Source of the DNA: Micromonospora sp. HM5-17
GTDB taxonomy: Bacteria > Actinomycetota > Actinomycetes > Mycobacteriales > Micromonosporaceae
Direction of reading: 5' to 3'
Assembly (NCBI RefSeq): GCF_003762835.1
Contig: NZ_RJWA01000002.1
Coordinates: forward strand, 372,001-436,000
Length of the DNA: 64,000 nucleotides
The notes beneath the pieces were generated by a model. It saw nothing but the letters and a program-made list of their open reading frames with translations. It ran no database searches and was not told the origin of the DNA. Position numbers and translations under genes: made by a program. Shown here piece after piece: positions 1-64,000 of the stretch (positions within the stretch are counted from its first letter, which is position 1; the number at the start of each line of letters is the position of its first letter).

Positions 1-1026
1 CACCACGATGGGGTGGGCGCTCGGCACGACGTACACCTGAAGCGGTCCCTCCCGGTCCGCGGCCGACACCACCGGCGGGCCGCCGCCGGCGGGTCGGAGC
101 ACGACCGCGGTCATCATCCCCTCGTCGGTACGCCAGGTCAGCTCCTCCAATCGGGCCGGCGCTCCGGCGCCGTCCAGCTCGACCTCGCCGAGCTCCCGGA
201 TCGAGATCTTGTCGATCGGCCAGGAGGCCGGGACCGAGCCCGGGCTCGCCTCGTCGTGTACGCGGTGCAGAATGCTGCCGAACGGGCCCGTCTTCGCCGC
301 GAGCATGCAGGTGTCGAGACCGTCGAGCGCGCGGGCGCCCGACCCGGTGTCGTCCCCGACCAGCGGGTACCGCGGGCCCGCGATGCCGGTACCGAGGTCG
401 ATGAGCCGGTCGGCGGCCTTGCCGTTCGGCAGCGACTCGCTCGGCCGCAGCCGGGCCGAGATGGTCACGGCGGTGCAGGACGGCACCGGCACCGGGCCGG
501 TCATGCCGTCGGTGACCGCCAACGGCTGCCGGTTTGGACCGAGCAGCCGGTCCACCCGGGCCGAGACGAGGTAGCGCCGGCCGGAGGGGAGCTGTAGCGG
601 CAGGACGTCGGAGTAGACCAGGTAGCCCGGGTCGGTGTACTCGACCGCCCGGTCGACAACGAAGCGGTCACCCTCGCCGGTCAACTGCAACAGCCAGGAC
701 GCCGCCTCGCCTGGTACGTCGGCGGCGACGACCGCGCGCCGGCGCCCGTCAACCTCGCCGAGCCAGAGGATTCCCGAGGTCGGCAGGTGGACCCGGTCGT
801 CCACCGGTGAGCGCCACCGGTCGACCGCCTCCGCAACCGCGGCGGTTGCGCGCGCGTCGCCGGTGAGCCCGCCCCGGGCAGGCCACACCGGCAGGGTGCC
901 GTCGAGCGTGTCGTAACCGACCCGGAGCGCCACCGGAGGATCCGTGGGGATGGTGCCGCACCCGGTCGCGACGAGAACCAGCGCCAGCCCGGCGGCAGCC
1001 ACCCCGAGACGCGGGACTGCGCCCAC
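1..1026 (-). CDS. Putative secreted lipoprotein, C-terminus beyond the window
   Basis: An open frame of 342 codons runs from a GTG at 1026 to the window edge with no stop, so the C-terminus is missing. The N-terminus MGAVPRLGVAAAGLALVLVA is followed by TGC, a hydrophobic signal ending in a type II lipobox with the lipidated Cys near residue 22. The mature part is hydrophilic and mixed alpha/beta, with many Asp, Gly and Pro residues and two later Cys residues in PSC and DTC contexts. I recognise no enzymatic motif. It diverges from the membrane-protein pair that begins at 1217, across 190 bp. The likely location is the outer face of the membrane. The frame is supported by high GC at third positions and the clear lipobox; function is unknown. 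Confidence 0.75.
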   Translation of the reverse strand, partial: MGAVPRLGVAAAGLALVLVATGCGTIPTDPPVALRVGYDTLDGTLPVWPARGGLTGDARATAAVAEAVDRWRSPVDDRVHLPTSGILWLGEVDGRRRAVVAADVPGEAASWLLQLTGEGDRFVVDRAVEYTDPGYLVYSDVLPLQLPSGRRYLVSARVDRLLGPNRQPLAVTDGMTGPVPVPSCTAVTISARLRPSESLPNGKAADRLIDLGTGIAGPRYPLVGDDTGSGARALDGLDTCMLAAKTGPFGSILHRVHDEASPGSVPASWPIDKISIRELGEVELDGAGAPARLEELTWRTDEGMMTAVVLRPAGGGPPVVSAADREGPLQVYVVPSAHPIVV

Positions 1027-1216
1027 CTCTATGCCCCCGATCCGTCTCAGCTGTCTACAGAAGGCACATCCTACGAGATCTCGGACGCCGGTCCGGCGTC
1101 ACCCGGGAAAGGCCAACCGATCGGGTTCCGACCAGCCGGTCGGCCCTGTTCGCCCTGCGGCAACAGCCGCCCAGGCGCCGGGAACCCCGGACATACTCCG
1201 GTAGACTCCGCCGACT

Positions 1217-3226
1217 GTGACGCTTGCCGCACCACGTCTCGAAACCCCACCGGATCCGGACGACACCGGGTTCGGTGGGCGAACGGCGACCGGAACCGAC
1301 CCGGGCGCGGCAGGGCCGGCGGATCCCGGGGCGGCCTCGCCGACCGGGTCGGGCGGCGAGGACCGCACGGTGGTCGATCCCCAGGCCGGTACGGCGTCCG
1401 GCGCCGAGGCGGCCGCGGGACGTCCCGGCGAGGAGCCGGATACGCCGGACCGCACCACCGGGGCGGGGACGAGCCGGCCGCCGCGGTGGCCGACCTGGCG
1501 GCGCGACCTCGCGGTCTACGCGGCCTTCCTGCTCGCGGCGCTCTGGGTGACCAGCCAGATCTGGCTCGACCCCGCCGGTCGGGTGGCCGCCCTCTACAGC
1601 AGCGATCCCGCGCAGGTGCAGTACTTCCTCGCCCACTCCGTGCGGGTGGTGTTGCACGGCGAATACCCGTTCTTCACCGACCGGCTGAACTATCCTGACG
1701 GCGTCAACCTGATGGCCAACACGGCGATCCTGGGGCTGGGCATCCCCATGGTCCCGGTGACCCTGCTGTTCGGGCCCGCCGTCTCGTTCGTGGTGCTGGT
1801 GACCCTCGGCCTCGCCGGCACCGCCTCCGCCTGGTACTACATCCTCTCCCGACACCTGGTGAAGGCGCCGATCGCCGCCATCGTCGGCGGCTGGTTCTGC
1901 GGCTTCTCCCCGGCGATGCTCTCGCACGCCAACTGGCACCCGAACATCATTTCCCAGTTCCTGCTGCCGTTCATCGTCTGGCGGGTCCTGGTGCTGACCC
2001 GCTCGACCCGGGTGGTCCGGGACGGTGTGATCCTGGCGCTGCTGGTGACGTACCAGGCGTTCATCAACGAGGAGATCCTGCTCTTCACCGCCCTGGCCTG
2101 CGGGGTCTTCCTCCTCGCCGTCCTCGTGCAGCAGCCGGGCCGGTGGCGGACGGCGTGGCGTCCGCTCCTCGGCGGGCTCGCGGTCTGCGCCGTGCTCGCC
2201 GGCGCGCTGCTCGCGTACCCGCTCTCCGTGCAGTTCATCGGCAAGCAGGCGTACCACGGGCTCAGTGACGCGGTCCGCGACTACGGCAACGACATCGCCG
2301 CCTTCTTCGCACCCGGCTCCACCACACTCGGTGGCAACGAGCGGGCGAACCTGAACCTCGCCCCCAACTACTCGGAGGAGAACGCCTTCTTCGGCTGGAG
2401 TCTGGCGTTGCTGACCGTGGCGATCGTCGTCTGGCTCCGCCGGGAGGTGATCATCCGGGCGCTCGCCGCCACCGGCCTGATCTTCGCGATCCTCTCCCTC
2501 GGCGAGCGAATCTCCTGGTGGGACCGGGGCTCCTACTGGGGGCCGTGGGAGGTCCTGGTCAAGGCGCCGCTGCTGGACGCGGTGGTGCCGACCCGGTTCG
2601 GCCTGATCACCACCGTCGTGATCGGACTGCTGCTGGCCCTCGCCACCGACCGGGCCTGGGCGATGGAGATCGCCGACCGTCGTACGGTGCGGACCGTCGT
2701 GGTGACCGCGCTCGTCATCGCGCTGCTGCCGATCCTGCCGCTACCGCTGCGCGAGGTGGGCCGGCCACCCGTGCCGGACTTCATCACCTCCGGCCAGTGG
2801 CGGCCGTACGTCGCGGACGACCAGACGCTGGTGCCGGTGCCGATCCCCGACATGGGGCACACCCACGGGATGCGCTGGGCGGCCTACACCAACCTGGACT
2901 TCCGGATCCCGGGCGGCTACTTCCTGGCGCCGCGCAGCGGCAACAGCGGCGACCCGGGCCGCTTCGGTGGGCGCCCGAGCGGCCTCAGCGCACTGCTGGA
3001 CCGGGTCTCGACCACCGGCCGACCGATCACGCTGACCGACCGGCAGCGCCGCCGGAGCCTGGACGAGCTGCGCCAGTGGCGAGCCGCGATCCTGGTCCTG
3101 CCGGTGCAGCAGGACAACGTCGAGGCGCTGCGTCGGACGGTGGATCAGCTCGCCGGACCGGCCCAGCGGGTCGACGACGTGTGGCTGTGGGACGTCCGGC
3201 CCCTGACCAGCCGTACCGCGAGGTGA
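1217..3226 (+). CDS. Polytopic membrane protein, GT-C-like (paralogue 1 of 3)
   Basis: This 669-aa protein has a disordered Pro/Gly-rich cytoplasmic N-terminus (residues 1-90), about ten or eleven hydrophobic segments (about 95-515), and a soluble extracytoplasmic C-terminal part. The first large outside loop carries acidic residues (SSDPAQVQYFLAH) and NYPDGVNLMANT, as in GT-C glycosyltransferases, where an acidic residue of loop 1 is catalytic. Other blocks shared with its two paralogues are TYQAFINEE, SEENAFFGW, PDFITSGQWRPYV, GGYF and VWLWDVR. It may transfer sugar from a polyprenyl-phosphate donor to a cell-envelope acceptor, but the substrate and the activity itself are inferred only. 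The start is GTG; a TAGACT box at 1202-1207 lies nine bases upstream, so the leader is very short. The stop overlaps the next gene by 4 bp, implying translational coupling. Confidence 0.8.
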   Translation: MTLAAPRLETPPDPDDTGFGGRTATGTDPGAAGPADPGAASPTGSGGEDRTVVDPQAGTASGAEAAAGRPGEEPDTPDRTTGAGTSRPPRWPTWRRDLAVYAAFLLAALWVTSQIWLDPAGRVAALYSSDPAQVQYFLAHSVRVVLHGEYPFFTDRLNYPDGVNLMANTAILGLGIPMVPVTLLFGPAVSFVVLVTLGLAGTASAWYYILSRHLVKAPIAAIVGGWFCGFSPAMLSHANWHPNIISQFLLPFIVWRVLVLTRSTRVVRDGVILALLVTYQAFINEEILLFTALACGVFLLAVLVQQPGRWRTAWRPLLGGLAVCAVLAGALLAYPLSVQFIGKQAYHGLSDAVRDYGNDIAAFFAPGSTTLGGNERANLNLAPNYSEENAFFGWSLALLTVAIVVWLRREVIIRALAATGLIFAILSLGERISWWDRGSYWGPWEVLVKAPLLDAVVPTRFGLITTVVIGLLLALATDRAWAMEIADRRTVRTVVVTALVIALLPILPLPLREVGRPPVPDFITSGQWRPYVADDQTLVPVPIPDMGHTHGMRWAAYTNLDFRIPGGYFLAPRSGNSGDPGRFGGRPSGLSALLDRVSTTGRPITLTDRQRRRSLDELRQWRAAILVLPVQQDNVEALRRTVDQLAGPAQRVDDVWLWDVRPLTSRTAR

Positions 3227-5235
3227 GCGGAACGGACCAGTCCACACCGGTCGCGTCGGCGGCCCGCAGCGGCGCGACGGCCCGGCGCTGGTCCGGGCCC
3301 GCCGCCCGGCTGCGCGACCGGCTCCGGCGACACGGCCGACTCCGGTGGCGGGGACGTCTGCCGGATGTCGCGGTCGTCCTGCTCTACCTCGCCGTCGCCG
3401 GCTACGTCACCGGAGAGCTGTGGTGGCACCGTGACCGGATGTCGTACGCCGACAACGACACGGTGCTCTTCGAGTGGATGCTCGCCCGGGCCGCGCGGGC
3501 GGTCACCAGACTGGAGAACCCGCTCTACAGCACCGCGCTGAACGCACCGGACGGGGTCAACCTGATGGCGAACACCTCGGTGCTGGGTCTCGGCGTACCG
3601 CTGACCCCGGTGACGGTGCTCGCCGGCTCCCGGACGGCGTACCTGCTCGCGGTCGTCCTCTCCCTCGCCGGCACCGCCACCGCCTGGTACCTGTTCCTCT
3701 CCCGCCGGCTCGGCGTCGTCCGGGTCGGCGCCGTCGTCGGCGGGCTCTTCTGCGGCTTCGCACCCGGCATGATCTCGCAGGCCACCGGGCACCTGCACAT
3801 GATCTCGCAGTTCCTGGTGCCGGCGATCCTGGCGGTGGTCTTCGACCCGCGCGCCGACCGGGTGCTCCGGCGCGGCGTGCTGCTCGGCCTGCTCGTGACA
3901 TACCAGGTCTTCCTCGGCGAGGAGGTGCTGGTCTTCCTGGTGCTCGCCTGTGGGCTCTTCACCGTCGGCTACGCGGTGGCCGCACCGGCGACGGCACGGC
4001 GGCTGGCCCCGGCCTTCCTCGGCCGGCTCGGGGTGGGAACGCTGACCGGGCTGGTGCTGCTGGCCTATCCGCTCTGGTTCCAGTTCTTCGGGCCCGGGCA
4101 CTACCGCGGTCTGCCCTTCGACCCCGCCTCGTACGCGCTGGACGTCGCATCGTTCACCACCTCCGCCCGGCAGTCGATCACGGGCTTCGACGTGGTCCCC
4201 GGCCTGCTCTCGCCGAACCCGACCGAGGAGAACTCCTTCTTCGGACTCACCCTGATCGTGCTCTGCGCGGTCATCGTGATCTGGCAGTGGCGGCGGCCGA
4301 TGGTGAAGGCCCTGGCGGTCTGCGCCGTGGTCTTCTCGGCGCTGTCGCTCGGCCGCGACATCCGGCTGAACGGAGAGCTGCTCGGTGTACCCGGTCCGTA
4401 CCGGCTGGTCGCCGAACTCCCGCTGCTCGACCTGGCGGTTCCGGCGCGGTTCCCGCTGATCTGCGTGCCGATCATCGCCATCCTGCTGGCGATCTCCCTC
4501 GACCGGGCCTACCGCCCGGCCCCGGACGCCGGACCGGCGCCAACCCCGACGGACCAGGCGGCCGAGACGGGTGAGCCGGCGGCCGGGCCGGCGGATCCGG
4601 CGTCGGAACCGGCGGGCCAGCCGTCCGGGGCGGGAGATCGCGCGCCCCAGGCGCCGGCGGGGCGGCGCCGGCCGTCCGGGGCGCGGATCGGCGGCGACCG
4701 GGTGCCGATCAGGCTGCTCTGGACGGGCGCGGTCGTCGCCGCGCTGCTGCCGCTGGTGCCGGCGCCGCTGCGGACCAAACCGGTCTGGCCGGTGCCCGAG
4801 TTCGTGGCGAGCGGCGAGTGGCGCGCGTACGTGCCGCCGGGCCGGACCCTGGTCCCGGTGCCGCCGACCGCCGGCGGCGAGGCGACGGCCGGGATGTACT
4901 GGTCGGCCCGGACCGGGCTGGCGTTCACCGCCCCGGGCGGCTACTTCATCGGGCCGACCGGCCCGGACGACCCGCAGGGCCGCTGGGGCTCGCCGGACCG
5001 GCCGACCGCGATCCTGCTGGACCGGGTCGCCGTCACCGGCGAGGTGCCACCGATCGGCGAGGCCGAGCGGCGGCAGGCGATCGAGGACCTGAGACACTGG
5101 CGGGCGGCGATCGTGGTGCAGGGCGGCCTGCACCGGGGCGTCCCGGTCAAGGAGACCCTCGACCGGCTCCTCGGGCCGGGACGGGAGATCTCAGGTGCCT
5201 GGGTGTGGGACGTCCGGCACCTGGTCGACGGATGA
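3223..5235 (+). CDS. Polytopic membrane protein, GT-C-like (paralogue 2 of 3)
   Basis: This 670-aa paralogue starts at a GTG that overlaps the previous stop (GTGA), although the frame is open further upstream. It has the same plan: a short basic N-terminus, a first TM near residue 45, an outside loop with DNDTVLFEWMLAR and NAPDGVNLMANTSVLGLG, then TYQVFLGEE, TEENSFFGL and a C-terminal soluble part ending VWVWDVRHLVDG. A roughly 65-residue Pro/Ala/Glu-rich insertion (about residues 430-490) separates the last membrane segments and is absent from the paralogues. The tandem arrangement with 4-bp overlap suggests co-translation and perhaps a complex with the first protein. Activity is inferred from architecture only. 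Confidence 0.8.
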   Translation: MSGTDQSTPVASAARSGATARRWSGPAARLRDRLRRHGRLRWRGRLPDVAVVLLYLAVAGYVTGELWWHRDRMSYADNDTVLFEWMLARAARAVTRLENPLYSTALNAPDGVNLMANTSVLGLGVPLTPVTVLAGSRTAYLLAVVLSLAGTATAWYLFLSRRLGVVRVGAVVGGLFCGFAPGMISQATGHLHMISQFLVPAILAVVFDPRADRVLRRGVLLGLLVTYQVFLGEEVLVFLVLACGLFTVGYAVAAPATARRLAPAFLGRLGVGTLTGLVLLAYPLWFQFFGPGHYRGLPFDPASYALDVASFTTSARQSITGFDVVPGLLSPNPTEENSFFGLTLIVLCAVIVIWQWRRPMVKALAVCAVVFSALSLGRDIRLNGELLGVPGPYRLVAELPLLDLAVPARFPLICVPIIAILLAISLDRAYRPAPDAGPAPTPTDQAAETGEPAAGPADPASEPAGQPSGAGDRAPQAPAGRRRPSGARIGGDRVPIRLLWTGAVVAALLPLVPAPLRTKPVWPVPEFVASGEWRAYVPPGRTLVPVPPTAGGEATAGMYWSARTGLAFTAPGGYFIGPTGPDDPQGRWGSPDRPTAILLDRVAVTGEVPPIGEAERRQAIEDLRHWRAAIVVQGGLHRGVPVKETLDRLLGPGREISGAWVWDVRHLVDG

Positions 5236-5253
5236 GCGCGCAACCGGTGGGGC

Positions 5254-5272
5254 CGACCGTCCGGGACGGTCG
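5254..5272. terminator. Hairpin between convergent membrane-protein genes
   Basis: A perfect 8-bp stem (CGACCGTC and its complement) with a CGG loop lies in the 80-bp gap between the + strand pair ending at 5235 and the minus-strand gene ending at 5316. The position suits a bidirectional terminator. There is no U-tract, as is usual in high-GC actinobacteria. Confidence 0.5.
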
Positions 5273-5315
5273 CCGGGGCGTGCCCTCGCCGGACCGGGTC
5301 GGGGTGTCCGCGCGT

Positions 5316-7154
5316 TCAGCCGACCAGGGCGCGCACGTCCCAGAGCCAGACGTCGTCGACCCGCTGACCCGGGCCGAGCAGCGCGGCCAGCAGCACGCGC
5401 AGCGCGGGCGCGGCCGGATGGTCGCCGAGCACCACCACGGAGGCCCGCCAGAACCGTAGGTCCTCGATGGCCTGGCGCCGATGCTCCTCGGTGATCGCGG
5501 GCGCCACGCCCCGGTCCATCGTGCCGTAGATCAGCATGCTGGTCGGTCGGGACGGGGCGCCGAACACCCCGTTGCCCTCGGCGTCCGGGCCGATGAAGTA
5601 ACCGGCGGGAATCGGGAACTCGTGCCCGGTCAGCGCGCTCCAGCGCAGCGTGGAGAGCCCGTGGACGTTGCTCGGGATCGGCACCGGCACCAGGGTGCGC
5701 CCCTCGGGCACGTACGGCCGCCACGCCCCCGAGGTGATGAACCGCGGTGGCGGGTCGACGTGCTGGGCGGGCAGCGGACGGGGGACGATCGGCAGGAGCG
5801 CGAGGACCACCGCGCCGTACGCCAGGAGCCGCACCCGCCGATGCAGCCCGGCCCCCTCCGCCGGCCGTGGCGCACCGGCCGGCCGGGCCTTCGCGATCTC
5901 GTCCCAGGCGAGTGCGATGAGCACGCCGATCGCGCCGACCGCGACCAGGCTCAGCCGGGTCGGCATCATCATCTCGACCAGCGGCAGGTTCTCCGGCAGC
6001 GGGTGCCACGGGCCCTCGAGCTCGGTCAACCGCCCGCCGATCCGGATCTGCCGGCCGAGCGAGGCGACGGCGAAGAGCACGCCGACCAGGCTGGCGATCC
6101 GGGCGGCCAGCGAGGTCCGCCAGAGCAGCACGGCAACCAGCACGGCCAGCACCACCAGTGGCCACCCGAGCCAGGTGTTCTGCTCGGTGAGCCCGATGGT
6201 CTTCTCCACCTCCGGGATGCCACCGAGGCTGTCCCGGGGGAACGTCACGAAGGCCAACAGGTCCTCGCCCCAGGTGTGGAAGACCCCACCCTGCAGGCCG
6301 CGGTAGGACTGCGGGCCGTTGAACTGGTACCAGATCGGGTAGCCGGCGATCAGCAGCGCCAGCCCGGCACAGACCCCGAGCGCGCGCAGGAACGTCCAGA
6401 GTTCGGCCCGGGTCTGCGACCACCGGAAGGCCGCGCGCAGCAGCACGATCACCGCGCAGGCCAGCGCGGTGAGCAGCAGCATCTCCTCGTTGATGAAGAT
6501 CTGGTACGCCACCAGCAGGCCGAGCACCACGCCGTTGCGCAGCCAGCGTCCCGACTCGCCGAGCCGGAGCACCCGGACCACGATGATCGGCAGCAGGAAG
6601 TTGGAGGTGAAGTTCGGCTGCCCGTTGGCGTGGTGGATGACGCCGGGCGCGAAGCCGAGGAAGGCGCCGCCGACGGCGGCCGCCGCCCGGGACGCGACCA
6701 GGTGGCGGGAGAGCATCCAGTAGGAGGTCGCCGCGGTCGCCGCCAGCGCCCCGCCGAGGTACAGCGAGTACGTCACCTGCGGGCCGAACAGCATCGTCAG
6801 CGGGGCGAGCGGGATGCTGATCCCGAGCACCGACGTGTTGGCCATCATGTTGACGCCGTCCGGCGCGTTCTGCCGCGTGGAGAAGAGCGGGTTCTCCAGG
6901 TGCCGTACGGAGTAGGCGCCGTGCGACAGCAGCCACTCGAACCAGCTGTGGTCGGTGGGCAGGTGCGACGAGACCCGGTGGTTGATGTCGGCCCAGTAGT
7001 TGGCGCAGACATAGACGCCGAGGAGGACGTACGCTCCGATGACCAGTGCGTCGGCCCGCGCGGGAAGCCGGAAGACACGCCGGAGTCGGGATCGACCGGC
7101 CCCGGTCGAATCGGCCTCGGCGTCCGAAGAGTTCTTCACCACCGGAGCTGCCAC
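5316..7154 (-). CDS. Polytopic membrane protein, GT-C-like (paralogue 3 of 3)
   Basis: This 612-aa protein has the same domain plan as the two genes it converges on: TM1 near residues 35-55, an outside loop with PTDHSWFEWLLSHG and NAPDGVNMMANTSVLG, then YQIFINEEMLL, TEQNTWLGW, PPRFITSGAWRPYVPEG, GYFIGPD and VWLWDVRALVG at the C-terminus. It lacks the long disordered N-terminus of paralogue 1 and the insertion of paralogue 2. The GTG start is the upstream limit of good homology; a TACGAT box eight bases before it may be the -10 element. Three paralogues in 6 kb point to local duplication. An envelope glycosyltransferase role is plausible but unproven. Confidence 0.8.
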   Translation of the reverse strand: MAAPVVKNSSDAEADSTGAGRSRLRRVFRLPARADALVIGAYVLLGVYVCANYWADINHRVSSHLPTDHSWFEWLLSHGAYSVRHLENPLFSTRQNAPDGVNMMANTSVLGISIPLAPLTMLFGPQVTYSLYLGGALAATAATSYWMLSRHLVASRAAAAVGGAFLGFAPGVIHHANGQPNFTSNFLLPIIVVRVLRLGESGRWLRNGVVLGLLVAYQIFINEEMLLLTALACAVIVLLRAAFRWSQTRAELWTFLRALGVCAGLALLIAGYPIWYQFNGPQSYRGLQGGVFHTWGEDLLAFVTFPRDSLGGIPEVEKTIGLTEQNTWLGWPLVVLAVLVAVLLWRTSLAARIASLVGVLFAVASLGRQIRIGGRLTELEGPWHPLPENLPLVEMMMPTRLSLVAVGAIGVLIALAWDEIAKARPAGAPRPAEGAGLHRRVRLLAYGAVVLALLPIVPRPLPAQHVDPPPRFITSGAWRPYVPEGRTLVPVPIPSNVHGLSTLRWSALTGHEFPIPAGYFIGPDAEGNGVFGAPSRPTSMLIYGTMDRGVAPAITEEHRRQAIEDLRFWRASVVVLGDHPAAPALRVLLAALLGPGQRVDDVWLWDVRALVG

Positions 7155-7246
7155 GAGGCGCCATCGTACAGGTGACGAGGCGCCCGATTTGCCGCTACCC
7201 GGCGCGGTCCGCCTGGCGTGCGCGGAAGCTGCCGGAAGGAGTCGAA

Positions 7247-8647
7247 GTGGTCATCATCGACCTGGGGGAACTCGGCTCCGCGGCGTCCGACGGCCCGGAC
7301 CGGCGCGCCGATCCGGTTGGCCGGTCCGCCGACCGGTCCGCGTGGCGACGGCGGACGGTGCTCCGGGCCAGCCTCGCGGCGGTGTTGGCCGGCGCGCTCA
7401 CCCTCCTCGTCGCCGGGGATCCGCTGCCGCGACCGTTGCCGGGGCTGAGCGTGCCGGCCCGGCTCGGTTCCGCCGTCACGGTCGTCCCGGGGTGGCTCCT
7501 CGTCGTCGACCCGACGGTGCCGGGTGCGGTGGGACAGCAGCTCACCGCCTACCGAATCCCGGGCGCCGTGCCGGACGACGTGGGGCCCGTGCCGGCGTGG
7601 CGGATCCGGCTGCCCACCGGTGGGTTTGGCACCCCGATGGTGCTGGACGGGACCCTGGTGCTGACGGCGTTCCGGCCCGAGACCGGACCGCCCCGGGTAC
7701 GGGTGCTGGACCTGGCGACCGGGGCGTTCCGCTGGGAACGAACGGGATATCTGGAGGCCGTCAGCGCCGCGGGCGACCTGCTGATCGGGGTCAGCGACCC
7801 GGAGACACCGCCCGGGACGGCGGAGCCCGGGGACGGGTCCGCGAGCCCGGAGGGCAGTGACCCGGCGACCCTGGAGGCACGCGATCCCGTCTCCGGGGCG
7901 GTCCGCTGGTCGCTGTCGAGCCCGCCGGGCACCCGCCGCCACTACCGCTGGTCCGAGACGGACGGCCGGAGCCGACTCCTGGTCGTCGTGCTGCCGTCCG
8001 GACGGGTGGAGGCGCGGGACGTCGCCACGGGTGCCCTGCTCGCGGCGACCACGTTGCCCGCGCCCGGCGTCAATCCCGGCTGGCACGGCTCCGTGGCCGG
8101 CGACCTGTTCATCACGCAGAGTGTCGGGGTTGCCACCGCGTACGGGCTGCCGGGGCTGGACCGCCGATGGTCGGCGCCGACCGTCGACGGGGAGCTGGCG
8201 CCGAGTACCTGCGGGCCCCACCTGTGCAGCTACTCCTACGACGGCGGGATACGGGTCTGGGACGCCGGAACCGGCCGCACCCGGTGGACGGACCGCCGCT
8301 GGGTCAGTCTGTACCAGGCCGGGGAGGAGCTGGTGGGCAGCGCCGCGGCGGGTCCCGGCCAGCCGGGTCCGCTGGCCGTCCTCGATCCGGACACCGGCCG
8401 GTCCCTGGCCGAGCTCGGGATCTGGGACGTCCTGCCGGCGGACCAACCGGCGGGCCGGTTGATCGGGGTGCGGACCGCCAGGGATCGGCGTACCTGGGTG
8501 GCGGAGATCGACACGGCCGCCCGGCAGGTGCGGCTGCTGACCGTGCTGCGGGGCGTCTCCGGCGAGTGCAGACTCGCCGAACGGTGGCTGTACTGCAGGC
8601 GGGTGGACGCCTCCGTCGGGTTGTGGGCGCTGCCCATCCGACCGTGA
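7247..8647 (+). CDS. Membrane-anchored PQQ-like beta-propeller protein
   Basis: A GTG at 7247 is preceded at good spacing by AAGGAG (7236-7241), which decides the start within a longer open frame; the protein is 466 aa. Residues about 35-57 form one membrane segment after an Arg-rich stretch, so most of the protein is outside the cell. The rest shows repeated blades ending in motifs such as VLDLATGAFRWE, ARDPVSGAVRWS, VRVWDAGTGRTRW-like and VLDPDTGRSLAE, typical of PQQ/quinoprotein-like eight-bladed propellers. These act as protein-interaction or assembly scaffolds and often do not bind PQQ. Two cysteine pairs (TCGPHLC; GECRLAERWLYC) may form disulfides. It diverges from GT-C paralogue 3. Confidence 0.8.
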   Translation: MVIIDLGELGSAASDGPDRRADPVGRSADRSAWRRRTVLRASLAAVLAGALTLLVAGDPLPRPLPGLSVPARLGSAVTVVPGWLLVVDPTVPGAVGQQLTAYRIPGAVPDDVGPVPAWRIRLPTGGFGTPMVLDGTLVLTAFRPETGPPRVRVLDLATGAFRWERTGYLEAVSAAGDLLIGVSDPETPPGTAEPGDGSASPEGSDPATLEARDPVSGAVRWSLSSPPGTRRHYRWSETDGRSRLLVVVLPSGRVEARDVATGALLAATTLPAPGVNPGWHGSVAGDLFITQSVGVATAYGLPGLDRRWSAPTVDGELAPSTCGPHLCSYSYDGGIRVWDAGTGRTRWTDRRWVSLYQAGEELVGSAAAGPGQPGPLAVLDPDTGRSLAELGIWDVLPADQPAGRLIGVRTARDRRTWVAEIDTAARQVRLLTVLRGVSGECRLAERWLYCRRVDASVGLWALPIRP

Positions 8648-8790
8648 GCCGGCGTCGCCGGTCGGGGGCGGTCCCGGCGCGGGGCGACGTCGTGCCGGTC
8701 GTGGGCACCGCCGGTCGGGCGCCGAGCCCGCGCAGTCGGCTTGTGCTGCGCCGATAGGTTGTCGGGGGAGAGACACCCGGGGAGGTCGTG

Positions 8791-9504
8791 GTGCGGGTAC
8801 TGGTGGTCGAGGACGAGCGCAACCTGGCGGACGCGATCGCGCGGGGTCTGCGCCGCAAGGGCATGGCGGTGGACGTCGCCTACGACGGACATGCCGGGCA
8901 CGAGATGGCCTTCGTCACCCGGTACGACGTGGTGATACTCGACCGGGACCTGCCCGGGATCCACGGCGACCAGATCTGTGCGGATCTGGCCGCCTCCGGC
9001 GCGCTGACCCGGGTGCTGATGCTGACCGCGAGCGGCACGGTCGCGGACCGGGTGGAGGGGTTGCAGCTCGGCGCCGACGACTACCTGCCGAAGCCGTTCG
9101 CCTTCGAGGAGCTGGTCGCCCGGGTGCAGGCGCTCGGCCGTCGGGCGACCCCGGCGGCGCCGCCGGTGCTCAGCGTCGCCGACCTGGTGGTCGACCCCGC
9201 CAAGCGGGTGGTGACCCGGGGCGGTGCCGTCGTCGACCTGACCCGCAAGGAGTTCGGGGTGCTGGAGGAGCTGCTCAAGGCCCGGGGCGCGGTGGTCTCC
9301 AGCGAGGAACTCCTGGAGCGGGTCTGGGACGCCAACACCGACCCGTTCACCACGACCGTACGGGTGACCGTGATGACGCTGCGCAAGAAGCTCGGCGACC
9401 CGCCGCTGATCGAGACCGTGGTCGGCGCCGGCTACCGGGTGTCCGAGCCGTACCCGTCGGGCCAGGCGGGGCCGGCGCCGGTCCGGAACGGGGGTGGGGT
9501 ATGA
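8791..9504 (+). CDS. OmpR/PhoB-family response regulator
   Basis: This is a 237-aa DNA-binding response regulator. The receiver domain (1-115) has the acidic pocket EDE near residues 7-9, the phospho-acceptor Asp in VVILDRDLPG (residue 51), T in LMLTAS and K in LPKPF. A winged-helix domain follows (about 130-225) with LTRKEFGVLEELL and the recognition helix TTTVRVTVMTLRKKLG. GGGGAGG at 8779-8785 fits the second of two adjacent GTG codons (8791, five-base spacing) better than the first (8788). A TAGGTT box at 8755-8760 may be the -10. The stop overlaps the histidine kinase start (ATGA), so the two are co-translated. It presumably activates or represses envelope or stress genes; targets are unknown. 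Confidence 0.93.
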   Translation: MRVLVVEDERNLADAIARGLRRKGMAVDVAYDGHAGHEMAFVTRYDVVILDRDLPGIHGDQICADLAASGALTRVLMLTASGTVADRVEGLQLGADDYLPKPFAFEELVARVQALGRRATPAAPPVLSVADLVVDPAKRVVTRGGAVVDLTRKEFGVLEELLKARGAVVSSEELLERVWDANTDPFTTTVRVTVMTLRKKLGDPPLIETVVGAGYRVSEPYPSGQAGPAPVRNGGGV

Positions 9505-10745
9505 CCGTCTATCTGACCCGTCGGCGCCCCCGGATCCGGCCGACCCTGCGGCTGCGGCTGACGCTGCTCAACGGTGTGCTGCTGATCGGCGCCGGCGCGA
9601 TCCTGCTGCTGCTCGCCTGGCTGCTGGTCGGCGACGCGCTGCGTCCGACCGACCAGTTGCAGCCGGGGACGGTGGTCGAGCTGACCGACGGCCGGAGGCT
9701 GGAGGCCCGGCAGTGGCAGGCGCAGCTGCTCCAGGCCCAGTCCCGAGAGCTGCTGGTCAAGGGGCTGGTCGCCTTGCTCGCGATCAGCGTCGTCGGGATC
9801 ACCGGGGCGTACCTGGTGGTCGGCCGGGCGTTGCGCCCGCTGCACCAGGTCACCTCGACGGCCCGCCGGCTGGGTGAGGCCACGCTCGACCAGCGGATTC
9901 GCTACTCGGGCGCCGACGACGAAGTGGCCGAGCTGGCCGCCACGTTCGACGCGATGCTGGACCGGATCGCCGAGGCGTTCGAGGCGCAGAAGCGGTTCGT
10001 CGCCAACGCCTCGCACGAACTGCGTACCCCACTGGCGGTGATGCGGACCGAGATCGACGTGACGATGGCCGACGACGAGGCGGACGTGGCGGAGTACCGG
10101 CGGATGGCGACGGTGGTGCGGGACGCCTCCGAGCGGGCCAACAACCTCGTCGACGCCCTTCTCGTGCTGGCCCGCAGCGAGGCGCAGGCGGGCCGGCGGC
10201 TGGCCCGGAAGGCGCCTGCGGACCTGGCGGCCGGAGCGAGTGCGGCGCTGTCCGCGGTCCGGGCCGAGACGACCCGGCTGCGGCTCCAGATCGACACGGA
10301 CCTGGCGCCGGCACCGGTGGTCGGCGATCCCGGGCTGCTGGAACGGCTGGCCGGCAACCTGATCGAGAACGCGGTCCGCTACAACCACCTGAACGGCCGG
10401 ATCTGGGTGTCGACCGGGTCCGACGGTGAGCACGCCTGGCTGGTGGTGGGAAACACCGGGTTCGAGGTGGAGCAGGCGGACGTGCCGGGGCTCTTCGAGG
10501 CGTTCCGCCGGGGCGGCCGGGAGCGGACCGGAGCTCGGGGTTCGGGCCTGGGGCTGTCGATCGTCCGCGCGGTCTGCGACGCGCACGGCGGCACGGTCAG
10601 CGCAATCGCCCAGGAGGGCGGAGGGCTGGAGGTGACGGTGCGCCTTCCGGCGGCCGAGACGACCCCGGTGGTCGCCGCCTCGGCGGCGGTCAGCGTTCCC
10701 GGTGCCGGCGACGCCCGCGGCGCCGCCGGTCTGCCGACCGGGTGA
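9501..10745 (+). CDS. Sensor histidine kinase, partner of the preceding regulator
   Basis: This 414-aa membrane kinase has TM1 at about 20-43, a short extracytoplasmic loop of about 45 residues, TM2 at about 88-112, and a HAMP linker. The HisKA dimerisation helix carries the autophosphorylated His172 in ASHELRTPLAVM. The HATPase_c domain shows the N box GNLIENAVRYN (about 286) and the G box GSGLGLSIVRA (about 350); a conventional F box is not obvious. The small outside loop argues against a large periplasmic ligand domain; it may sense membrane state or an interacting protein. ATG start, 4-bp overlap with the regulator gene. Confidence 0.93.
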   Translation: MTVYLTRRRPRIRPTLRLRLTLLNGVLLIGAGAILLLLAWLLVGDALRPTDQLQPGTVVELTDGRRLEARQWQAQLLQAQSRELLVKGLVALLAISVVGITGAYLVVGRALRPLHQVTSTARRLGEATLDQRIRYSGADDEVAELAATFDAMLDRIAEAFEAQKRFVANASHELRTPLAVMRTEIDVTMADDEADVAEYRRMATVVRDASERANNLVDALLVLARSEAQAGRRLARKAPADLAAGASAALSAVRAETTRLRLQIDTDLAPAPVVGDPGLLERLAGNLIENAVRYNHLNGRIWVSTGSDGEHAWLVVGNTGFEVEQADVPGLFEAFRRGGRERTGARGSGLGLSIVRAVCDAHGGTVSAIAQEGGGLEVTVRLPAAETTPVVAASAAVSVPGAGDARGAAGLPTG

Positions 10746-10845
10746 GCCTGCCGCGTCGGCCGCCAGCCGAGACGCACACGAGGTCGGGTCACGCCGCCGG
10801 GGCGCAAGCCGTCGGTTGGCGCGCGTGGCAATCTTTGCCGAGTTG

Positions 10846-11277
10846 TCAGACAGCCGTTTTCACGGTAGCTGTTCGGGCGTCGAGTCGTGCCCGGAATCGC
10901 TCGGCGTTGATCACCGCCCGGCGGTGTGTGCCTCGGCAGACCGTGGCGGCGTCGTCGCGGGCATGGACGGTGAAGGTGAGCTGCCTACCCTCGACGGCGG
11001 TCAGCTCCGCGTGGACGGTGAGCGTCGCCCCGGGCGGTGTGGGTGCCTCGTGGCTGAGGTCGACGTGCACGCCGACGGTCTGTTCGCCGTTCTCGAGGTG
11101 CCCGTGCAGGGCGCGCATGCAGGTCCATTCCACGATGCCGACCAGGTAGCCGGTGGCCAGGACCGCAGGGAGGGCGGCGAAGTCGTCGGATTCGGGCAGA
11201 AGGTACGGGACCGTGCGCTCGGCAGGTACCACATAGTCCAGTTGCGCGGTCAGTCCCGGGCGCAGTGAGGCGCGCAT
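10846..11277 (-). CDS. FlK-like hot-dog thioesterase
   Basis: This 143-aa protein aligns without gaps, from memory, with fluoroacetyl-CoA thioesterase FlK of Streptomyces cattleya (139 aa). The FlK catalytic positions Thr42, Glu50, Gly69 and His76 are all present at the same numbers, in LATGYLVG, VEWTC, TVGVHVD and LSHEA. Of the two lid phenylalanines, Phe33 is kept but Phe36 is Leu. The family hydrolyses acyl-CoA thioesters; in FlK the lid gives selectivity for fluoroacetyl-CoA, so L36 suggests a different or relaxed substrate. AGGAGAGCC precedes the ATG. It is last in an operon after YbaK-like and cupin genes, 76 bp downstream of the cupin gene. Confidence 0.85.
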   Translation of the reverse strand: MRASLRPGLTAQLDYVVPAERTVPYLLPESDDFAALPAVLATGYLVGIVEWTCMRALHGHLENGEQTVGVHVDLSHEAPTPPGATLTVHAELTAVEGRQLTFTVHARDDAATVCRGTHRRAVINAERFRARLDARTATVKTAV

Positions 11278-11353
11278 GGTGGCTCTCCTGTCTCACATGG
11301 TCGTGTCGGAACCCCACGCGGGTCAGTCCCCGGTGGCGATGACGCCGGCCTTC

Positions 11354-11695
11354 TCAATCATTCAGTACGGTGCTGCGGACGGGGACGACGGGTCGGTGCA
11401 GCATACCGGCCGGGACGGTGAACGCCTGGCGGGGACCGAGCTCGACGGTGTCGGCACCCTCCGGCTCAATGCGGAACAGCCCGTCCAGGACGAAGAAGAA
11501 CTCGTCCTGTTCGTCGTGCTTGTGCCAGTGGAACTCGCCCTGCATCACGCCCAGCCGCACCCAGACATCTCCGACGTGGATGAGGGTCTGGTTGTACCAG
11601 GGCTCGTCGACCTGGTCAATCAGCGCTTGGACGTCCATCATCTGGAGTGCGGAGAACAGCGGCTGATAATGGATGGCGTAGTCCGTCTGCGACAC
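11354..11695 (-). CDS. Small cupin-domain protein
   Basis: This 113-aa single-domain cupin has metal-ligand motif 1 in GEFHWHKHDEQDEFFFVLDG (two or three His and a Glu) and motif 2 in FTVPAGMLHRPV. The N-terminal 40 residues form a helical cap (ALIDQVDEPWYN). Such proteins bind a divalent metal and act as isomerases, dioxygenases or small-molecule-binding proteins; which applies here cannot be told. The GTG start is preceded by AGAGGAA. It sits 32 bp downstream of the YbaK-like gene and 76 bp upstream of the FlK-like gene, consistent with one transcript. Confidence 0.82.
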   Translation of the reverse strand: MSQTDYAIHYQPLFSALQMMDVQALIDQVDEPWYNQTLIHVGDVWVRLGVMQGEFHWHKHDEQDEFFFVLDGLFRIEPEGADTVELGPRQAFTVPAGMLHRPVVPVRSTVLND

Positions 11696-11727
11696 GGGTT
11701 CCTCTGTTTCTGGGGAACGGCCCTGGG

Positions 11728-12252
11728 TCAGTTCGCGGTGGTGATGGGGGCGATACGCGGAGCAGCCAGACGTACGTAGTCGTCGGTGGCCAGGGCGATC
11801 GAACGGTCCAGCCGGGCCGCGTTGAAGTACAGCTCCGGTATCCGCAGCAACGCTGGATCGGCGATGAGTTCGAGGTCGGGGTGGTAGCTGATGGGCAATA
11901 CGGTGCTGCTCACGCTGCCGGCCAGTTCCTCGGCCTTGTCCCGGCCGGCGAAGGCGACGTAGGTGCCACCCAACAGCGTCTTGACCGCCTGGAGGTCCAG
12001 CCGGGCGTCACCCGGCACCACGGCGAGCACGTACCGGGTCCGTTTCTTGCCAATCTTGACCATGACGACGAGGCACTTGGCGGCACACGCGACATCGTGC
12101 CCGCGCAGTGCGCTGACCAGGTCGGTACGCCCCTCGGGCGGATGGTCGATCAGTCGATAACGTGCTCCCGCGGCGTCCAGATCTGCGATGAGACGCTCGT
12201 AGAGTTCCAGACCCTCGGGTGCCGCCACGGCGCCGCCCAGCTCACCAGTCAC
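11728..12252 (-). CDS. YbaK/ProX-type aminoacyl-tRNA deacylase-like protein
   Basis: This 174-aa protein has the YbaK/prolyl-tRNA-synthetase-associated fold. The core runs from YRLIDHPPEGRTDLVSALRG through CAAKCLVVMVK (with the conserved lysine), YVLAVVPGDARLDL and GGTYVAFAGR to ISYHPDLELIADPAL. These domains hydrolyse misacylated tRNAs (Ala-tRNAPro, Cys-tRNAPro and others) in trans. It is first in a three-gene operon with a cupin and a FlK-like thioesterase. The GTG start follows AAGGAG at about ten bases. Substrate specificity cannot be read from the sequence; a freestanding quality-control role for a noncanonical amino acid is possible. Confidence 0.82.
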   Translation of the reverse strand: MTGELGGAVAAPEGLELYERLIADLDAAGARYRLIDHPPEGRTDLVSALRGHDVACAAKCLVVMVKIGKKRTRYVLAVVPGDARLDLQAVKTLLGGTYVAFAGRDKAEELAGSVSSTVLPISYHPDLELIADPALLRIPELYFNAARLDRSIALATDDYVRLAAPRIAPITTAN

Positions 12253-12437
12253 CGCTCAGCAACTCCTTGGCAGGGTTCGGCTCGCTTGCCCGGATCGCTC
12301 CGACGTGCGATGCTCTCCGGCGTCAGCCTGGATGTGAAGGGAGGTGCGGTCGATGGTTGTCCTGTCCTGTCCCGCGCCTCGGCACCGGTCCCGCTGACGC
12401 TCGCACCGAGGCGCACACTCCCATCCGGAGGATCACT

Positions 12438-12830
12438 GTGACCTCGTCTATTCACAATGTCAGCTTTGACTGCGCGGACCCGTACGCTCTGGCCGGCTTC
12501 TGGGCGGAGGTGCTGGGCCGTCCCCGGCACCCGGAGGACCAACCGGGGGACCCGGAGGCGGTCCTGCCGGCGCCGGACGGCGTCGGCCCGACCGTCTACT
12601 TCCAGCGTGTACCGGAGCCGAAGACGGTGAAGAACCGGGTACACATCTGCCTCCAGCCGACCGACCGGACCCGGGACGCCGAGGTCGAGCGGCTGCTCGG
12701 CCTCGGCGCGACCCAGGTCGCCGACCACCGGCGCCCGGACGGCACGGGCTGGGTGGTGCTGGCCGACCCGGAGGGCAACGAGTTCTGCGTGGGGCGCAGC
12801 GCGGCCGAGCGGGCGGCGGCTGCCGGCTGA
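12438..12830 (+). CDS. VOC-family (glyoxalase-like) protein
   Basis: This 130-aa protein starts at GTG 12438, chosen because GGAGGA (12427-12432) lies five bases upstream. It has paired beta-alpha-beta-beta-beta modules: IHNVSFDCADPYALAGFWAEVLG at the N-terminus and LADPEGNEFCVG at the C-terminus, characteristic of the glyoxalase/bleomycin-resistance/dioxygenase superfamily. The HICL strand (VHICLQP) and the Asp/Glu of ADPEGNEF are the usual metal-site region. Function could be antibiotic sequestration or small-molecule isomerisation. It diverges from the YbaK-like operon across 185 bp. Confidence 0.85.
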   Translation: MTSSIHNVSFDCADPYALAGFWAEVLGRPRHPEDQPGDPEAVLPAPDGVGPTVYFQRVPEPKTVKNRVHICLQPTDRTRDAEVERLLGLGATQVADHRRPDGTGWVVLADPEGNEFCVGRSAAERAAAAG

Positions 12831-12991
12831 GCGCAAACGCGACGTCCGGTCGCGCACCGTGGCGTCTCCCCGGCCGCCCCGGCATGTCGCCGGGGCGGCC
12901 GTCGTCCGTGCCCGGTCGTCCCGGCGCCGGCGGGTGGGACACGAACTACGCTGTCCAGCCGACACACCACAATCCACTGAGGAGTGCCAGC

Positions 12992-14017
12992 GTGGACGAG
13001 AGGGCACCAGGATCGTCCCGGCGACTGCGGGAGCTCGGGGCGCGGGTGGCCGGCCGGTGCGGGCGGATCGTCGAGGCCGACTGGTTCACGAGCGTCTCGT
13101 TCGCGCTGATCATCATCAACGCACTCACGCTCGGTGTCGAGACGTACGACCAGGCGGTCGCCCGGGCCGGGGAGGTCCTGCTGGCCGTCGAGCGCACCTG
13201 CCTGGCCCTGCTCGTGGTCGAGCTGGCGCTGCGGTTCGGCGCCCACCTCACCGCCCCCCGCGGCTTCTTCCGGGATGCCTGGAACCTCTTCGACCTGGCG
13301 ATCGTCTGCGCCCCGCTGCTGCCCGGGGTACGCGAGAGCATCACCCTGCTGCGCCTGGTCCGGCTGGCGCGGATCGTCCGCGCGGTACGGCTCTTTCCCA
13401 GCCTGCGGGTGGTGATCGGGGGCGTGCTGCGCAGCCTGCCGGGGCTGGTCGGCTTCCTGCTGGTCGCGACCCTGACCATCTACCTGTACGCCATGGTGGG
13501 CTGGATGGCCTTCGGCGACGTCTATCCGGAGAAGTACGGCACCGTCGGCCGGGCGATGCTCACCCTGTTTCTGCTGCTCTCGCTGGACGGCGTCACCGAC
13601 GCCCTGGAGGCGGGTCGGTCCGTCTCCGAGTGGAGCATCGTCTACTACGGCTCCTACATCGTCCTGGCGTCGTACCTGCTGACGAACCTGCTGGTCGGCA
13701 TCGTGGTGAAGGCCCTGGAAGAGGCCCACCAGGCGGAACGGCCGGAGCGGGGCCGGCGCGGGCCGGGCACCGTCCCGTCCGTCGAGGCCGGGGCGCCGGC
13801 CGGTCCGGCCCCGGCGGCGGCGGACGGCTCCCGGGCCGGGCCGGACCGCTCTCGGGAGTCCACCGACCTGGACGCCCGGCTGCGCGAGTTGCGTGCGGCC
13901 CTCGACGCCCTCGAGGCCGAGCTGGGCCGCCGGTCCCGGGCGCACAGCACCGGCTCCGGCCGTGCCGTCGGGCGCCGCTCGAAGTCCGCCCGGAAGGCGG
14001 CCAGGGTACGGGTCTGA
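12992..14017 (+). CDS. Bacterial voltage-gated ion channel homologue, atypical filter
   Basis: This 341-aa protein starts at GTG 12992 (GGAG at 12981-12984). It has six transmembrane segments of the NaChBac/NavAb type. S1 is WFTSVSFALIIINALTLG; S4 carries a ladder of arginines (LLRLVRLARIVRAVRLFP); S5 and S6 flank a pore loop. Where NavAb has TLESW, this protein has S197-L-D-G-V201, so the high-field-strength Glu is Asp and the Ser and Trp are gone. A cytoplasmic tail of about 110 residues ends in a coiled coil (LDARLRELRAALDALEAELG) and a basic tail. The plasma membrane location is clear. Ion selectivity cannot be assumed to be sodium. Confidence 0.85.
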   Translation: MDERAPGSSRRLRELGARVAGRCGRIVEADWFTSVSFALIIINALTLGVETYDQAVARAGEVLLAVERTCLALLVVELALRFGAHLTAPRGFFRDAWNLFDLAIVCAPLLPGVRESITLLRLVRLARIVRAVRLFPSLRVVIGGVLRSLPGLVGFLLVATLTIYLYAMVGWMAFGDVYPEKYGTVGRAMLTLFLLLSLDGVTDALEAGRSVSEWSIVYYGSYIVLASYLLTNLLVGIVVKALEEAHQAERPERGRRGPGTVPSVEAGAPAGPAPAAADGSRAGPDRSRESTDLDARLRELRAALDALEAELGRRSRAHSTGSGRAVGRRSKSARKAARVRV

Positions 14018-14111
14018 GGATGAGGGGAAGGGCCGGATCGGGCCCCGGTACGAGGCGGGGCGGTGGGCCGGGGCACGGACCCGCCGCCCCTGGACTGCGG
14101 CGCGCGGGCGG

Positions 14112-14993
14112 CTAGCTGTCGAAGCTCGCGAAGTAGCCGGCTGCCATGTCCTTGTCGCCGTGGCCGCGTTCGGAGGCGCGGACGAAACGGGCGTGGCCCG
14201 CCTCGACCAGGTCCATGCGAACGCCGGCGCGCCGGGCGGCCTCGAGGACGAGCCGGGCGTCCTTGGCCGCGTTGTCCACCGAGAAGCTGGCCGTGTAGTC
14301 GCCGGAGAGGACGGCGGCGGACTTGCTCTGGAAGTATCCGCTGTCCATCGGGCCGCCGCTGACGACCTCGACAAAGTGCGCGGGGTCGACGCCGAGGCCC
14401 TTCGCGAGGGCGAGGGCCTCGCCGACACCGTGGGTGAGGGCGATGACCCAGGTGTTGAGGACCAGCTTGAGGCGGCTGGCGGCGCCGCTCTCGCCCTCGT
14501 CGGCCACCCACAGCGTCCGCTTGCCGATGGCGTCGAAGAGCGGGGTGAGCGTGTCGCGTACCTCGGGCGCGGCGGCCGCCATGACGACGAGCTGGCCCTG
14601 TTCGGCGGGCTGGCGGGTGCCCTGCACCGGGGCGTCGACGAAGACCAGGGAGTGGTCGCGGGCGAACGCGGCCAGCGACTCGACGGCGTCGCCGACGGTG
14701 CTCAGCTGCACCCAGATGGTGCCCTCGGCGAGCGAGGGCGCGGCCGCGGTGACGGCCTCCAGCACGGCTGGGCCGTCCTTGACGACGGTGAGCACGATCC
14801 CGGCTCCCTCGACGGCCTCGGCGGCGGTGTCGGTGACGTGCACCCCGTGGTCGGCGAGCGGTTCGGCCTTGGCGCGGGTGCGGTTCCAGGCCCGGACCGG
14901 GAAGCCGGCCCGGGCGAGGTTGCGGGCGACCGGGAAGCCGATGATGCCGGTGCCGAGGACGGCGACGGTCGGCTTTGGTGCGGTGCTGGTCAT
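14112..14993 (-). CDS. NAD(P)-dependent beta-hydroxyacid dehydrogenase
   Basis: This 293-aa protein belongs to the 3-hydroxyisobutyrate/6-phosphogluconate dehydrogenase family. A Rossmann motif VAVLGTGIIGFPVARNLARAG lies at residues about 10-30. The substrate-binding region DAPVQGTRQPAEQG corresponds to the DAPVSGG motif, and the catalytic Lys lies in RLKLVLNTW. Family members reduce or oxidise small beta-hydroxyacids, tartronate semialdehyde, or imines. RBS GGAGG precedes the ATG. The divergence-free context (TetR gene upstream on the same strand, 162 bp gap with an AT-rich patch) suggests the regulator controls this gene. Confidence 0.87.
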   Translation of the reverse strand: MTSTAPKPTVAVLGTGIIGFPVARNLARAGFPVRAWNRTRAKAEPLADHGVHVTDTAAEAVEGAGIVLTVVKDGPAVLEAVTAAAPSLAEGTIWVQLSTVGDAVESLAAFARDHSLVFVDAPVQGTRQPAEQGQLVVMAAAAPEVRDTLTPLFDAIGKRTLWVADEGESGAASRLKLVLNTWVIALTHGVGEALALAKGLGVDPAHFVEVVSGGPMDSGYFQSKSAAVLSGDYTASFSVDNAAKDARLVLEAARRAGVRMDLVEAGHARFVRASERGHGDKDMAAGYFASFDS

Positions 14994-15020
14994 GAGTGTG
15001 TTCCTCCAAGAGGGATCGGG

Positions 15021-15036
15021 CGGTCCGGGCGGACCG
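15021..15036. repeat. Inverted repeat in the dehydrogenase leader
   Basis: CGGTCC and GGACCG flank a four-base GGGC loop between the likely promoter (AT-rich patch at 15083-15100) and the dehydrogenase start at 14993. It could fold in the mRNA leader. No function is assigned. Confidence 0.35.
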
Positions 15037-15155
15037 GGAGTAGTCGGGACGTCAGGTCGTTCGGCGATTCGGCCGTTCTGGACTATTCGGAAATAATCGG
15101 GGCAGCCCGCGGCTTCCGTGTCACACCACCGGCCCAGAGACGCGACGCCACCGGC

Positions 15156-15734
15156 TCAGAGCGCTGCCAGCGTCGTGTCGACGATGCCGGTGAGGGTGCG
15201 CCGGTCCGCGGTCTTGCCCAGGATCCTCAGGCCGTACATCGCGTTGAGGACGAACTGCGCGAGCGCCCGCGGATCCTTCTCCGCGCCGATCTCACCATCC
15301 CGCTGGGCACGGGCGAGCGCGCCGTACAGCGCCTCTTCCACCCGGCCGAAGATGCGGCGTACCTGTGCGGTGACGTCCGCGTCGAGTCCGGCCAGCTCCA
15401 CCGCGGCGTTGACCGCGAGACAGCCCCGGCGCCCGTCCCGGGCGGCGGTCTCCTCCTCGACGATGGTCATCATCACCGCGCGGATCCGCTCCCGGATCTC
15501 CCCGGGCCCGTCGAGGATCGCCTCCTGCCGGGTCGTCCACTGCTCCTCGTAGCGCCGGAGCACCTCCTGGAAGAGGTGGTGCTTGCTGGCAAAGGCGTTG
15601 TACAGGCTGCCGCGTCCCAGTCCGGTGCTGTCCACCAGGTCCTGCGCGGAGGTCGCCGCGTACCCCTTGCGCCAGAAGGCGTCCATGGCGGCGTCCAGGG
15701 CGCGCTCGGGGTCGAACTGCTTGGGGCGGGCCAT
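15156..15734 (-). CDS. TetR-family transcriptional regulator
   Basis: This 192-aa regulator begins MARPKQFDPERALDAAMDAF. The helix-turn-helix is SAQDLVDSTGLGRGSLYNAF (about residues 28-47), followed by the typical KHHLFQEVL helix. The C-terminal ligand domain contains GRRGCLAVNAAVELAGLD, common in the NemR/AcuR-like branch whose members sense electrophiles or small organic acids through a Cys. The frame is open 12 codons further, but a -10 box TATCCT (15741-15746) lies six bases before this ATG, implying a leaderless mRNA. It lies upstream of, and on the same strand as, the dehydrogenase gene. Confidence 0.9.
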   Translation of the reverse strand: MARPKQFDPERALDAAMDAFWRKGYAATSAQDLVDSTGLGRGSLYNAFASKHHLFQEVLRRYEEQWTTRQEAILDGPGEIRERIRAVMMTIVEEETAARDGRRGCLAVNAAVELAGLDADVTAQVRRIFGRVEEALYGALARAQRDGEIGAEKDPRALAQFVLNAMYGLRILGKTADRRTLTGIVDTTLAAL

Positions 15735-15740
15735 GCGGCG

Positions 15741-15770
15741 AGGATAGCAGTTTCTGGAATGATCAGTCAA
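15741..15770 (-). promoter_or_regulatory. TetR-gene promoter with operator-like palindrome
   Basis: Read on the minus strand, TTGACT (15770-15765), an 18-base spacer and TATCCT (15746-15741) form a consensus-like promoter. The -10 ends six bases before the ATG, placing the start of transcription at or next to the start codon. The -35 and spacer contain an imperfect palindrome centred on TGATCA, within TTGACTGATCATTCCAG, a typical TetR operator layout, so autoregulation is likely. Confidence 0.6.
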
Positions 15771-15914
15771 ATATGCGGGTGTGGTACGCCGCTGTTCGGC
15801 GCCGGGACGTCTCGTCTGCCCCCGCCCGAGATGGGTCGTTGCCGGGCCTGGACGTCGGCGCTGTCACCGTCCGCACGGCCCCGGCGCGGGGCCTCGGCGA
15901 TGCCGTCGACCGTC

Positions 15915-15954
15915 GGCGGCGCTGCGGGGCCGGCACCGGCCCCGCAGCGCCGCC
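15915..15954. terminator. 19-bp GC hairpin after fadB
   Basis: A perfect 19-bp inverted repeat (15915-15933 with 15936-15954) lies eight bases past the fadB stop. It is the strongest stem in this area and is positioned as the fadA-fadB transcription terminator, shielding the TetR promoter region. Confidence 0.7.
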
Positions 15955-15961
15955 GGGACGG

Positions 15962-18088
15962 TCACGCGGGAAGGGTGGCGACCCCCGGCGGGAGGAACCG
16001 ACGACCGGTGACCCGTTCGGCGGTGCCGGTCCGGTCCAGGTACGGCGTGATCCCGCCCAGGTGGAACGGCCAGCCGGCGCCGAGGATCAGGCAGAGGTCG
16101 ATGTCCTGCGGCTCCGCGACCACACCCTCGTCGAGCATGATCCGGACCTCTTCGGCGAGCGCGTCGAGGGCACGCTGCCGAACCTCGTCGGCGGACAGCG
16201 GGGTGTCCCCGACCTCCAGCAGCGCGGCCACCTCGGGGTTGAACTGGTCGTCGACCAGCAGCGGCTTGCCCGACTCGGCGATCCGGCGCAGGCTCTCGCG
16301 CACCGTGAACCGCTCCGGGAACGCGGCGTGCAGGGTCTGCCCCACGTGGTACGCCACCGCCGGCCCGACGAGCTGGAGCAGCGCCAGCGGGCGCATCGGC
16401 AGCCCCAGCGGGTCGAGCGCGCTGTCGGCGACCTCCGGCGGGGTGCCGGCGTCGATGGCGGCGAAGATCTCCCCGAGGAAGCGGGTGAGGAGCCGGTTCA
16501 CCACGAACGCCGGGGCGTCGGCGACCAGTACGCAGGACTTGCGCAGTTCGCGGCCGACGGCGAAGGCGGTGGCGAGGGTGGCGTCGTCGGTCCGGCCGCC
16601 CCGGACGATCTCCAGTAGCGGCAGGACCGCGACCGGGTTGAAGAAGTGGAAGCCGACCACGCGCTCCGGGTGCTCCAGGTCGGCGGCCATCGCGGTGACC
16701 GAGAGCGAGGAGGTGTTGGTGGCGAGCACCGCCTCCGGCGAGACGATCTTCTCCAGCTCCGCCCAGACCTGCTTCTTCACCGCGAGGTCCTCGAAGACCG
16801 CCTCGATGACGAAGTCCGCGTCGGCGAAGACGCTCTTGTCGACCGAGCCGCTGACCAGGCCCCGCAGCGTGGCGGCCGTACCCTCGGTGAGCCGGCCCTT
16901 GCCGACCAGCTTGTCGATCTCGGCGTGGACGTACGCCACGCCCTTGTCCACCCGCGCCTGGTCCAGGTCGGTCAGCACCACGGGCACCCGGAGCCGGCGT
17001 ACGAAGAGCAGCGCCAGTTGCGAGGCCATCAGGCCGGCGCCGACCACCCCGACCTTGGTCACCTTTCGGGCCAGCCCCTGGTCCGGGGCGCCGACCGGGC
17101 GCTTGGCCCGGCGCTGCACCAGGTCGAACGCGTACAGGCCGCTGCGCAGCTCCGGGCTGAAGATCAGGTCGGCCAGTGCCTCGTCCTCGGCGGCCGTGCC
17201 GGTGGCGAAGTCCGCGTCCTTCGCCAGCGCCAGCAGCTCCAGCGCCCGGTACGCGGCCGGCACCGCCCCGTGCAGCTTGTCGTCGAGCATCTTGCGGGCG
17301 AAGTAGAGCACTCCGTCCCACATCTCCCGGTCGACCTCGGGGCGGGTCACCTCGATCTCGCCCCGGACCACCCCGGCGGCCCACTCCACCGAGCGCTCCA
17401 GGAAGTCGGCCGGCTCCAGCAGCACGTCGGCGATGCCCAGTTCGGCGGCCTGCTCCGGCTTCAGCATCCGGTTCTGCGTCAGCGGATTCTGGATCACCAC
17501 CTGGGCGGCTCCGGCGATGCCGATCAGGTTCGGCAGCAGCTGGGTGCCGCCCCAGCCGGGGACCAGCCCGAGCGAGACCTCGGGCAGCGCCAGCGCCGAG
17601 GCGCCGCGGGAGAGGGTCCGGTAGTGGCAGTGCAGCGCCAGCTCCAGGCCGCCGCCCATCGCCGCGCCGTTGACGAAGGCGAAGGTCGGCACCGGGCTGT
17701 CCCGTAGCCGGGCGAAGACCCGGTGCCCGAGCCGACCGATCTCCCGGGCCTGGTCGCGGTCCGCGATCAGCGGCAGGCCGGTCAGGTCCGCCCCGACGCA
17801 GAAGATGTACGGCTTGCCGGTGACCGCGACGAACGCCGGGTCGGCGGCGAGCGCCTCGGTGATCGCGGTGTCGAGGCTGGCCAGTCCCGCCGGGCCGAAG
17901 GTGTTCGGCTTGGTGTGGTCGAAGCCGTTGTCCAGGGTGATCAGTGCGGCCGGCCGGTCCAGGCCGGGTACGGCGACCAGCCGCAGCAGCGCGCGGGTCA
18001 CCACCTCGTTCGGGTTCTCCAGGCTCACCTCGTCACCGTCCGTCCGTGCCGCGGGGTTCGCGTTCGGGGCATCCGCTTCACTTCGCAC
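15962..18088 (-). CDS. fadB: FadB-type enoyl-CoA hydratase/3-hydroxyacyl-CoA dehydrogenase
   Basis: This 708-aa protein is the beta-oxidation multifunctional alpha subunit. An N-terminal crotonase domain (about 30-230) shows the oxyanion-hole segment FCVGADLTGL, NGAAMGGGLELAL and the acid segment LPEVSLGLVPGWGGTQ. The NAD-binding domain begins at VTKVGVVGAGLMASQLALL (about 345), with NTSSLSVTAMA and the catalytic His in VVGFHFFNPV, then the C-terminal HAD helical domains. It hydrates enoyl-CoA and oxidises the 3-hydroxyacyl-CoA with NAD+. The GTG start overlaps the end of the thiolase gene by 11 bp; a GTG 20 codons later (18028) is a possible alternative. Confidence 0.93.
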   Translation of the reverse strand: MRSEADAPNANPAARTDGDEVSLENPNEVVTRALLRLVAVPGLDRPAALITLDNGFDHTKPNTFGPAGLASLDTAITEALAADPAFVAVTGKPYIFCVGADLTGLPLIADRDQAREIGRLGHRVFARLRDSPVPTFAFVNGAAMGGGLELALHCHYRTLSRGASALALPEVSLGLVPGWGGTQLLPNLIGIAGAAQVVIQNPLTQNRMLKPEQAAELGIADVLLEPADFLERSVEWAAGVVRGEIEVTRPEVDREMWDGVLYFARKMLDDKLHGAVPAAYRALELLALAKDADFATGTAAEDEALADLIFSPELRSGLYAFDLVQRRAKRPVGAPDQGLARKVTKVGVVGAGLMASQLALLFVRRLRVPVVLTDLDQARVDKGVAYVHAEIDKLVGKGRLTEGTAATLRGLVSGSVDKSVFADADFVIEAVFEDLAVKKQVWAELEKIVSPEAVLATNTSSLSVTAMAADLEHPERVVGFHFFNPVAVLPLLEIVRGGRTDDATLATAFAVGRELRKSCVLVADAPAFVVNRLLTRFLGEIFAAIDAGTPPEVADSALDPLGLPMRPLALLQLVGPAVAYHVGQTLHAAFPERFTVRESLRRIAESGKPLLVDDQFNPEVAALLEVGDTPLSADEVRQRALDALAEEVRIMLDEGVVAEPQDIDLCLILGAGWPFHLGGITPYLDRTGTAERVTGRRFLPPGVATLPA

Positions 18089-19271
18089 CCTCCCAGGTGG
18101 GGTTCTCCCAGATGACCGTGCCGCCCATGCCGATGCCGACGCACATCGCGGTGAGGCCGTACCGCACCTCGGGGTGCTCGGCGAACTGCCGGGCGAGCTG
18201 GGTCATCAGCCGCACGCCGGAGGAGGCGAGCGGGTGGCCGATGGCGATCGCCCCGCCCCACGGGTTGACCCGGGGGTCGTCGTCGGCGATGCCGAAGTGG
18301 TCGAGGAAGGCCAGCACCTGCACGGCGAACGCCTCGTTCAGCTCGAACAGGCCGATGTCGTCGATGGTCAGGCCGGCGAGTCGCAGCGCCTTCTCGGTCG
18401 ACGGGATCGGGCCGAGACCCATCACCTCCGGCTCGACGCCGGCGAAGCCGTACGAGACCAGCCGCATCGCGACCGGCAGCCCGAGCTCCCGGGCGACCTC
18501 CTCGGCGGCGAGCAGGCTGGCCGTGGCGCCGTCGTTGAGCCCGGCCGCGTTCCCGGCGGTGACCCGGCCGTGCGGCCGGAACGAGGCCTTCAGGGCGGCG
18601 AGCTTCTCCATCGAGGTGTCCCGGGGCGCCTCGTCGACGGTGGCCAGCCCCCAGCCGGTCTCCGGGTCGCGGGTGGCGACCGGCACCAGGTCGCCCTGGA
18701 GCTTGCCGTTGGCGTACGCCTTGGCCGTCTTGACCTGCGAGGCGAGCGCGAACGCGTCGGCACGCTCCCGGGTGATGTGCGGCAGCCGGTCGTGCAGGTT
18801 CTCCGCGGTGTCCCCCATCACCAACGCGGAGGGGTCGACGAGCTTCTCGGCCAGGATCCGCGGGTTCGGGTCGACGCCCTCGCCCATCGGGTGTCGACCC
18901 ATGTGTTCGACGCCGCCCGCGATGGCGACGTCGTACGCGCCCATGGCGATCCCGCTGGCCACGGTGGTGACCGCGGTCATCGCCCCGGCGCACATCCGGT
19001 CGATGGCGAAGCCCGGCACCGACTTCGGGAGCCCGGCGAGCAGGGCGGCGGTACGGCCGAGGGTGAGGCCCTGGTCGCCGATCTGGGTGGTGGCGGCGAT
19101 GGCCACCTCGTCGACGCGCTCGGGCGGAAGCTGTGGGTTGCGCCGCAGCAGTTCGCGGATGCAGCGGATCACCAGGTCGTCGGCGCGGGTGTGCGCGTAC
19201 ATGCCACCCGCCTTTCCGAACGGGGTGCGGACGCCGTCGACGAAGACGACGTCCCGGACTTCACGGGGCAC
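18078..19271 (-). CDS. fadA: Acetyl-CoA acyltransferase (thiolase)
   Basis: This 397-aa thiolase starts at a GTG (19271) preceded by AAGGAGG; the frame is open far upstream but that part is not coding-like. The nucleophile Cys94 lies in IDRMCAGAMTAV, the His in AIGHPLASSG and the second Cys in MCVGIGMGG. It cleaves 3-ketoacyl-CoA with CoA, the last step of beta-oxidation. It overlaps fadB and forms the beta subunit of the FadAB complex. It diverges from galE, and the 229-bp gap holds both promoters. Confidence 0.94.
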   Translation of the reverse strand: MPREVRDVVFVDGVRTPFGKAGGMYAHTRADDLVIRCIRELLRRNPQLPPERVDEVAIAATTQIGDQGLTLGRTAALLAGLPKSVPGFAIDRMCAGAMTAVTTVASGIAMGAYDVAIAGGVEHMGRHPMGEGVDPNPRILAEKLVDPSALVMGDTAENLHDRLPHITRERADAFALASQVKTAKAYANGKLQGDLVPVATRDPETGWGLATVDEAPRDTSMEKLAALKASFRPHGRVTAGNAAGLNDGATASLLAAEEVARELGLPVAMRLVSYGFAGVEPEVMGLGPIPSTEKALRLAGLTIDDIGLFELNEAFAVQVLAFLDHFGIADDDPRVNPWGGAIAIGHPLASSGVRLMTQLARQFAEHPEVRYGLTAMCVGIGMGGTVIWENPTWEGAK

Positions 19272-19500
19272 TGGAGCCTCCTTCTCGACCGCGGTTCGGC
19301 CTCGGCACCGCCCGGACGGCACCACGACCGACCGATCGCCGGCACGGGCGGGTACGTCGGATGCTACTAGCCGGTAACTATGCCAGTCCGGACCCCCGCT
19401 GTGGTCCGGGACACACCGTCCCGGCGTCGGGTCATTGGACGGTCGGGTAGGTTGACCGCGAAACGCGGACAGACCAGTAGGCCGGGCGGAAGGATCAGGT

Positions 19501-20517
19501 GTGAAGGTACTGGTGGCGGGTGGCGCCGGGTTCATCGGCAGCACGGTGGCGTCAGCCTGCCTGGACGCCGGCATCGAGCCGGTGGTGCTGGACAACCTCA
19601 GCACCGGGCGGATCGAGTTCACCCGAGGGCGGATCTTCTACCAGGGAGACATCGCCGACGGGGAGCTGTTGGACCGGATCTTCGCCGAGCACCCGGATAT
19701 CGACGCGGTGGTGCACGCGGCGGCGCTGATCGTGGTGCCGGAGTCGGTCGCCGAGCCGCTGCGCTACTACCGGGAGAACGTCGCCAAGTCGATCGACTTC
19801 ATCGAGCACGTGCTCCGCAACGGGGTGCACCGGTACGTCTTCAGCTCCTCGGCCTCGATCTACCGCACCGGGGAGGACTTCTCGGTCGACGAGGACTCCC
19901 CGCTGGAGCCGGCCAGCCCGTACGCCCGGACCAAGGCGGTCATGGAGATGGTCCTCGCGGACGCCGCCGCGGCCACCCCGCTGCGGGCGCTGTCGCTGCG
20001 CTACTTCAACCCGATCGGCGCCGACCCGAAGCTGCGGACCGGGCTCCAGACCGCCCGCCCGACGCACGCCCTCGGCAAAATGATCGGCGCCTACGAGAAC
20101 GGCGAGGAGTTCCTGATCACCGGGACCGACTGGCCGACCCGGGACGGCTCCGGCATCCGCGACTACGTGCACGTCTGGGACCTCGCCCGGGCTCACGTCC
20201 AGGCGCTGCTCAAGTTCGACGAGATCCTTCCCCCCGACGGCGGGCGGTCGGTCGAGGTGATCAACCTCGGTACCGGGGAGGGGACCACGGTGCGGGAGCT
20301 CGTCGCCGCGTTCACCGAGGCCGTCGGGCCGTTGCGGGTCGGCGAGGCCCCGCCCCGCCCCGGCGACGGCGCCGGCTCGTTCACCCGGAGCACCCGGGCC
20401 CGGACCCTGCTCGACTGGAAACCGGAGTTCTCCATCGCCGACGGCATCCGGCACTCCCTGGCCTGGGCCCGCAAGCGCACCGAGGTCCTGGGCCCGGACC
20501 CGGTCGCGGACGAGTAA
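19501..20517 (+). CDS. galE: UDP-glucose 4-epimerase
   Basis: This 338-aa extended short-chain dehydrogenase has an N-terminal NAD motif GGAGFIGS (7-14), the catalytic Ser in FSSSASIY and the Tyr141-x3-Lys145 pair in [17 protein letters not shown] and [17 protein letters not shown] are typical of GalE. It interconverts UDP-glucose and UDP-galactose for envelope glycans and galactose use. The GTG start follows GGAAGGA. TAGGTT at about 19447 could be its -10 with a leader of about 45 nt. Confidence 0.93.
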
Positions 20518-20584
20518 CCCGTCCCCGGCACCCGCGCCGCCGCGCGGTGCCCGGCGGCGCGCCGGAGCCCGCCAGGGGGGCCGT

Positions 20585-20624
20585 GCCGGGGCGGCCGGCG
20601 ACGGCGCGCCGGAACCGCCCCGGC
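20585..20624. terminator. Hairpin between convergent galE and rnd
   Basis: GCCGGGGCGG (20585-20594) pairs perfectly with CCGCCCCGGC (20615-20624) over a 20-base loop that can itself partly fold. It lies 67 bp after galE and 12 bp after the end of rnd, so it probably serves both. Confidence 0.55.
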
Positions 20625-20636
20625 CGGCCCGCCTGG

Positions 20637-21956
20637 TCAGGCCGGGTCGACCAGGGCCGCGGCCAGCTCCTCGGCGATCAGCCCCACCTGCCAGCTGCGG
20701 GCGCCGTAGCCGCGCAGCGTCTCGGCGACGGTCTCCGCGGTGACCTCCTCCGGCGGGATCCAGGCCAGGCGACGGACCGAGTCCGGGGCGATCAGGTTCT
20801 CCGGCGGCACCGTGTGCGCGGCCGCGATCCGGGTCACCACCTCCCGGCACCGGGCCAGCCGGGCCGCCGCCACCGGGTCCCGCTCCGCCCACCGGTGTGG
20901 CGGAGGCGGACCCTCGACGGCCGGGGCGACCGGCAGCGCGTCGTCGGGCAGCGCCCGGGCCTCGGCGAGCGCGTCCAGCCAGACCCGGGCGAGCCGGCGG
21001 ACCGAGCGACCGCCGAAGCCGGGCAGGGTCAGCAGCGTCCGTTCGTCCTTGGGGTCCAGCTCGGCGGCGGCGATGATCGCGGCGTCCGGCAGGACGCGGC
21101 CCGGGGCGGAATCGCGTCGGGCGGCGATCGCGTCCCGGGCGTACCAGAGGGACCGGACCCGGGCCTGGGCCCGGGCACCCCGGACCCGGTGGATACCCGA
21201 GGTACGCCGCCACGGGTCGGGGCGCTGCCGGGGCGGCTGGGCGCCCGAGGCGACGAGCGCGGCGAACTCCTCCGCCGCCCACTTCTCCTTGCCCTGCCGC
21301 TCCAGCTCCACCGCGAGCGCGTCCCGCAGCTCGACCAGGAGCTCCACGTCCAGCGCGGCGTACGTCAGCCAGGACTCCGGCAGCGGCCGACTGGACCAGT
21401 CAGCGGCGGAGTGGTGCTTCTCCAGGGTGTAGCCGAGCAGCTGCTCGGTCAGGGCGGCGAGGCCGACCCGCTCGAACCCGGCGAGCCGGGCGGCCAACTC
21501 GGTGTCGAAGAGCCGTCGCGGACGCAGGCCCACCTCGGCCAGACAGGCCAGATCCTGGCTGGCCGCGTGCAGCACCCACTCGGCGTCGGCGATCGCCTCG
21601 TCGAGGGCGCTCAGGTCGGGCAGGGGCAGCGGGTCGATCAGCGCCGTACCGGCCCCGGCCCGGCGCAGCTGCACCAGGTAGGCGCGTTGGCTGTAGCGGT
21701 ACCCGGAGGCGCGCTCGGCGTCGATCGCCACCGGGCCGGTGCCGGCGGCGAAGCGGGCGACGACCTCGGCGAGGCGGGCCGGGGTCTCGACGGGCGCGGG
21801 GGTGCCGTCACGCGGGGTGAGCAGCGGTACGGGCCCGCCGGGCGTTGGGTCGGGCCCCACGGTCTCGGACACCGGCGCGGACGCCGGACGGCTGTGCGGC
21901 TCGTCCCCCGCTCGGCGTTGTGCGGCCCGACGGCGCAGGGGTGGTTCGTCGGTCAC
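20637..21956 (-). CDS. rnd: Ribonuclease D (DEDDy 3'-5' exonuclease with HRDC)
   Basis: This 439-aa protein has a disordered N-terminus of about 55 residues, then a DEDDy exonuclease domain: Exo I in [13 protein letters not shown], Exo II in [12 protein letters not shown] and Exo III in YAALDVELL with the family Tyr. Two HRDC-like helical regions follow (about 230-310 and 350-435), including [19 protein letters not shown] and [12 protein letters not shown]. It trims 3' ends of structured RNAs such as tRNA precursors. The GTG start has TAGGGT exactly six bases upstream (leaderless geometry). The rnd-DUF3000-hemE neighbourhood is a conserved actinobacterial arrangement as I recall it. Confidence 0.92.
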
Positions 21957-21962
21957 CTGCCA

Positions 21963-21968
21963 ACCCTA
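21963..21968 (-). promoter_or_regulatory. -10 box of leaderless rnd transcript
   Basis: TAGGGT on the minus strand is followed by six bases and the GTG start, matching the TAnnnT-N6 spacing expected when transcription begins at the start codon. Confidence 0.5.
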
Positions 21969-22067
21969 GTCTTCGTCCGGATCACTCTGTGGCAGCCGGT
22001 CCGGCGAGTCGGGCCCACTGCGATTCCTGGGGCCGCTGGGACGGGCGAGACGCCGCCACGGCCCAGG

Positions 22068-22640
22068 TCAGGCCGCGCCCGCCGGGCGGGAGTGGGGGAG
22101 CAAGGTCACCCCGGGCGGCGGGAGCCCGGCGGTGGAGGCCAGCAGCGTGCACCAGGCCTGCAGGTGGGCTCGCAGGTCGTCGTCGACCGGTGTCCAGGAG
22201 GCCCGGATCTCGATGTCCCCGGCGGCGGGTGGCCCGGCCAGCTCGCCGAACCGGGTGGACATCGTCTGGGTGACGGTGCCGCCGAGCGCCCGGTACGCCG
22301 CGTCCCAGGCGTGGAGCGCGTCGGTCAGCCAGGTCCAGCCGACGCCCGGGAGCAGTGGGTCGGCGGCGAGGTCGACCTCCAGGTCGGCGGTGACGTAGGT
22401 GACCAGCCGCAGGGTTCCCTGCCACGCCTCGTGTCCGGCGGGGTCGTGCAGCAGGATGAGCCGCCCGGTCGCCACCGCCTCGCTGGCGCGGTACACGGTG
22501 GCACCGAGTGCGAAGGCGTACGGGGCGAGCCGCTGCGGGGCGCCGACCTCCTCGAGGACGATCTCCTCGCGCGGCACCGCCGAGCGCAACCCCGCCACGG
22601 CGCGGGCGAAGGTCTCGGGCTGGACGATCGGGGGCGCCAT
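22068..22640 (-). CDS. DUF3000 family protein
   Basis: This 190-aa actinobacterial protein of unknown function is recognised by its sequence ([60 protein letters not shown]) and by its place between rnd and hemE. It has no signal peptide or TM and should be cytoplasmic. The family has no established activity; its constant link to hemE suggests a role in haem synthesis or regulation, which is inference. The ATG has TAGGCT six bases upstream. It diverges from hemE across 147 bp. Confidence 0.88.
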
Positions 22641-22646
22641 ATCCGC

Positions 22647-22652
22647 AGCCTA
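22647..22652 (-). promoter_or_regulatory. -10 box of leaderless DUF3000 transcript
   Basis: TAGGCT on the minus strand precedes the ATG by exactly six bases, and no Shine-Dalgarno sequence is visible. Confidence 0.5.
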
Positions 22653-22787
22653 AGCCGATCGTCCGCGGCGCGGGGGAGCGCCGCGCCGAGGTCGGGGACG
22701 CGTCGCCGGGCGACGAACCGGGCCGGAAAGCCGGCTACGCCACAAAACCGGGCGCTGCGCGTCGCCGCCCCGGAAGCGCGTGGCACG

Positions 22788-23879
22788 ATGGCGCCGATGA
22801 GCACCGCGAGGACGGGCACCGCCGCCCGAGACGAGAAATCGGCCCGTTCCGGACCAGCCGAGTCGCCGTTCGTCCGGGCCTGCCGGCGCCAGTCGGTGCC
22901 GTACACCCCGGTCTGGTTCATGCGGCAGGCGGGCCGGTCGCTGCCGGAGTACCGCAGGGTACGCGACGGTATCGGGATGCTGGAGTCCTGCCGCCGGCCG
23001 GATCTGGTCGCCGAGATCACCCTCCAGCCCATCCGGCGGTACGGCGTCGACGCGGCGATCCTCTACAGCGACATCATGGTGCCGCTCGTGGCGGCCGGGG
23101 TGGACCTGGACATCGTGCCGGGCACCGGCCCCGTGGTGGCCGAACCGGTGCGGACCATCGAGGATGTGGCCCGGATCCGGCGCATCGACCCCGGCGACGT
23201 CTCCTTTGTGGACGAGGCGGTCCGGCTGCTCGTCGCCGAACTCGGCGCCACCCCGCTGATCGGCTTCGCCGGCGCGCCCTTCACCCTGGCCAGCTACCTG
23301 GTCGAGGGCGGACCGTCCCGCACCCACGTCCGGACCAAGGCGTTGATGCACGGCGCTCCCGACGTCTGGCACGCGCTGCTCACCCGGCTGGCCGAGATCA
23401 CCCTCGCCTTCCTCCGGGTCCAGGTCGGGGCGGGCGTCTCCGCGGTGCAGCTCTTCGACTCCTGGGCCGGAGCGCTCTCCGAGGCCGACTACCGCCGCTT
23501 CGTGCTGCCGCACTCGGCGGCCGTGCTCGGCGGCCTCGCCGACACCGGCGTACCCCGCATCCACTTCGGGGTCGGCACCGCCGAGCTGCTCGGCGCGCTC
23601 GGCGAGGCCGGTGCGGACGTGGTCGGGGTCGACTGGCGTACCCCGCTCGACGCGGCGACCGTGCGGATCGGCCCGGACAAGGCGGTCCAGGGCAACCTGG
23701 ATCCGGCGGTGCTCTTCGCACCGTGGCCGGTCGTCGAGGCCGAGGTGCGGCGGATCCTCGTCGAGGGGCGAGCCGCCCCGGGTCACGTGTTCAACCTCGG
23801 TCACGGGGTACTCCCGGAGACCGATCCCGACGTCCTCACCCGGGTGGTCGCCCTGGTCCACGAGGCGTCCGCGGGCTGA
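22788..23879 (+). CDS. hemE: Uroporphyrinogen decarboxylase
   Basis: This protein of about 363 aa decarboxylates uroporphyrinogen III to coproporphyrinogen III. It has the two family signatures: [16 protein letters not shown] near residue 44 (with the arginine pair that binds substrate carboxylates) and [17 protein letters not shown]. The catalytic Asp is in [10 protein letters not shown] and the conserved His in [13 protein letters not shown]. Start choice lies between ATG 22788 and the in-frame ATG 22797; GGAAG at 22772-22776 slightly favours the first. First gene of hemE-hemY-hemQ. Confidence 0.95.
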
Positions 23880-23899
23880 CCGGGGAGGGGTGGGGACGC

Positions 23900-25384
23900 G
23901 TGAGCGAGCGGAGCGAACGGACCGGAGGCCGGGGAGCCGACGACGGGGCCCGGGAGGGTGTCCGGGTCGCGGTGGTCGGAGGCGGGATCGCCGGGTTGGC
24001 CGCCGCGGTCCGGCTGCGTGACCGGCTTCCCGCCGGGGCCCGGATCACCGTGTACGAACAGTCCGGCGCCCTCGGCGGCAAGCTCCGCACCGGCTCCCTC
24101 GCCGGCGCGACGGTCGAGTTCGGCGCCGAGTCGTTCCTGGTCCGCGACCCGGCCGGCGGGGACTCCGCCGCGGTCGCGCTGGCCCGTCGGGTCGGGCTCG
24201 GCGACGCGCTGGTGCACCCGGCCACCGGGCGGGCGGCGCTGGCGATCGGCGGCGAGCTGCGACCCGTCCCGCCGGGGACCCTGGTCGGCGTACCCGGTGA
24301 CCTGGCCGCGGTGGCGGCGGTGGCCCGGCCGGAACCGGAGCGGGACCACGACGACGGCCGGCCGCTGCTCGGCCCGGACGAGGACGTCACCGTCGGAGAC
24401 CTGGTCCGGCGCCGGCTCGGTGGCGACGTGGTCGACCGACTCGTCGACCCGATGCTCGGCGGCGTCTACGCGGGTCGCGCCGACCAGCTCTCGCTGGCCG
24501 CCACGATGCCGGCGTTGGCCCGGGCGGCCCGGACCGAGCCGACGCTGACCGGCGCGGTCCGGGCCGCCCAGGCCGCGGCTCCCCGCCCGCCGGGCGGGCC
24601 GGTCTTCGCCACCGTGACCGGCGGGATGAGTCGGCTGGTGGCGGCCGCGGCCGAGGCGAGCGGCGCCGAGATCCGGTTGAACGCGGCGGTCCGGGAACTG
24701 GTCCCGGTCTCCGGCGGCTGGCGGTTGGTGGTCGGCCCGGCGCGGGACCCGGAACTGGTCGAGGTCGACGCCGTGGTGCTGGCCCTGCCGGCCCGCCCCG
24801 CCGCCCGGCTGCTGGCCGGGGTCGACGTCGCGGTCGGCGCCCTGGTCGGCCGGCTCGACTACGCCAGCGTGGCGCTGGTCAGCTTCGCCCTGCCGGCCCG
24901 GGCCGCCGAGGCACTTCCCGCGGACCTCTCCGGCTTCCTGGTGCCCGCCGGGGAGGGGACTCTGATCAAGGCGGCCACCTTCTTCACCACGAAGTGGCCG
25001 CACCTGCGCCGGCCGGACGGCACCCTGCTGGTGCGCGCCTCCATCGGCCGGTACGGCGAGGAACACCTGCTGCACCGGTCCGACGACGAGCTGGTCTCGG
25101 CCGCGCACCGGGAACTCGCCGACCTGGTGGCGGGGGCGGGAGGCGGCGTCCCGCTGCCGGAGCCGGTCGCCAGCCACGTGCAGCGGTGGGGTGGGGCGCT
25201 GCCCCAGTACACCCCCGGTCACCTGGACCGGGTCGCCGCCGCCCGGGCGGCGCTGCGGAACGCGTACCCGACCCTCACGCTGGCCGGTGCCGGCTACGAC
25301 GGGGTGGGGATTCCGGTCTGCGTCCGCTCGGGCGAGACCGCGGCGGAGGACATCGTCAAGGCATGGGAAGCAGCGAGACCATGA
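23900..25384 (+). CDS. hemY: Coproporphyrinogen III oxidase, HemY/CgoX type
   Basis: This 494-aa FAD enzyme has an N-terminal dinucleotide motif [20 protein letters not shown] (about 22-41), the [12 protein letters not shown] segment, and a C-terminal FAD signature [20 protein letters not shown]. Though often named protoporphyrinogen oxidase, the Gram-positive form with HemQ oxidises coproporphyrinogen III to coproporphyrin III. The GTG start at 23900 lies 20 bp after hemE, with GGGGAGGGG upstream. The stop overlaps hemQ (ATGA). Confidence 0.92.
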
Positions 25385-26097
25385 GTGTGGAACAGAACCC
25401 GGCGCAGACCAACGCGGCCCGGCTGCGGGAGCTGAACGAGACCATCCGGTACACCATGTGGTCGGTCTTCCGGGCCACCGGCCCGCTGCCGCAGCCGCGG
25501 GACGGCCTCGTGTCCGAGGTCGAGACGCTCTTCGCGGAGCTGGCCGGTAGGGACGTGGTGGTCCGGGGCACCTACGACGTCTCCGGGCTGCGGGCCGACG
25601 CCGACCTGATGGTCTGGTGGCACGCGCCGTCCAGCGACGCGTTGCAGGACGCGTACGGGCGGTTGCGCCGCACCGTCCTCGGCCGGCACCTGGCGCCGGT
25701 CTGGTCCCAGCTGGCGCTGCACCGGCCGGCCGAGTTCAACAAGAGCCACATCCCGGCCTTCCTGGCCGGCGAGACGCCCCGGGCGTACCTCTGCGTCTAC
25801 CCGTTCGTCCGCTCGTACGAGTGGTACCTGCTGCCCGAGGCGGAGCGGCGGGAAATGCTGGCCGAGCACGGCAGGATGGCGCGGGGCTACCCGGACGTGC
25901 GGGCGAACACCGTGGCCTCGTTCGCCCTCGGCGACTACGAGTGGATGCTCGCGTTCGAGGCCGACGAGCTGCACCGGATCGTGGACCTGATGCGTGAGCT
26001 GCGCGCCGCGCGGGCCCGCCGGCACGTGCGCGAGGAGGTGCCGTTCTTCACCGGCCGGCGTCGCGGGATCGGCGACCTGGTGAACGACCTCCCGTAG
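25381..26097 (+). CDS. hemQ: Coproheme decarboxylase HemQ (ChdC)
   Basis: This 238-aa protein is of the chlorite-dismutase-like family. It turns coproheme into haem b by oxidative decarboxylation of two propionates using peroxide. The catalytic Tyr140 lies in [15 protein letters not shown] and the proximal haem His163 in [18 protein letters not shown]. Start ATG overlaps hemY, so the two are co-translated. With hemE and hemY it forms the terminal coproporphyrin-dependent pathway; the ferrochelatase (CpfC/HemH) is not in the window. Confidence 0.94.
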
Positions 26098-26116
26098 CCG
26101 ACGCACACCCCCGCGT

Positions 26117-26140
26117 CGCCCGCCCGGGCGTGGGCGGGCG
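26117..26140. terminator. Hairpin between convergent hemQ and GNAT gene
   Basis: CGCCCGCCC (26117-26125) pairs with GGGCGGGCG (26132-26140) around a six-base loop, in the 51-bp gap between the two convergent stops. Confidence 0.55.
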
Positions 26141-26148
26141 GCGGGTCG

Positions 26149-26667
26149 TCAGGCGCCGGAGCGGTCCGCCGACCCGACGACCGGGTCGCGGCGCATCGGT
26201 ACGTGCGGGATGCCGTCCTCGACGTACTCGGGCCCGCTGGGGGTGAAGCCGAAGCGGGCGTAGAAGCCGACCAGGTGGGACTGGGCGGCGAGGACGCACG
26301 GCCGGGAGCCGACGACGGTCAGCGCCTCGGTCATCAGCCGCGCGGCGAGACCCTGGCCCCGGGCGTCCCGGGCCACCACGACGCGCCCGATCCGGGCCAC
26401 CCCGCCCGGTTCCCCCGCCCCGCCCGGCTCGGCGAGCAGGCGCAGGTACGCCACGGGACGGCCGTCCCGGGCGAACCACAGATGCCGGGTGCCCGGCTCG
26501 ACGTCCCGGCCGTCGATCTCCGGGTACGCGCACTCCTGCTCCACGACGAAGACGTCGACCCGGAGCCGCAGCAGGTCGTGCAGGGTCCGGGCGGGAAGGT
26601 CGGCGAAGGAGGCGACCCGGAACTCGAGTCGGCCCGAGGCGGCCGTCTGCGTCGTCTGCGTGGGCAC
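26149..26667 (-). CDS. ElaA-type GNAT acetyltransferase
   Basis: This 172-aa protein has the ElaA layout: RTLHDLLRLRVDVFVVEQECAYPEIDGRD at the N-terminus, then RHLWFARDGRPVAYLRLL, the acetyl-CoA loop in VVVARDARGQGLAARLM, and HLVGFYARFGFTPSGPEYVEDGIPHVPM. ElaA proteins acetylate small amines or proteins; substrates are unknown. The GTG start has TACCAT six bases upstream (26674-26679) and no clear RBS, indicating leaderless expression. Confidence 0.9.
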   Translation of the reverse strand: MPTQTTQTAASGRLEFRVASFADLPARTLHDLLRLRVDVFVVEQECAYPEIDGRDVEPGTRHLWFARDGRPVAYLRLLAEPGGAGEPGGVARIGRVVVARDARGQGLAARLMTEALTVVGSRPCVLAAQSHLVGFYARFGFTPSGPEYVEDGIPHVPMRRDPVVGSADRSGA

Positions 26668-26673
26668 CCCGCG

Positions 26674-26679
26674 ATGGTA
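26674..26679 (-). promoter_or_regulatory. -10 box of leaderless GNAT transcript
   Basis: TACCAT on the minus strand precedes the GTG start by six bases, with only a GC-rich stretch between. Confidence 0.45.
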
Positions 26680-26785
26680 GGCGGGGCGGAGCGCCGGTCG
26701 GTGAGCGGGCGGGCCGCGAACCCCGGAGTGATCACCGGCGACCCGGCCCGGCGACGATGCCGGGTGGGCCGACGGGGCCGGGCGA

Positions 26786-27046
26786 TCAGGCCGGGTGGAC
26801 GCCCACGGTGTCGCGGATCTGCGCCCCGCGTTCGCCCTCGACCTCGCGGGCGCAGTGGGCGCCGCAGAAGAACCGTCCGGCGACCTCGACGCCGTGGCCG
26901 AGGATCCGGATCCCGCAGTGCTCGCAGATCGGCGCGAGCCTGTGGGTGGCGCACTCGAAGGAGTCGAAGGTGTGGACGTCGCCGCTCACCGTCCGAACCT
27001 CGAACGCCATCCAGTAGTCGTTGCCGCAGACCTCGCAGGTCGCCAT
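26786..27046 (-). CDS. Small Cys/His-rich zinc-ribbon-like protein
   Basis: This 86-aa cytoplasmic protein carries CEVCGN near the N-terminus, FECATHRLAPICEHCG in the middle and FFCGAHC later: seven Cys and several His residues spaced to bind one or two zinc ions. Very similar small proteins are common in actinobacteria and some are labelled metallothionein-like. I know of no established function. RBS-like GGGGGGC lies upstream of the ATG. Confidence 0.78.
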   Translation of the reverse strand: MATCEVCGNDYWMAFEVRTVSGDVHTFDSFECATHRLAPICEHCGIRILGHGVEVAGRFFCGAHCAREVEGERGAQIRDTVGVHPA

Positions 27047-27181
27047 GGCAGCCCCCCGTCTCGCCGCATCTGTCGGCAGCGTGCCTCATCGTCGGGATCC
27101 GGGCAACCGGAACGCCGAAACCTCCGACGAGTCGCCCGCCCGGGAGGGGCCGGCCGCCGTGCGGGTGGCCGTCAGGCGGGG

Positions 27182-27610
27182 CTACTCCGGCTGGAGTCGC
27201 ATGCTGATCGAGTTGATGCAGTACCGGGCGTTCGTCGGGGTGAACCCCTCGCCGTCGAACCGGTGCCCGAGGTGCGAGTCGCAGCGCGCGCAGCGCACCT
27301 CCGTCCGGACCATGCCGTGCGAGCGGTCCTCGAGGTAGCGGACCGCCCCGGGCAGCGCCCGGTCGAAGCTCGGCCAGCCGCAGTGCGAGTCGAACTTGGT
27401 GTCGCTGGAGAAGAGCTTCGCGCCGCAGGCCCGGCAGTGGTAGGTGCCGGGGGTGGTGGTGTGCACGTACTCCCCGGTCCAGGGGCGCTCCGTTCCGGCC
27501 TGGCGCAGCACCCGGAACTCCTCCGGGGTGAGCCGGACCCGCCACTCCTCCTCGGTGGTGGGGAGCCCGCTGTCCTGGTCGAGCGGGAGATTCCTGTCGT
27601 CGGCAGCCAT
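27182..27610 (-). CDS. msrB: Peptide-methionine (R)-S-oxide reductase
   Basis: This 142-aa enzyme reduces methionine-R-sulfoxide in oxidised proteins. Structural zinc Cys pairs are Cys59/Cys62 (CRAC) and Cys107/Cys110 (CARC). The catalytic Cys131 lies in NARYCINSISM, and the substrate pocket includes HCGWPSF and RHR-like GHRFDGEG. The frame is open upstream, but the ATG at 27610 matches the family start and has TACCGT (27617-27622) six bases upstream. Confidence 0.95.
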   Translation of the reverse strand: MAADDRNLPLDQDSGLPTTEEEWRVRLTPEEFRVLRQAGTERPWTGEYVHTTTPGTYHCRACGAKLFSSDTKFDSHCGWPSFDRALPGAVRYLEDRSHGMVRTEVRCARCDSHLGHRFDGEGFTPTNARYCINSISMRLQPE

Positions 27611-27616
27611 GTCTCC

Positions 27617-27622
27617 ACGGTA
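27617..27622 (-). promoter_or_regulatory. -10 box of leaderless msrB transcript
   Basis: TACCGT on the minus strand lies six bases before the msrB ATG. GGAG lies too close to the ATG to act as a normal ribosome site. Confidence 0.45.
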
Positions 27623-27737
27623 CGGCGACGATCTTCGACCCGGTAACCGACCGGCGGGATCGCCCGTACGCCGGCGACCGCCGGGCCGTCGTGCACGGTG
27701 GGTGATTACCGGCCGCCCGCCGAGTCGTTGACAGGAC

Positions 27738-28277
27738 ATGCGGGCGGCCATCGAGCCGGGCGGATCCGGACGGCGGCACCATCTGCCGGTGCTGGCGGAG
27801 TACCGGCTGACCTGGCGCCAGGCGCTGGTACACGGGCTCCGTACGGGCGGGCTGGGCAGCGGGCTCGTGCTCGCCGCCATCACCCTGGTACCCCCGCAGC
27901 GGGACCTGCCGGAGGCGGTCTGGCTCCTCATCCTGGCACCGCTGCCGGTGGGCCTGCTCTGGGGGGTCGTCGTCCGGTTCCGGGTCCGCACGACGCTGGA
28001 CGGTTCCGGGGTACGAAGCCGGACGTACCGGTCGGGGGACCGCGTGCCGTGGCGATACGTGGTCGACATCCGGGCGGAGCGGCGTCGCGGCCGTACCGTC
28101 GTCGCCGTCTACCTGGGCGACGGCGCGGTGCTACGGCTGGGCGCCCCCTACGACGGCGGGCCGCTCGACCGTGACCCCCGCTTCGAGCAGAAGCTCGTGG
28201 TGATCGCCCAACTGTGGGAGGCGCACCGATACGGCAACCTCCCGGACGCGGACGGCCGGCCGGTGTCGGCGCGGTGA
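27738..28277 (+). CDS. Membrane protein with PH-like C-terminal domain
   Basis: This 179-aa protein has two hydrophobic segments (about 36-52 and 62-80) followed by a soluble domain with RVRTTLDGSGVRSRTYRSGDRVPWRYVVDI, which resembles bacterial PH-like domains in which a membrane hairpin precedes a beta-rich domain. It ends in ...VSAR 14 bp before the polymerase gene, and the two may be transcribed together. Its role is unknown. TTGACA lies immediately upstream (27728-27733). Confidence 0.75.
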   Translation: MRAAIEPGGSGRRHHLPVLAEYRLTWRQALVHGLRTGGLGSGLVLAAITLVPPQRDLPEAVWLLILAPLPVGLLWGVVVRFRVRTTLDGSGVRSRTYRSGDRVPWRYVVDIRAERRRGRTVVAVYLGDGAVLRLGAPYDGGPLDRDPRFEQKLVVIAQLWEAHRYGNLPDADGRPVSAR

Positions 28278-28279
28278 CA

Positions 28280-28285
28280 TAGGGT
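28280..28285 (+). promoter_or_regulatory. -10 box of leaderless polymerase transcript
   Basis: TAGGGT is followed by six bases and the ATG at 28292. It overlaps the end of the preceding gene, so the polymerase gene may have its own internal start. Confidence 0.45.
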
Positions 28286-28291
28286 CGGCCC

Positions 28292-29329
28292 ATGGCTGGT
28301 GGTGCCGCCGGGAAGGGGGAGCCCCTCGAGGTCGAGGTGGCCGGACGCACCGTGCGGCTGAGCAGCCCGGACCGGGTCTACTTCCCGCAGCGGGGCTTCA
28401 CCAAGAAGGACATGGTCGACTACTACCTGGCGGTCGGCGACGGGATCCTGCGGGCCCTGCTGCACCGGCCGACGGCGTTGCAGCGCTTCCCCGAGGGGAT
28501 CGAGGGGGAGATGTTCTACCAGAAGCGGGTGCCGGCCCGGGGCGTGCCACCGTGGCTCGAGACCGCGACGATCCGGTTCCCGAGCGGCCGGAGCGCCGAC
28601 GAGCTCTGCCCGGCCGACCTCGCCCACGTCGTGTGGGCCGCCCAGATGGGGACAGTCGTCTTCCACCCGTGGCCGGTGCGCCGCGCGGACGTCGACCGAC
28701 CGGACGAGCTGCGGATCGATCTCGACCCGCAGCCCGGCACCGACTTCGCCGACGCCGTGGAGGCGGCCGGCGAGGTGCGGGCGCTGCTCGACGAGGTGGG
28801 GGCGGTCGGCTGGCCGAAGACCTCCGGCGGCCGGGGCGTCCACGTCTACCTGCGGATCCAGCCCCGCTGGACGTTCACCGAGGTACGCCGGGCCGTGATC
28901 GCCCTCGCCCGGGAGGTCGAACGCCGCCGTCCCGAGCTGGTCACCACCTCCTGGTGGAAGGAGGAGCGAGGCGCGAAGGTCTTCCTCGACTACAACCAGA
29001 TGGCCCGGGACCGGACCATCGCCTGTGCCTACTCGCTGCGGGCCAACGCCCGGGCCACCGTCTCCACGCCGGTCACCTGGGACGAGCTGCCCGACGTCGA
29101 GCCCAACGACTTCGACCTGCGGACCGTGCCGGAGCGGTTCGCGAGGATCGGTGACCCGCACGCCGGGATCGACGACGCGCCGTGGGACATCACCCCCCTG
29201 TTGGAGTGGGCCGACCGCGACGACCGGGACGGTCGGGGCGGCGACCTGCCGTACCCGCCCGACCACCCGAAGATGCCGGGGGAGCCGAAGCGGGTGCAGC
29301 CGTCCCGGGACCGCGACCGCCGGGGCTGA
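28292..29329 (+). CDS. LigD-type NHEJ polymerase domain protein
   Basis: This 345-aa freestanding archaeo-eukaryotic-primase-like polymerase (PolDom) has SSPDRVYFPQRGFTKKDMVDYY at the N-terminus, the metal-binding Asp143-x-Asp145 in LRIDLDPQPG, SGGRGVHVYL and the third Asp in KVFLDYNQMARDRTIACAYS. In bacterial non-homologous end joining this activity fills gaps and adds ribonucleotides at breaks held by Ku. Here it is a separate gene, with a separate ligase at 34.8 kb; no ku gene is in the window. Confidence 0.92.
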   Translation: MAGGAAGKGEPLEVEVAGRTVRLSSPDRVYFPQRGFTKKDMVDYYLAVGDGILRALLHRPTALQRFPEGIEGEMFYQKRVPARGVPPWLETATIRFPSGRSADELCPADLAHVVWAAQMGTVVFHPWPVRRADVDRPDELRIDLDPQPGTDFADAVEAAGEVRALLDEVGAVGWPKTSGGRGVHVYLRIQPRWTFTEVRRAVIALAREVERRRPELVTTSWWKEERGAKVFLDYNQMARDRTIACAYSLRANARATVSTPVTWDELPDVEPNDFDLRTVPERFARIGDPHAGIDDAPWDITPLLEWADRDDRDGRGGDLPYPPDHPKMPGEPKRVQPSRDRDRRG

Positions 29330-29374
29330 GCCGCCACGCCGGGCGAATCTCCCGTTCCGAGCAGCGCGCCGACG

Positions 29375-29400
29375 GCGGCCCGCCCTCTCGGACGGGCCGC
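29375..29400. terminator. Hairpin between convergent polymerase and fusion genes
   Basis: GCGGCCCG (29375-29382) pairs with CGGGCCGC (29393-29400) around a ten-base loop within the 152-bp gap between convergent stops. Confidence 0.45.
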
Positions 29401-29481
29401 CGGCACCGGCGTTCGCGCCCCGGCCGCCGACACCGGGCCGTCTGGGCGATTCGCCGAGTCGGCCCGGTGCCCGTGGGTGCG

Positions 29482-31803
29482 TCACGCGGCGGCGGGGCGG
29501 GGAGCCGCGGCGGCGTCAGCGCCGGCCGGAGGGATCGGGAAGTTGCGGTTGAAGACGTTGTCGGGGTCGTACGTCGCCTTCAGCGCGCGGAGCCGTCCGA
29601 GGGTCGGTTCGGGCCAGGCGTCGCGCAGCCGCGCCGGGTCGGTGTCGGTCTCGAAGTTGAGGTACATGCCGTCGAGCTGCGGGCGAAGGTCGGCCCAGTG
29701 GCGCTCGAACTCCGCCGTCCGGCCCGGGGCGCCCGCGGCGATCAGGGAGAAGTTCTGGCTCCGGTGCGGGTACGCGGTGGCGTCCCGGGGCACGTCGTTG
29801 ACCGCTCCGCCGACCGAGCGGAGCTGCACGATCGGCACGGTGCCGGAGCGGATCATCCGCTCGACCGATGCTGCCGCCTCCGGGGTGAGGTGCGCCAGCA
29901 GCCCGCTGTGGGTGGTGTCGAGCCCCTGACCGGTGTGCCGGTTGCGGTGCGGTACGACGAGCGCCGGGTACGGTACCGCCTGGGCACGCTGACCGAGGAT
30001 CGGGCCGATGCCCAGGAACGGGCTGAGTACGTCCCGCGCCGCTGCCACGTCGTCGTCGGCGTACACGAGGGTGGCCTGGGCCACGGCCGGGTTCGGGCCC
30101 CGGCCGGGGACGAGCGAGAGGAAGCTGGTGAGTTCGCGGGGGGCCGCCTCGACCAGCTTTCCCCACCGCTCGAGCAGGTCGGCGGTGTCGGTGGCGTCGG
30201 CGATGAGGGTGGCGTGGACGACGGTGTCGAGCTCGTACGCCTCCAGGTCGAAGGCCGTGACGACGCCGAAGTTCCCGCCGGCGCCGCGGATGGCCCAGAA
30301 CAGGTCGGGATGGTGGGTGGCGTCGGCCCGGACGATGCGGCCGTCGGCGAGGACGATCTCCGCGGCCCGGATGTGGTCGATGGTGAGACCGTACCGGCGG
30401 GCGAGGTAGCCGATCCCGCCGGCGGTGGCGAGGCCGCCGACGCCGACGTCACCGTAGTCCCCGGAACTCATGGCGAGGCCGTACGGGGCGAGAGCCTGGG
30501 CGACGTCGCCCCAGCGGGCACCGGGTTCGAGGCGGATGCGTCGGGTCGCCCGGTCGAGGACCTCGACCCGGTTCATCCGCGACAGGTCGATGACGGTCCC
30601 GCCGTCGTTGGTGGAGCGGCCGCTGATGCCGTGGCCACCGCTGCGGACCGACAGCGGGCCGGGCCGGCTACGGGCGTACCGCACGGCCTCGGCGACCTCG
30701 GCGGCGGTGCCGGGGCGCAGGACCAGCGCGGGAGAGCCTCTGCGGAGGTAGCTGTGCCGGACCCGGTCGTACTCGCGGTCGCCGGGTCGGACGGCGGTGG
30801 CGGACAACGTCGCGGGCAGCCCGTCGGCGTCGACATCGGGCCGGGGCACGGGTATGGCCGGTTCCCCTACGGGTCGGGCCGGCCGGGCCGCGGCGGTGCC
30901 GGTGGCGCGTTCCCGGGCGACGGCCTCACGGAGCGCGGGGGCGACCTCCTGGCCGAAGGTCTGGATCAGCCGGGGGTCGTCGCCGCCGACGAGGAAGGCG
31001 CTGAAGCCCTCCTCCAGGACCAGCGGAAGGAGTTCCTCGACCCACTGTGCCGGCGGTCCCTGGAGGAACCCGCGGCTCGCGGCGGAGAACTCGACCCGGA
31101 AGAGGTTGAGCAGCCGACGGATCTGCCGCGGATCGCGGCCCGCCGTGACCGCGGCCTCGTCGATGAGGCGGTTGGCCGTCCGGCGGTCGGGCCGTCCGGC
31201 GCGGCCGAGCAGGTTGAGGGTCGGTAGCCAGCCGTCGGCCTTGCGCCCGGTCAGCGCCAGGGCACGGGGCTGGTACGCGCCGAGCCAGATGGCGATGTCG
31301 TGTGGCGGCATCGGACCGCGGGCCATCCCGGGCACCGGGTAGTGCTCACCCGATCCGCGGAGCGGCCCGCGTGCCGGGTCGGACCAGACCTCGCGCAGGA
31401 TGTCGATCGCCTCGTCGAGCGCCGCCAGGCTCTGTCCCGGGGTCAGCCGGCGTCCGCCCATCCCGGCGATGCCGTCCCAGAACGCGCCGGCTCCGAGGCC
31501 GAGTTCGAACCTGCCGCGCGAGAGCAGGTCCAGGCTCGCCGCGGCCCGGGCCAGCATCGGCGGTGGGCGCAGTGGCAGGTTGAGCACGTTGGCCGAGACC
31601 CGAAGCCGCCGGGTACGGGCGGCGACCCAGCTCAGCAGGGTCCAGGTGTCGAGGAACTCGGCGTTGTACGGGTGGTCCTGGAAGGTGGCCAGATCCAGTC
31701 CGGCCGCCTCGGTCAGCTCGGCCAACGCCACCACCCGGTCGGGGTCGTGCGCGGTCGGCGTGATGAACGTGCCGAACAGCAGGTCATGTCCGTAGTCAGG
31801 CAT
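29482..31803 (-). CDS. Fusion: luciferase-like monooxygenase plus FAD-linked berberine-bridge-type oxidase
   Basis: This 773-aa two-domain flavoprotein starts at ATG 31803 (GAGGAGAGA upstream; a GTG one codon earlier is possible). Residues about 8-320 are a bacterial-luciferase-like TIM barrel (AELTEAAGLDLATFQDHPYN, GRFELGLGAGAFWDGI, LGAYQPRALALTGR), normally FMNH2- or F420-dependent. Residues about 345-765 are a PCMH FAD domain (LSVRSGGHGISGRS with the flavin-linking His) and a C-terminal BBE segment (TYDPDNVFNRNFPIPP). The second covalent Cys of berberine-bridge enzymes is missing: the equivalent stretch reads SSGDYGDVGVGG. No signal peptide. An ArsR-type regulator lies upstream and an operator-like repeat sits on the promoter. 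Confidence 0.88.
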   Translation of the reverse strand: MPDYGHDLLFGTFITPTAHDPDRVVALAELTEAAGLDLATFQDHPYNAEFLDTWTLLSWVAARTRRLRVSANVLNLPLRPPPMLARAAASLDLLSRGRFELGLGAGAFWDGIAGMGGRRLTPGQSLAALDEAIDILREVWSDPARGPLRGSGEHYPVPGMARGPMPPHDIAIWLGAYQPRALALTGRKADGWLPTLNLLGRAGRPDRRTANRLIDEAAVTAGRDPRQIRRLLNLFRVEFSAASRGFLQGPPAQWVEELLPLVLEEGFSAFLVGGDDPRLIQTFGQEVAPALREAVARERATGTAAARPARPVGEPAIPVPRPDVDADGLPATLSATAVRPGDREYDRVRHSYLRRGSPALVLRPGTAAEVAEAVRYARSRPGPLSVRSGGHGISGRSTNDGGTVIDLSRMNRVEVLDRATRRIRLEPGARWGDVAQALAPYGLAMSSGDYGDVGVGGLATAGGIGYLARRYGLTIDHIRAAEIVLADGRIVRADATHHPDLFWAIRGAGGNFGVVTAFDLEAYELDTVVHATLIADATDTADLLERWGKLVEAAPRELTSFLSLVPGRGPNPAVAQATLVYADDDVAAARDVLSPFLGIGPILGQRAQAVPYPALVVPHRNRHTGQGLDTTHSGLLAHLTPEAAASVERMIRSGTVPIVQLRSVGGAVNDVPRDATAYPHRSQNFSLIAAGAPGRTAEFERHWADLRPQLDGMYLNFETDTDPARLRDAWPEPTLGRLRALKATYDPDNVFNRNFPIPPAGADAAAAPRPAAA

Positions 31804-31841
31804 CACTCTCTCCTCGCGCCGACGGGCGGCTTCGGCCCGTC

Positions 31842-31873
31842 TTCGATAGTACTAGAACACTCGAACTATCGAA
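31842..31873. promoter_or_regulatory. Operator-like inverted repeat on the fusion-gene promoter
   Basis: TTCGATAGT (31842-31850) and ACTATCGAA (31865-31873) are perfect 9-bp inverted repeats 14 bp apart. On the minus strand one arm overlaps a TACTAT -10 box (31851-31846) and the other overlaps the -35 region. The spacer contains TTCGAGT, which recurs next to the ArsR gene. The patch is AT-rich against its surroundings. Confidence 0.65.
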
Positions 31874-32092
31874 CTCTCTTCCTCGGGCCCCGACCGACCT
31901 GTCGAGCGGCGGGTGCGGGCACGCGGCGATGGCGATCGCGAAGGGCGGCAGGCGCGGGGAGGGCGGCGACCCCGGGCGGGTCCGGGCGGAGGGCGGCGCC
32001 GGCGATGGGGTGACGACGCCGGGGCGGGGGAGAGGGGGTGCCGTGGCCCGGGCGGGCGCGGACGGTCGAGGTCGACCGTCCTGGTTGGTCGG

Positions 32093-32428
32093 TCAGGAGG
32101 TGGCGGACGCGGGCCGGACCAGCTCCCGGGCGTTCGCCAGGACCACGTCGAGAAGCCCCGGAAAGCGGGCGTCCAGGTCGGCGCGGCGCAGGACCGGGCG
32201 GATGTGCCGCCCGTCTCGTCGGTGTTCGAGGATGCCGGCGTCGCGCAGGATGCGCCAGTGGTGACTGGCGGTGGACTTGGAGACGTCCGGGAGCAACTCG
32301 CCGCAGCTGAGTCCCGCCTCGGGCGCGGCGGCGAGCTGGGCCACCACCCGCAGGCGCAACGGGTTGGCCAGGGCCTCGAGGACGGCGGGGAGGCTCAGCT
32401 GTTCCCGGGTCGGGGCGGCCGCGTTCAT
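32093..32428 (-). CDS. ArsR-family winged-helix regulator
   Basis: This 111-aa regulator has LEALANPLRLRVVAQLAAAPE, CGELLPDVSKSTASHHWRIL (recognition helix SKSTASHHWRILRDAG) and the wing HRRDGRHIRPVLR. The ELCVCDL-type metal motif is absent apart from one Cys, so it probably senses something other than arsenic-group metals. Its own -10 box TATACT lies six bases before the ATG and is bracketed by GTTCG/CGAAC. The likely target is the fusion oxidase downstream on the same strand, 289 bp away. Confidence 0.9.
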   Translation of the reverse strand: MNAAAPTREQLSLPAVLEALANPLRLRVVAQLAAAPEAGLSCGELLPDVSKSTASHHWRILRDAGILEHRRDGRHIRPVLRRADLDARFPGLLDVVLANARELVRPASATS

Positions 32429-32429
32429 C

Positions 32430-32447
32430 GTTCGAGTATAGGCGAAC
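32430..32447. promoter_or_regulatory. ArsR autoregulatory operator around the -10 box
   Basis: GTTCG (32430-32434) and CGAAC (32443-32447) bracket the minus-strand -10 hexamer TATACT (32440-32435), which is six bases before the ATG. A repressor bound here would block its own leaderless promoter. The core resembles the half-sites at 31842-31873. Confidence 0.6.
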
Positions 32448-32551
32448 TGTTGTCTCGCCGGCCGGCTCGTGCGGCGCGGTTCGTCGACGTCCCGAGCCCT
32501 CGGCGTCGGTCCGCCACCGTCGTCACGCCGACCGGGGCACGCCGCCCGCCC

Positions 32552-33019
32552 TCAGAGGATGAGCTTCATGCCCTCGTGGGTGGCCTGGAACCCGAGCGAC
32601 GCGTAGAAGCGGTGGGCGTCGGCGCGCCGCTTGTCGGTGGTGAGCTGGACCAGGCCGCAGCCGCGCTCCCGGGCCTGGTCCACCGCCCACGTGATCATGC
32701 GTCGGCCGATCCCGCGGCCACGCAGGTCTGAGCGGACCCGGACCGCCTCGATCTGGAGCCGTTCCGCGCCGCGCCGGCTCAGCGAGGGGATGAAGGTGAG
32801 CTGCATCGTGCCGACCAGCTCTCCGTCGCGCTCGGCCACGACCAGCTCGTTGCGCGGATCGGCGTCCACCGCCTCGAAGCCGGCCCAGTAGGCGGCGTCG
32901 ATCTCCTCGTGCACCGGAGGACCCGACTCCCGGGCGGCACCGATCTCGTCGTCGAGCAGCATCGCCACGATCGCCGGTACGTCGGCCCGGCGGGCCGTAC
33001 GGAAGATCAGCTCAGCCAT
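32552..33019 (-). CDS. GNAT-family N-acetyltransferase
   Basis: This 155-aa GNAT protein has FRTARRADVPAIVAMLLDDEIG at the N-terminus, VVAERDGELVGTMQLTFIP, the acetyl-CoA motif VRSDLRGRGIGRRMITWAVDQA and a C-terminal RFYASLGFQATHEGMKLIL. The MQLTFIPSLSRRG segment is typical of a common actinobacterial subgroup. Substrate unknown. It reads away from the ArsR gene on the same strand, separated by 124 bp of upstream sequence. Confidence 0.9.
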   Translation of the reverse strand: MAELIFRTARRADVPAIVAMLLDDEIGAARESGPPVHEEIDAAYWAGFEAVDADPRNELVVAERDGELVGTMQLTFIPSLSRRGAERLQIEAVRVRSDLRGRGIGRRMITWAVDQARERGCGLVQLTTDKRRADAHRFYASLGFQATHEGMKLIL

Positions 33020-33131
33020 GTCCGACAGCCTGACACAGCGGGGCCGGGCCGACCTCCGGCGCCCACGTCCCGCCCGCCGCGGGCCCTCCGCCCGCGGGCG
33101 CGCTCGGCCGGCACCGCGCGCGCCGCCGGCG

Positions 33132-34706
33132 TCAGCGGGCCGGGCAGGTGGCGCCCTCGGCCGGAACCGTGAGGTCGATCAGGTACGCGTCGACCGCGTC
33201 GGTGATGCACCGCGTCTGCGGGTATGCCGTGTGCCCCTCGCCCTGCCAGGTCAGGACCCGACCGACGCCGAGCATCCCGGCCAGCTTCGCCGTCTGCTCG
33301 TACGGGGTCGCCGGGTCGCCCGTGGTCCCGACCACCACGATCGGCGGGGCACCGACCGCCGGCCCCGTCGGGTACGGGTCCCGCTGGCCGGGCCAGAACT
33401 CGCAGCTCAGCATCCCGACCGCGAGCGGGGCACCGAAGAGCGGGTACTTCTTCCGCCACTCGGACTGCAACTCTCGGATCCGGTCCAACCCCGGCCGGGA
33501 GTCGTCGTCGGCACAGTTCACCGCCAGGTTGGCGTCGAAGAGGTTGCTGTACCTCCCGTTCTCGTCCCGTTCGGCGTACGCGTCGGCCAGCTCGAAGACC
33601 CCCTTTGGATCGCCGGCCCGGAGCGAGTCGATCGCGGCGGCGAGCTTCTGCCAGCCGGACTCGCTGTAGAGCGAGGAGACGATCGCGTAGAAGATCCACC
33701 CGGCGGTCGCCTCCCGGCCGTCGGGGCTCCGGACCGGGGAGACCCGGGCGTTCTCCAGCGCGTCCGTCACCGCCGCCCGGGCATCCGGGGCGATCGGGCA
33801 CGTGCGCGGGCTGCGGGCGCACCACTCGGTGAAGTTGCCGAACGCCCGCTCGAACCCCTTGGCCTGGCTCTCCGAACCGGCGATCAGGTCCTGCCTGGGG
33901 TCGACGGCGCCGTCGAGGACGAGCGCCCGGACATTGCGCGGGAAGAGCTGCGCGTACGTCGCCCCGAGCAGGGTGCCGTAGGAGTAGCCGAGGTAGGTCA
34001 GCTTCTCGTCGCCGACCGCGACCCGGATCGCGTCCATGTCCCGGGCCGCCTGTTCGGTGGAGAAGAGCCGGAGCCGGTCGCCGTACTTCTCGCCGCAGGT
34101 CTCGCCGATTCTCCGGTTGAGCGCGACGAGGCCGTCGAAGGCGGCCTGGCTCGTCGGGTCCGGCTCGTAGCCGAAGGTGGCGTCCAGGTCGGCGTCGGAG
34201 ATGCACTTGACCGGGGAGGAGCGGGAGACGCCGCGCGGGTCGAAGCCGACGATGTCGAACCGCCGGGTCACCTCGTCGGGCAGCCCGCCGAAGGAGGGGC
34301 CGAACGAGAGGTAGACCGCCGAGTCGATGCCGGAGCCGCCCGGCCCGCCCGGGTTGACCAGCAGTGAGCCGATCCGGTCCCGCTGCTTGGTGGAGCGGAC
34401 CCGCAGCAGGGCGATCTCCAGCTTGCCGTCGCCGCTCGCGCCGGCACCGCCGGCGGTGGTCCAGTCTCCGGGTACGGAGATCGTGGCGCAGTCGTACCGC
34501 ATGTTCGCCGCGGCCCGCCCGACGAGCTCGCGCGGCACCTCCGGGCAGGGCTTCCAGTCCGGTGCGCCGGCGCCGGTCGGCGCCGTCCCGCCCCGCCGGT
34601 CCCCGGCGTCACCCCGGTCGAAGACCGGCAACGTGCAGCCGGAGGCGAGCAGGACGGTGGCGACGAGGCCGGCCAGGGACGGCCGGCGAAGATGCGTGCG
34701 GGCCAA
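33132..34706 (-). CDS. Secreted lipoprotein alpha/beta-hydrolase, tripeptidyl aminopeptidase-like
   Basis: This 524-aa exported hydrolase starts at TTG (34706) with GGAGGAA upstream. The signal ends in the lipobox LLASGC (Cys24), so it is membrane-tethered outside the cell. The catalytic Ser lies in LGYSYGTLLG, the Asp in GTTGDPATPY and the His in GEGHTAYPQ; the oxyanion segment is VNPGGPGGSGID. The C-terminal TAP-like domain (about 420-520) is characteristic of SlpD/E-type tripeptidyl aminopeptidases that remove N-terminal tripeptides from secreted proteins. The upstream intergenic region is short and ligD-like ligase follows upstream on the same strand. Confidence 0.92.
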   Translation of the reverse strand: MARTHLRRPSLAGLVATVLLASGCTLPVFDRGDAGDRRGGTAPTGAGAPDWKPCPEVPRELVGRAAANMRYDCATISVPGDWTTAGGAGASGDGKLEIALLRVRSTKQRDRIGSLLVNPGGPGGSGIDSAVYLSFGPSFGGLPDEVTRRFDIVGFDPRGVSRSSPVKCISDADLDATFGYEPDPTSQAAFDGLVALNRRIGETCGEKYGDRLRLFSTEQAARDMDAIRVAVGDEKLTYLGYSYGTLLGATYAQLFPRNVRALVLDGAVDPRQDLIAGSESQAKGFERAFGNFTEWCARSPRTCPIAPDARAAVTDALENARVSPVRSPDGREATAGWIFYAIVSSLYSESGWQKLAAAIDSLRAGDPKGVFELADAYAERDENGRYSNLFDANLAVNCADDDSRPGLDRIRELQSEWRKKYPLFGAPLAVGMLSCEFWPGQRDPYPTGPAVGAPPIVVVGTTGDPATPYEQTAKLAGMLGVGRVLTWQGEGHTAYPQTRCITDAVDAYLIDLTVPAEGATCPAR

Positions 34707-34829
34707 GGGGTTCCTCCGTGATCTTCTCCGATGCCAGGCTACGCGCCAGGGGCGAGCCCGGTGGCGCCGCCGGGGATCCGGCGGGCCGGGACCCGGTGCG
34801 GAGCGGACTGCGGGCGGGTCGGGGCGCGG

Positions 34830-35927
34830 TCAGGCGGTGGCCGCCGGATCGCCGCGCAGGACCTGGTCGACGTCGAAACGGACCGGGCGGTCGAGCTGGT
34901 CGTACGTGCAGGAGCGCGGCTGGCGGTCGGGTCGCCACCGGACGAACTGCGCGGTGTGCCGGAACCGATTCCCCTCCATCGCGTCGTAACCGACCTCGGC
35001 GACCAGCTCGGGGCGGATCGGTTCCCACTCCAGGCTCTTGGTCCCCGTCCACCGGCTCGGCGCGCCCGGGATCCGCTGTGCGCCGGCGTGGTCGCCGTGC
35101 AGCCACGGGTGCGTGGCGGCCACGTCCGCGCCCCGGTACGCCGCCAACTCGTCCAGCAGCTCCCGGCGCCGCCTGGCGGTGAAGGACGCCGACACGCCGA
35201 CGTGGTGGAGCGTCCCCGCCTCGTCGTAGAGCCCGAGCAGCAGCGAGCCGACCACCGGGCCGGACCTGTGCCAGCGGAAGCCGGCCACCACCACGTCCGC
35301 GGTCCGGGTGTGCTTCACCTTGAACATGAGCCGCTTTCCGGGCTCGTACGGGATCTCGGCGGGCTTGGCGACCAGCCCGTCCAGCCCGGCCCCCTCGAAG
35401 ATCTCGAACCAGCGGCGGGCGGTCGCCAGGTCGTTGGTGATCTGGGTGACGTGCACCGGCGGCGCCACCCCGTCGAGCGCCGCCTCGAGCCGGGCCCGGC
35501 GCCGGGCGTACGGCTGGTCGAGCAGTGCCTCGTCGTCGAGGGCGAGCAGGTCGAAGGCGACGAAGTCGGCCGGGGTTGTCTCGGCCAGCAGGGCGACCCG
35601 GGAGGCGGCCGGGTGGATGCGCTGGCTCAGCAGCTCGAAGTCGAGCCGGGGCTGCCCGTCCGGGTTGTTTCGACGGATCACGATCAGCTCGCCGTCGACG
35701 ACGCAGCGGGTCGGCACCTGCGCGCGGGCCTGGGCGACCACCTCGGGGAAGTAGCGGGTCAGGGTCTTGCCGCCCCGGCTGGTCAGCTCGACCTCGTCGC
35801 CGTCCCGGAAGACGATGCAGCGGAAGCCGTCCCACTTCGGCTCGTACGTCATCCCCTCGGCGGTGGGGATCTCCGGGACGCTTCTGGCCAGCATCGGCTC
35901 GACCGGCGGGTTGATCGGCAGTTTCAC
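34830..35927 (-). CDS. ATP-dependent DNA ligase, LigC/LigD-ligase type
   Basis: This 365-aa ligase has the adenylated Lys31 in EPKWDGFR, then TSRGGKTLTRYFPE (motif I region), DGELIV (motif III), VAFDLLALDDE, GLDGLVAKP (motif IV) and MFKVKHTRTADVVV (motif V), followed by an OB fold (about 225-365). It seals nicks after end joining or repair. It is a single ligase module without polymerase or nuclease domains, complementing the freestanding polymerase at 28.3 kb. GTG start. Confidence 0.93.
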   Translation of the reverse strand: MKLPINPPVEPMLARSVPEIPTAEGMTYEPKWDGFRCIVFRDGDEVELTSRGGKTLTRYFPEVVAQARAQVPTRCVVDGELIVIRRNNPDGQPRLDFELLSQRIHPAASRVALLAETTPADFVAFDLLALDDEALLDQPYARRRARLEAALDGVAPPVHVTQITNDLATARRWFEIFEGAGLDGLVAKPAEIPYEPGKRLMFKVKHTRTADVVVAGFRWHRSGPVVGSLLLGLYDEAGTLHHVGVSASFTARRRRELLDELAAYRGADVAATHPWLHGDHAGAQRIPGAPSRWTGTKSLEWEPIRPELVAEVGYDAMEGNRFRHTAQFVRWRPDRQPRSCTYDQLDRPVRFDVDQVLRGDPAATA

Positions 35928-36047
35928 CCGGCCAAGTCAACCAGATCGGCGCCGGCCGGTGGGGCGGCTCGGCCGTCCCAGCCGTCCCGGCCGCCCCAGC
36001 CGTCCCGCGGCAGCCGGGGCGCCGGCGGTGTTTCCGCAGGTCAGGGC

Positions 36048-36067
36048 TATGTTCCCCGCATGCGGGG
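36048..36067 (+). promoter_or_regulatory. -10 box and palindrome over the start codon
   Basis: TATGTT (36048-36053) is followed by six bases and the ATG of the small protein at 36060. The ATG is the exact centre of the 14-bp perfect palindrome CCCCGCATGCGGGG (36054-36067), which in a leaderless mRNA could not pair at its 5' half but in DNA could be a protein site. Confidence 0.5.
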
Positions 36068-36275
36068 ATGGGTGTGTGCCTGCTGCGGACGGTGGCAGGT
36101 GAGTATCGAGCGGATTGGCGGGCGGTACCGGTACCGGCTGGCGTACCGCTACCGCCGGGAGGTCGGCGGGGTGGACGTACTCGGTGAGGTGGGTGACGTC
36201 GCCGCGTTGGAACGGCTGCTGCTGGCGCGTACCCCGGTGACCCTGGCCGACCTGCGGGAACTGCCCGCGGCGTAG
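36060..36275 (+). CDS. Small cytoplasmic protein with CxCC motif
   Basis: This 71-aa protein starts MRGWVCACCGRWQ and continues with a basic, Tyr/Arg-rich strand region (GGRYRYRLAYRYRREVGG) and a C-terminal helix-like part (LERLLLARTPVTLADLRELP). Three clustered Cys residues may bind zinc or iron. I do not recognise a family. High third-position GC and the -10/start geometry support it as a real gene. It converges on the small gene ending at 36384. Confidence 0.6.
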   Translation: MRGWVCACCGRWQVSIERIGGRYRYRLAYRYRREVGGVDVLGEVGDVAALERLLLARTPVTLADLRELPAA

Positions 36276-36294
36276 CGCGGGCCGGTCCTGGGGT

Positions 36295-36353
36295 CGATCG
36301 GCTCACCATCTCGGGACCGAGGTACGCCTCCCCGCGTACCGGTGAGCCGATCG
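36295..36353. terminator. Nested inverted repeats between convergent small genes
   Basis: CGATCGGCTCACC (36295-36307) pairs perfectly with GGTGAGCCGATCG (36341-36353). Between them a second hairpin, GGTACGC (36321-36327) with GCGTACC (36334-36340), can form. The position between two convergent stops suits a bidirectional terminator; the two-level structure is unusual. Confidence 0.6.
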
Positions 36354-36383
36354 GCCCTGGTGCACCTACCGCGCTGGCCGCTG

Positions 36384-36587
36384 CTACAGAGCCTTCGCGA
36401 TCTCCGCCAGCACGTCCTCCGGCACCTCCACCGCGGTCTCGTGCGGCGGGATGTCGAGCTGGGAGAGCGCCTCGGCGTCGGATACCCGCCAGCCCTGCAC
36501 GATGAAGGTGCCCCGGTCGGTGCGGTACAGCGACGGGCAGTTGTTGACCTGTGACTGTGCTGTCTTACGAATGAAGGTGAGCTTCAC
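36384..36587 (-). CDS. Small conserved actinobacterial protein of unknown function
   Basis: This 67-aa protein begins VKLTFIRKTAQSQVNNCPSL and has YRTDRGTFIVQGWRV, then DIPPHETAVEVPEDVLAEI. Similar short proteins in Streptomyces and relatives often sit beside a DUF6879 protein and an XRE-type regulator; neither is present here, so this copy looks solitary. GTG 36587 with GAAAGG seven bases upstream is preferred over the GTG at 36602, which overlaps the AAGGAG. Function unknown. Confidence 0.7.
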   Translation of the reverse strand: MKLTFIRKTAQSQVNNCPSLYRTDRGTFIVQGWRVSDAEALSQLDIPPHETAVEVPEDVLAEIAKAL

Positions 36588-37135
36588 ATTCGTGCCTTTC
36601 ACTCCTTAATGCCGCTTCAGCCCGATGGCTGGCGATCTGTGTTGCATTATGCGGCTATGGGGGGCGGCTGGGCACGGATCACCGCAACGTGTGGGCATGA
36701 ATCTAGCTGAATTCTCATTCATCAACGCGTCGGGTGTGCTCACCGCGCGTGTCGGGTCACTCCGCGGCGTGGCCGGGGCGGCGGAATCCGCCGTCACCCC
36801 CTCGACCCTGGCGGCCGGCGTCGTCGACGCATGACAGCCCGGCCCGGGGTGCCCGGTCGGACCCGGACCACCGGTTGCGGAGCGTGATGCATCACCGGCA
36901 GTTCCGTTGCGGTTCCGGCGGGGCGGTCCGATGGCCGACATGGATGTCACGGAATCGGCACAGCACCGTTTCGCGCCGTTGTCGACGGGGGGGAAAGCGC
37001 TCGTTTCCGGGCATCGCCGCGGATGTCGCCGCCGCCCGCCGTCGTCGGTAGTCCGCCCACCGCGCGGGGCGTTCGTGGCCATCGTGTCTCCGCCCGCCGC
37101 CGGCGTTCGTCGCGTGCCGGCGCCGGTCGCGGGGG
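36588..37135. other. Intergenic region with an AT-rich patch
   Basis: About 550 bp without a convincing gene. 36600-36740 is notably AT-rich for this genome and contains the inverted repeat TGAAT (36699-36703) with ATTCA (36717-36721). A + strand frame from ATG 36696 (MNLAEFSFINASGVL) to 36834 is possible but weak. The rest is the upstream region of the small gene and the 3' flank of the GST gene. Confidence 0.4.
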
Positions 37136-38167
<1,032 letters not shown>

Positions 38168-38346
38168 GCCACCATCGTCGCCCAACCGATCGACCGGCGC
38201 GCCAGGAGGCGGGCGGGTTCCGGGCCCCGGCACCTCGGGCCCGGGTGAGGGCGGCGCGCCGGCTCGCCACCGCCGAAGGGTGGCTCGGGACCCCGCGGGG
38301 CCGGTGCCCCGTCCGGGAGGCTCGCGACCGGTGGGCGCGGGGGTGC

Positions 38347-39267
38347 TCAGTACCGGGCGAAGGACCGGAGCGGCATCCGGGGCCCGAACCGGGGGGCCTG
38401 CCGCCCGTCGACCTCCAGGAGCAGGCAGACCCGGCCCCGGTGGCCCCGGAACGGCTCCAGCAACGCCAGCATCCGGGCGTCGTCGCCGCGTACCTCGCCG
38501 GCCAGGGCCCAGGCGACCGTGTTCGGGATGTGGCGGTCACCCACGCTCACCGCGTCCGGGTCGCCGAAGACGGTCCGGACCACCTCCGCCGCCGTCCACG
38601 GGCCGATCCCGGCGATCGCGGTCATCCGGCGGGTCGCCTCCGCGGCGTCGGCGCAGCGTTCCAGCCGGCCCGCCTCGGCCGCCGCCCGGCGCAGCGTCTC
38701 GGCGCGCCGCTGTTCCACGCCGAATGGATGAAAGACCCAGTACGGCGCGGCGGCGATCACCTCAGGATCGGGCGGCGTCCAGAGCTTGGGTATCGGGCCA
38801 GGCGCCGGTGCCCCGAAGTGCCGCACCGTCGCCGCGTACGCCCGGTACGCCTCCTTGCCGGTCACCTTCTGCTCCAGGATCGCCCGGAGCAGCCGGGGGA
38901 AGAGGCAGCCGGTCGCCGGCAGCCGAAGTCCGCGGTACACGCGGGCCAGCCGCGCCACCACCGGGTGCCCGGCGGCGAGTTCGGCGAAGCCGCTGACGTC
39001 GTCGCGGAGCCCCGCCACGGCGTCGGCGTGCTCGACCACCCAGTCGGCGCCCGGTCCGTGCCCCTCGGCCACCAGGTCGGCACCGACCCGGCGGAGCCCG
39101 AGCGTCCCCGGCCCCTCCGGGGTGCGGGTCGCCCACCAGAAGGTCCCGTCGACGAACCGGGCGCACGGGTCGTGCATCCCCATCGCCAGCAGTCGCAGGG
39201 AGCCGGCCAGGTGGTAGCCGGCCGGCGGGTGCAGTACCCGTCTCGCCGTCGGCCCCGTTCCGGTCAC
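38347..39267 (-). CDS. HhH-GPD DNA glycosylase, AlkA-like
   Basis: This protein of about 306 aa has an N-terminal AlkA-like beta domain, then the glycosylase core FPRLLRAILEQKVTGKEAYRAY, the helix-hairpin-helix MTAIAGIGPWTAAEVV and the catalytic Asp in AVSVGDRHIPN. It removes alkylated bases, chiefly 3-methyladenine, starting base excision repair. The start is uncertain: GTG 39267 is chosen because codons upstream look non-coding, although the frame is open to 39414. Confidence 0.85.
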   Translation of the reverse strand: MTGTGPTARRVLHPPAGYHLAGSLRLLAMGMHDPCARFVDGTFWWATRTPEGPGTLGLRRVGADLVAEGHGPGADWVVEHADAVAGLRDDVSGFAELAAGHPVVARLARVYRGLRLPATGCLFPRLLRAILEQKVTGKEAYRAYAATVRHFGAPAPGPIPKLWTPPDPEVIAAAPYWVFHPFGVEQRRAETLRRAAAEAGRLERCADAAEATRRMTAIAGIGPWTAAEVVRTVFGDPDAVSVGDRHIPNTVAWALAGEVRGDDARMLALLEPFRGHRGRVCLLLEVDGRQAPRFGPRMPLRSFARY

Positions 39268-39464
39268 CCGGACACTCTGCCACGTAGGCCCGGACACCGA
39301 GGACGCGGAGCCGGCCCGGGCGGCGGTGCCGTGCCGCGTCGCCGGAGACGCGGACGGCGACGTCTGGTCAGCCGCCCCACCGTGGACCAGCGATGGCGTG
39401 CCGGAGCCGGGCAACGCCGGACGCCGGCCGAGTGCCGGATCCGGCCCGGGCGCGGTGTCGACGG

Positions 39465-39502
39465 CACCGCGTTCTCTGGTGTGTCACCACCGCGTTCTCT
39501 GG
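39465..39502. repeat. 15-bp direct repeat
   Basis: CACCGCGTTCTCTGG occurs at 39465-39479 and again at 39488-39502, 23 bp apart, upstream of the glycosylase gene and downstream of the 39599 gene terminator. It could be a pair of regulator half-sites or a short duplication. Confidence 0.55.
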
Positions 39503-39514
39503 CGTCGACGCGGA

Positions 39515-39549
39515 ACGGCACCGGGACGCGTCGTGCGTCCCGGTGCCGT
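39515..39549. terminator. 15-bp perfect hairpin after the membrane-anchored protein gene
   Basis: 39515-39529 pairs perfectly with 39535-39549 around a GTCGT loop, 50 bp beyond the stop of the minus-strand gene at 39599. It is a strong candidate intrinsic terminator. Confidence 0.7.
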
Positions 39550-39598
39550 CCACCCGAGTCGACCGGTCCCGAGGTACCGGGGTCTCGGTCGGGGCGGA

Positions 39599-40594
39599 TC
39601 ACCGGACGGTGATCCGGACCACGTCGAACGCCGGGATCTGGTTGGCGCGAGCCATCATCGGCACCCGGTGCGAACCGTCCCCCGCCCACACCGCGCACTG
39701 CGCCACGCCTCGCTGGGTGAGGCCCGGCACGGTCACCGTCACCGTGTCCGGTTCGACACCACCCCGGCCATCCTCGGTCGCGACGAAGAAGGCCGGGGCC
39801 GGGGCCGGGTCGGGCGCGGTACGGCTACTGGTCAGCATCCGGCAGGCGGAGTGGAAGTGGCCGCGGACGATGCCGTCCTCGTTCAGGAAGGAGCTCTCCT
39901 TGTAGTAGCCGCCCTGCGCTGCCGGCAGGAACCGGTCGCGGACCAGGTTGCGGGTACTGACCCGGAGCGTGAACTGCTGGTTCCGGCGTACCGTCTGCGG
40001 CGCAGAGACGATCAGCAGGGAGGGGTTGTCCTCGGGGGCGGCCACCTCGCCGAACGCCGTGCTGACGCAGCGCTCGCCGTTCTGGAAGCCGTCGTGGGCC
40101 GGCAGGTCACTGCCGGAGCAGTCGGCGCCGAGCGGTTCGAGCGGGGCCGGATTGCCGGGCGCGGCAGGCGACGACGTTCCGGGGCTGGGTGTGCAGGTGC
40201 CGTCGCCGGGCCGCCCACCCCGGCCTCGCTGGCCGAGCGTGCCCGGCTGCTGCCCGTCACCGGGGTGCTGGAGTGCGCCGTGGTCGTGGTACGACTGGGT
40301 CGCCGGGCTGGCCGCGGTTCCCGGGTTGCTGGCCGTCGTGGACGGTGCCGGCGCGGCCGCGGCCGGGTCCGCCCCGGCATCCGAGCTCGCCGCGGATGGT
40401 GTGGTGGCGGGGGCGCTCGCGGTGGGACACGATTTGGCCTTTGGCGGGCGACGCCAGGTGCCGGCGTTGGAGACCTGGGTGACCGCGACGATCGCGCCGA
40501 AGACGCCCAGCGTGGCGAGTACGGCGATCAGACGCTTGTTGCGGGGTGGACGATTCGAGCGCCGTCGCGAGGAGCGGACAGGGGTGTCCTTCAC
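39599..40594 (-). CDS. Membrane-anchored conserved secreted protein
   Basis: This 331-aa protein has a basic N-terminus (residues 1-22), one TM or uncleaved signal (about 22-42), a low-complexity Pro/Ala/Ser/Thr/Gly linker (50-150) and a conserved C-terminal domain (about 150-331). This domain has LLIVSAPQTVRRNQQFTLRV, STRNLVRDRFL, GYYKESSFLNEDG, GHFHSACRML and a final AGDGSHRVPMMARANQIPAFD. It has four Cys in the outside domain. I recall similar secreted actinobacterial proteins without known function. GTG start with GAGG at about nine bases. A long AT-rich promoter region lies upstream. Confidence 0.8.
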   Translation of the reverse strand: MKDTPVRSSRRRSNRPPRNKRLIAVLATLGVFGAIVAVTQVSNAGTWRRPPKAKSCPTASAPATTPSAASSDAGADPAAAAPAPSTTASNPGTAASPATQSYHDHGALQHPGDGQQPGTLGQRGRGGRPGDGTCTPSPGTSSPAAPGNPAPLEPLGADCSGSDLPAHDGFQNGERCVSTAFGEVAAPEDNPSLLIVSAPQTVRRNQQFTLRVSTRNLVRDRFLPAAQGGYYKESSFLNEDGIVRGHFHSACRMLTSSRTAPDPAPAPAFFVATEDGRGGVEPDTVTVTVPGLTQRGVAQCAVWAGDGSHRVPMMARANQIPAFDVVRITVR

Positions 40595-40639
40595 GGGGTG
40601 CCACCTCTTCCTGAGGAGGGTTGGTCGCGCAAGGTCGGT

Positions 40640-40864
40640 TCAGTGAGACCTGGCGGGGAGGCCGACGGCCAGGGGGAGCCGGCGACCGGGACAGGATGCG
40701 GAGCGCGGCGCCGTCCGGGACGGCGGGCGGAGATCCGTGCGTCGACCGGCGGGTCGGGGGGCGGCCGGACCGCTGTCTCGGCGGTCGACGAGCCGGCCGA
40801 CCGACTGGCGGCGGAGCCGGTGACGGTCACGGTCGTGGGCCGCCGCCCCGAACGTCGTCACCAT
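40640..40864 (-). CDS. Possible small Arg/Pro-rich ORF in the leader
   Basis: A 74-codon frame begins at ATG 40864 (MVTTFGAAAHDRDRHRLRR) after GGAAAGGCAGGAAG, a good ribosome-site context, and ends 46 bp before the next gene. Composition is Arg/Pro-rich and no family is recognised. It could be a leader peptide, or the stretch may be untranslated 5' sequence of the 39599 gene. Confidence 0.3.
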   Translation of the reverse strand: MVTTFGAAAHDRDRHRLRRQSVGRLVDRRDSGPAAPRPAGRRTDLRPPSRTAPRSASCPGRRLPLAVGLPARSH

Positions 40865-41645
40865 CTTCCTGCCTTTCCAACAATCGACGGGCAACGCTGC
40901 GGAAAACCTACGGAGCGCGTTGGTGGAGAGTCAAACCACGGTCACCGAGATAGGAATTTCTTAGGGTCCACTTAAAGGAGATTTATATTTTCGGCCCGGC
41001 CTGTCGCGGCGCCGCTGCTCGCTGGTGCCGGCCGGTGCCCACGGCTGCCCCGCGTCGTTCCACCGCGGGTACGTCCCGCGGGACCGCGGCCGGTCACGTC
41101 CCGAACGATCGGGTTGCTTCCCGGGTGGACGTCCCCCGCGGGATCACCCCGGCGCGGACGTCGCCGGGTTACCGCCGCCGTGGCGCCGCGGGGGCGGCGC
41201 GGCGTGGGCCGTCCGCGTCAGGAGAGCGCCCGCTGGATGGCACCGGGCGTCGCTGGTGCTCCCGCGTCGTGATCCGGCCGCGCCGCCGCGCGCGTCGCGA
41301 TGCGGTCGCCCCGCCGCGGCGCCATCCCACCCGGGGCCGAGGCCTGCCTTCGGGTGAGGCGGCGGGTCCGGCCGGTGGCGGCGGGCCGCCGGGCGCGGGG
41401 CACCGGCCCACCGACCGACGCCGCCCGGACGGCCTGCGGCGAAATGGGGGATTGGCAATTCGGCGCCGAATTGCTGTCGGGGTCGTCGGTGTGATTATGA
41501 TGGGACCCGCCGCGCTCCGATGTTGTGGACCGGCGCGGTCGGCGCAGAATCGCCGACGACAATTGTTCGGTTCGTGATTGCCGTGGCACGTTCCGTCCGG
41601 ACGGGAAACTCCGTCATCGTCGTACCCCGGTCCGCGCCGCCGGGG
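40865..41645. other. 780-bp intergenic region with AT-rich promoter patch
   Basis: 40910-41000 is markedly AT-rich (CTTAAAGGAGATTTATATTT) in a 72% GC genome and is the likely promoter zone for the minus-strand gene(s) ending at 39599. 41040-41460 holds only GC-rich sequence with scattered palindromes such as CGTCCCGCGGGAC near 41069; no frame has a start, ribosome site and composition I would defend. Confidence 0.5.
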
Positions 41646-42407
41646 TCAGAGCGGCACGGTCACCAGCGGTGTGGTGTCCCCGCCCTCACCGATCTCCTCC
41701 ACCTGGATCCGGCTGATCCGGTCTCGGGGGGTGGCGGTGGCGGCCTGGAGCGTCAGCGGCTGTGGCTGGGCGCTGGTGCCGTACCCGGCGAGCGGCACCG
41801 ACCAGCTCGAGACCGCCTCGGGTGGTCCGGACTCCGGCACGATCACGAGCCGGCAGACCCGCGGCCCGGTCAGATTGCTCAGCACCACGGAGATCCGGGT
41901 GCCGAACGGGCGGGCCTCCATGACGAACTCGGCGTGTACCCCGGAGACGGGGTCGTCGGCCTGCCGGCGCTCGCCGTCGGACGCCCCCGGGCCGGGCCGG
42001 CCGCTCACCCAGGGGCCGGGCGAGCCGGGGCTGGCGCCCGGCGGGCGCGCGGTGAGGTCCGGGCCATCCAGCCGGGTGCCGACGACGAGCCCCAGCCCGG
42101 TCAGCATCGCCAGGAGTACGACCCCGGCCGCCAGGGTGTAGAGCCGCCGGTTGCGGGCGCGGCGGCGCTCCTCGCCGACCGCGGCCAGCATCCGATCAAG
42201 GAGGACGCCCTCCGCGTCCGACCGCTCGACCCAGGCGAGGTCGCGACCGTCCACGTCGGAGAGAAGCTCCACCACCGGCAGCAGCGACTCCAGCTCGGTG
42301 GCGCAGGACGGGCAGTCGGCCAGATGCTCCTCGAAGCGGGCGGTGTCCCGCTCGTCCAGCACGCCCAGCGCGTACGACGCGACGTCCCGGTGAACCTCGC
42401 CAGTCAT
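41646..42407 (-). CDS. Anti-sigma factor, zinc-binding (RskA-like)
   Basis: This 253-aa membrane protein has an N-terminal anti-sigma domain with the ZAS-type motif His28-x3-Cys32-x2-Cys35 (EEHLADCPSC) plus His6, one TM at about 88-113 and an extracytoplasmic RskA-like C-terminal domain (VFSNLT-type strands: ISVVLSNLTGPRVCRLVIVP). It would hold the co-encoded sigma factor at the membrane until a redox or envelope signal releases it. Start overlaps the sigma stop (ATGA). Confidence 0.9.
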   Translation of the reverse strand: MTGEVHRDVASYALGVLDERDTARFEEHLADCPSCATELESLLPVVELLSDVDGRDLAWVERSDAEGVLLDRMLAAVGEERRRARNRRLYTLAAGVVLLAMLTGLGLVVGTRLDGPDLTARPPGASPGSPGPWVSGRPGPGASDGERRQADDPVSGVHAEFVMEARPFGTRISVVLSNLTGPRVCRLVIVPESGPPEAVSSWSVPLAGYGTSAQPQPLTLQAATATPRDRISRIQVEEIGEGGDTTPLVTVPL

Positions 42408-42964
42408 TCGGTCACCCCCCGCTCCTGGAGGGCGGCGCGTAGTGCGCGGAGCGCGTAGTAGACCCGGGACTTGGCCGTTCCGAGCGGCAGCCCCAGCTCG
42501 GCCGCGGCCTCCGGCACCGTCCGCCCCTGGAAGTACGTCGCCACCAGCACCTCGCGGTGCGGCTGGCTCAGCGTCCGTAGCGCGTCCGTGACCGTCATCG
42601 TCCGCAGAACCCGGTCGGTGGCGTCCGATTCGGCGAATCCGTCCAGGTCGCGGTCGTACGTCTCGGCTGGCCGGGCCTGCTCGCTGCGGTGGTCGTCGAT
42701 CACGATCCGACGGGCGACGGTGACCAGCCAGGGGCGCAGGGACGCATGGCCGCCGGCCCTGAGCCGGTCCGCGTTGCGCCAGGCCCGCAGCAGGGTCTCC
42801 TGCACCACGTCCTCGGCCCGTTGGCGGTCCCCGCCGGTCAGCCGCAGCACGAACATCAGCAGGGGCTTGGCATGTTCCTCGTACAGCAACCGGACGAGTT
42901 CGTCGGAGTTCCGGTTCTCGGTCGGCGCTGCGTGGTGGCGGCCGGCAGCCGGTCGCGACGTCAC
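42404..42964 (-). CDS. ECF sigma factor
   Basis: This 186-aa sigma-70 family protein has region 2 (SDELVRLLYEEHAKPLLMFV, GDRQRAEDVVQETLLRAWRN, RPWLVTVARRIVIDDHRSE) and region 4 (ALRTLSQPHREVLVATYFQG, VPEAAAELGLPLGTAKSRVY). The layout and the adjacent RskA-like anti-sigma gene recall SigL-type ECFs. GTG 42964 is taken as the start because residues upstream do not look conserved. Targets may include the membrane-anchored protein gene at 39.6 kb, which is inference from proximity. Confidence 0.9.
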   Translation of the reverse strand: MTSRPAAGRHHAAPTENRNSDELVRLLYEEHAKPLLMFVLRLTGGDRQRAEDVVQETLLRAWRNADRLRAGGHASLRPWLVTVARRIVIDDHRSEQARPAETYDRDLDGFAESDATDRVLRTMTVTDALRTLSQPHREVLVATYFQGRTVPEAAAELGLPLGTAKSRVYYALRALRAALQERGVTE

Positions 42965-43122
42965 CGGCCCATCATTCCGATCCACGGGCCGCGCGTCGAG
43001 ACCTTTGCGGTACCGAATTGGTCGGCGTTGCGCGGTGGCACACAGTCGCCCCGGCATGACCCGCTCGCCGTGCCACCCGCCGGCCACCGCCTGCATCGCA
43101 CCCTCACCCTCCGTATCGACGT

Positions 43123-43162
43123 CCTCCACCGGCCCGACCGTTCGCGGTCGGGCCGGTGGAGG
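43123..43162. terminator. 18-bp perfect hairpin with TTCG loop
   Basis: 43123-43140 pairs perfectly with 43145-43162 around TTCG, an exceptionally stable tetraloop. It lies 190 bp beyond the methyltransferase stop (43352) and upstream of the sigma gene, so it should stop transcription from the 44-51 kb operon region from entering the sigma operon. Confidence 0.75.
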
Positions 43163-43351
43163 TACCACCGTTCGATACGGACGCCGGCCCGCCACGGATC
43201 AACGGCGGACCGGACCGACGCGACCAGTGGCGCCGCACCACCACCCGGCTCCGGGGATGGCGTGCGGCACGTACCGCGCCAGGGAACGCCCGCCGCCCGA
43301 CCGGCGTGGGCGACGAACTCAGCGCCCCACGGGGAGGCGCGGGCGACCGGA

Positions 43352-44203
43352 TCAGCGTCCCAGCAGCCCCGACGGTGGGGGCGCCGACGGGCGGGCCCGG
43401 GCGTCGTCGACCACCCGTGCCCCGCCCGCGAAACGGTCGAGTTCGGCACCGTGCAGCACCCGACCCGGAAACCAGTCGCCGGCGACCCGCCGGGTCAGCT
43501 CGGCGACCGGCGGCGCGGTCCGGCCGGCGACCAGCACCAGGTTGCCGTACCGCCGGCCGCGCAGCACCGCCGAGTCGGCGACGAGGCAGCCCTCCGGCAG
43601 CACGGACCGCACCGTGGCGACCTGGGCCCGGGCGTGCCGCAGCGGTGGGCCGTCCGCGATGTTCACCAGGTAGGTGCCGGCCGGCCGGAGCACCCGGGCC
43701 GCCTCGGCGGCGAACTCCACCGAGGTCAGGTGCGCGGGAGTCCGGGCACCGGCGAAGACGTCCGCCACGATCAGGTCGTACGTGGCGTCGCGGTAGGTGG
43801 CCAGGACCTCCCGGGCGTCGCCCACCCGGACCCGCAGCCCGGGATCGGCCGGCCAGGGCAGCTCGCGGCGGACGAGCTCGACCAGGGCCGCGTCGACCTC
43901 CACCACCCGCTGTGTCGAGCCCGGCCGGGTCGCCGAGACGTACCGGGGGAGGGTCAGGGCCCCGCCACCCAGGTGCAGCACCCGCAGCGGCTCCCCGGCG
44001 GGTGCGGCGAGGTCGACGACGATCGCCATCCGGCGGACGTACTCGAACTCGAGGTGGGTCGGGTCGGTCAGGTCGACGTGCGACTGCGGCGCGCCGTCGA
44101 CCAGCAGGGTGTAGGCGTGCGGCCGGTCCGGGTCCGGTGCCAGCTCGGCCAGACCGCTGTCGACCCGCGCCGCGATCAGGTCCGTCCGCCGCCTCCGCCC
44201 CAC
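43352..44203 (-). CDS. Spermidine synthase-like SAM methyltransferase
   Basis: This 283-aa protein has a short beta-rich N-terminus (YTLLVDGAPQSHVDLTDPTH) and a Rossmann methyltransferase core: LRVLHLGGGALTLPRYV (motif I), QRVVEVDAALVELVR (motif II) and VRVGDAREVLATYRDATYDLIVADVF. This is the polyamine-synthase-like fold, but polyamine-binding residues are not evident and many actinobacterial homologues are uncharacterised. The start GTG 44203 has TACACT six bases upstream; a TTG at 44251 with GGGAG is an alternative. Confidence 0.82.
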   Translation of the reverse strand: MGRRRRTDLIAARVDSGLAELAPDPDRPHAYTLLVDGAPQSHVDLTDPTHLEFEYVRRMAIVVDLAAPAGEPLRVLHLGGGALTLPRYVSATRPGSTQRVVEVDAALVELVRRELPWPADPGLRVRVGDAREVLATYRDATYDLIVADVFAGARTPAHLTSVEFAAEAARVLRPAGTYLVNIADGPPLRHARAQVATVRSVLPEGCLVADSAVLRGRRYGNLVLVAGRTAPPVAELTRRVAGDWFPGRVLHGAELDRFAGGARVVDDARARPSAPPPSGLLGR

Positions 44204-44209
44204 CGGCCA

Positions 44210-44215
44210 AGTGTA
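44210..44215 (-). promoter_or_regulatory. -10 box of leaderless methyltransferase transcript
   Basis: TACACT on the minus strand, six bases before GTG 44203. It supports the shorter start and separates this gene from the nurA operon. Confidence 0.45.
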
Positions 44216-44353
44216 CGGAACGCCACCTTCTCGACCGGTGTGCGCGCACAACCCGCTCCCGGCCGAACTCGGTCGACGCCGACGCGCGCTCGGCCGTGAC
44301 GGCTGCTCGGCGCCGGTGACCGCTCGGGGTGACGGCCGGTCGCGTCGCGCTGT

Positions 44354-45331
44354 TCAGCGCCGACGGCTGCTCAGGGTCAGCGCACGGTGCAACAGCCGGC
44401 CGTCGCCGAGCCGGGCCCGGAGCCGGCGCTCCAGGCCGGCGATCGGGATCAGGTTCTGCGGCGCCCGGGGGTCCTTGTACGCGGTCGAGGCGAACCGGGG
44501 CAGGGTCACCAGCGAGAGGTCGGCGAGTGCGATCGCCTCCCGCTCCGCCAGGTCGGCCGAGCACTCCACCCGGACGATCCCGGCCCAGGGCCCGCGGCCG
44601 GACCCGGGCAGCCGCAGGTACCAGGAGTAGCCGCCCCAGGCGGTGCCGAGCCGGAAGACCGGGGTGCGCTGCCGGGCACCGAGCCCGGTCACCACCGCGC
44701 TCAGCCGGGCGTCGAGGTACTGGCTGTGCTGCGTCTTGATGTAGCCGAGCGTCCGGGGCAGCTGCCGCCGGTTGCGTAGCGGCCCGTCCACCACCAGCAG
44801 GTCGTCGTCGTCCCGAACCGCGGCGGAGACCTTGACCTCCAACGCGGTCAGCGGCCCCTGGACGGCGGCCGGCAGCTTGCTCAGCTCGCCGGTGCCGCTG
44901 AGCCGGTGCACCGGGTACCGGATCTGCCCGGCGAGGATGTCCTCGGCCGACGGGCTGGCCGTGAAGAGTCCCCGCTCGACCTCCGCGCCGGCCAGCTCCG
45001 CCGCGCCCCGGCGCAGGTCGCACCGGACCACCCCGGCGGCGTACGACGCGGCGAGCCCCGGGTACGACCCGCCGTCCGGCTCCTCGATCCAGAGGCTGGC
45101 GTCGATCCGGCGTACGCCGTCGACCAGCAGGACGACGTGCGGCGGCTCCACCCCGTCCGGTGCGGCCAGCGGTCGCCACTGGTCCGGAGGCAGCTCCACC
45201 CCGGCCTCGACCTGCGCACTGCTCGGGGTAGCCGGCCCCGGCGCCGCCTCGAACGACGCTCCGTACGTCGGGTCCCAGGCGTCGACGTGGACTCGGGGTC
45301 GTCCGGCCGCCCGGACGGGGGCCGCGCTCAC
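44354..45331 (-). CDS. nurA: NurA-like 5'-3' nuclease
   Basis: This 325-aa protein matches the NurA nuclease pattern. The first metal Asp71 lies in VVLLVDGVRRIDASLW, a conserved Glu165 in LTALEVKVSA, the second Asp182 in LLVVDGPLRNRRQLP, then LGYIKTQHSQYL, the NurA-type G[YV][VI]K block. The C-terminus DPRAPQNLIPIAGLERRLRARLGD fits the family end. In archaea NurA is loaded by the HerA translocase to resect DNA ends with Mre11-Rad50. Here the start overlaps the sbcC stop (GTGA), and herA, sbcD and sbcC precede it. I consider the assignment good but it rests on motif recall. Confidence 0.75.
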   Translation of the reverse strand: MSAAPVRAAGRPRVHVDAWDPTYGASFEAAPGPATPSSAQVEAGVELPPDQWRPLAAPDGVEPPHVVLLVDGVRRIDASLWIEEPDGGSYPGLAASYAAGVVRCDLRRGAAELAGAEVERGLFTASPSAEDILAGQIRYPVHRLSGTGELSKLPAAVQGPLTALEVKVSAAVRDDDDLLVVDGPLRNRRQLPRTLGYIKTQHSQYLDARLSAVVTGLGARQRTPVFRLGTAWGGYSWYLRLPGSGRGPWAGIVRVECSADLAEREAIALADLSLVTLPRFASTAYKDPRAPQNLIPIAGLERRLRARLGDGRLLHRALTLSSRRR

Positions 45332-47811
45332 CGGCCGACCCGCTCGATGTGGGAGCCGCGGGCGTCCTTGCGGACCTCGAACCGCACGGGTATCCGTTCG
45401 GCGAGGGCCGGGACGTGGGTCACCACCCCGACCATGCGGTCGCCCCGGGCCGCCAGGTTCTCCAGGGTGGTGGCGACGGTGTCGAGCGTGGCGGCGTCGA
45501 GGGTGCCGAACCCCTCGTCGAGCATGATCGACTCCAGGCTGGCGGTGGTGGTCGACATCCCGGCGAGCTGCTCGGAGAGGGCCAGGGCCAGCGCCAGCGA
45601 CACCTGGAAGGTCTCCCCGCCGGACAGCGTCCGTACGGTGCGGCGCAGGCCGGCGTCGTGGTGGTCGACGACGAAGAACTCACCCTTGTCGTGGCCCAGG
45701 TCGTACTGCCCACCGGTGAGGTCGCGCAGGATCCGCGAGGCACCGTCGACCAGCAGGTCCAGCGCCTCGGCGAGCAGCCACCGCTCGAAGTTGTTCGCCC
45801 GCAGGTGGCCGGCGAGCGTCCGGGCGACCCGCGCCTCGCGCTCGTGGCCGGCGCGCTGCGCGACCAGGTCCTGGGCCTGCGCGCGGCGCTCGACGAGCCG
45901 GCGGTGCTCCGCCTCGGCCCGTTCCCGGGCCACCGCGGCCAGCCGGACCGGGTCGTCGTCGCCGGCCGGCGCGGGAAGCCCGGCGGCGGTGAAGAGCGCG
46001 CCGATCCGGGCGGCGACCTCCTCGGTCTCGGCGTGCGCCGCGCCGACCGCCGCGACCGCGGCATCCCGGCCCGCGCGGCGCTCGTCGGCGGCCTGGGCCG
46101 CCCACGCCCGGAGCCCCGCCCAGGCGGCGGCGACATCGTCCCGGTCGGCGGCCGGGGGACCGAACCGGGCGACCCCGTCCCGTACCCGGTCGAAGACCCG
46201 CCAGACGTCGCGGAGCCGTTCCTCGGCGGCCTCCACCCCGTAGCGGGCCCGGCGGGCCGCCTCCCGGGCGGCCCGGACCGCGGCACCGGCGGCCTCCAGG
46301 TCGCGGCGGAGCCCCGCGATCACCTCCAGGTCACGTCGCAGGGCCGCCGGCCCGGGCGAGTCGGCCAGCTCGGCGTCCAACTCGGCCAGTCGCGCGGTGA
46401 GCTGGTCGTGCCGGGCCCGGGCGGTGTCCAGGGTGCGTTCCAGGTCGCGGGCGGCCCGCTCCCGCTCGGTGACGACCCGGTTCGCCGCGTCGGCGGCGGC
46501 CCGGGCGGCCTTGCCCGCCGCCTCGGCGGCGGGGACCGCCGACCCCGCCGGGAGCGCCGGCACCTCGGCCACCGGCTGCGCGCAGACCGGACAGTGGGCG
46601 CCGGGGCGCAGGTGGGCGCGGAGCGCGGCGGCCCGGTCCGCGGCCTGCGCCTCCTGGTACGCCGTCCGCGCCGCCTCCAGCTCCTGGGCGGCCCGCTCGG
46701 CGTCGGCCCGGGCCGCCTCGACGGCCGCCACGGCGACCCGGTGCTGGCGCTCCGCCTCGGCCAGCGCCTCGGCCAGCGCGGTGGCCTCGCCGGCGAGCCG
46801 GTCCCGCTCGGCGTGCTGCTGCTGGCGCAGCCGCAGCGCCGCCGGATCGCCGGCGGCGGCGAGCTCGCCCCGGAGCTTCTCCTCGCGTTCCTCGGCGAGC
46901 GCCACCGCGGCGTCGGCCTCGTCCGCCTCGGTACGGGCCTGGGCCAGCGCCGCGGCGACCGCGTCCAGGTCGGCCGGGGGTCGGACGGCCGCCAGCTCGG
47001 CGAGCTCGGCGTCGAGGGTGGCCAGCGCGGCCTCGGCGTCGGCCACGGCCGCCCGGGCACGTCGGAGCTCCGGTACGGCGGCGTCGACGTCGGCGGCGAG
47101 CGCCGTCATCCTGGTGACCCGCTCCTCCGCGTCCGCCAGCGCCGCGTCGTCGATCCCGGTGAGCCCGTCGAGGACCCGATCGACCGCGGCGAGTGCCGCC
47201 TCGGCCCGGCCCGCCCGGGCGGTCGCCAGCTTCTGGATCTCCTCGTAGACGCCGAGCCCGAGCAGGTTGACCAGGATCTGCTGCCGGGTGGCCGGCTTGG
47301 CGTGCAGGAAGTCGGCGAACTGCCCCTGTGGCAGCAGCACGCAGCTGGTGAACTGGTCGTACGGCAGGCCGACCGCCTCCAGCACCGCCTCGTCCATCTC
47401 GGCCGGGGTGCCGGCGAGCACCTCACCGAGGTCGTCCGGGGTGAGCCCGGTGTCGAGCTTCGTCACGTCGAAGCCCTGCGGCATCAGTTGCAGTCCGGCG
47501 TTGCTGGTCTTCACCGTGCCCCGGCTGTCCCGCCGTACGACCCGGGTGGCGACGTACCGGGCGCCGGCCGACTCGAAGACCAGCCGGACCCGGGCCTCGG
47601 CGGCCGACGGGGCGAGGGCGTTCGTGAGACCCCGGGTGCCGCCCCAGCGGGGCACGGTGCCGTAGAGGGCGAAGCAGATCGCGTCGAGGACGCTGGACTT
47701 GCCGGACCCGGTCGGGCCGACCAGGGCGAAGAAGTCGGCGTCGGTGAAGTCGACGGTGGTGGCCTGCCGGAAGGCGGTGAAGCCGGCCAGATCGAGGCGG
47801 AGCGGACGCAC
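45328..47811 (-). CDS. sbcC: SbcC/Rad50-type ATPase
   Basis: This 827-aa SMC-like protein has Walker A G32-PTGSGKS39, a long coiled coil (about 170-650, Ala/Glu/Arg-rich), the zinc hook Cys407-P-V-Cys410 near its middle, the signature LSGGETFQVSLALALAL and Walker B ESIMLDEGFGTLD at the C-terminus. With SbcD it forms the complex that opens hairpins and processes double-strand ends. The GTG start shares one base with the sbcD stop (TAGTG). A much longer open frame upstream is a shadow over sbcD. Confidence 0.95.
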   Translation of the reverse strand: MRPLRLDLAGFTAFRQATTVDFTDADFFALVGPTGSGKSSVLDAICFALYGTVPRWGGTRGLTNALAPSAAEARVRLVFESAGARYVATRVVRRDSRGTVKTSNAGLQLMPQGFDVTKLDTGLTPDDLGEVLAGTPAEMDEAVLEAVGLPYDQFTSCVLLPQGQFADFLHAKPATRQQILVNLLGLGVYEEIQKLATARAGRAEAALAAVDRVLDGLTGIDDAALADAEERVTRMTALAADVDAAVPELRRARAAVADAEAALATLDAELAELAAVRPPADLDAVAAALAQARTEADEADAAVALAEEREEKLRGELAAAGDPAALRLRQQQHAERDRLAGEATALAEALAEAERQHRVAVAAVEAARADAERAAQELEAARTAYQEAQAADRAAALRAHLRPGAHCPVCAQPVAEVPALPAGSAVPAAEAAGKAARAAADAANRVVTERERAARDLERTLDTARARHDQLTARLAELDAELADSPGPAALRRDLEVIAGLRRDLEAAGAAVRAAREAARRARYGVEAAEERLRDVWRVFDRVRDGVARFGPPAADRDDVAAAWAGLRAWAAQAADERRAGRDAAVAAVGAAHAETEEVAARIGALFTAAGLPAPAGDDDPVRLAAVARERAEAEHRRLVERRAQAQDLVAQRAGHEREARVARTLAGHLRANNFERWLLAEALDLLVDGASRILRDLTGGQYDLGHDKGEFFVVDHHDAGLRRTVRTLSGGETFQVSLALALALSEQLAGMSTTTASLESIMLDEGFGTLDAATLDTVATTLENLAARGDRMVGVVTHVPALAERIPVRFEVRKDARGSHIERVGR

Positions 47812-48956
47812 TACCTCGTCGCCTCCTCGTAGAGTTCGTCGAACAGCTCCCGGACCCCGTCGTCGGCGTGCCCCCGGCTGTCCAGGTAGTCGGCGAAGAG
47901 CTCCCGGGGTGACCGCCCGGCGCGTCGGACGGTCCGCGCGGTTCCCGGATTCGGCAGCAGCTCCGGGTCGATCCGGACCTCCAGCGCGCGGGGGAGGAGT
48001 TCCTGCACCTCCTCGCGGAGTCCGGCCCGCGGCGCCTCCCGCACGTAGACCCGCAGCCAGGCGGTCTGGTCGGCCAGCTCGGCCAGCTCGGCCAGCGTCC
48101 CGCGTACGGTGCGCAGCGGCGCGGCGGCGGTGATGGGCACCTCCCGTACCGTGGCGGCGCGGTGGGTGCCCACCTCGACGATGGTGACCGACGGGGTGTT
48201 CTCCTCCTCGCCGAAGTCGACCGCGAGTGGGCTGCCGCTGTACCGGATCGGGCAGGGACCGGAGACGGTCTGCGCCCGGTGCAGGTGCCCGAGGGCGACG
48301 TAGTGGGCGGTGCTCGGGAAGACCGTCGCCGGTACCGCGTAGTTGAGGACGGTGTGCGCCTCCCGCTCGCCGCCTCCGGTACGGGCGCCGGCCACGGTGA
48401 GGTGGGCGGTGACCAGGTGCACCCGGTCGGCACCGTCGAAGCCCTCGGCGAGCCGACGGAGCAGCCGTCCGACGTGGTCGGCGTACGTCTGCACCGCCTC
48501 GGCGGCGGTCAGCTCGTACATCTCGACGGCCCGGACGGCGTACCGCTGGGAGAGGAACGGCAGCGCGATCAGCCGCCACGGCTCGCCGTCGGCGGTGGTG
48601 CCGTCCAGGACGTGGTCGGCGGGACTGTCCCGGACGCTGCCCCGCAGCACCACCCCGGCCGCCTCGGCCCACGGCCGCAGCGCGTCCAGGGCCGGACCGT
48701 TGTCGTGGTTGCCGCCGATCGCCACCACCTGGGCCCCGGTGCGGCGCAGCGCGGTCAGCGCCCGGGTGACCAGCCGGGTCGCCTCCGGTGTGGGCGCGGC
48801 GGTGTCGTAGAGGTCCCCGGCGACGATGACCAGGTCCGGGGACTCGGCCTGGGCGACCTCGACCACCTGGGCGAGCGCGTCCCGCTGCTCGCCGATCCGG
48901 GACTGTCCCTTGAGGACCTTCCCGATGTGCCAGTCGGAGGTGTGGAGGATCTTCAC
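47811..48956 (-). CDS. sbcD: SbcD/Mre11-type nuclease
   Basis: This 381-aa calcineurin-like phosphoesterase has the metal motifs HTSDWHIG (Asp8, His10), VAGDLYD (Asp48), GGNHD (Asn83-His84), LVTAHLTVAG and LGHLHRAQ. The capping domain and C-terminal helices that bind SbcC follow (about 280-381). It is the nuclease subunit of SbcCD. It starts 16 bp after the HerA-like gene and overlaps sbcC by one base. Confidence 0.95.
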   Translation of the reverse strand: MKILHTSDWHIGKVLKGQSRIGEQRDALAQVVEVAQAESPDLVIVAGDLYDTAAPTPEATRLVTRALTALRRTGAQVVAIGGNHDNGPALDALRPWAEAAGVVLRGSVRDSPADHVLDGTTADGEPWRLIALPFLSQRYAVRAVEMYELTAAEAVQTYADHVGRLLRRLAEGFDGADRVHLVTAHLTVAGARTGGGEREAHTVLNYAVPATVFPSTAHYVALGHLHRAQTVSGPCPIRYSGSPLAVDFGEEENTPSVTIVEVGTHRAATVREVPITAAAPLRTVRGTLAELAELADQTAWLRVYVREAPRAGLREEVQELLPRALEVRIDPELLPNPGTARTVRRAGRSPRELFADYLDSRGHADDGVRELFDELYEEATR

Positions 48957-48972
48957 AGGCCGTCCCTGAGAG

Positions 48973-50730
48973 TCAGAAGGGGATGTCGTCGTCGGAGAGC
49001 GACCCGGAGCGCGAGCCGACCACGGCGAACGGGTCGGCGGCCTGGGTGATCGACCGGAGCGTCCCGGAGGGGGCCGCGCCGGCCTCCGACACCCGGGTCG
49101 CCCAGGCCGGGAACGGGAAGTCCAGGCAGAGCGGGACCGGGATGTCGGGCTGGTTGACGAACATGGTGCCGGGCCGGGCCAGCAGCGCCCGCTGCCGCTG
49201 GGCGGCGGGGAGGAAGCCGTACTCCGGGCGGGACGCCTCGGCGGGGTCGAGCCGGCCGACCACCCGGATCGCCGAGTTGGTCACGATCCGCCGTTCCACC
49301 TCGCTCGCGGTCTGCTGCGCCCCGATCAGGATCACCCCGAGCGAGCGGCCCCGCTCGGCGATGTCGAGCAGCACCTCCTTGATCGGGGAGGAGCCCTCGC
49401 GGGGGGCGTACTTGTTGAGCTCGTCGAGGACGACGAAGAGCAACGGCTTGGCCGTGCCGGCCTTCTCCTTCCGCTCGAACTCGCTCCTGAGCGTCACGCC
49501 GACCACGAACCGCTGCGCCCGGTCCGGCAGGTTGTGCAGGTCGACCACGGTCACCTGGGCGCTCTCCGCGGTGTTGACCCGGTGGGGCCGGCGGGTGGCG
49601 AGATCGCCGCGGATCAGCCGGGCCAGGTCCTTCTTGCTGCCGATCAGCCGCCGGGCGAAGGCGTTGACGGTGCCGGTGTTGACCGCGCTGCCGGCCCAGT
49701 CCGACCGGGTCTCCTCGTCGGTGAGCCGCTCGACGACGAAGTCGACCAGCTCGGGGTAGGAGTGGATGCGGGTGCCGTCGATACTCACCCCGCCGTCGGC
49801 CGGCTGCGCGTACCGGGCCAGGTGGGCGGTGACCGAGTGCACCACCATCGTGTACTGCTGGCGTTCGTCGTCGGCGTCGGCGAAGACGTACGGGAGCAGC
49901 CGGTCGGCGCAGAACTCGGTGAGCGTCCAGTAGAAGCTGTCGACCCCGGCGAGCCGGCTGCTCACGTCCGGGGTGCCGGAGGAGTCCCCGGCCCGCGGCG
50001 GCGCGTAGACCCGTACGTCCGGGAAGGCGCCGGCGGTCAGCCCGAGCTTCGCGTACGTCTCGACGGTCGTGGCGTCGAGCCGGCTGTTCGGGTGGTCGAG
50101 GAAGAGCAGGTCCTCGCCCTTGACGTTGAAGATCAGCGCCTTGGCGTTGACCGTGTCGCCGCCCAGGACGCCGGAGCGGAAGACCGAGTACAGCAGGAAG
50201 GTGGCGAAGCTGGTCTTGGTCGCCACCCCGGAGATGCCGGAGATCGAGACGTGCGCGCCGCGGGTGCCGTCCAGGAAGTCGGCGTTCAGGTAGACCGGTA
50301 CGCCGTCCCGGCCGATCCCCATCGGCACCCGCCGCTCCATCCGGTCGAAGTGCAGCGCGGCCGACCGGACGTCGCCCTCGGCCCGGTAGACCGGGGCCCC
50401 GGGGGAGGGCGGGACGTAGAGCTCCGGGTCTACCCGGGTGGTGGTGATCTCGGCCGCCTCCTGCACCAGGGCCGGCAGCGTGCCGTCGGCGATGGCGAAG
50501 ACGTCGGAGTCGAACTGCGCGCCCTCGTGCCGGGCCCGGACCTGGGTGACCACTCCGGCGATGGTGACCGGCTCACGGTCCGGCAGTTCGCGTCGCGTCA
50601 CCACCACGTCGTCGAGCTGGAGGTAGCTGCCGGGGGTGACCGCGGTCCAGAACTGGAGCGGGGTGGCGTCGGCGGTGCCGAGCACCCGGCCGACCACGGC
50701 GTCGGACGCGTCCGGGTCGATGTCGGTCAC
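48973..50730 (-). CDS. herA: HerA-like hexameric DNA translocase
   Basis: This 585-aa ATPase has an N-terminal HAS-barrel (about 10-100: VVGRVLGT, TPLQFWTAV, YLQLDDVVV) and a FtsK/HerA-type RecA core. The P-loop is G165-ISGVATK172-TS, in which the Gly normally before the Lys is Thr. Walker B is LLFVVLDELNKYAP (Asp436-Glu437), followed by IAERGRSLGVILIGAQQTASEVE, the HerA sensor region. HerA pumps DNA for NurA and Mre11-Rad50 in archaea. It is first in the four-gene operon; GAGGGGG precedes the GTG start. Confidence 0.85.
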   Translation of the reverse strand: MTDIDPDASDAVVGRVLGTADATPLQFWTAVTPGSYLQLDDVVVTRRELPDREPVTIAGVVTQVRARHEGAQFDSDVFAIADGTLPALVQEAAEITTTRVDPELYVPPSPGAPVYRAEGDVRSAALHFDRMERRVPMGIGRDGVPVYLNADFLDGTRGAHVSISGISGVATKTSFATFLLYSVFRSGVLGGDTVNAKALIFNVKGEDLLFLDHPNSRLDATTVETYAKLGLTAGAFPDVRVYAPPRAGDSSGTPDVSSRLAGVDSFYWTLTEFCADRLLPYVFADADDERQQYTMVVHSVTAHLARYAQPADGGVSIDGTRIHSYPELVDFVVERLTDEETRSDWAGSAVNTGTVNAFARRLIGSKKDLARLIRGDLATRRPHRVNTAESAQVTVVDLHNLPDRAQRFVVGVTLRSEFERKEKAGTAKPLLFVVLDELNKYAPREGSSPIKEVLLDIAERGRSLGVILIGAQQTASEVERRIVTNSAIRVVGRLDPAEASRPEYGFLPAAQRQRALLARPGTMFVNQPDIPVPLCLDFPFPAWATRVSEAGAAPSGTLRSITQAADPFAVVGSRSGSLSDDDIPF

Positions 50731-50859
50731 CGGCGCGGCCCCCTCGTCGGTCGGGACCCCGGCAGGGCGGGAATCTGGTCACGACACACGAGTCGCATCC
50801 TGCCTCACCGGTACGACAGCCGCCACGCGACGCGGCGGCCGGGGACGTCCCGGTCACAC

Positions 50860-51612
50860 TCAGGCGCGGGTGTAGCGGAGCAGCAGGGTGTCCCCGGCGA
50901 CCAGGACGTGCCGCAGCCTCATGGCGCGCGGTCGGGTCGTCGGCCCGGCGGTGATCCGTCCGGCGCCCGCTCCGGTCAGCAGCGGCGCCACCGTCAGGCA
51001 CAGCTCGTCGACCAGGCCGGCGGCGGTGAGTGAACCGAACAGGTGTGGCCCGCCCTCACACAGCAGCTGGGTGTGACCGCGGTCCCGCAGCGCGGCGAGC
51101 CCCGCGGCCAGGTCGACCCGGTCGGTCCCGCAGCGCAGCAGGTCGGCGACGGCGGTGAGGCCGGGGGGCGGGGTGGCCTGGGCGTGGGTGAGCACGACCG
51201 GGCGGACCGGCGCGTCGGCGAAGACCACCGACCCGGGGTCGAGGTTCAGCGACCGTGAGACCACGACCAGGCGGGGGTACTCGGGCAGCCCCCGCTCGCG
51301 GCGCCAGGCCCGGCGGCGCTCGTCGAGCCGCAGCGCCCGGTAGCCCTCGTCGCGCAACGTTCCCGCGCCGACGACGAGCGCGTCGCAGAGCATCCGCAGC
51401 AGGCCGAAGACGCGCTTGTCCGGCCCGTCCGGCCCGCCGGAGAGGCCGGCGGAGTGGCCGTCGAGCTCCACCGCGCCGTCGATGCTGGCGACGAAGTTCA
51501 TCCGGAGCCACGGCTCGGCGGCCCGCGGGTAGAGCTCGACCAGGGCCGCGTCGTCCAGCGGGTCCGCGTCGGGCCGGGGCCAGAGACGACGTATCGCGAC
51601 ATTCTCGGTCAT
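50860..51612 (-). CDS. RibD C-terminal-domain reductase
   Basis: This 250-aa protein starts MTENVAIRRLWP (an upstream frame of 34 codons looks non-coding). It has the pyrimidine-reductase fold: PWLRMNFVASIDGAVELDG, DKRVFGLLRMLCDALVVGAGTL, LVVVSRSLNLDP, QLLCEGGPHLFGSLTAAGLVDEL and APLLTGAGAGR. RibD-type reductases use NADPH on 5-amino-6-ribosylamino-uracil phosphate, but many actinobacterial stand-alone copies are not in riboflavin operons; this one has no riboflavin neighbour, so the substrate is uncertain. Confidence 0.88.
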   Translation of the reverse strand: MTENVAIRRLWPRPDADPLDDAALVELYPRAAEPWLRMNFVASIDGAVELDGHSAGLSGGPDGPDKRVFGLLRMLCDALVVGAGTLRDEGYRALRLDERRRAWRRERGLPEYPRLVVVSRSLNLDPGSVVFADAPVRPVVLTHAQATPPPGLTAVADLLRCGTDRVDLAAGLAALRDRGHTQLLCEGGPHLFGSLTAAGLVDELCLTVAPLLTGAGAGRITAGPTTRPRAMRLRHVLVAGDTLLLRYTRA

Positions 51613-51760
51613 TCGCTCGCTGGACCGGTGACCGGAGGGACGGGTACGGGGGTACGGTGCTGGCAGTCGCACCAGTTGCGGCCCCGGCAGTCGTCGTGCC
51701 GCGCTTTCCGGCACGCTCGGCAGATCATGCCGGTCAGCCTAGCCGGGAGGGTGGGAGAGC

Positions 51761-52306
51761 GTGCCGCGACAGATCTTCCAGCTCAAGGTGTCGCTGGCCG
51801 ACGTCACGCCGCCGGTGTGGCGTCGGGTGCTGGTGCCCGGTGGCTACACGCTGGACCGTGTGCACCGGGTCTTCCAGTGCGCGCTGGGTTGGCAGAACTA
51901 CCACCTGCACTCGTTCGACATCGACGGGGTGCAGTACGGCGAGCCGGATCCCGACGGGGAGCTGACGTTCCGGGACGAGCTGGAGACCCGGTTGGACGCG
52001 GTGGCGACCAAGGGCACCCGCTTTCGTTACGTCTACGACTTCGGGGACTGGTGGGAGCACGAGGTCACCGTCGAGGACGTCTTCGGCGCGGACCCGGACG
52101 AGCGGTACCCGTACTGCGCCGACGGCGCGGGCGCCTGTCCGCCCGAGGACGTCGGGGGTCCGTTCGGCTACCGGCAGTTCCTGGCCGCGCTGGCCGATCC
52201 GGAGCACCCGGAACACGAGTCGATGCGGAGCTGGATCGGGCGCCCCTTCGACCCGGCGCGGTTCGATCCGGACCGGGCGAGCACGCTGGTCCGCCGACTG
52301 AGCTGA
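51761..52306 (+). CDS. Plasmid pRiA4b ORF-3 family protein
   Basis: This 181-aa protein shows the family hallmarks IFQLKVSLADVTPPVWRRVLVP, LDRVHRVFQCALGWQNYHLHSF, RFRYVYDFGDWWEHEVTVE and an acidic Cys-containing segment YPYCADGAGACPPEDVGG. Members are often annotated as IS1096 TnpR-like but most are chromosomal proteins of unknown role; no transposase or inverted repeats surround it. GGGAGAGC precedes the GTG start. Confidence 0.88.
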   Translation: MPRQIFQLKVSLADVTPPVWRRVLVPGGYTLDRVHRVFQCALGWQNYHLHSFDIDGVQYGEPDPDGELTFRDELETRLDAVATKGTRFRYVYDFGDWWEHEVTVEDVFGADPDERYPYCADGAGACPPEDVGGPFGYRQFLAALADPEHPEHESMRSWIGRPFDPARFDPDRASTLVRRLS

Positions 52307-52355
52307 TCCGGGACCGGACCCGTCGACAGGTTCCCGGGCCGGGCCGACGACCCGT

Positions 52356-52437
52356 GATCGCGGCCCCCGGTTCTCCTGGGATCGCCGGCCCCGGTCTCCC
52401 ACGATCGCCGGCCCCGGACTTCCGGGATCGCGCCGCC
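52356..52437. repeat. Imperfect 23-24-bp tandem repeat
   Basis: Three consecutive units beginning GATCGC(C)GGCCCC at 52356, 52380 and 52403, plus a partial fourth at 52426, lie between the pRiA4b-family gene and the ceb promoter. Units differ mostly at their 3' ends. Function unknown; possibly a terminator region. Confidence 0.6.
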
Positions 52438-52513
52438 GGGTGACGGCACGCTTGTTACCTCATTGATAACGCCCGCTTTGCGGGTGAGTGACCCGCCGCC
52501 GTCGGTAACGAAA

Positions 52514-52527
52514 TGGGAACGCTCCCA
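52514..52527. promoter_or_regulatory. CebR box 1
   Basis: TGGGAACGCTCCCA is a palindrome differing at one base from the Streptomyces CebR operator TGGGAGCGCTCCCA. It ends nine bases upstream of the -35 element of the cebE promoter. Confidence 0.85.
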
Positions 52528-52535
52528 CTGACCCA

Positions 52536-52564
52536 TTGACACTCCGGAAACCCGCCGGCAATCT
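52536..52564 (+). promoter_or_regulatory. cebE promoter
   Basis: TTGACA (52536-52541), a 17-base spacer and CAATCT (52559-52564) lie between two CebR boxes, giving a leader of about 215 nt to the cebE ATG. The two boxes flank the promoter, a clear repression layout. Confidence 0.7.
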
Positions 52565-52566
52565 CA

Positions 52567-52580
52567 TGGGAGCGCTCCCG
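52567..52580. promoter_or_regulatory. CebR box 2
   Basis: TGGGAGCGCTCCCG matches 13 of 14 bases of the Streptomyces CebR operator and starts three bases after the -10 element, covering the transcription start. Confidence 0.88.
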
Positions 52581-52787
52581 GCGAGATGTGGTCGAAGCCA
52601 CACGGTATGTCGCGGCGGCGTGAGACCCGCATCCCGTCGCCGGCTCCGGGCCACCCGTCCGAGCCGGCGACGGGCAGGGCACGACCGGTGACACCTGGAA
52701 CACCTGAACGAACGTGATGCGCCACCAAGCGCCTAGACACACACGGCACCACCACAACACGAGTTACCGACCTGAGAGGGGTCAGGG

Positions 52788-54095
52788 ATGAGCGTCATCA
52801 GGCGTCGGCTCCGCACTGTCGCGGTCGCCGCGCTCGCCACGGGCGTGGCCCTCGGCGGCACGGCGTGTAGCAAGAGCGATGACGATGGGGGCAGTGAGGG
52901 AGGCCAGGTGAAGCTGGTCCTCCAGACCTTCCAGAACTTCGGCTACGACCAGGCGATCAAGGACTTCGAGGCGGCCCACCCGAACATCAAGGTGGAGCAC
53001 CAGAAGATGGGCGAGCTGCGTGACTTCCAGCCCAAGCTGGTGCAGTGGCTCGCGGCGGGCAGCGGCGCCGGCGACGTGGTCGGCCTCGAGGAGGGCGTGC
53101 TGCTCCAGTACGTGCAGAACCACGACAAGTTCGTCAACCTCCTCGACTACGGCGCGGGCGAGCTGAAGAGCAACTTCCCCGAGTGGAAGTGGAACAACGC
53201 CCTGACCCCGGACGGGAAGAAGCTGATCGGCCTCGGCACCGACGTCGGTGGCCTGGCCATGTGCTACCGCAAGGACCTGTTCCAGCAGGCCGGCCTGCCG
53301 ACCGACCGGGAGGAGGTCTCCAAGCGGATCACGACCTGGGAGGACTACATCGAGCTGGGCCGGCAGTTCAAGGCCAGCGGCAAGGTCAAGGCGGCCTGGC
53401 TGGACAGCGCGACCAGCCTGATGCAGCCGTACGTCATGCAGAACTCCGAGGTCTTCTTCTTCGACAAGGAGAACAAGTTCATCGGTGACACCAACCCGGT
53501 CGTCCGCAAGGCGTGGGACATGGGTCTGCAGATGGCCGCCGAGGGGCTGACCGCCAAGGCGCAGCGGTGGAGCGCCGACTGGGACGCCGCCTTCAAGAAC
53601 TCCGCGTTCGCCACGATCCCCTGCCCGGCCTGGATGACCGAGGGCGTCATCGCGCAGCGCTCCGGCCCGGCCAACGCCGGCAAGTGGGACATCGCCACGA
53701 TCCCGGGCGGTGGCGGCAACTGGGGTGGGTCCTACCTCGCCATCCCGGCGCAGACCAAGCACCCGAAGGAGGCCTACGAGCTGGCCAAGTACCTGACCAG
53801 CAAGGAGGGCCACCTGGCGGCGTTCAAGGAGGCCGGCGCCATGCCGTCGGACATCGCCGGTATCGAGGACCCGGCGTTCAAGGACAAGAAGAGCGACTAC
53901 TTCAGTGGTGCCCCGACCGGCAAGATCTTCGGTGACAGCGTCAAGAACCTGAAGCCGGTCTTCCTCGGTGCCAAGCACCAGCAGGTCTGGGAGACCATCG
54001 TCGAGCCGCAGATGCAGGCGGCCGAGCGCGGTCAGCTGAGTTCGGAAGCCGCCTGGCAGAAGGCGATGGACGAGGCCAAGAAGGCGACCAGCTGA
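52788..54095 (+). CDS. cebE: Cellobiose/cello-oligosaccharide-binding lipoprotein
   Basis: This 435-aa family 1 solute-binding lipoprotein has a signal ending LGGTAC (lipid Cys27). The mature protein has the type I sugar-binder pattern: VKLVLQTFQNFGYDQAIKDF, the aromatic-rich ligand cleft, PCPAWMTEGVI and GGNWGGSYLAIPAQTKHPKEAYELAKYL. CebE binds cellobiose and longer cello-oligosaccharides. It is followed by permease genes, a beta-glucosidase and CebR, and preceded by two CebR boxes. AGGG-type RBS at 52776-52785. Confidence 0.93.
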   Translation: MSVIRRRLRTVAVAALATGVALGGTACSKSDDDGGSEGGQVKLVLQTFQNFGYDQAIKDFEAAHPNIKVEHQKMGELRDFQPKLVQWLAAGSGAGDVVGLEEGVLLQYVQNHDKFVNLLDYGAGELKSNFPEWKWNNALTPDGKKLIGLGTDVGGLAMCYRKDLFQQAGLPTDREEVSKRITTWEDYIELGRQFKASGKVKAAWLDSATSLMQPYVMQNSEVFFFDKENKFIGDTNPVVRKAWDMGLQMAAEGLTAKAQRWSADWDAAFKNSAFATIPCPAWMTEGVIAQRSGPANAGKWDIATIPGGGGNWGGSYLAIPAQTKHPKEAYELAKYLTSKEGHLAAFKEAGAMPSDIAGIEDPAFKDKKSDYFSGAPTGKIFGDSVKNLKPVFLGAKHQQVWETIVEPQMQAAERGQLSSEAAWQKAMDEAKKATS

Positions 54096-54141
54096 GTCGC
54101 CGGTGACCTGCCGAGTCCGCCGGCCCGGCTGCCCGCGGACC

Positions 54142-54182
54142 GGCGGCGGCGCCCACACCCACCGGGTGTGGGCGCCGCCGCC
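54142..54182 (+). terminator. 19-bp perfect hairpin between cebE and cebF
   Basis: 54142-54160 pairs perfectly with 54164-54182 around a three-base loop, 47 bp after the cebE stop and 37 bp before cebF. It probably protects the cebE mRNA 3' end and lets only part of transcription reach the permease genes, giving excess binding protein. Confidence 0.75.
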
Positions 54183-54218
54183 AGGTCACCGCCGCCTACC
54201 TCTCCGGAAGGACCTGCA

Positions 54219-55196
54219 ATGAGTTCTGCTGTCGGCACCCGCCCACGGCACGCCGCGGCACCGCCGCCCCGCACCGAGCCCCGCCAGCGGTCGTACCGCC
54301 TCGGTCGCTGGGACATCACGTACTCCCCCTACCTCTACGTGGCGCCGTTCTTCATCCTCTTCGGCGTCTTCGGCCTCTTTCCGGTCCTCTACACCGTCTA
54401 CGTCTCGCTGTTCGACTACGAGCTGCTCAGCGGGACCAAGGAGTTCGTCGGCCTGGAGAACTACCGCGTCCTGCTGGAGGACTCCCAGTTCTGGAACGCG
54501 GCGTACAACACCGTCGGCATCTTCGTGCTCAGCACGGTGCCGCAGCTGATCGCGGCGCTGATCCTCGCCAACCTGCTGAACCGGCAGATGCGGGCCCGCA
54601 CCCTGTTCCGGATGGGGGTCGTCATCCCGAACATCACCTCGGTGGCCGCGGTCGGCATCATCTTCGCGCTGATCTTCGCGGACCGGTACGGCCTGGTGAA
54701 CTGGTTGCTCGGCACCGTCGGTATCGACCCGATCGCCTGGCGGGACAACCGCTACGCCTCCTGGTTCGCCATCGCCTTCATGGTCGACTGGCGCTGGACC
54801 GGGTACAACGCCCTGATCTACCTCGGCGCCATGCAGGCGATCCCGAAGGACCTGTACGAGTCGGCCTCGCTGGACGGCGCCTCCGCCTGGCGGCAGTTCT
54901 GGACGATCACGGTGCCGCTGATCCGGCCGACGATCCTGTTCACGGTCATCATCTCCACCATCGGCGGTTTCCAGATCTTCACCGAGCCCCTGATGTACGG
55001 CTTCGGGATGATCCGCGGCGGCGGCAACCACGAGTTCCAGACGCTGGCCATGTACATCTACGAGCAGACCTTCACCGGCAACGCCGAGTACGGCTACGGG
55101 TCGGCGATGTCCTGGCTGCTCTTCATGATGATCATCATCTTCGCGCTGATCAACTTCGCGCTGGTCCGCCGCTCGGTCAAGGGGGAGCAGAAGTGA
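54219..55196 (+). CDS. cebF: Cellobiose ABC transporter permease
   Basis: This 325-aa integral membrane protein of the MalF/UgpA type has six TM segments and the EAA loop ESASLDGASAWRQFWTITVPLIRPT that docks the ATPase. The ATG at 54219 follows GGAAGG (54206-54211); an upstream frame of 17 codons is within the hairpin. It pairs with CebG to form the channel. The ATPase is not encoded here. Confidence 0.94.
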   Translation: MSSAVGTRPRHAAAPPPRTEPRQRSYRLGRWDITYSPYLYVAPFFILFGVFGLFPVLYTVYVSLFDYELLSGTKEFVGLENYRVLLEDSQFWNAAYNTVGIFVLSTVPQLIAALILANLLNRQMRARTLFRMGVVIPNITSVAAVGIIFALIFADRYGLVNWLLGTVGIDPIAWRDNRYASWFAIAFMVDWRWTGYNALIYLGAMQAIPKDLYESASLDGASAWRQFWTITVPLIRPTILFTVIISTIGGFQIFTEPLMYGFGMIRGGGNHEFQTLAMYIYEQTFTGNAEYGYGSAMSWLLFMMIIIFALINFALVRRSVKGEQK

Positions 55197-56101
55197 CCAC
55201 CACGCAGACCCTGCCCCGCCCGGTGGCCCCGACCCCGGTGATCCGGCGGCGCCGGCGGCGTGTCCGGATGCCCGGCGCGCAGCTCTGGCAGGCCAGCCCG
55301 CTGACCTATTTCGCGTTGATCATCGGCAGCGTGCTCTCGATCTTCCCGATCGTCTGGTCCTTCATCGTCGCGTCGCGGGACAACAGCGCGGTCTACGAGA
55401 TGCCGCCCACCCCGGGCGGCAAGCTGTTCGCCAACATCGACCGGATGCTGGCCAACGATGACGCGGCGTTCGTCTACGGACTGGTCAACTCCGCCGTCGT
55501 GTCGAGCATCGTCACCATCTCGGTGATCTTCTTCTCCAGCCTGGCCGGCTTCGCGTTCGCCAAGCTCCGGTTCCGGGGCAGCAACGCGCTCCTGCTGATC
55601 ATCATCCTCACCATGATGGTGCCGACCCAGCTCGGCGTCATCCCGCTCTACCTGATGATGGTGGAGCTCGGCTGGACCGGGACCCTCCAGGCCGTCATCG
55701 TGCCGTTCCTGGTGCAGGGCTTCGGGGTGTTCATGATGCGCCAGTACGCGACGTCCGCGATCAGCGACGAGCTGATCGAGGCGGCCCGGCTCGACGGCTG
55801 CTCGACCTGGCGGATCTACTGGAACGTCGTCCTCCCGGCGTTGCGGCCGGCGGCGGCCGTGCTCGGCCTGCTGACCTTCATGCAGACCTGGAACGAGTTC
55901 CTCTGGCCGTTCATCGTGCTCACGCCCGACACGCCCACCGTCCAGTACTCGTTGAAGATCCTTTCGTCCGGGCCGTACCAGACGGACTACGTCGCGCTCT
56001 TCGCCGGCACCGCGCTGGCGACCCTACCGCTGTTGATCGTGTTCATCATCTTCGGCCGCCAGATCATCGGCGGCATCATGGAAGGCGCCGTCAAGTCGTG
56101 A
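55193..56101 (+). CDS. cebG: Cellobiose ABC transporter permease
   Basis: This 302-aa MalG-type permease has six TM segments and the EAA motif [21 protein letters not shown]. The GTG start overlaps the cebF stop (GTGA) and its stop overlaps bglC, so cebF-cebG-bglC are translationally coupled. It imports cello-oligosaccharides with CebE and CebF. Confidence 0.94.
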
Positions 56102-57531
56102 GCAGCTCCGCAAGCCCCCAGTCCGCCCAGATCCTCACGGAGGAGCAGGGGTTGACCTTCCCGCCCGGTTTCGTCTGGGGCGCGTCCACCGCCGCGTACC
56201 AGATCGAGGGTGGGGTGCACGAGGGCGGCCGTTCCGCCTCGATCTGGGACACCTTCAGCCACACCCCGGGTCGGGTCCTGCACGGACACACCGGTGACGT
56301 TGCCTGCGACCACTACCACCGGTACCGAGATGACGTGAAGCTGATGGCCGAACTGGGGCTGAAGGCGTACCGGCTCTCGGTGGCCTGGCCCCGGATCCAG
56401 CCGGACGGGACCGGTCCGGCCAACCAGGCGGGGCTGGACTTCTACCGGGCGCTCGTCGACGAGCTGCTGGAGCACGGCATCGAGCCCTGGGTGACCCTCT
56501 ACCACTGGGATCTGCCCCAGGCGCTGGAGGACGCCGGGGGCTGGCCGGTCCGGGACACCGCGCACCGGTTCGCCGAGTACGCGGAGCTGACCCAGCGGGC
56601 CCTCGGTGACCGCGTCCGGCACTGGATCACCCTCAACGAGCCCTGGTGCTCGGCCTTCCTCGGGTACGGCTCCGGGACGCACGCGCCCGGCCGGACCGAC
56701 CCGCCGGCGGCGATTCGCGCCGCCCACCACCTGATGCTCGGCCACGGCTTCGCCACCCAGGCGCTGCGCGCGGCCGCCCCGGACCACGAGGTCGGGGTGA
56801 CGCTCAACCTCTACGCCGTCTCGCCGCAGACCGACTCGCCGGGCGACGCCGACGCAGCCCGCCGGATCGACGGGCTGGCCAACCGGTTCTTCCTCGACCC
56901 GATCCTGCGCGGCAGCTACCCGGCGGACGTGGTGGCGGACCTCGCCGGGGTGACCGACTTCGGCCACGTCCGGGACGGCGACCTGGAGGTCGTCGCCACC
57001 CCGATGTCGTTCCTCGGGATCAACTACTACAGCCGGCACGTGGTCGCCGCGCCGATCGAGGGGGTGGAGCCGGAGCCGTACTGGCGGGCGCAGTCGAGCT
57101 GGCCCGGCAGCGAGCAGGTCCGGTTCGTCACCCGAGGGGTCCCGGTGACCGACATGAACTGGGAGATCGACGCGCCCGGGCTGGTGGAGGTCCTCCAGAT
57201 GGTGCACCGGAACTACCCGGAGCTGCCGCTCTACATCACCGAGAACGGCTCCGCCTTCGTGGACGAGGTGGTCGACGGCGAGGTCGACGACGTCGACCGG
57301 GTGGCGTACTTCGACGCCCACCTGCGGGCCTGTCACACCGCGATCACCTCCGGTGTGCCGCTGCGCGGCTACTTCGCCTGGTCGCTGCTGGACAACTTCG
57401 AGTGGGCGTGGGGTTACACGAAGCGCTTCGGCATGGTCTACGTCGACTACGACAGCCAGCTTCGGATTCCCAAGTCGAGCGCGAAGTGGTACACCGAGGT
57501 GATCCGACGTAACGGTTTGGCCGCACAATAG
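56098..57531 (+). CDS. bglC: GH1 beta-glucosidase
   Basis: This 477-aa family 1 glycosidase has the N-terminal signature [20 protein letters not shown], the acid/base Glu181 in [12 protein letters not shown] and the nucleophile Glu382 in [10 protein letters not shown], and the C-terminal [22 protein letters not shown]. It lacks a signal peptide, so it hydrolyses imported cellobiose inside the cell. Overlap with cebG fixes the GTG start. Confidence 0.95.
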
Positions 57532-57557
57532 GCGTGGCCAACCAGTACTGGGATGGT

Positions 57558-57588
57558 CCGGCACCGGCCCGTGCCAGGTCGGTGCCGG
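57558..57588. terminator. Hairpin between bglC and cebR
   Basis: CCGGCACCG (57558-57566) pairs with CGGTGCCGG (57580-57588). It may limit read-through of the ceb operon into cebR. Confidence 0.5.
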
Positions 57589-57613
57589 TCGCCCGACGTC
57601 GGAGGAGCAGACG

Positions 57614-58657
57614 ATGACAACGCAGCGCACCCGCTCGCTCGGGCGGCCAACCCTGGACGCGGTCGCAGCCCGCGCCGGCGTGGGACGGGGCACGGTGTCG
57701 CGCGTCGTCAACGGCTCGCCCCAGGTGAGCCCGGAGGCTCGGGCCGCCGTGCAACGGGCGATCGCCGAGCTGGGGTACGTGCCGAACCGGGCGGCCCGGG
57801 CACTGGTGACGCAGCGGACCGACTCGGTCGCCCTGGTGGTCTCCGAGTCGGAGGAGCGGGTCTTCGGCGAGCCGTTCTTCGCCGGCATCGTGCGGGGGAT
57901 CAGCTCCGCCCTGCTGGAGACGTCGATGCAGCTGTGGCTGGCGATGGCGCAGTCTCCGGCCGAGCGGGAACGGATGGAGCACCACCTGACCAACCAGCAC
58001 GTGGACGGTGTGCTCCTCCTCTCCCTGCACGACGCGGACCCGCTGCCCGCCCTGCTGGAGCAGCGCGGGCTGCCGACCGTGCTCGGCGGCCGGCCGGCCC
58101 GGATGCTGACGGACCCGAACGGGGCGTACTTCGTCGACGTGGACAATGCCGGCGGGGCCCGGCTGGCCGTCGAGCACCTGTTGCGCAAGGGACGGCGGCG
58201 GGTGGCCACGATCGCCGGACCGCAGGACATGGGCGTGGGTGTGGCTCGGCTGAGCGGCTACCGGGAGGCGATGCGGGACAGCGGCGCGGAGGTCAGCGAC
58301 GACCTGATCGCGTACGGCGACTTTAGCGAGAGCAGCGGTGCGGCGGCGATGCGCCGGCTGCTCGAGGCCTGCCCCGATCTCGACGCCGTCTTCGTCGCCT
58401 CCGACCTGATGGCCTGCGGGGCGCTGCGGGCGCTGCGCGAGGCGGGGCGCCGGGTCCCCGACGACGTGGCGGTGGTGGGCTTCGAGGACGCCCCGATCGC
58501 CCGGCAGATGGACCCGCCGCTGACCACGGTCTTCCAGCCCATGGAGGAGATGGGGCGGCAGATGGCCCGGCTGCTCGTCTCCCGGATCCGCCGGGAGGAG
58601 CGGGAGACGCCGTACGTCCTGCTCGACACCCACCTCGTGCACCGCAGCTCGGCCTGA
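57614..58657 (+). CDS. cebR: LacI-family repressor CebR
   Basis: This 347-aa LacI/GalR regulator has the HTH TLDAVAARAGVGRGTVSRVVN, the hinge helix PNRAARALVTQ with the Ala/Leu minor-groove pair, and a periplasmic-binding-like ligand domain (SVALVVSESEERVFGEPFF, VASDLMACGALRALREAG, PLTTVFQPMEEMGRQM). It represses the ceb operon; cellobiose is the inducer in Streptomyces. GGAGGAG precedes the ATG. TGGGAGCGCTCCC boxes at 52.5 kb and 63.3 kb are its likely sites. Confidence 0.93.
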   Translation: MTTQRTRSLGRPTLDAVAARAGVGRGTVSRVVNGSPQVSPEARAAVQRAIAELGYVPNRAARALVTQRTDSVALVVSESEERVFGEPFFAGIVRGISSALLETSMQLWLAMAQSPAERERMEHHLTNQHVDGVLLLSLHDADPLPALLEQRGLPTVLGGRPARMLTDPNGAYFVDVDNAGGARLAVEHLLRKGRRRVATIAGPQDMGVGVARLSGYREAMRDSGAEVSDDLIAYGDFSESSGAAAMRRLLEACPDLDAVFVASDLMACGALRALREAGRRVPDDVAVVGFEDAPIARQMDPPLTTVFQPMEEMGRQMARLLVSRIRREERETPYVLLDTHLVHRSSA

Positions 58658-58830
58658 CCCGTCCCCGCGACCCCGCCGGTCGGGCACCGACCACGGCACC
58701 TCCTCACGGCACGTACCGGTTGTTGCTGCCGGGACATGGCATGGCAACAGGGACGAAATGGTCATAGGGCAGCATGGTCCCCAGCACACCGGCGGTGACC
58801 CGCGCCGGTCCGCCGACGGAGGGGACGGAC

Positions 58831-59631
58831 ATGTTGCTGAGGGTTCGGGTGACCCTGCCGGACCGACCTGGCACACTCGGCCAGGTGGCCCGCACGCTGG
58901 GCGTGGCAGGGGCCGACATCGTCCAGGTGGTGGTCCTGGAGCGGCTCGGCGGGCGGGCGGTGGACGACTTCACCGTCGTCTGGCCGGGGGCGTCCCGGGT
59001 CGACCGGCTCAGCGCCGGGCTCGGCGCGATCCCCGGCGTACGGGTCGACGGCATGTGGCGGGCCATCGGCGCGCCGACCGGTGGCGGACAGGACGCCGAG
59101 CTGCTGGCCCAGATCGCGGCGAACCCGGCGCACGGCCTCGCCACGCTGGTCGACGCGGTGCCGGGGCTGCTCGCCGCCGACTGGGCCGCCGCCGCCGTGG
59201 TACCGGCCGACTGGGCGGCCCGCAGCGCGCCCGGCTCGGGAGCGGTCCGGGGCACCGGCGCACCCGCGGTGGCGTACGCGAGCTGGCGGGCGCCGAGCCC
59301 GCTGCGCCTGCCCGAGGTGACGCCGTTGCGGGCCCGCGCCCTGCGCGGCCCGACCGGGGTCCACTACGCGGTCGCGCCGTTCGGCCGGGCCGGGCTGGTG
59401 CTGATGCTCGCCCGGGTGGACGGCGACGGGCTCGTGGCGGCCGGCTTCCACGTCACGGAGGTGGACCGGATCGCTCAACTCGTCCGCGCCGCCGCGACGA
59501 TCCTCGGCGATCGGCTCGACCTGGTCGGTGCCGCACCGGCGGCGTCCGGTGCCGCGTCCGCCCGGGCCGCGGCGATGGCGGCGGTGACCGAGACCACGGC
59601 CACCGTCACCGGTCCGGCAATCGCCGAGTAA
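58831..59631 (+). CDS. ACT-domain protein, GAF-like C-terminal part
   Basis: This 266-aa protein starts at ATG 58831 with GGAGGGG (58818-58824) six bases upstream. The N-terminal ACT domain (1-75) reads LLRVRVTLPDRPGTLGQVAR and ADIVQVVVLER, the amino-acid-binding fold. The rest (about 85-235) resembles a GAF-like sensor (AVAPFGRAGLVLMLARVDGD). It lacks an effector domain. It lies 37 bp before the ACT-GNAT acetyltransferase gene and is presumably its partner or a second amino-acid sensor. Confidence 0.75.
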   Translation: MLLRVRVTLPDRPGTLGQVARTLGVAGADIVQVVVLERLGGRAVDDFTVVWPGASRVDRLSAGLGAIPGVRVDGMWRAIGAPTGGGQDAELLAQIAANPAHGLATLVDAVPGLLAADWAAAAVVPADWAARSAPGSGAVRGTGAPAVAYASWRAPSPLRLPEVTPLRARALRGPTGVHYAVAPFGRAGLVLMLARVDGDGLVAAGFHVTEVDRIAQLVRAAATILGDRLDLVGAAPAASGAASARAAAMAAVTETTATVTGPAIAE

Positions 59632-59668
59632 CAGTCGGCGGGCAGGCTGGACCCGGGAGGGAGTCACC

Positions 59669-60877
59669 ATGACGCTGTGGCGGATCAGAGCGACCGTGAC
59701 CGACCGGCCCGGATTCCTCTCGGTGCTCACCGCGAGCCTCGCGTTGCGCGGGGTCAACATCCTCACCGTGCAGGTGCACACGACCGAGGCCGGGGCGGTG
59801 GACGACTTTCTGGTCGACGCGCCGGCCGAACTCACCGCGGACGACCTGGTCGCGGCGGTGGAGAAGGGTCGTGGCCGGGACTGCTGGGTGGCGCGCAGCG
59901 AGGCGCAGGGCCTCGTGGATCAGCCGACCCGGGCCCTCGGCCTCGCGACCCGGCTGGTGCACGACCCGGACGCGCTGGGGGAGACGCTGCGGACGCTGCT
60001 CGCCGCCGACTCGGTGACCTGGCGCCCGCTGCCCGCCGCCGGTGGTCCCGGGTACGACCGGGGCGCCATGCGGCTGCCGGACCCGGACGGTGGAACGTTC
60101 GAGGTGGGCCGGAGCGCCCCCGCCTTCACCCCGGCGGAGTTCGCCCGCGCCCAGGCGCTGCTGGAGCTGGCCGGGGCCGTGCTGCGGCGTAGCGTCGAGC
60201 ACGTCACCCTGGTGCTGCCGGAGGGCGCCGAGGTCCTGGTCCGCCCGGCGCTCACCGAGGACCTGGCCGCGGTCCAGGCGATGCACCAGCGTTGCTCCGC
60301 GGATACCCTGCGCCGTCGCTACCCGACGATGGCCGACCGACCGGACGGTGAGCGGCTGCGCCGTCTGCTGGCTCCGGCGCGCGGGGTGACGCTGCTGGCG
60401 GTGCCGGAGGGCGGGACCGGGGATCCGGACCGGGTGGTGGCGATGGCGAACCTGGTCGCCGAGGGCGAGCTCGCCCAGGTCGCCCTCCTGGTCGAGGACG
60501 CCTGGCAGCGACGGGGCCTGGGTGGCGCCCTGTTGCGCCGGCTCGCCACGTACGCGGACCGGGGCGGCTACGCGGCGCTGTCGGCGTACACCCCGGCCGA
60601 CAACGTGGGGATGCTGCGCCTGCTGAACCGGTTCCACCGGCCCGGCGCGGTGGAGCGCGACGGCAACCTGCTGAGCGTGACCGTGCCGCTGGCCGAGCGC
60701 TCCGCTGCCGCGCCGCCCGCCGAGCGGCTCGGGACCAGGCTGCCGATTCCGGCCCAGCCCGGCCCCGGCGCGGCCGCCGGTTCCGGGCGCGGCCTCGGGA
60801 CGTCCGCCGGTCCCCGGCCCGGCCCCGGCGTGCCCGCCGGGCGCGCCCGTGCCGCCGCCGAGGCGCCGGAGACCTGA
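59669..60877 (+). CDS. ACT-GNAT amino-acid-regulated protein acetyltransferase
   Basis: This 402-aa protein has an N-terminal ACT domain (1-75: LWRIRATVTDRPGFLSVLTA, GVNILTVQVHTTEAG) and a GNAT domain (about 185-335: VLVRPALTEDLAAVQAMHQR, VALLVEDAWQRRGLGGALLRR, AYTPADNVGMLRLLNRFH). The arrangement matches amino-acid-activated lysine acetyltransferases of actinomycetes such as MaKat of Micromonospora aurantiaca, which inhibits acetyl-CoA synthetase by lysine acetylation. The C-terminal 60 residues are Pro/Ala/Gly low complexity. GGGAGGGAG precedes the ATG. Confidence 0.87.
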   Translation: MTLWRIRATVTDRPGFLSVLTASLALRGVNILTVQVHTTEAGAVDDFLVDAPAELTADDLVAAVEKGRGRDCWVARSEAQGLVDQPTRALGLATRLVHDPDALGETLRTLLAADSVTWRPLPAAGGPGYDRGAMRLPDPDGGTFEVGRSAPAFTPAEFARAQALLELAGAVLRRSVEHVTLVLPEGAEVLVRPALTEDLAAVQAMHQRCSADTLRRRYPTMADRPDGERLRRLLAPARGVTLLAVPEGGTGDPDRVVAMANLVAEGELAQVALLVEDAWQRRGLGGALLRRLATYADRGGYAALSAYTPADNVGMLRLLNRFHRPGAVERDGNLLSVTVPLAERSAAAPPAERLGTRLPIPAQPGPGAAAGSGRGLGTSAGPRPGPGVPAGRARAAAEAPET

Positions 60878-60881
60878 GACA

Positions 60882-60912
60882 GCGGTCCGGTCCCGGTTCG
60901 GGACCGGACCGC
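60882..60912. terminator. 13-bp hairpin after the ACT-GNAT gene
   Basis: 60882-60894 pairs perfectly with 60900-60912 around GGTTC, five bases past the stop and before the convergent aldehyde dehydrogenase gene. Confidence 0.7.
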
Positions 60913-61055
60913 GGAGAACGCCCACCGGGGGCGAGACGGCGGGCCGGGCCGCCGGGCCGCCCATCGGGGGCGAGACGGGCGGGGCCCGTCCGGTGGGACG
61001 GCCGGACGGGCCCCGTCAGCTCCGGTCCCGGTCGGGTGGAGGCCACAGCGACGTC

Positions 61056-62636
61056 TCAGATGTTCGGCGGCAGGGCTGTCCACTCCGGGAAGTTTCCGTA
61101 GAGCCGCTCGCCCGGTTCACCGACGGTGACCGCCTGCACCAGGAGGTCGCCCCCGACGAAGGCGCCCTTCCAGGACGCGCCGCGACCGCCGAACGGCTCC
61201 GCCCGGTCGCCCCGGGAGCGGGGCCGGTTGATGCCCACCTTGAACGCCTGCAGGTCGACGGCGAGCTTGGCCGCCTTCTCCTCGTCGTCGCAGGCGAGAC
61301 TCGCCACCAGCGCGCCGTTGGAGGCGTTCATCGCGGCCAGCAACTCCTCCTCGGTGTCCACCACCACGATGGTGTCCACCGGCCCGAACGGCTCGGCGTG
61401 CATCAGCCGGGACCGCCCCGGCGGGGCGAGCAGCACCGAGGGTGCGACGTACGCCGAGGTGTCCTGGCCGGGGAGGAAGGGCGCCCCGTCGAGCCGGCCG
61501 CGGTAGAGCGGGATCGCGCCGCCGCGGACCGCCTCGTCCACCTTACGCCGCAGCTCGTCGGCCTTGCCGGCGCTGATCAGCGGCCCGAAGTCGAGGTCGG
61601 GCAGCGGGTCGCCCGGGCTCCAGGTGTCGTCCACGGCGAGCGGGTGCCCGAAGCGGACCGAGCGGACGACCGGCAGGTACATGTCGAGGAACTGGTCGAC
61701 CAGGTCGCGCTGGACCACGAAGCGTGGGTACGCGGTGCAGCGCTGCTTGCCGTACTCGAAGCCCTTCTTCAGGTGCGTGGCGAGCATGTCCCACTGGGAG
61801 AACTCCCAGATGCCCCAGGCGTTCAGTCCCTCCTGCTCGATCATGTGCCGCTTGTCGGTGTCGAGGAGCGCGGCGGCGACCTTGCCGCCGTTGGACCGAC
61901 CGCCGACGAAGGCGACCGCGCCGATCTCCGGTGCCCGGACCAGCACCTCGGAGAGCTCCTCGCCGCTGCCGGAGACCAGGGTGGCGGGCAGCCCGACGCG
62001 GCGCATCAGCGCGTGGGCCACGGTGAGACAGACCGCCCCACCCTGGGACGGGGTCTTGGCGATCACGGCGTTGCCGGCGAGCAGCTGTACCAGCTCGGCG
62101 TGGACCAGCACGCTCATCGGGTAGTTCCAGCTGGCGATGTTGCTGACCGGGCCGGGAAGCGGCTCGCGTCCGCCGGCCAGCATCCGGTCGATCTCCTCGA
62201 CGTACCAGCGGACGCCGTCGAGCGCCCGGTCGACGTCGGCGCAGGCGAGCCGCCACGGCTTGCCGATCTCCCAGACCAGCAGCAGGGCGAGCAGGTCGCG
62301 GTGCGGGGTCAGCGCGTCGAGCGCCGCGACCACCCGGGCCTTCCGGTCGGCGAGCGGGGTGGCCGCCCAGTCCCGGTGCTCGGCGGCCGCGAAGGCCACC
62401 GCGGAGCGGGCCGACTCGGCGTCGAGCCGAGGCAGGTTGACCAGCACGGTGTTGTCCACCGGGGTCCGGACGGCGGTCGGGGCGCCGGTCGACTGCCAGG
62501 CCCCCTCGATCAGGTTGCGCAGGGTGACGGCCCCGTCGGGGCGGCCCGGCTCGAGGTCGAACGCTTCGGGGGCCGTCTCCACCGCCCGGGCGAGGGTTTC
62601 CTGCCAGGCGGTGCCGTCGGCAAGGCGCAGTGCCAT
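61056..62636 (-). CDS. Aldehyde dehydrogenase family protein
   Basis: This 526-aa NAD(P)-linked dehydrogenase has SNIASWNYPMSVLVH (NAD-binding loop), the general base Glu in HMIEQEGLNAWG and the catalytic Cys in YGKQRCTAYPRF, with EPFGPVDTIVVVDTEEELL near the C-terminus. The sequence is atypical for fatty-aldehyde or betaine-aldehyde enzymes and the substrate is unknown. GAGGAGGC precedes the ATG. Confidence 0.92.
   Translation of the reverse strand: MALRLADGTAWQETLARAVETAPEAFDLEPGRPDGAVTLRNLIEGAWQSTGAPTAVRTPVDNTVLVNLPRLDAESARSAVAFAAAEHRDWAATPLADRKARVVAALDALTPHRDLLALLLVWEIGKPWRLACADVDRALDGVRWYVEEIDRMLAGGREPLPGPVSNIASWNYPMSVLVHAELVQLLAGNAVIAKTPSQGGAVCLTVAHALMRRVGLPATLVSGSGEELSEVLVRAPEIGAVAFVGGRSNGGKVAAALLDTDKRHMIEQEGLNAWGIWEFSQWDMLATHLKKGFEYGKQRCTAYPRFVVQRDLVDQFLDMYLPVVRSVRFGHPLAVDDTWSPGDPLPDLDFGPLISAGKADELRRKVDEAVRGGAIPLYRGRLDGAPFLPGQDTSAYVAPSVLLAPPGRSRLMHAEPFGPVDTIVVVDTEEELLAAMNASNGALVASLACDDEEKAAKLAVDLQAFKVGINRPRSRGDRAEPFGGRGASWKGAFVGGDLLVQAVTVGEPGERLYGNFPEWTALPPNI

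Positions 62637-64000
<1,364 letters not shown>

Follow-up and report, generated by a model that had tools for sequence, protein, structure and literature searches.

The window, that is, the whole stretch of 64,000 nucleotides of Micromonospora sp. HM5-17 DNA analysed here, contains on the minus strand four coupled genes (50730-44354) in the order herA-sbcD-sbcC-nurA. The first, herA (48973-50730; 585 amino acids), encodes a predicted hexameric DNA translocase of the bacterial, D. radiodurans type, with a HAS barrel and a RecA-like motor; sbcD (47811-48956; 381 amino acids) encodes an Mre11-type nuclease, sbcC (45328-47811; 827 amino acids) a Rad50-type ATPase, and nurA (44354-45331; 325 amino acids) a NurA nuclease of the bacterial type. 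The positions proposed in the sequence-only reading hold, as does the spacing, with a 16-bp gap followed by overlaps of 1 bp and 4 bp, provided that the GTG starts are real, and its identification of the four proteins is corroborated by the matches to the 7F6D structure and to NCBIfam and domain models, although Pfam and NCBIfam alone name neither HerA nor NurA of the window above their cut-offs. SbcD scores well over the cut-off of the NCBIfam sbcd model (TIGR00619; 177 versus 77.65 bits) and contains the phosphoesterase motifs DWHIG, GDLYD, GNHD and GHLH. SbcC, which falls below the cut-off of the full-length NCBIfam model (255.9 versus 478.5 bits), harbors the AAA_23 domain, the SbcC Walker B domain and a single CxxC motif, CPVC at 407, that is, the zinc hook, so that the nuclease motifs, Walker domains and hook of an SbcC-SbcD (Mre11-Rad50) pair are all in place. 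As the sequence-only reading had also noted, the window contains enzymes of NHEJ, namely, a LigD primase-polymerase domain (28292-29329) and an ATP-dependent ligase (34830-35927), and an AdnAB-type pair is present in the same genome.

The HerA protein is similar to D. radiodurans HerA (DrHerA; 7f6d_B) with E 2.2e-150 over residues 9-550 of 585 (E 1.2e-178 in the profile search), and this whole-length likeness covers the HAS barrel, the RecA-like domain and both Walker motifs, including the unusual Walker A sequence GISGVATKTS. The Walker A residues K172 and T173 correspond to K175 and T176 of DrHerA, the Walker B residues D436 and E437 to D487 and E488, and R444 and R501, both invariant in 19 HerA rows, to the translocation residues R495 and R552. 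According to PMC9960219, mutation of K175, D487/E488, R495 or R552 of DrHerA, or of D53, K201 or R309 of its NurA partner, abolishes nuclease or resection activity; all these residues are kept here, those of NurA as D71, K199 and R289. By contrast, the acidic patch through which DrHerA binds NurA (D78, E80, D81) is mostly changed, with D76 alone kept and E80 and D81 replaced by F78 and A79; because these residues align poorly outside Deinococcus (PMC9960219), the patch does not appear to be a defining feature. Archaeal HerA was not among the matches of a PDB sequence profile search with the window HerA at E 0.001.

The 325-amino acid protein is likewise related to D. radiodurans NurA (DrNurA; 7f6d_H), with E 7.7e-19 in a phmmer comparison, and a profile search of the PDB retrieved 7f6d_H (E 1.4e-57) and 1zup (E 1e-19). 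An AlphaFold2 model of NurA (pLDDT 92.2) adopts the RNase H-like fold of D. radiodurans-type NurA, and a Foldseek search with this model placed 7f6d_G first (E 1.1e-17, TM 0.66), followed by 1zup. The motifs originally named as evidence of NurA, D71, D182 and GYIK with K199, are present, and D71, D182, K199 and R289 are invariant in 62 aligned homologues. The Pfam NurA profile, the other means by which the protein was to be recognised, stayed below its cut-off (E 0.1, 12.5 versus 21 bits) and is matched at 0.01 by 21 of the 62 homologues; the structural comparison yielded a NurA fold with bacterial relatives. At the N-terminus, a strand is modelled at 13-16, and W19 shows no variation in 20 rows; the alignment stops short of the DrNurA N-terminus, and these elements may be the counterpart of the N-terminal strand, W8 and pin-like motif of DrNurA. 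What has to be given up is the designation of the operon as archaeal-type: the relatives of known structure that we identified, 7F6D and Thermotoga TM1739, come from bacteria, the PDB profile matches of NurA up to E 10 consist of 7f6d, 1zup and one unrelated chain, and archaeal NurA is missing from the best 50 of 540 fold matches. An archaeal origin of NurA, without support in sequence or fold, was rejected. As had been anticipated, the gene carries the label 'hypothetical protein' in a relative.

We surveyed Actinomycetota genomes together with plasmid, phage and viral records. Nearly all genomes that encode NurA also encode HerA (61 of 62 in the sample of the phylum and 17 of 18 in that of the class), so the tie between the two proteins that the sequence-only reading presupposed is close, with NurA lacking HerA in one genome of each sample. 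In most cases, sbcD-sbcC adjoin the pair, and two arrangements of the four genes occur. The order found in the window recurs in 19 of 20 relatives and 70 of 80 named loci, the exceptions (one relative and 10 named loci) all being due to a contig end, and this recurrence argues that the set is more than a chance assembly; the order nurA-herA-sbcD-sbcC was seen in 18 of 40 phylum loci. All four genes, in either order, are present at 19/20 class loci, 29/40 phylum loci and 3/3 records of the plasmid collection. HerA itself is encoded in 75 of 246 phylum genomes versus 17 of 296 class genomes, and Actinomycetota that do not belong to the class Actinomycetes commonly have the four-gene set, beyond the Deinococcus-Thermus range covered in the available text of the papers cited here. 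Within the order, NurA is present in 36 of 37 Micromonosporaceae genomes compared with 3 of 24 genomes of other families, and a RibD-like neighbour accompanies 76 of the 80 named Micromonosporaceae loci; in this family, the locus is stable.

The four-gene set is not without precedent. The bacterial NurA-HerA pair and its neighbouring sbcD-sbcC genes have been published (PMC9960219, PMC5448004), so the window operon is a further, widespread case of a known set. The set of Oceanithermus profundus also comprises four genes, with sbcD-sbcC downstream of nurA-hepA, in the order nurA-hepA-sbcD-sbcC (PMC5448004), whereas here nurA comes last. The archaeal herA-mre11-rad50-nurA cluster combines the same four functions (PMC12977600), but the window NurA is of the bacterial type, and archaeal NurA (up to E 10) and HerA (at E 0.001) were not matched by the PDB profiles. 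Unlike the D. radiodurans pair, that of the window is joined to sbcD-sbcC. The suggestion made from the sequence, that the four proteins form one machine, is borne out as far as gene coupling goes, and we infer that they work jointly, possibly as a four-protein complex. It is also possible, although rather unlikely in our estimate, that HerA-NurA and SbcC-SbcD are merely co-transcribed and catalyse separate reactions, such as hairpin cleavage by SbcC-SbcD. This would fit the divergent family f69, in which nurA-herA lack sbcC-sbcD in both loci read (L191 and L192), and the treatment of the D. radiodurans nurA-herA operon as a pair (PMC9960219); however, sbcD-sbcC stay beside herA or nurA in two different gene orders, and archaeal Mre11 has been reported to bind HerA (PMC2288612).

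The new part of this analysis, beyond the earlier finding, is a tip of the type found in SSB at the C-terminus of HerA. The last codons of herA (48976-48993, minus strand; stop codon at 48973-48975) encode DDDIPF, with F585 as the terminal residue, and residues 557-585 have pLDDT below 50 in the model, indicating a predicted disordered linker that leads to terminal acidic residues and PF, the arrangement of an SSB C-terminal tip. The sequence-only reading makes no mention of this tail. The hexapeptide is identical to that of E. coli SSB and, as there, forms the very end of the protein and follows a disordered linker; here, however, it is carried by a hexameric DNA translocase, and the two SSBs of the host end in DDEPPF. 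DdrB of Deinococcus is likewise a non-SSB protein with an SSB-like C-terminal motif, in that case dispensable for radioresistance, but, unlike HerA, it is an ssDNA-annealing protein (PMC3834827). The tip may also mark a difference from DrHerA, for which the comparison extends to residue 604 of 618.

The tip is kept in all 80 named Micromonosporaceae loci, as exact DDDIPF in 77 and as a variant in 3, while the linkers that precede it vary (43 different ones, 3-8 residues long) and all three stop codons are represented. In the entire genome of the window, only three reading frames end in [DE][DE]xPF followed by a stop, namely, the two ssb genes and herA, and in 2.57 Mb of locus DNA 102 such ends belong to HerA and none lie elsewhere. 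Most other Actinomycetes HerA proteins have DDDPPPF-like ends, and in 12 of the 12 Actinomycetes genomes compared the best SSB and HerA both end in PF, whereas in 3 of 9 genomes from outside this class SSB does and HerA does not. The PF end is missing in 34 of 41 HerA tree rows outside Actinomycetes, and one Actinomycetes row, from a Streptomyces plasmid, ends in PPY; the core machine therefore does not include the tip. Outside Actinomycetes, HerA of most lineages has DPFEGL-like ends instead, so the C-terminal region has some role even without the SSB form. This observation is compatible with a different, rather unlikely explanation, namely, that the tip is an acidic DNA mimic acting within HerA or within the complex, where it would block the channel of HerA or contact SbcC or NurA, perhaps as an autoinhibitor, with the likeness to SSB reflecting convergence on acidity and a hydrophobic end. 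The extension does belong to the motor protein, and the model shows it as disordered, but acidity alone leaves the fixed terminal PF unexplained, the motif is confined in this genome to HerA and the two SSBs, and the other Actinomycetes HerA proteins drift to DDxPPF ends, the same type that SSB has in those genomes.

The SSB C-terminus (DDDIPF) is a hub for the partners of SSB (PMC5872125), and RecO of E. coli is among the proteins that bind it (PMC7913777). We propose, with a probability of roughly one half, that the operon functions in the repair of double-strand breaks in the chromosome and that the tips of HerA dock SSB partners at the site of resection. SbcC-SbcD would capture the broken end, hold it and clean it, after which the predicted HerA hexamer, in a 6:2 complex with NurA, would pump the duplex in an ATP-dependent manner into a NurA dimer that would cut chiefly the 5' strand and leave a 3' tail for RecA; feeding of the duplex and cutting mainly of the 5' strand have been measured for the D. 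radiodurans complex (PMC9960219). In Actinomycetes, the HerA ring would display six SSB-type tips ([DE][DE]xPF; here DDDIPF) on flexible linkers, and these could dock the usual SSB binders, with RecO as the first candidate, such that factors for RecA loading or restart would arrive together with the resection machine. A stronger form of this proposal, which we put forward only tentatively, is that the HerA ring is a second SSB hub, one bound to the DNA end, whose six copies of the tip let HerA-NurA-SbcCD bring RecO and other partners before, or without, SSB, coupling resection and RecA loading in one machine. The proposal bears on how bacteria that lack chi control of the RecBCD type pass from resection to RecA loading; if it is correct, a single machine would join the two steps, and this in a phylum already equipped with AdnAB.

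What bacterial NurA-HerA does in vivo is disputed (PMC9960219, PMC12977600). When D. radiodurans loses nurA-herA, its resistance to UV and mitomycin C rises rather than falls, which counts against a role in repair (PMC9960219), and HerA-NurA of T. kodakarensis cleaves the two strands alike, in the view of the authors an argument against resection (PMC12977600). The latter activity would also suit a role in defence, in which HerA-NurA and SbcC-SbcD, like other pairs of HerA and a nuclease, degrade linear or circular DNA that enters the cell, a scenario that we regard as unlikely here. The gene set does travel on plasmids: in a linear 451-kb Streptomyces plasmid it adjoins JetA2, JetB2 and JetC2 of a Wadjet type II system, and nurA-herA-sbcD-sbcC occur on a conjugative plasmid from a cyanobacterium. 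Furthermore, TdpAB, an antiphage complex, ranks fourth among the fold matches of NurA. Nevertheless, the near-universal presence in Micromonosporaceae and the stable RibD-like neighbour are unlike the pattern of a patchy island gene, PADLOC gave no match to the window NurA up to E 1 and matched HerA weakly (best, mad8, E 3.6e-9), and SbcC-SbcD and the nearby NHEJ enzymes point, albeit weakly, to repair. Among 50,697 phage records, there were two matches, at about 25% identity; 50 pattern matches in viral contigs included no relatives.

Upstream of herA, at 50796-50818 (contig positions 422796-422818) on the minus strand, lies a conserved promoter-like element, TGTCGTAC-N8-CAGGATG. LexA-box patterns turned up in three cases among the 79 upstream regions compared (LexA1 in two and LexA in one), none of them in the window. 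The element resembles, in its TGTCR and in the distance between its halves, the RecA-NDp (PafBC) promoter, tTGTCRgtg-8 nt-TannnT (PMC5656591), but has YAY in place of gtg, and its second half opens with C rather than T in 78 of 79 regions, so that it is at most RecA-NDp-like and was not accepted as a full promoter of this type. The canonical RecA-NDp pattern occurs with at most one mismatch at 16 places in the genome (control, 3), none of them exact. The herA element is not specific by itself, given that with up to two mismatches it occurs at 266 places in its own genome (control, 82), and the case for it rests on conservation: at least 11 of its 13 specified bases are present in 75 of the 79 upstream regions compared with 2 of 1580 shuffles. 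We would expect the operon to be induced by DNA damage.

When examining the four-gene set herA-sbcD-sbcC-nurA on the minus strand of the window (50730-44354), we observed that HerA ends in SLSDDDIPF-stop, of which the hexapeptide DDDIPF is described as the one that E. coli SSB uses for docking of its partners (PMC5872125). In an AlphaFold2 model of this HerA (19 sequences, mean pLDDT 76), residues 557-585 score below 50, as for a flexible tail. Among the 80 Micromonosporaceae loci compared, 77 encode a HerA ending in DDDIPF, and the other three end in DDEIPF, EDEIPF or GDEIPF; across the 81 sequences that include the window, the linker ahead of the tip, 3 to 8 residues long, exists in 43 versions, and each of the three kinds of stop codon is found after the tip. 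Part of the agreement of the tip within this family is due to close kinship, so wider comparisons were used. In the 81 phylum-level HerA sequences (from 83 loci, three of which were dropped, two lacking HerA and one being a fragment), a PF end is found in 39 of 40 Actinomycetes and 7 of 41 others, the single exception in Actinomycetes coming from a Streptomyces plasmid and ending in PPY; mapped on the HerA tree, the PF end requires four changes. Other HerA proteins of Actinomycetes end in DDDPPPF, DDIPPF and similar sequences, and in all 12 Actinomycetes genomes compared, the best SSB has a D[DE]PPF end. Among nine genomes outside this class, SSB ends in PF in six and HerA in three, all of them included in the six. 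Many HerA proteins outside Actinomycetes (L153-L168, L170-L190) have DPFEGL-like ends, matching the DPFAVV that precedes the SSB-like tip of the window HerA.

The pattern [DE][DE][DE]IPF-stop occurs at one place in the whole window genome, namely, in herA. The wider pattern [DE][DE]xPF is found at six places, three of which end in TGG and so are not stops, and the three true ends are those of ssb, a second ssb and herA; the reversed control gave three places. Six-frame reading of 2,572,668 bases of fetched loci, mostly herA neighbourhoods without ssb loci, found this kind of end 102 times in HerA and in no other frame. We found no report of a HerA with an SSB-like tail in the open-licence literature on such tails, nor, in the open-licence literature, of an actinobacterial NurA/HerA-sbcCD set. 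Judged by that literature, the novelty here is the SSB-tailed HerA motor, and the operon is a further case of known NurA-HerA sets. Iyer and colleagues reportedly surveyed HerA neighbourhoods in 2004 and may mention bacteria. Bacterial NurA-HerA is already known, and adjoining sbcD-sbcC genes are described in Oceanithermus (PMC5448004).

The open reading frames bear out the positions, strand and spacings (a 16-bp gap and overlaps of 1 and 4 bp) proposed in the sequence-only reading. The window itself corresponds to G000:C12:372001-436000 in an assembly of 6.17 Mb. Domain and family searches show SbcD and SbcC to be typical representatives of their families. The window HerA shares 94% identity with the Plantactinospora mayteni protein, which makes a Plantactinospora the probable host. 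It matches the HerA chain of the solved Deinococcus radiodurans NurA-HerA complex (7F6D) with E 2.2e-150, the two sharing the unusual Walker A stretch GISGVATKTS. The 325-aa NurA matched the D. radiodurans NurA chain with E 7.7e-19 in a single-sequence search, and a profile built from 62 homologues reached the same chain at 1.4e-57 and, at 1e-19, Thermotoga TM1739 (the tmNurA of PMC9960219). Up to E 10, the matches of this profile included no archaeal NurA. In structure comparison, the AlphaFold2 model of NurA (59 sequences, mean pLDDT 92.2) matched 7f6d_G (E 1.1e-17, TM 0.66), TM1739 (1zup; E 4.4e-14, TM 0.70) and, more weakly, one chain of TdpAB. Residues mutation-tested or named as catalytic in PMC9960219 were transferred via the printed alignments: D53, K201 and R309 of D. 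radiodurans NurA correspond to D71, K199 and R289, and K175, T176, D487, E488, R495 and R552 of its HerA correspond to K172, T173, D436, E437, R444 and R501; D220 corresponds to D207. By contrast, D. radiodurans HerA holds NurA through an acidic patch (D78, E80, D81) that aligns poorly outside Deinococcus (PMC9960219), and the window HerA keeps only D76 of it, which counts against the likeness.

In loci picked for holding HerA or NurA, so that the counts tell of linkage and not of presence, 19 of 20 relatives have the order herA-sbcD-sbcC-nurA, as do 70 of the 80 Micromonosporaceae loci and 19 of the 20 loci from the class; in ten Micromonosporaceae loci and one relative, the contig runs out. 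The one exception in the class (G340) retains two NurA fragments only (L148, G340:C159:16556-16917), HerA being absent from the 14 kb read, and is probably a decayed copy. Among 40 phylum loci, 11 share this order and 18 have nurA-herA-sbcD-sbcC; six (L159, L163, L166, L168, L174, L186) are cut by a contig end, in three (L153-L155) herA stands alone in the stretch, two of these genomes having NurA at a distance of 14-18 kb and the third having it on a different contig, and two (L191, L192) have nurA-herA only. The latter two, from one family of the phylum (f69), carry a divergent pair without sbcCD. In one relative (G007, L022), nurA is split over two reading frames.

NurA is present in 39 of the nearest 61 genomes, namely in 36 of the 37 that belong to the same family and in 3 of the 24 from other families of the order. 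In even draws, HerA was found in 17 and NurA in 18 of 296 genomes of the class, with both in 17, and in 75 and 62, respectively, of 246 genomes of the phylum, with both in 61. Thus, there is no independent occurrence of nurA, and the proposed tie of this gene to herA holds; the sole phylum genome with NurA and no HerA (G460) has a weak match (E 1.3e-6) with an internal stop. The 14 phylum genomes with HerA and no NurA comprise 12 from family f69, with divergent HerA, and two with a contig end beside herA. In the 59 genomes where both genes could be placed, they lie less than 300 bp apart in 33, less than 7 kb in 20 and farther in three, and are on separate contigs in three.

Upstream of herA, the element TGTCGTAC-N8-CANNATG is found with at least 11 of 13 specified bases in 75 of 79 regions (the window and 78 of the 80 Micromonosporaceae loci, two being dropped), 51 of these exact, compared with 2 of 1580 shuffles. 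The RecA-independent damage promoter is given as tTGTCRgtg-8 nt-TannnT (PMC5656591); the TGTCR half and the spacing fit, whereas the remainder does not, so damage control of the operon is a guess from sequence. A one-mismatch copy lies just before ssb of the same genome (L237, G000:C1:340014-340036), although it may be due to chance, such matches being frequent.

Beyond the gene identities, we infer a repair pathway in which SbcCD would hold and clean a broken end, HerA would feed NurA with duplex DNA by pumping, the 5' strand would be cut, and the six HerA tips would dock SSB partners. E. coli RecO is reported to bind the C-terminal tip of SSB, altering RecOR assembly (PMC7913777), and archaeal SSB and HerA-NurA to affect each other (PMC8910471). 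Coexistence with other end-processing enzymes, as anticipated, was found: the genome encodes an AdnAB-type pair (G000:C23), and the window carries LigD-type enzymes of NHEJ, a primase-polymerase domain protein (28292-29329, plus strand) and an ATP-dependent DNA ligase (34830-35927, minus strand), encoded separately and not fused. The four-gene set would therefore be an additional route. The main rival to repair is defence: on a linear Streptomyces plasmid (L193, NZ_CP134205.1, 411049-428200) the set adjoins Wadjet type II genes (matches to JetA2, JetB2 and JetC2), and the Thermococcus kodakarensis complex is reported to cut both strands (PMC12977600). However, the locus is near-universal in Micromonosporaceae and stable there, given that the RibD-like neighbour has a homologue in 76 of the 80 loci. 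HerA was detected in 6 of 72,556 plasmid records, one of which, an 11.85-Mb Nonomuraea record, is evidently a chromosome. The Streptomyces plasmid also has a restriction-type helicase gene near the four-gene set, and its HerA ends in DEPPY, not PPF. The order nurA-herA-sbcD-sbcC also occurs on a conjugative cyanobacterial plasmid (L194, AP018315.1, 44976-51976), in whose annotation nurA and herA are listed as hypothetical.
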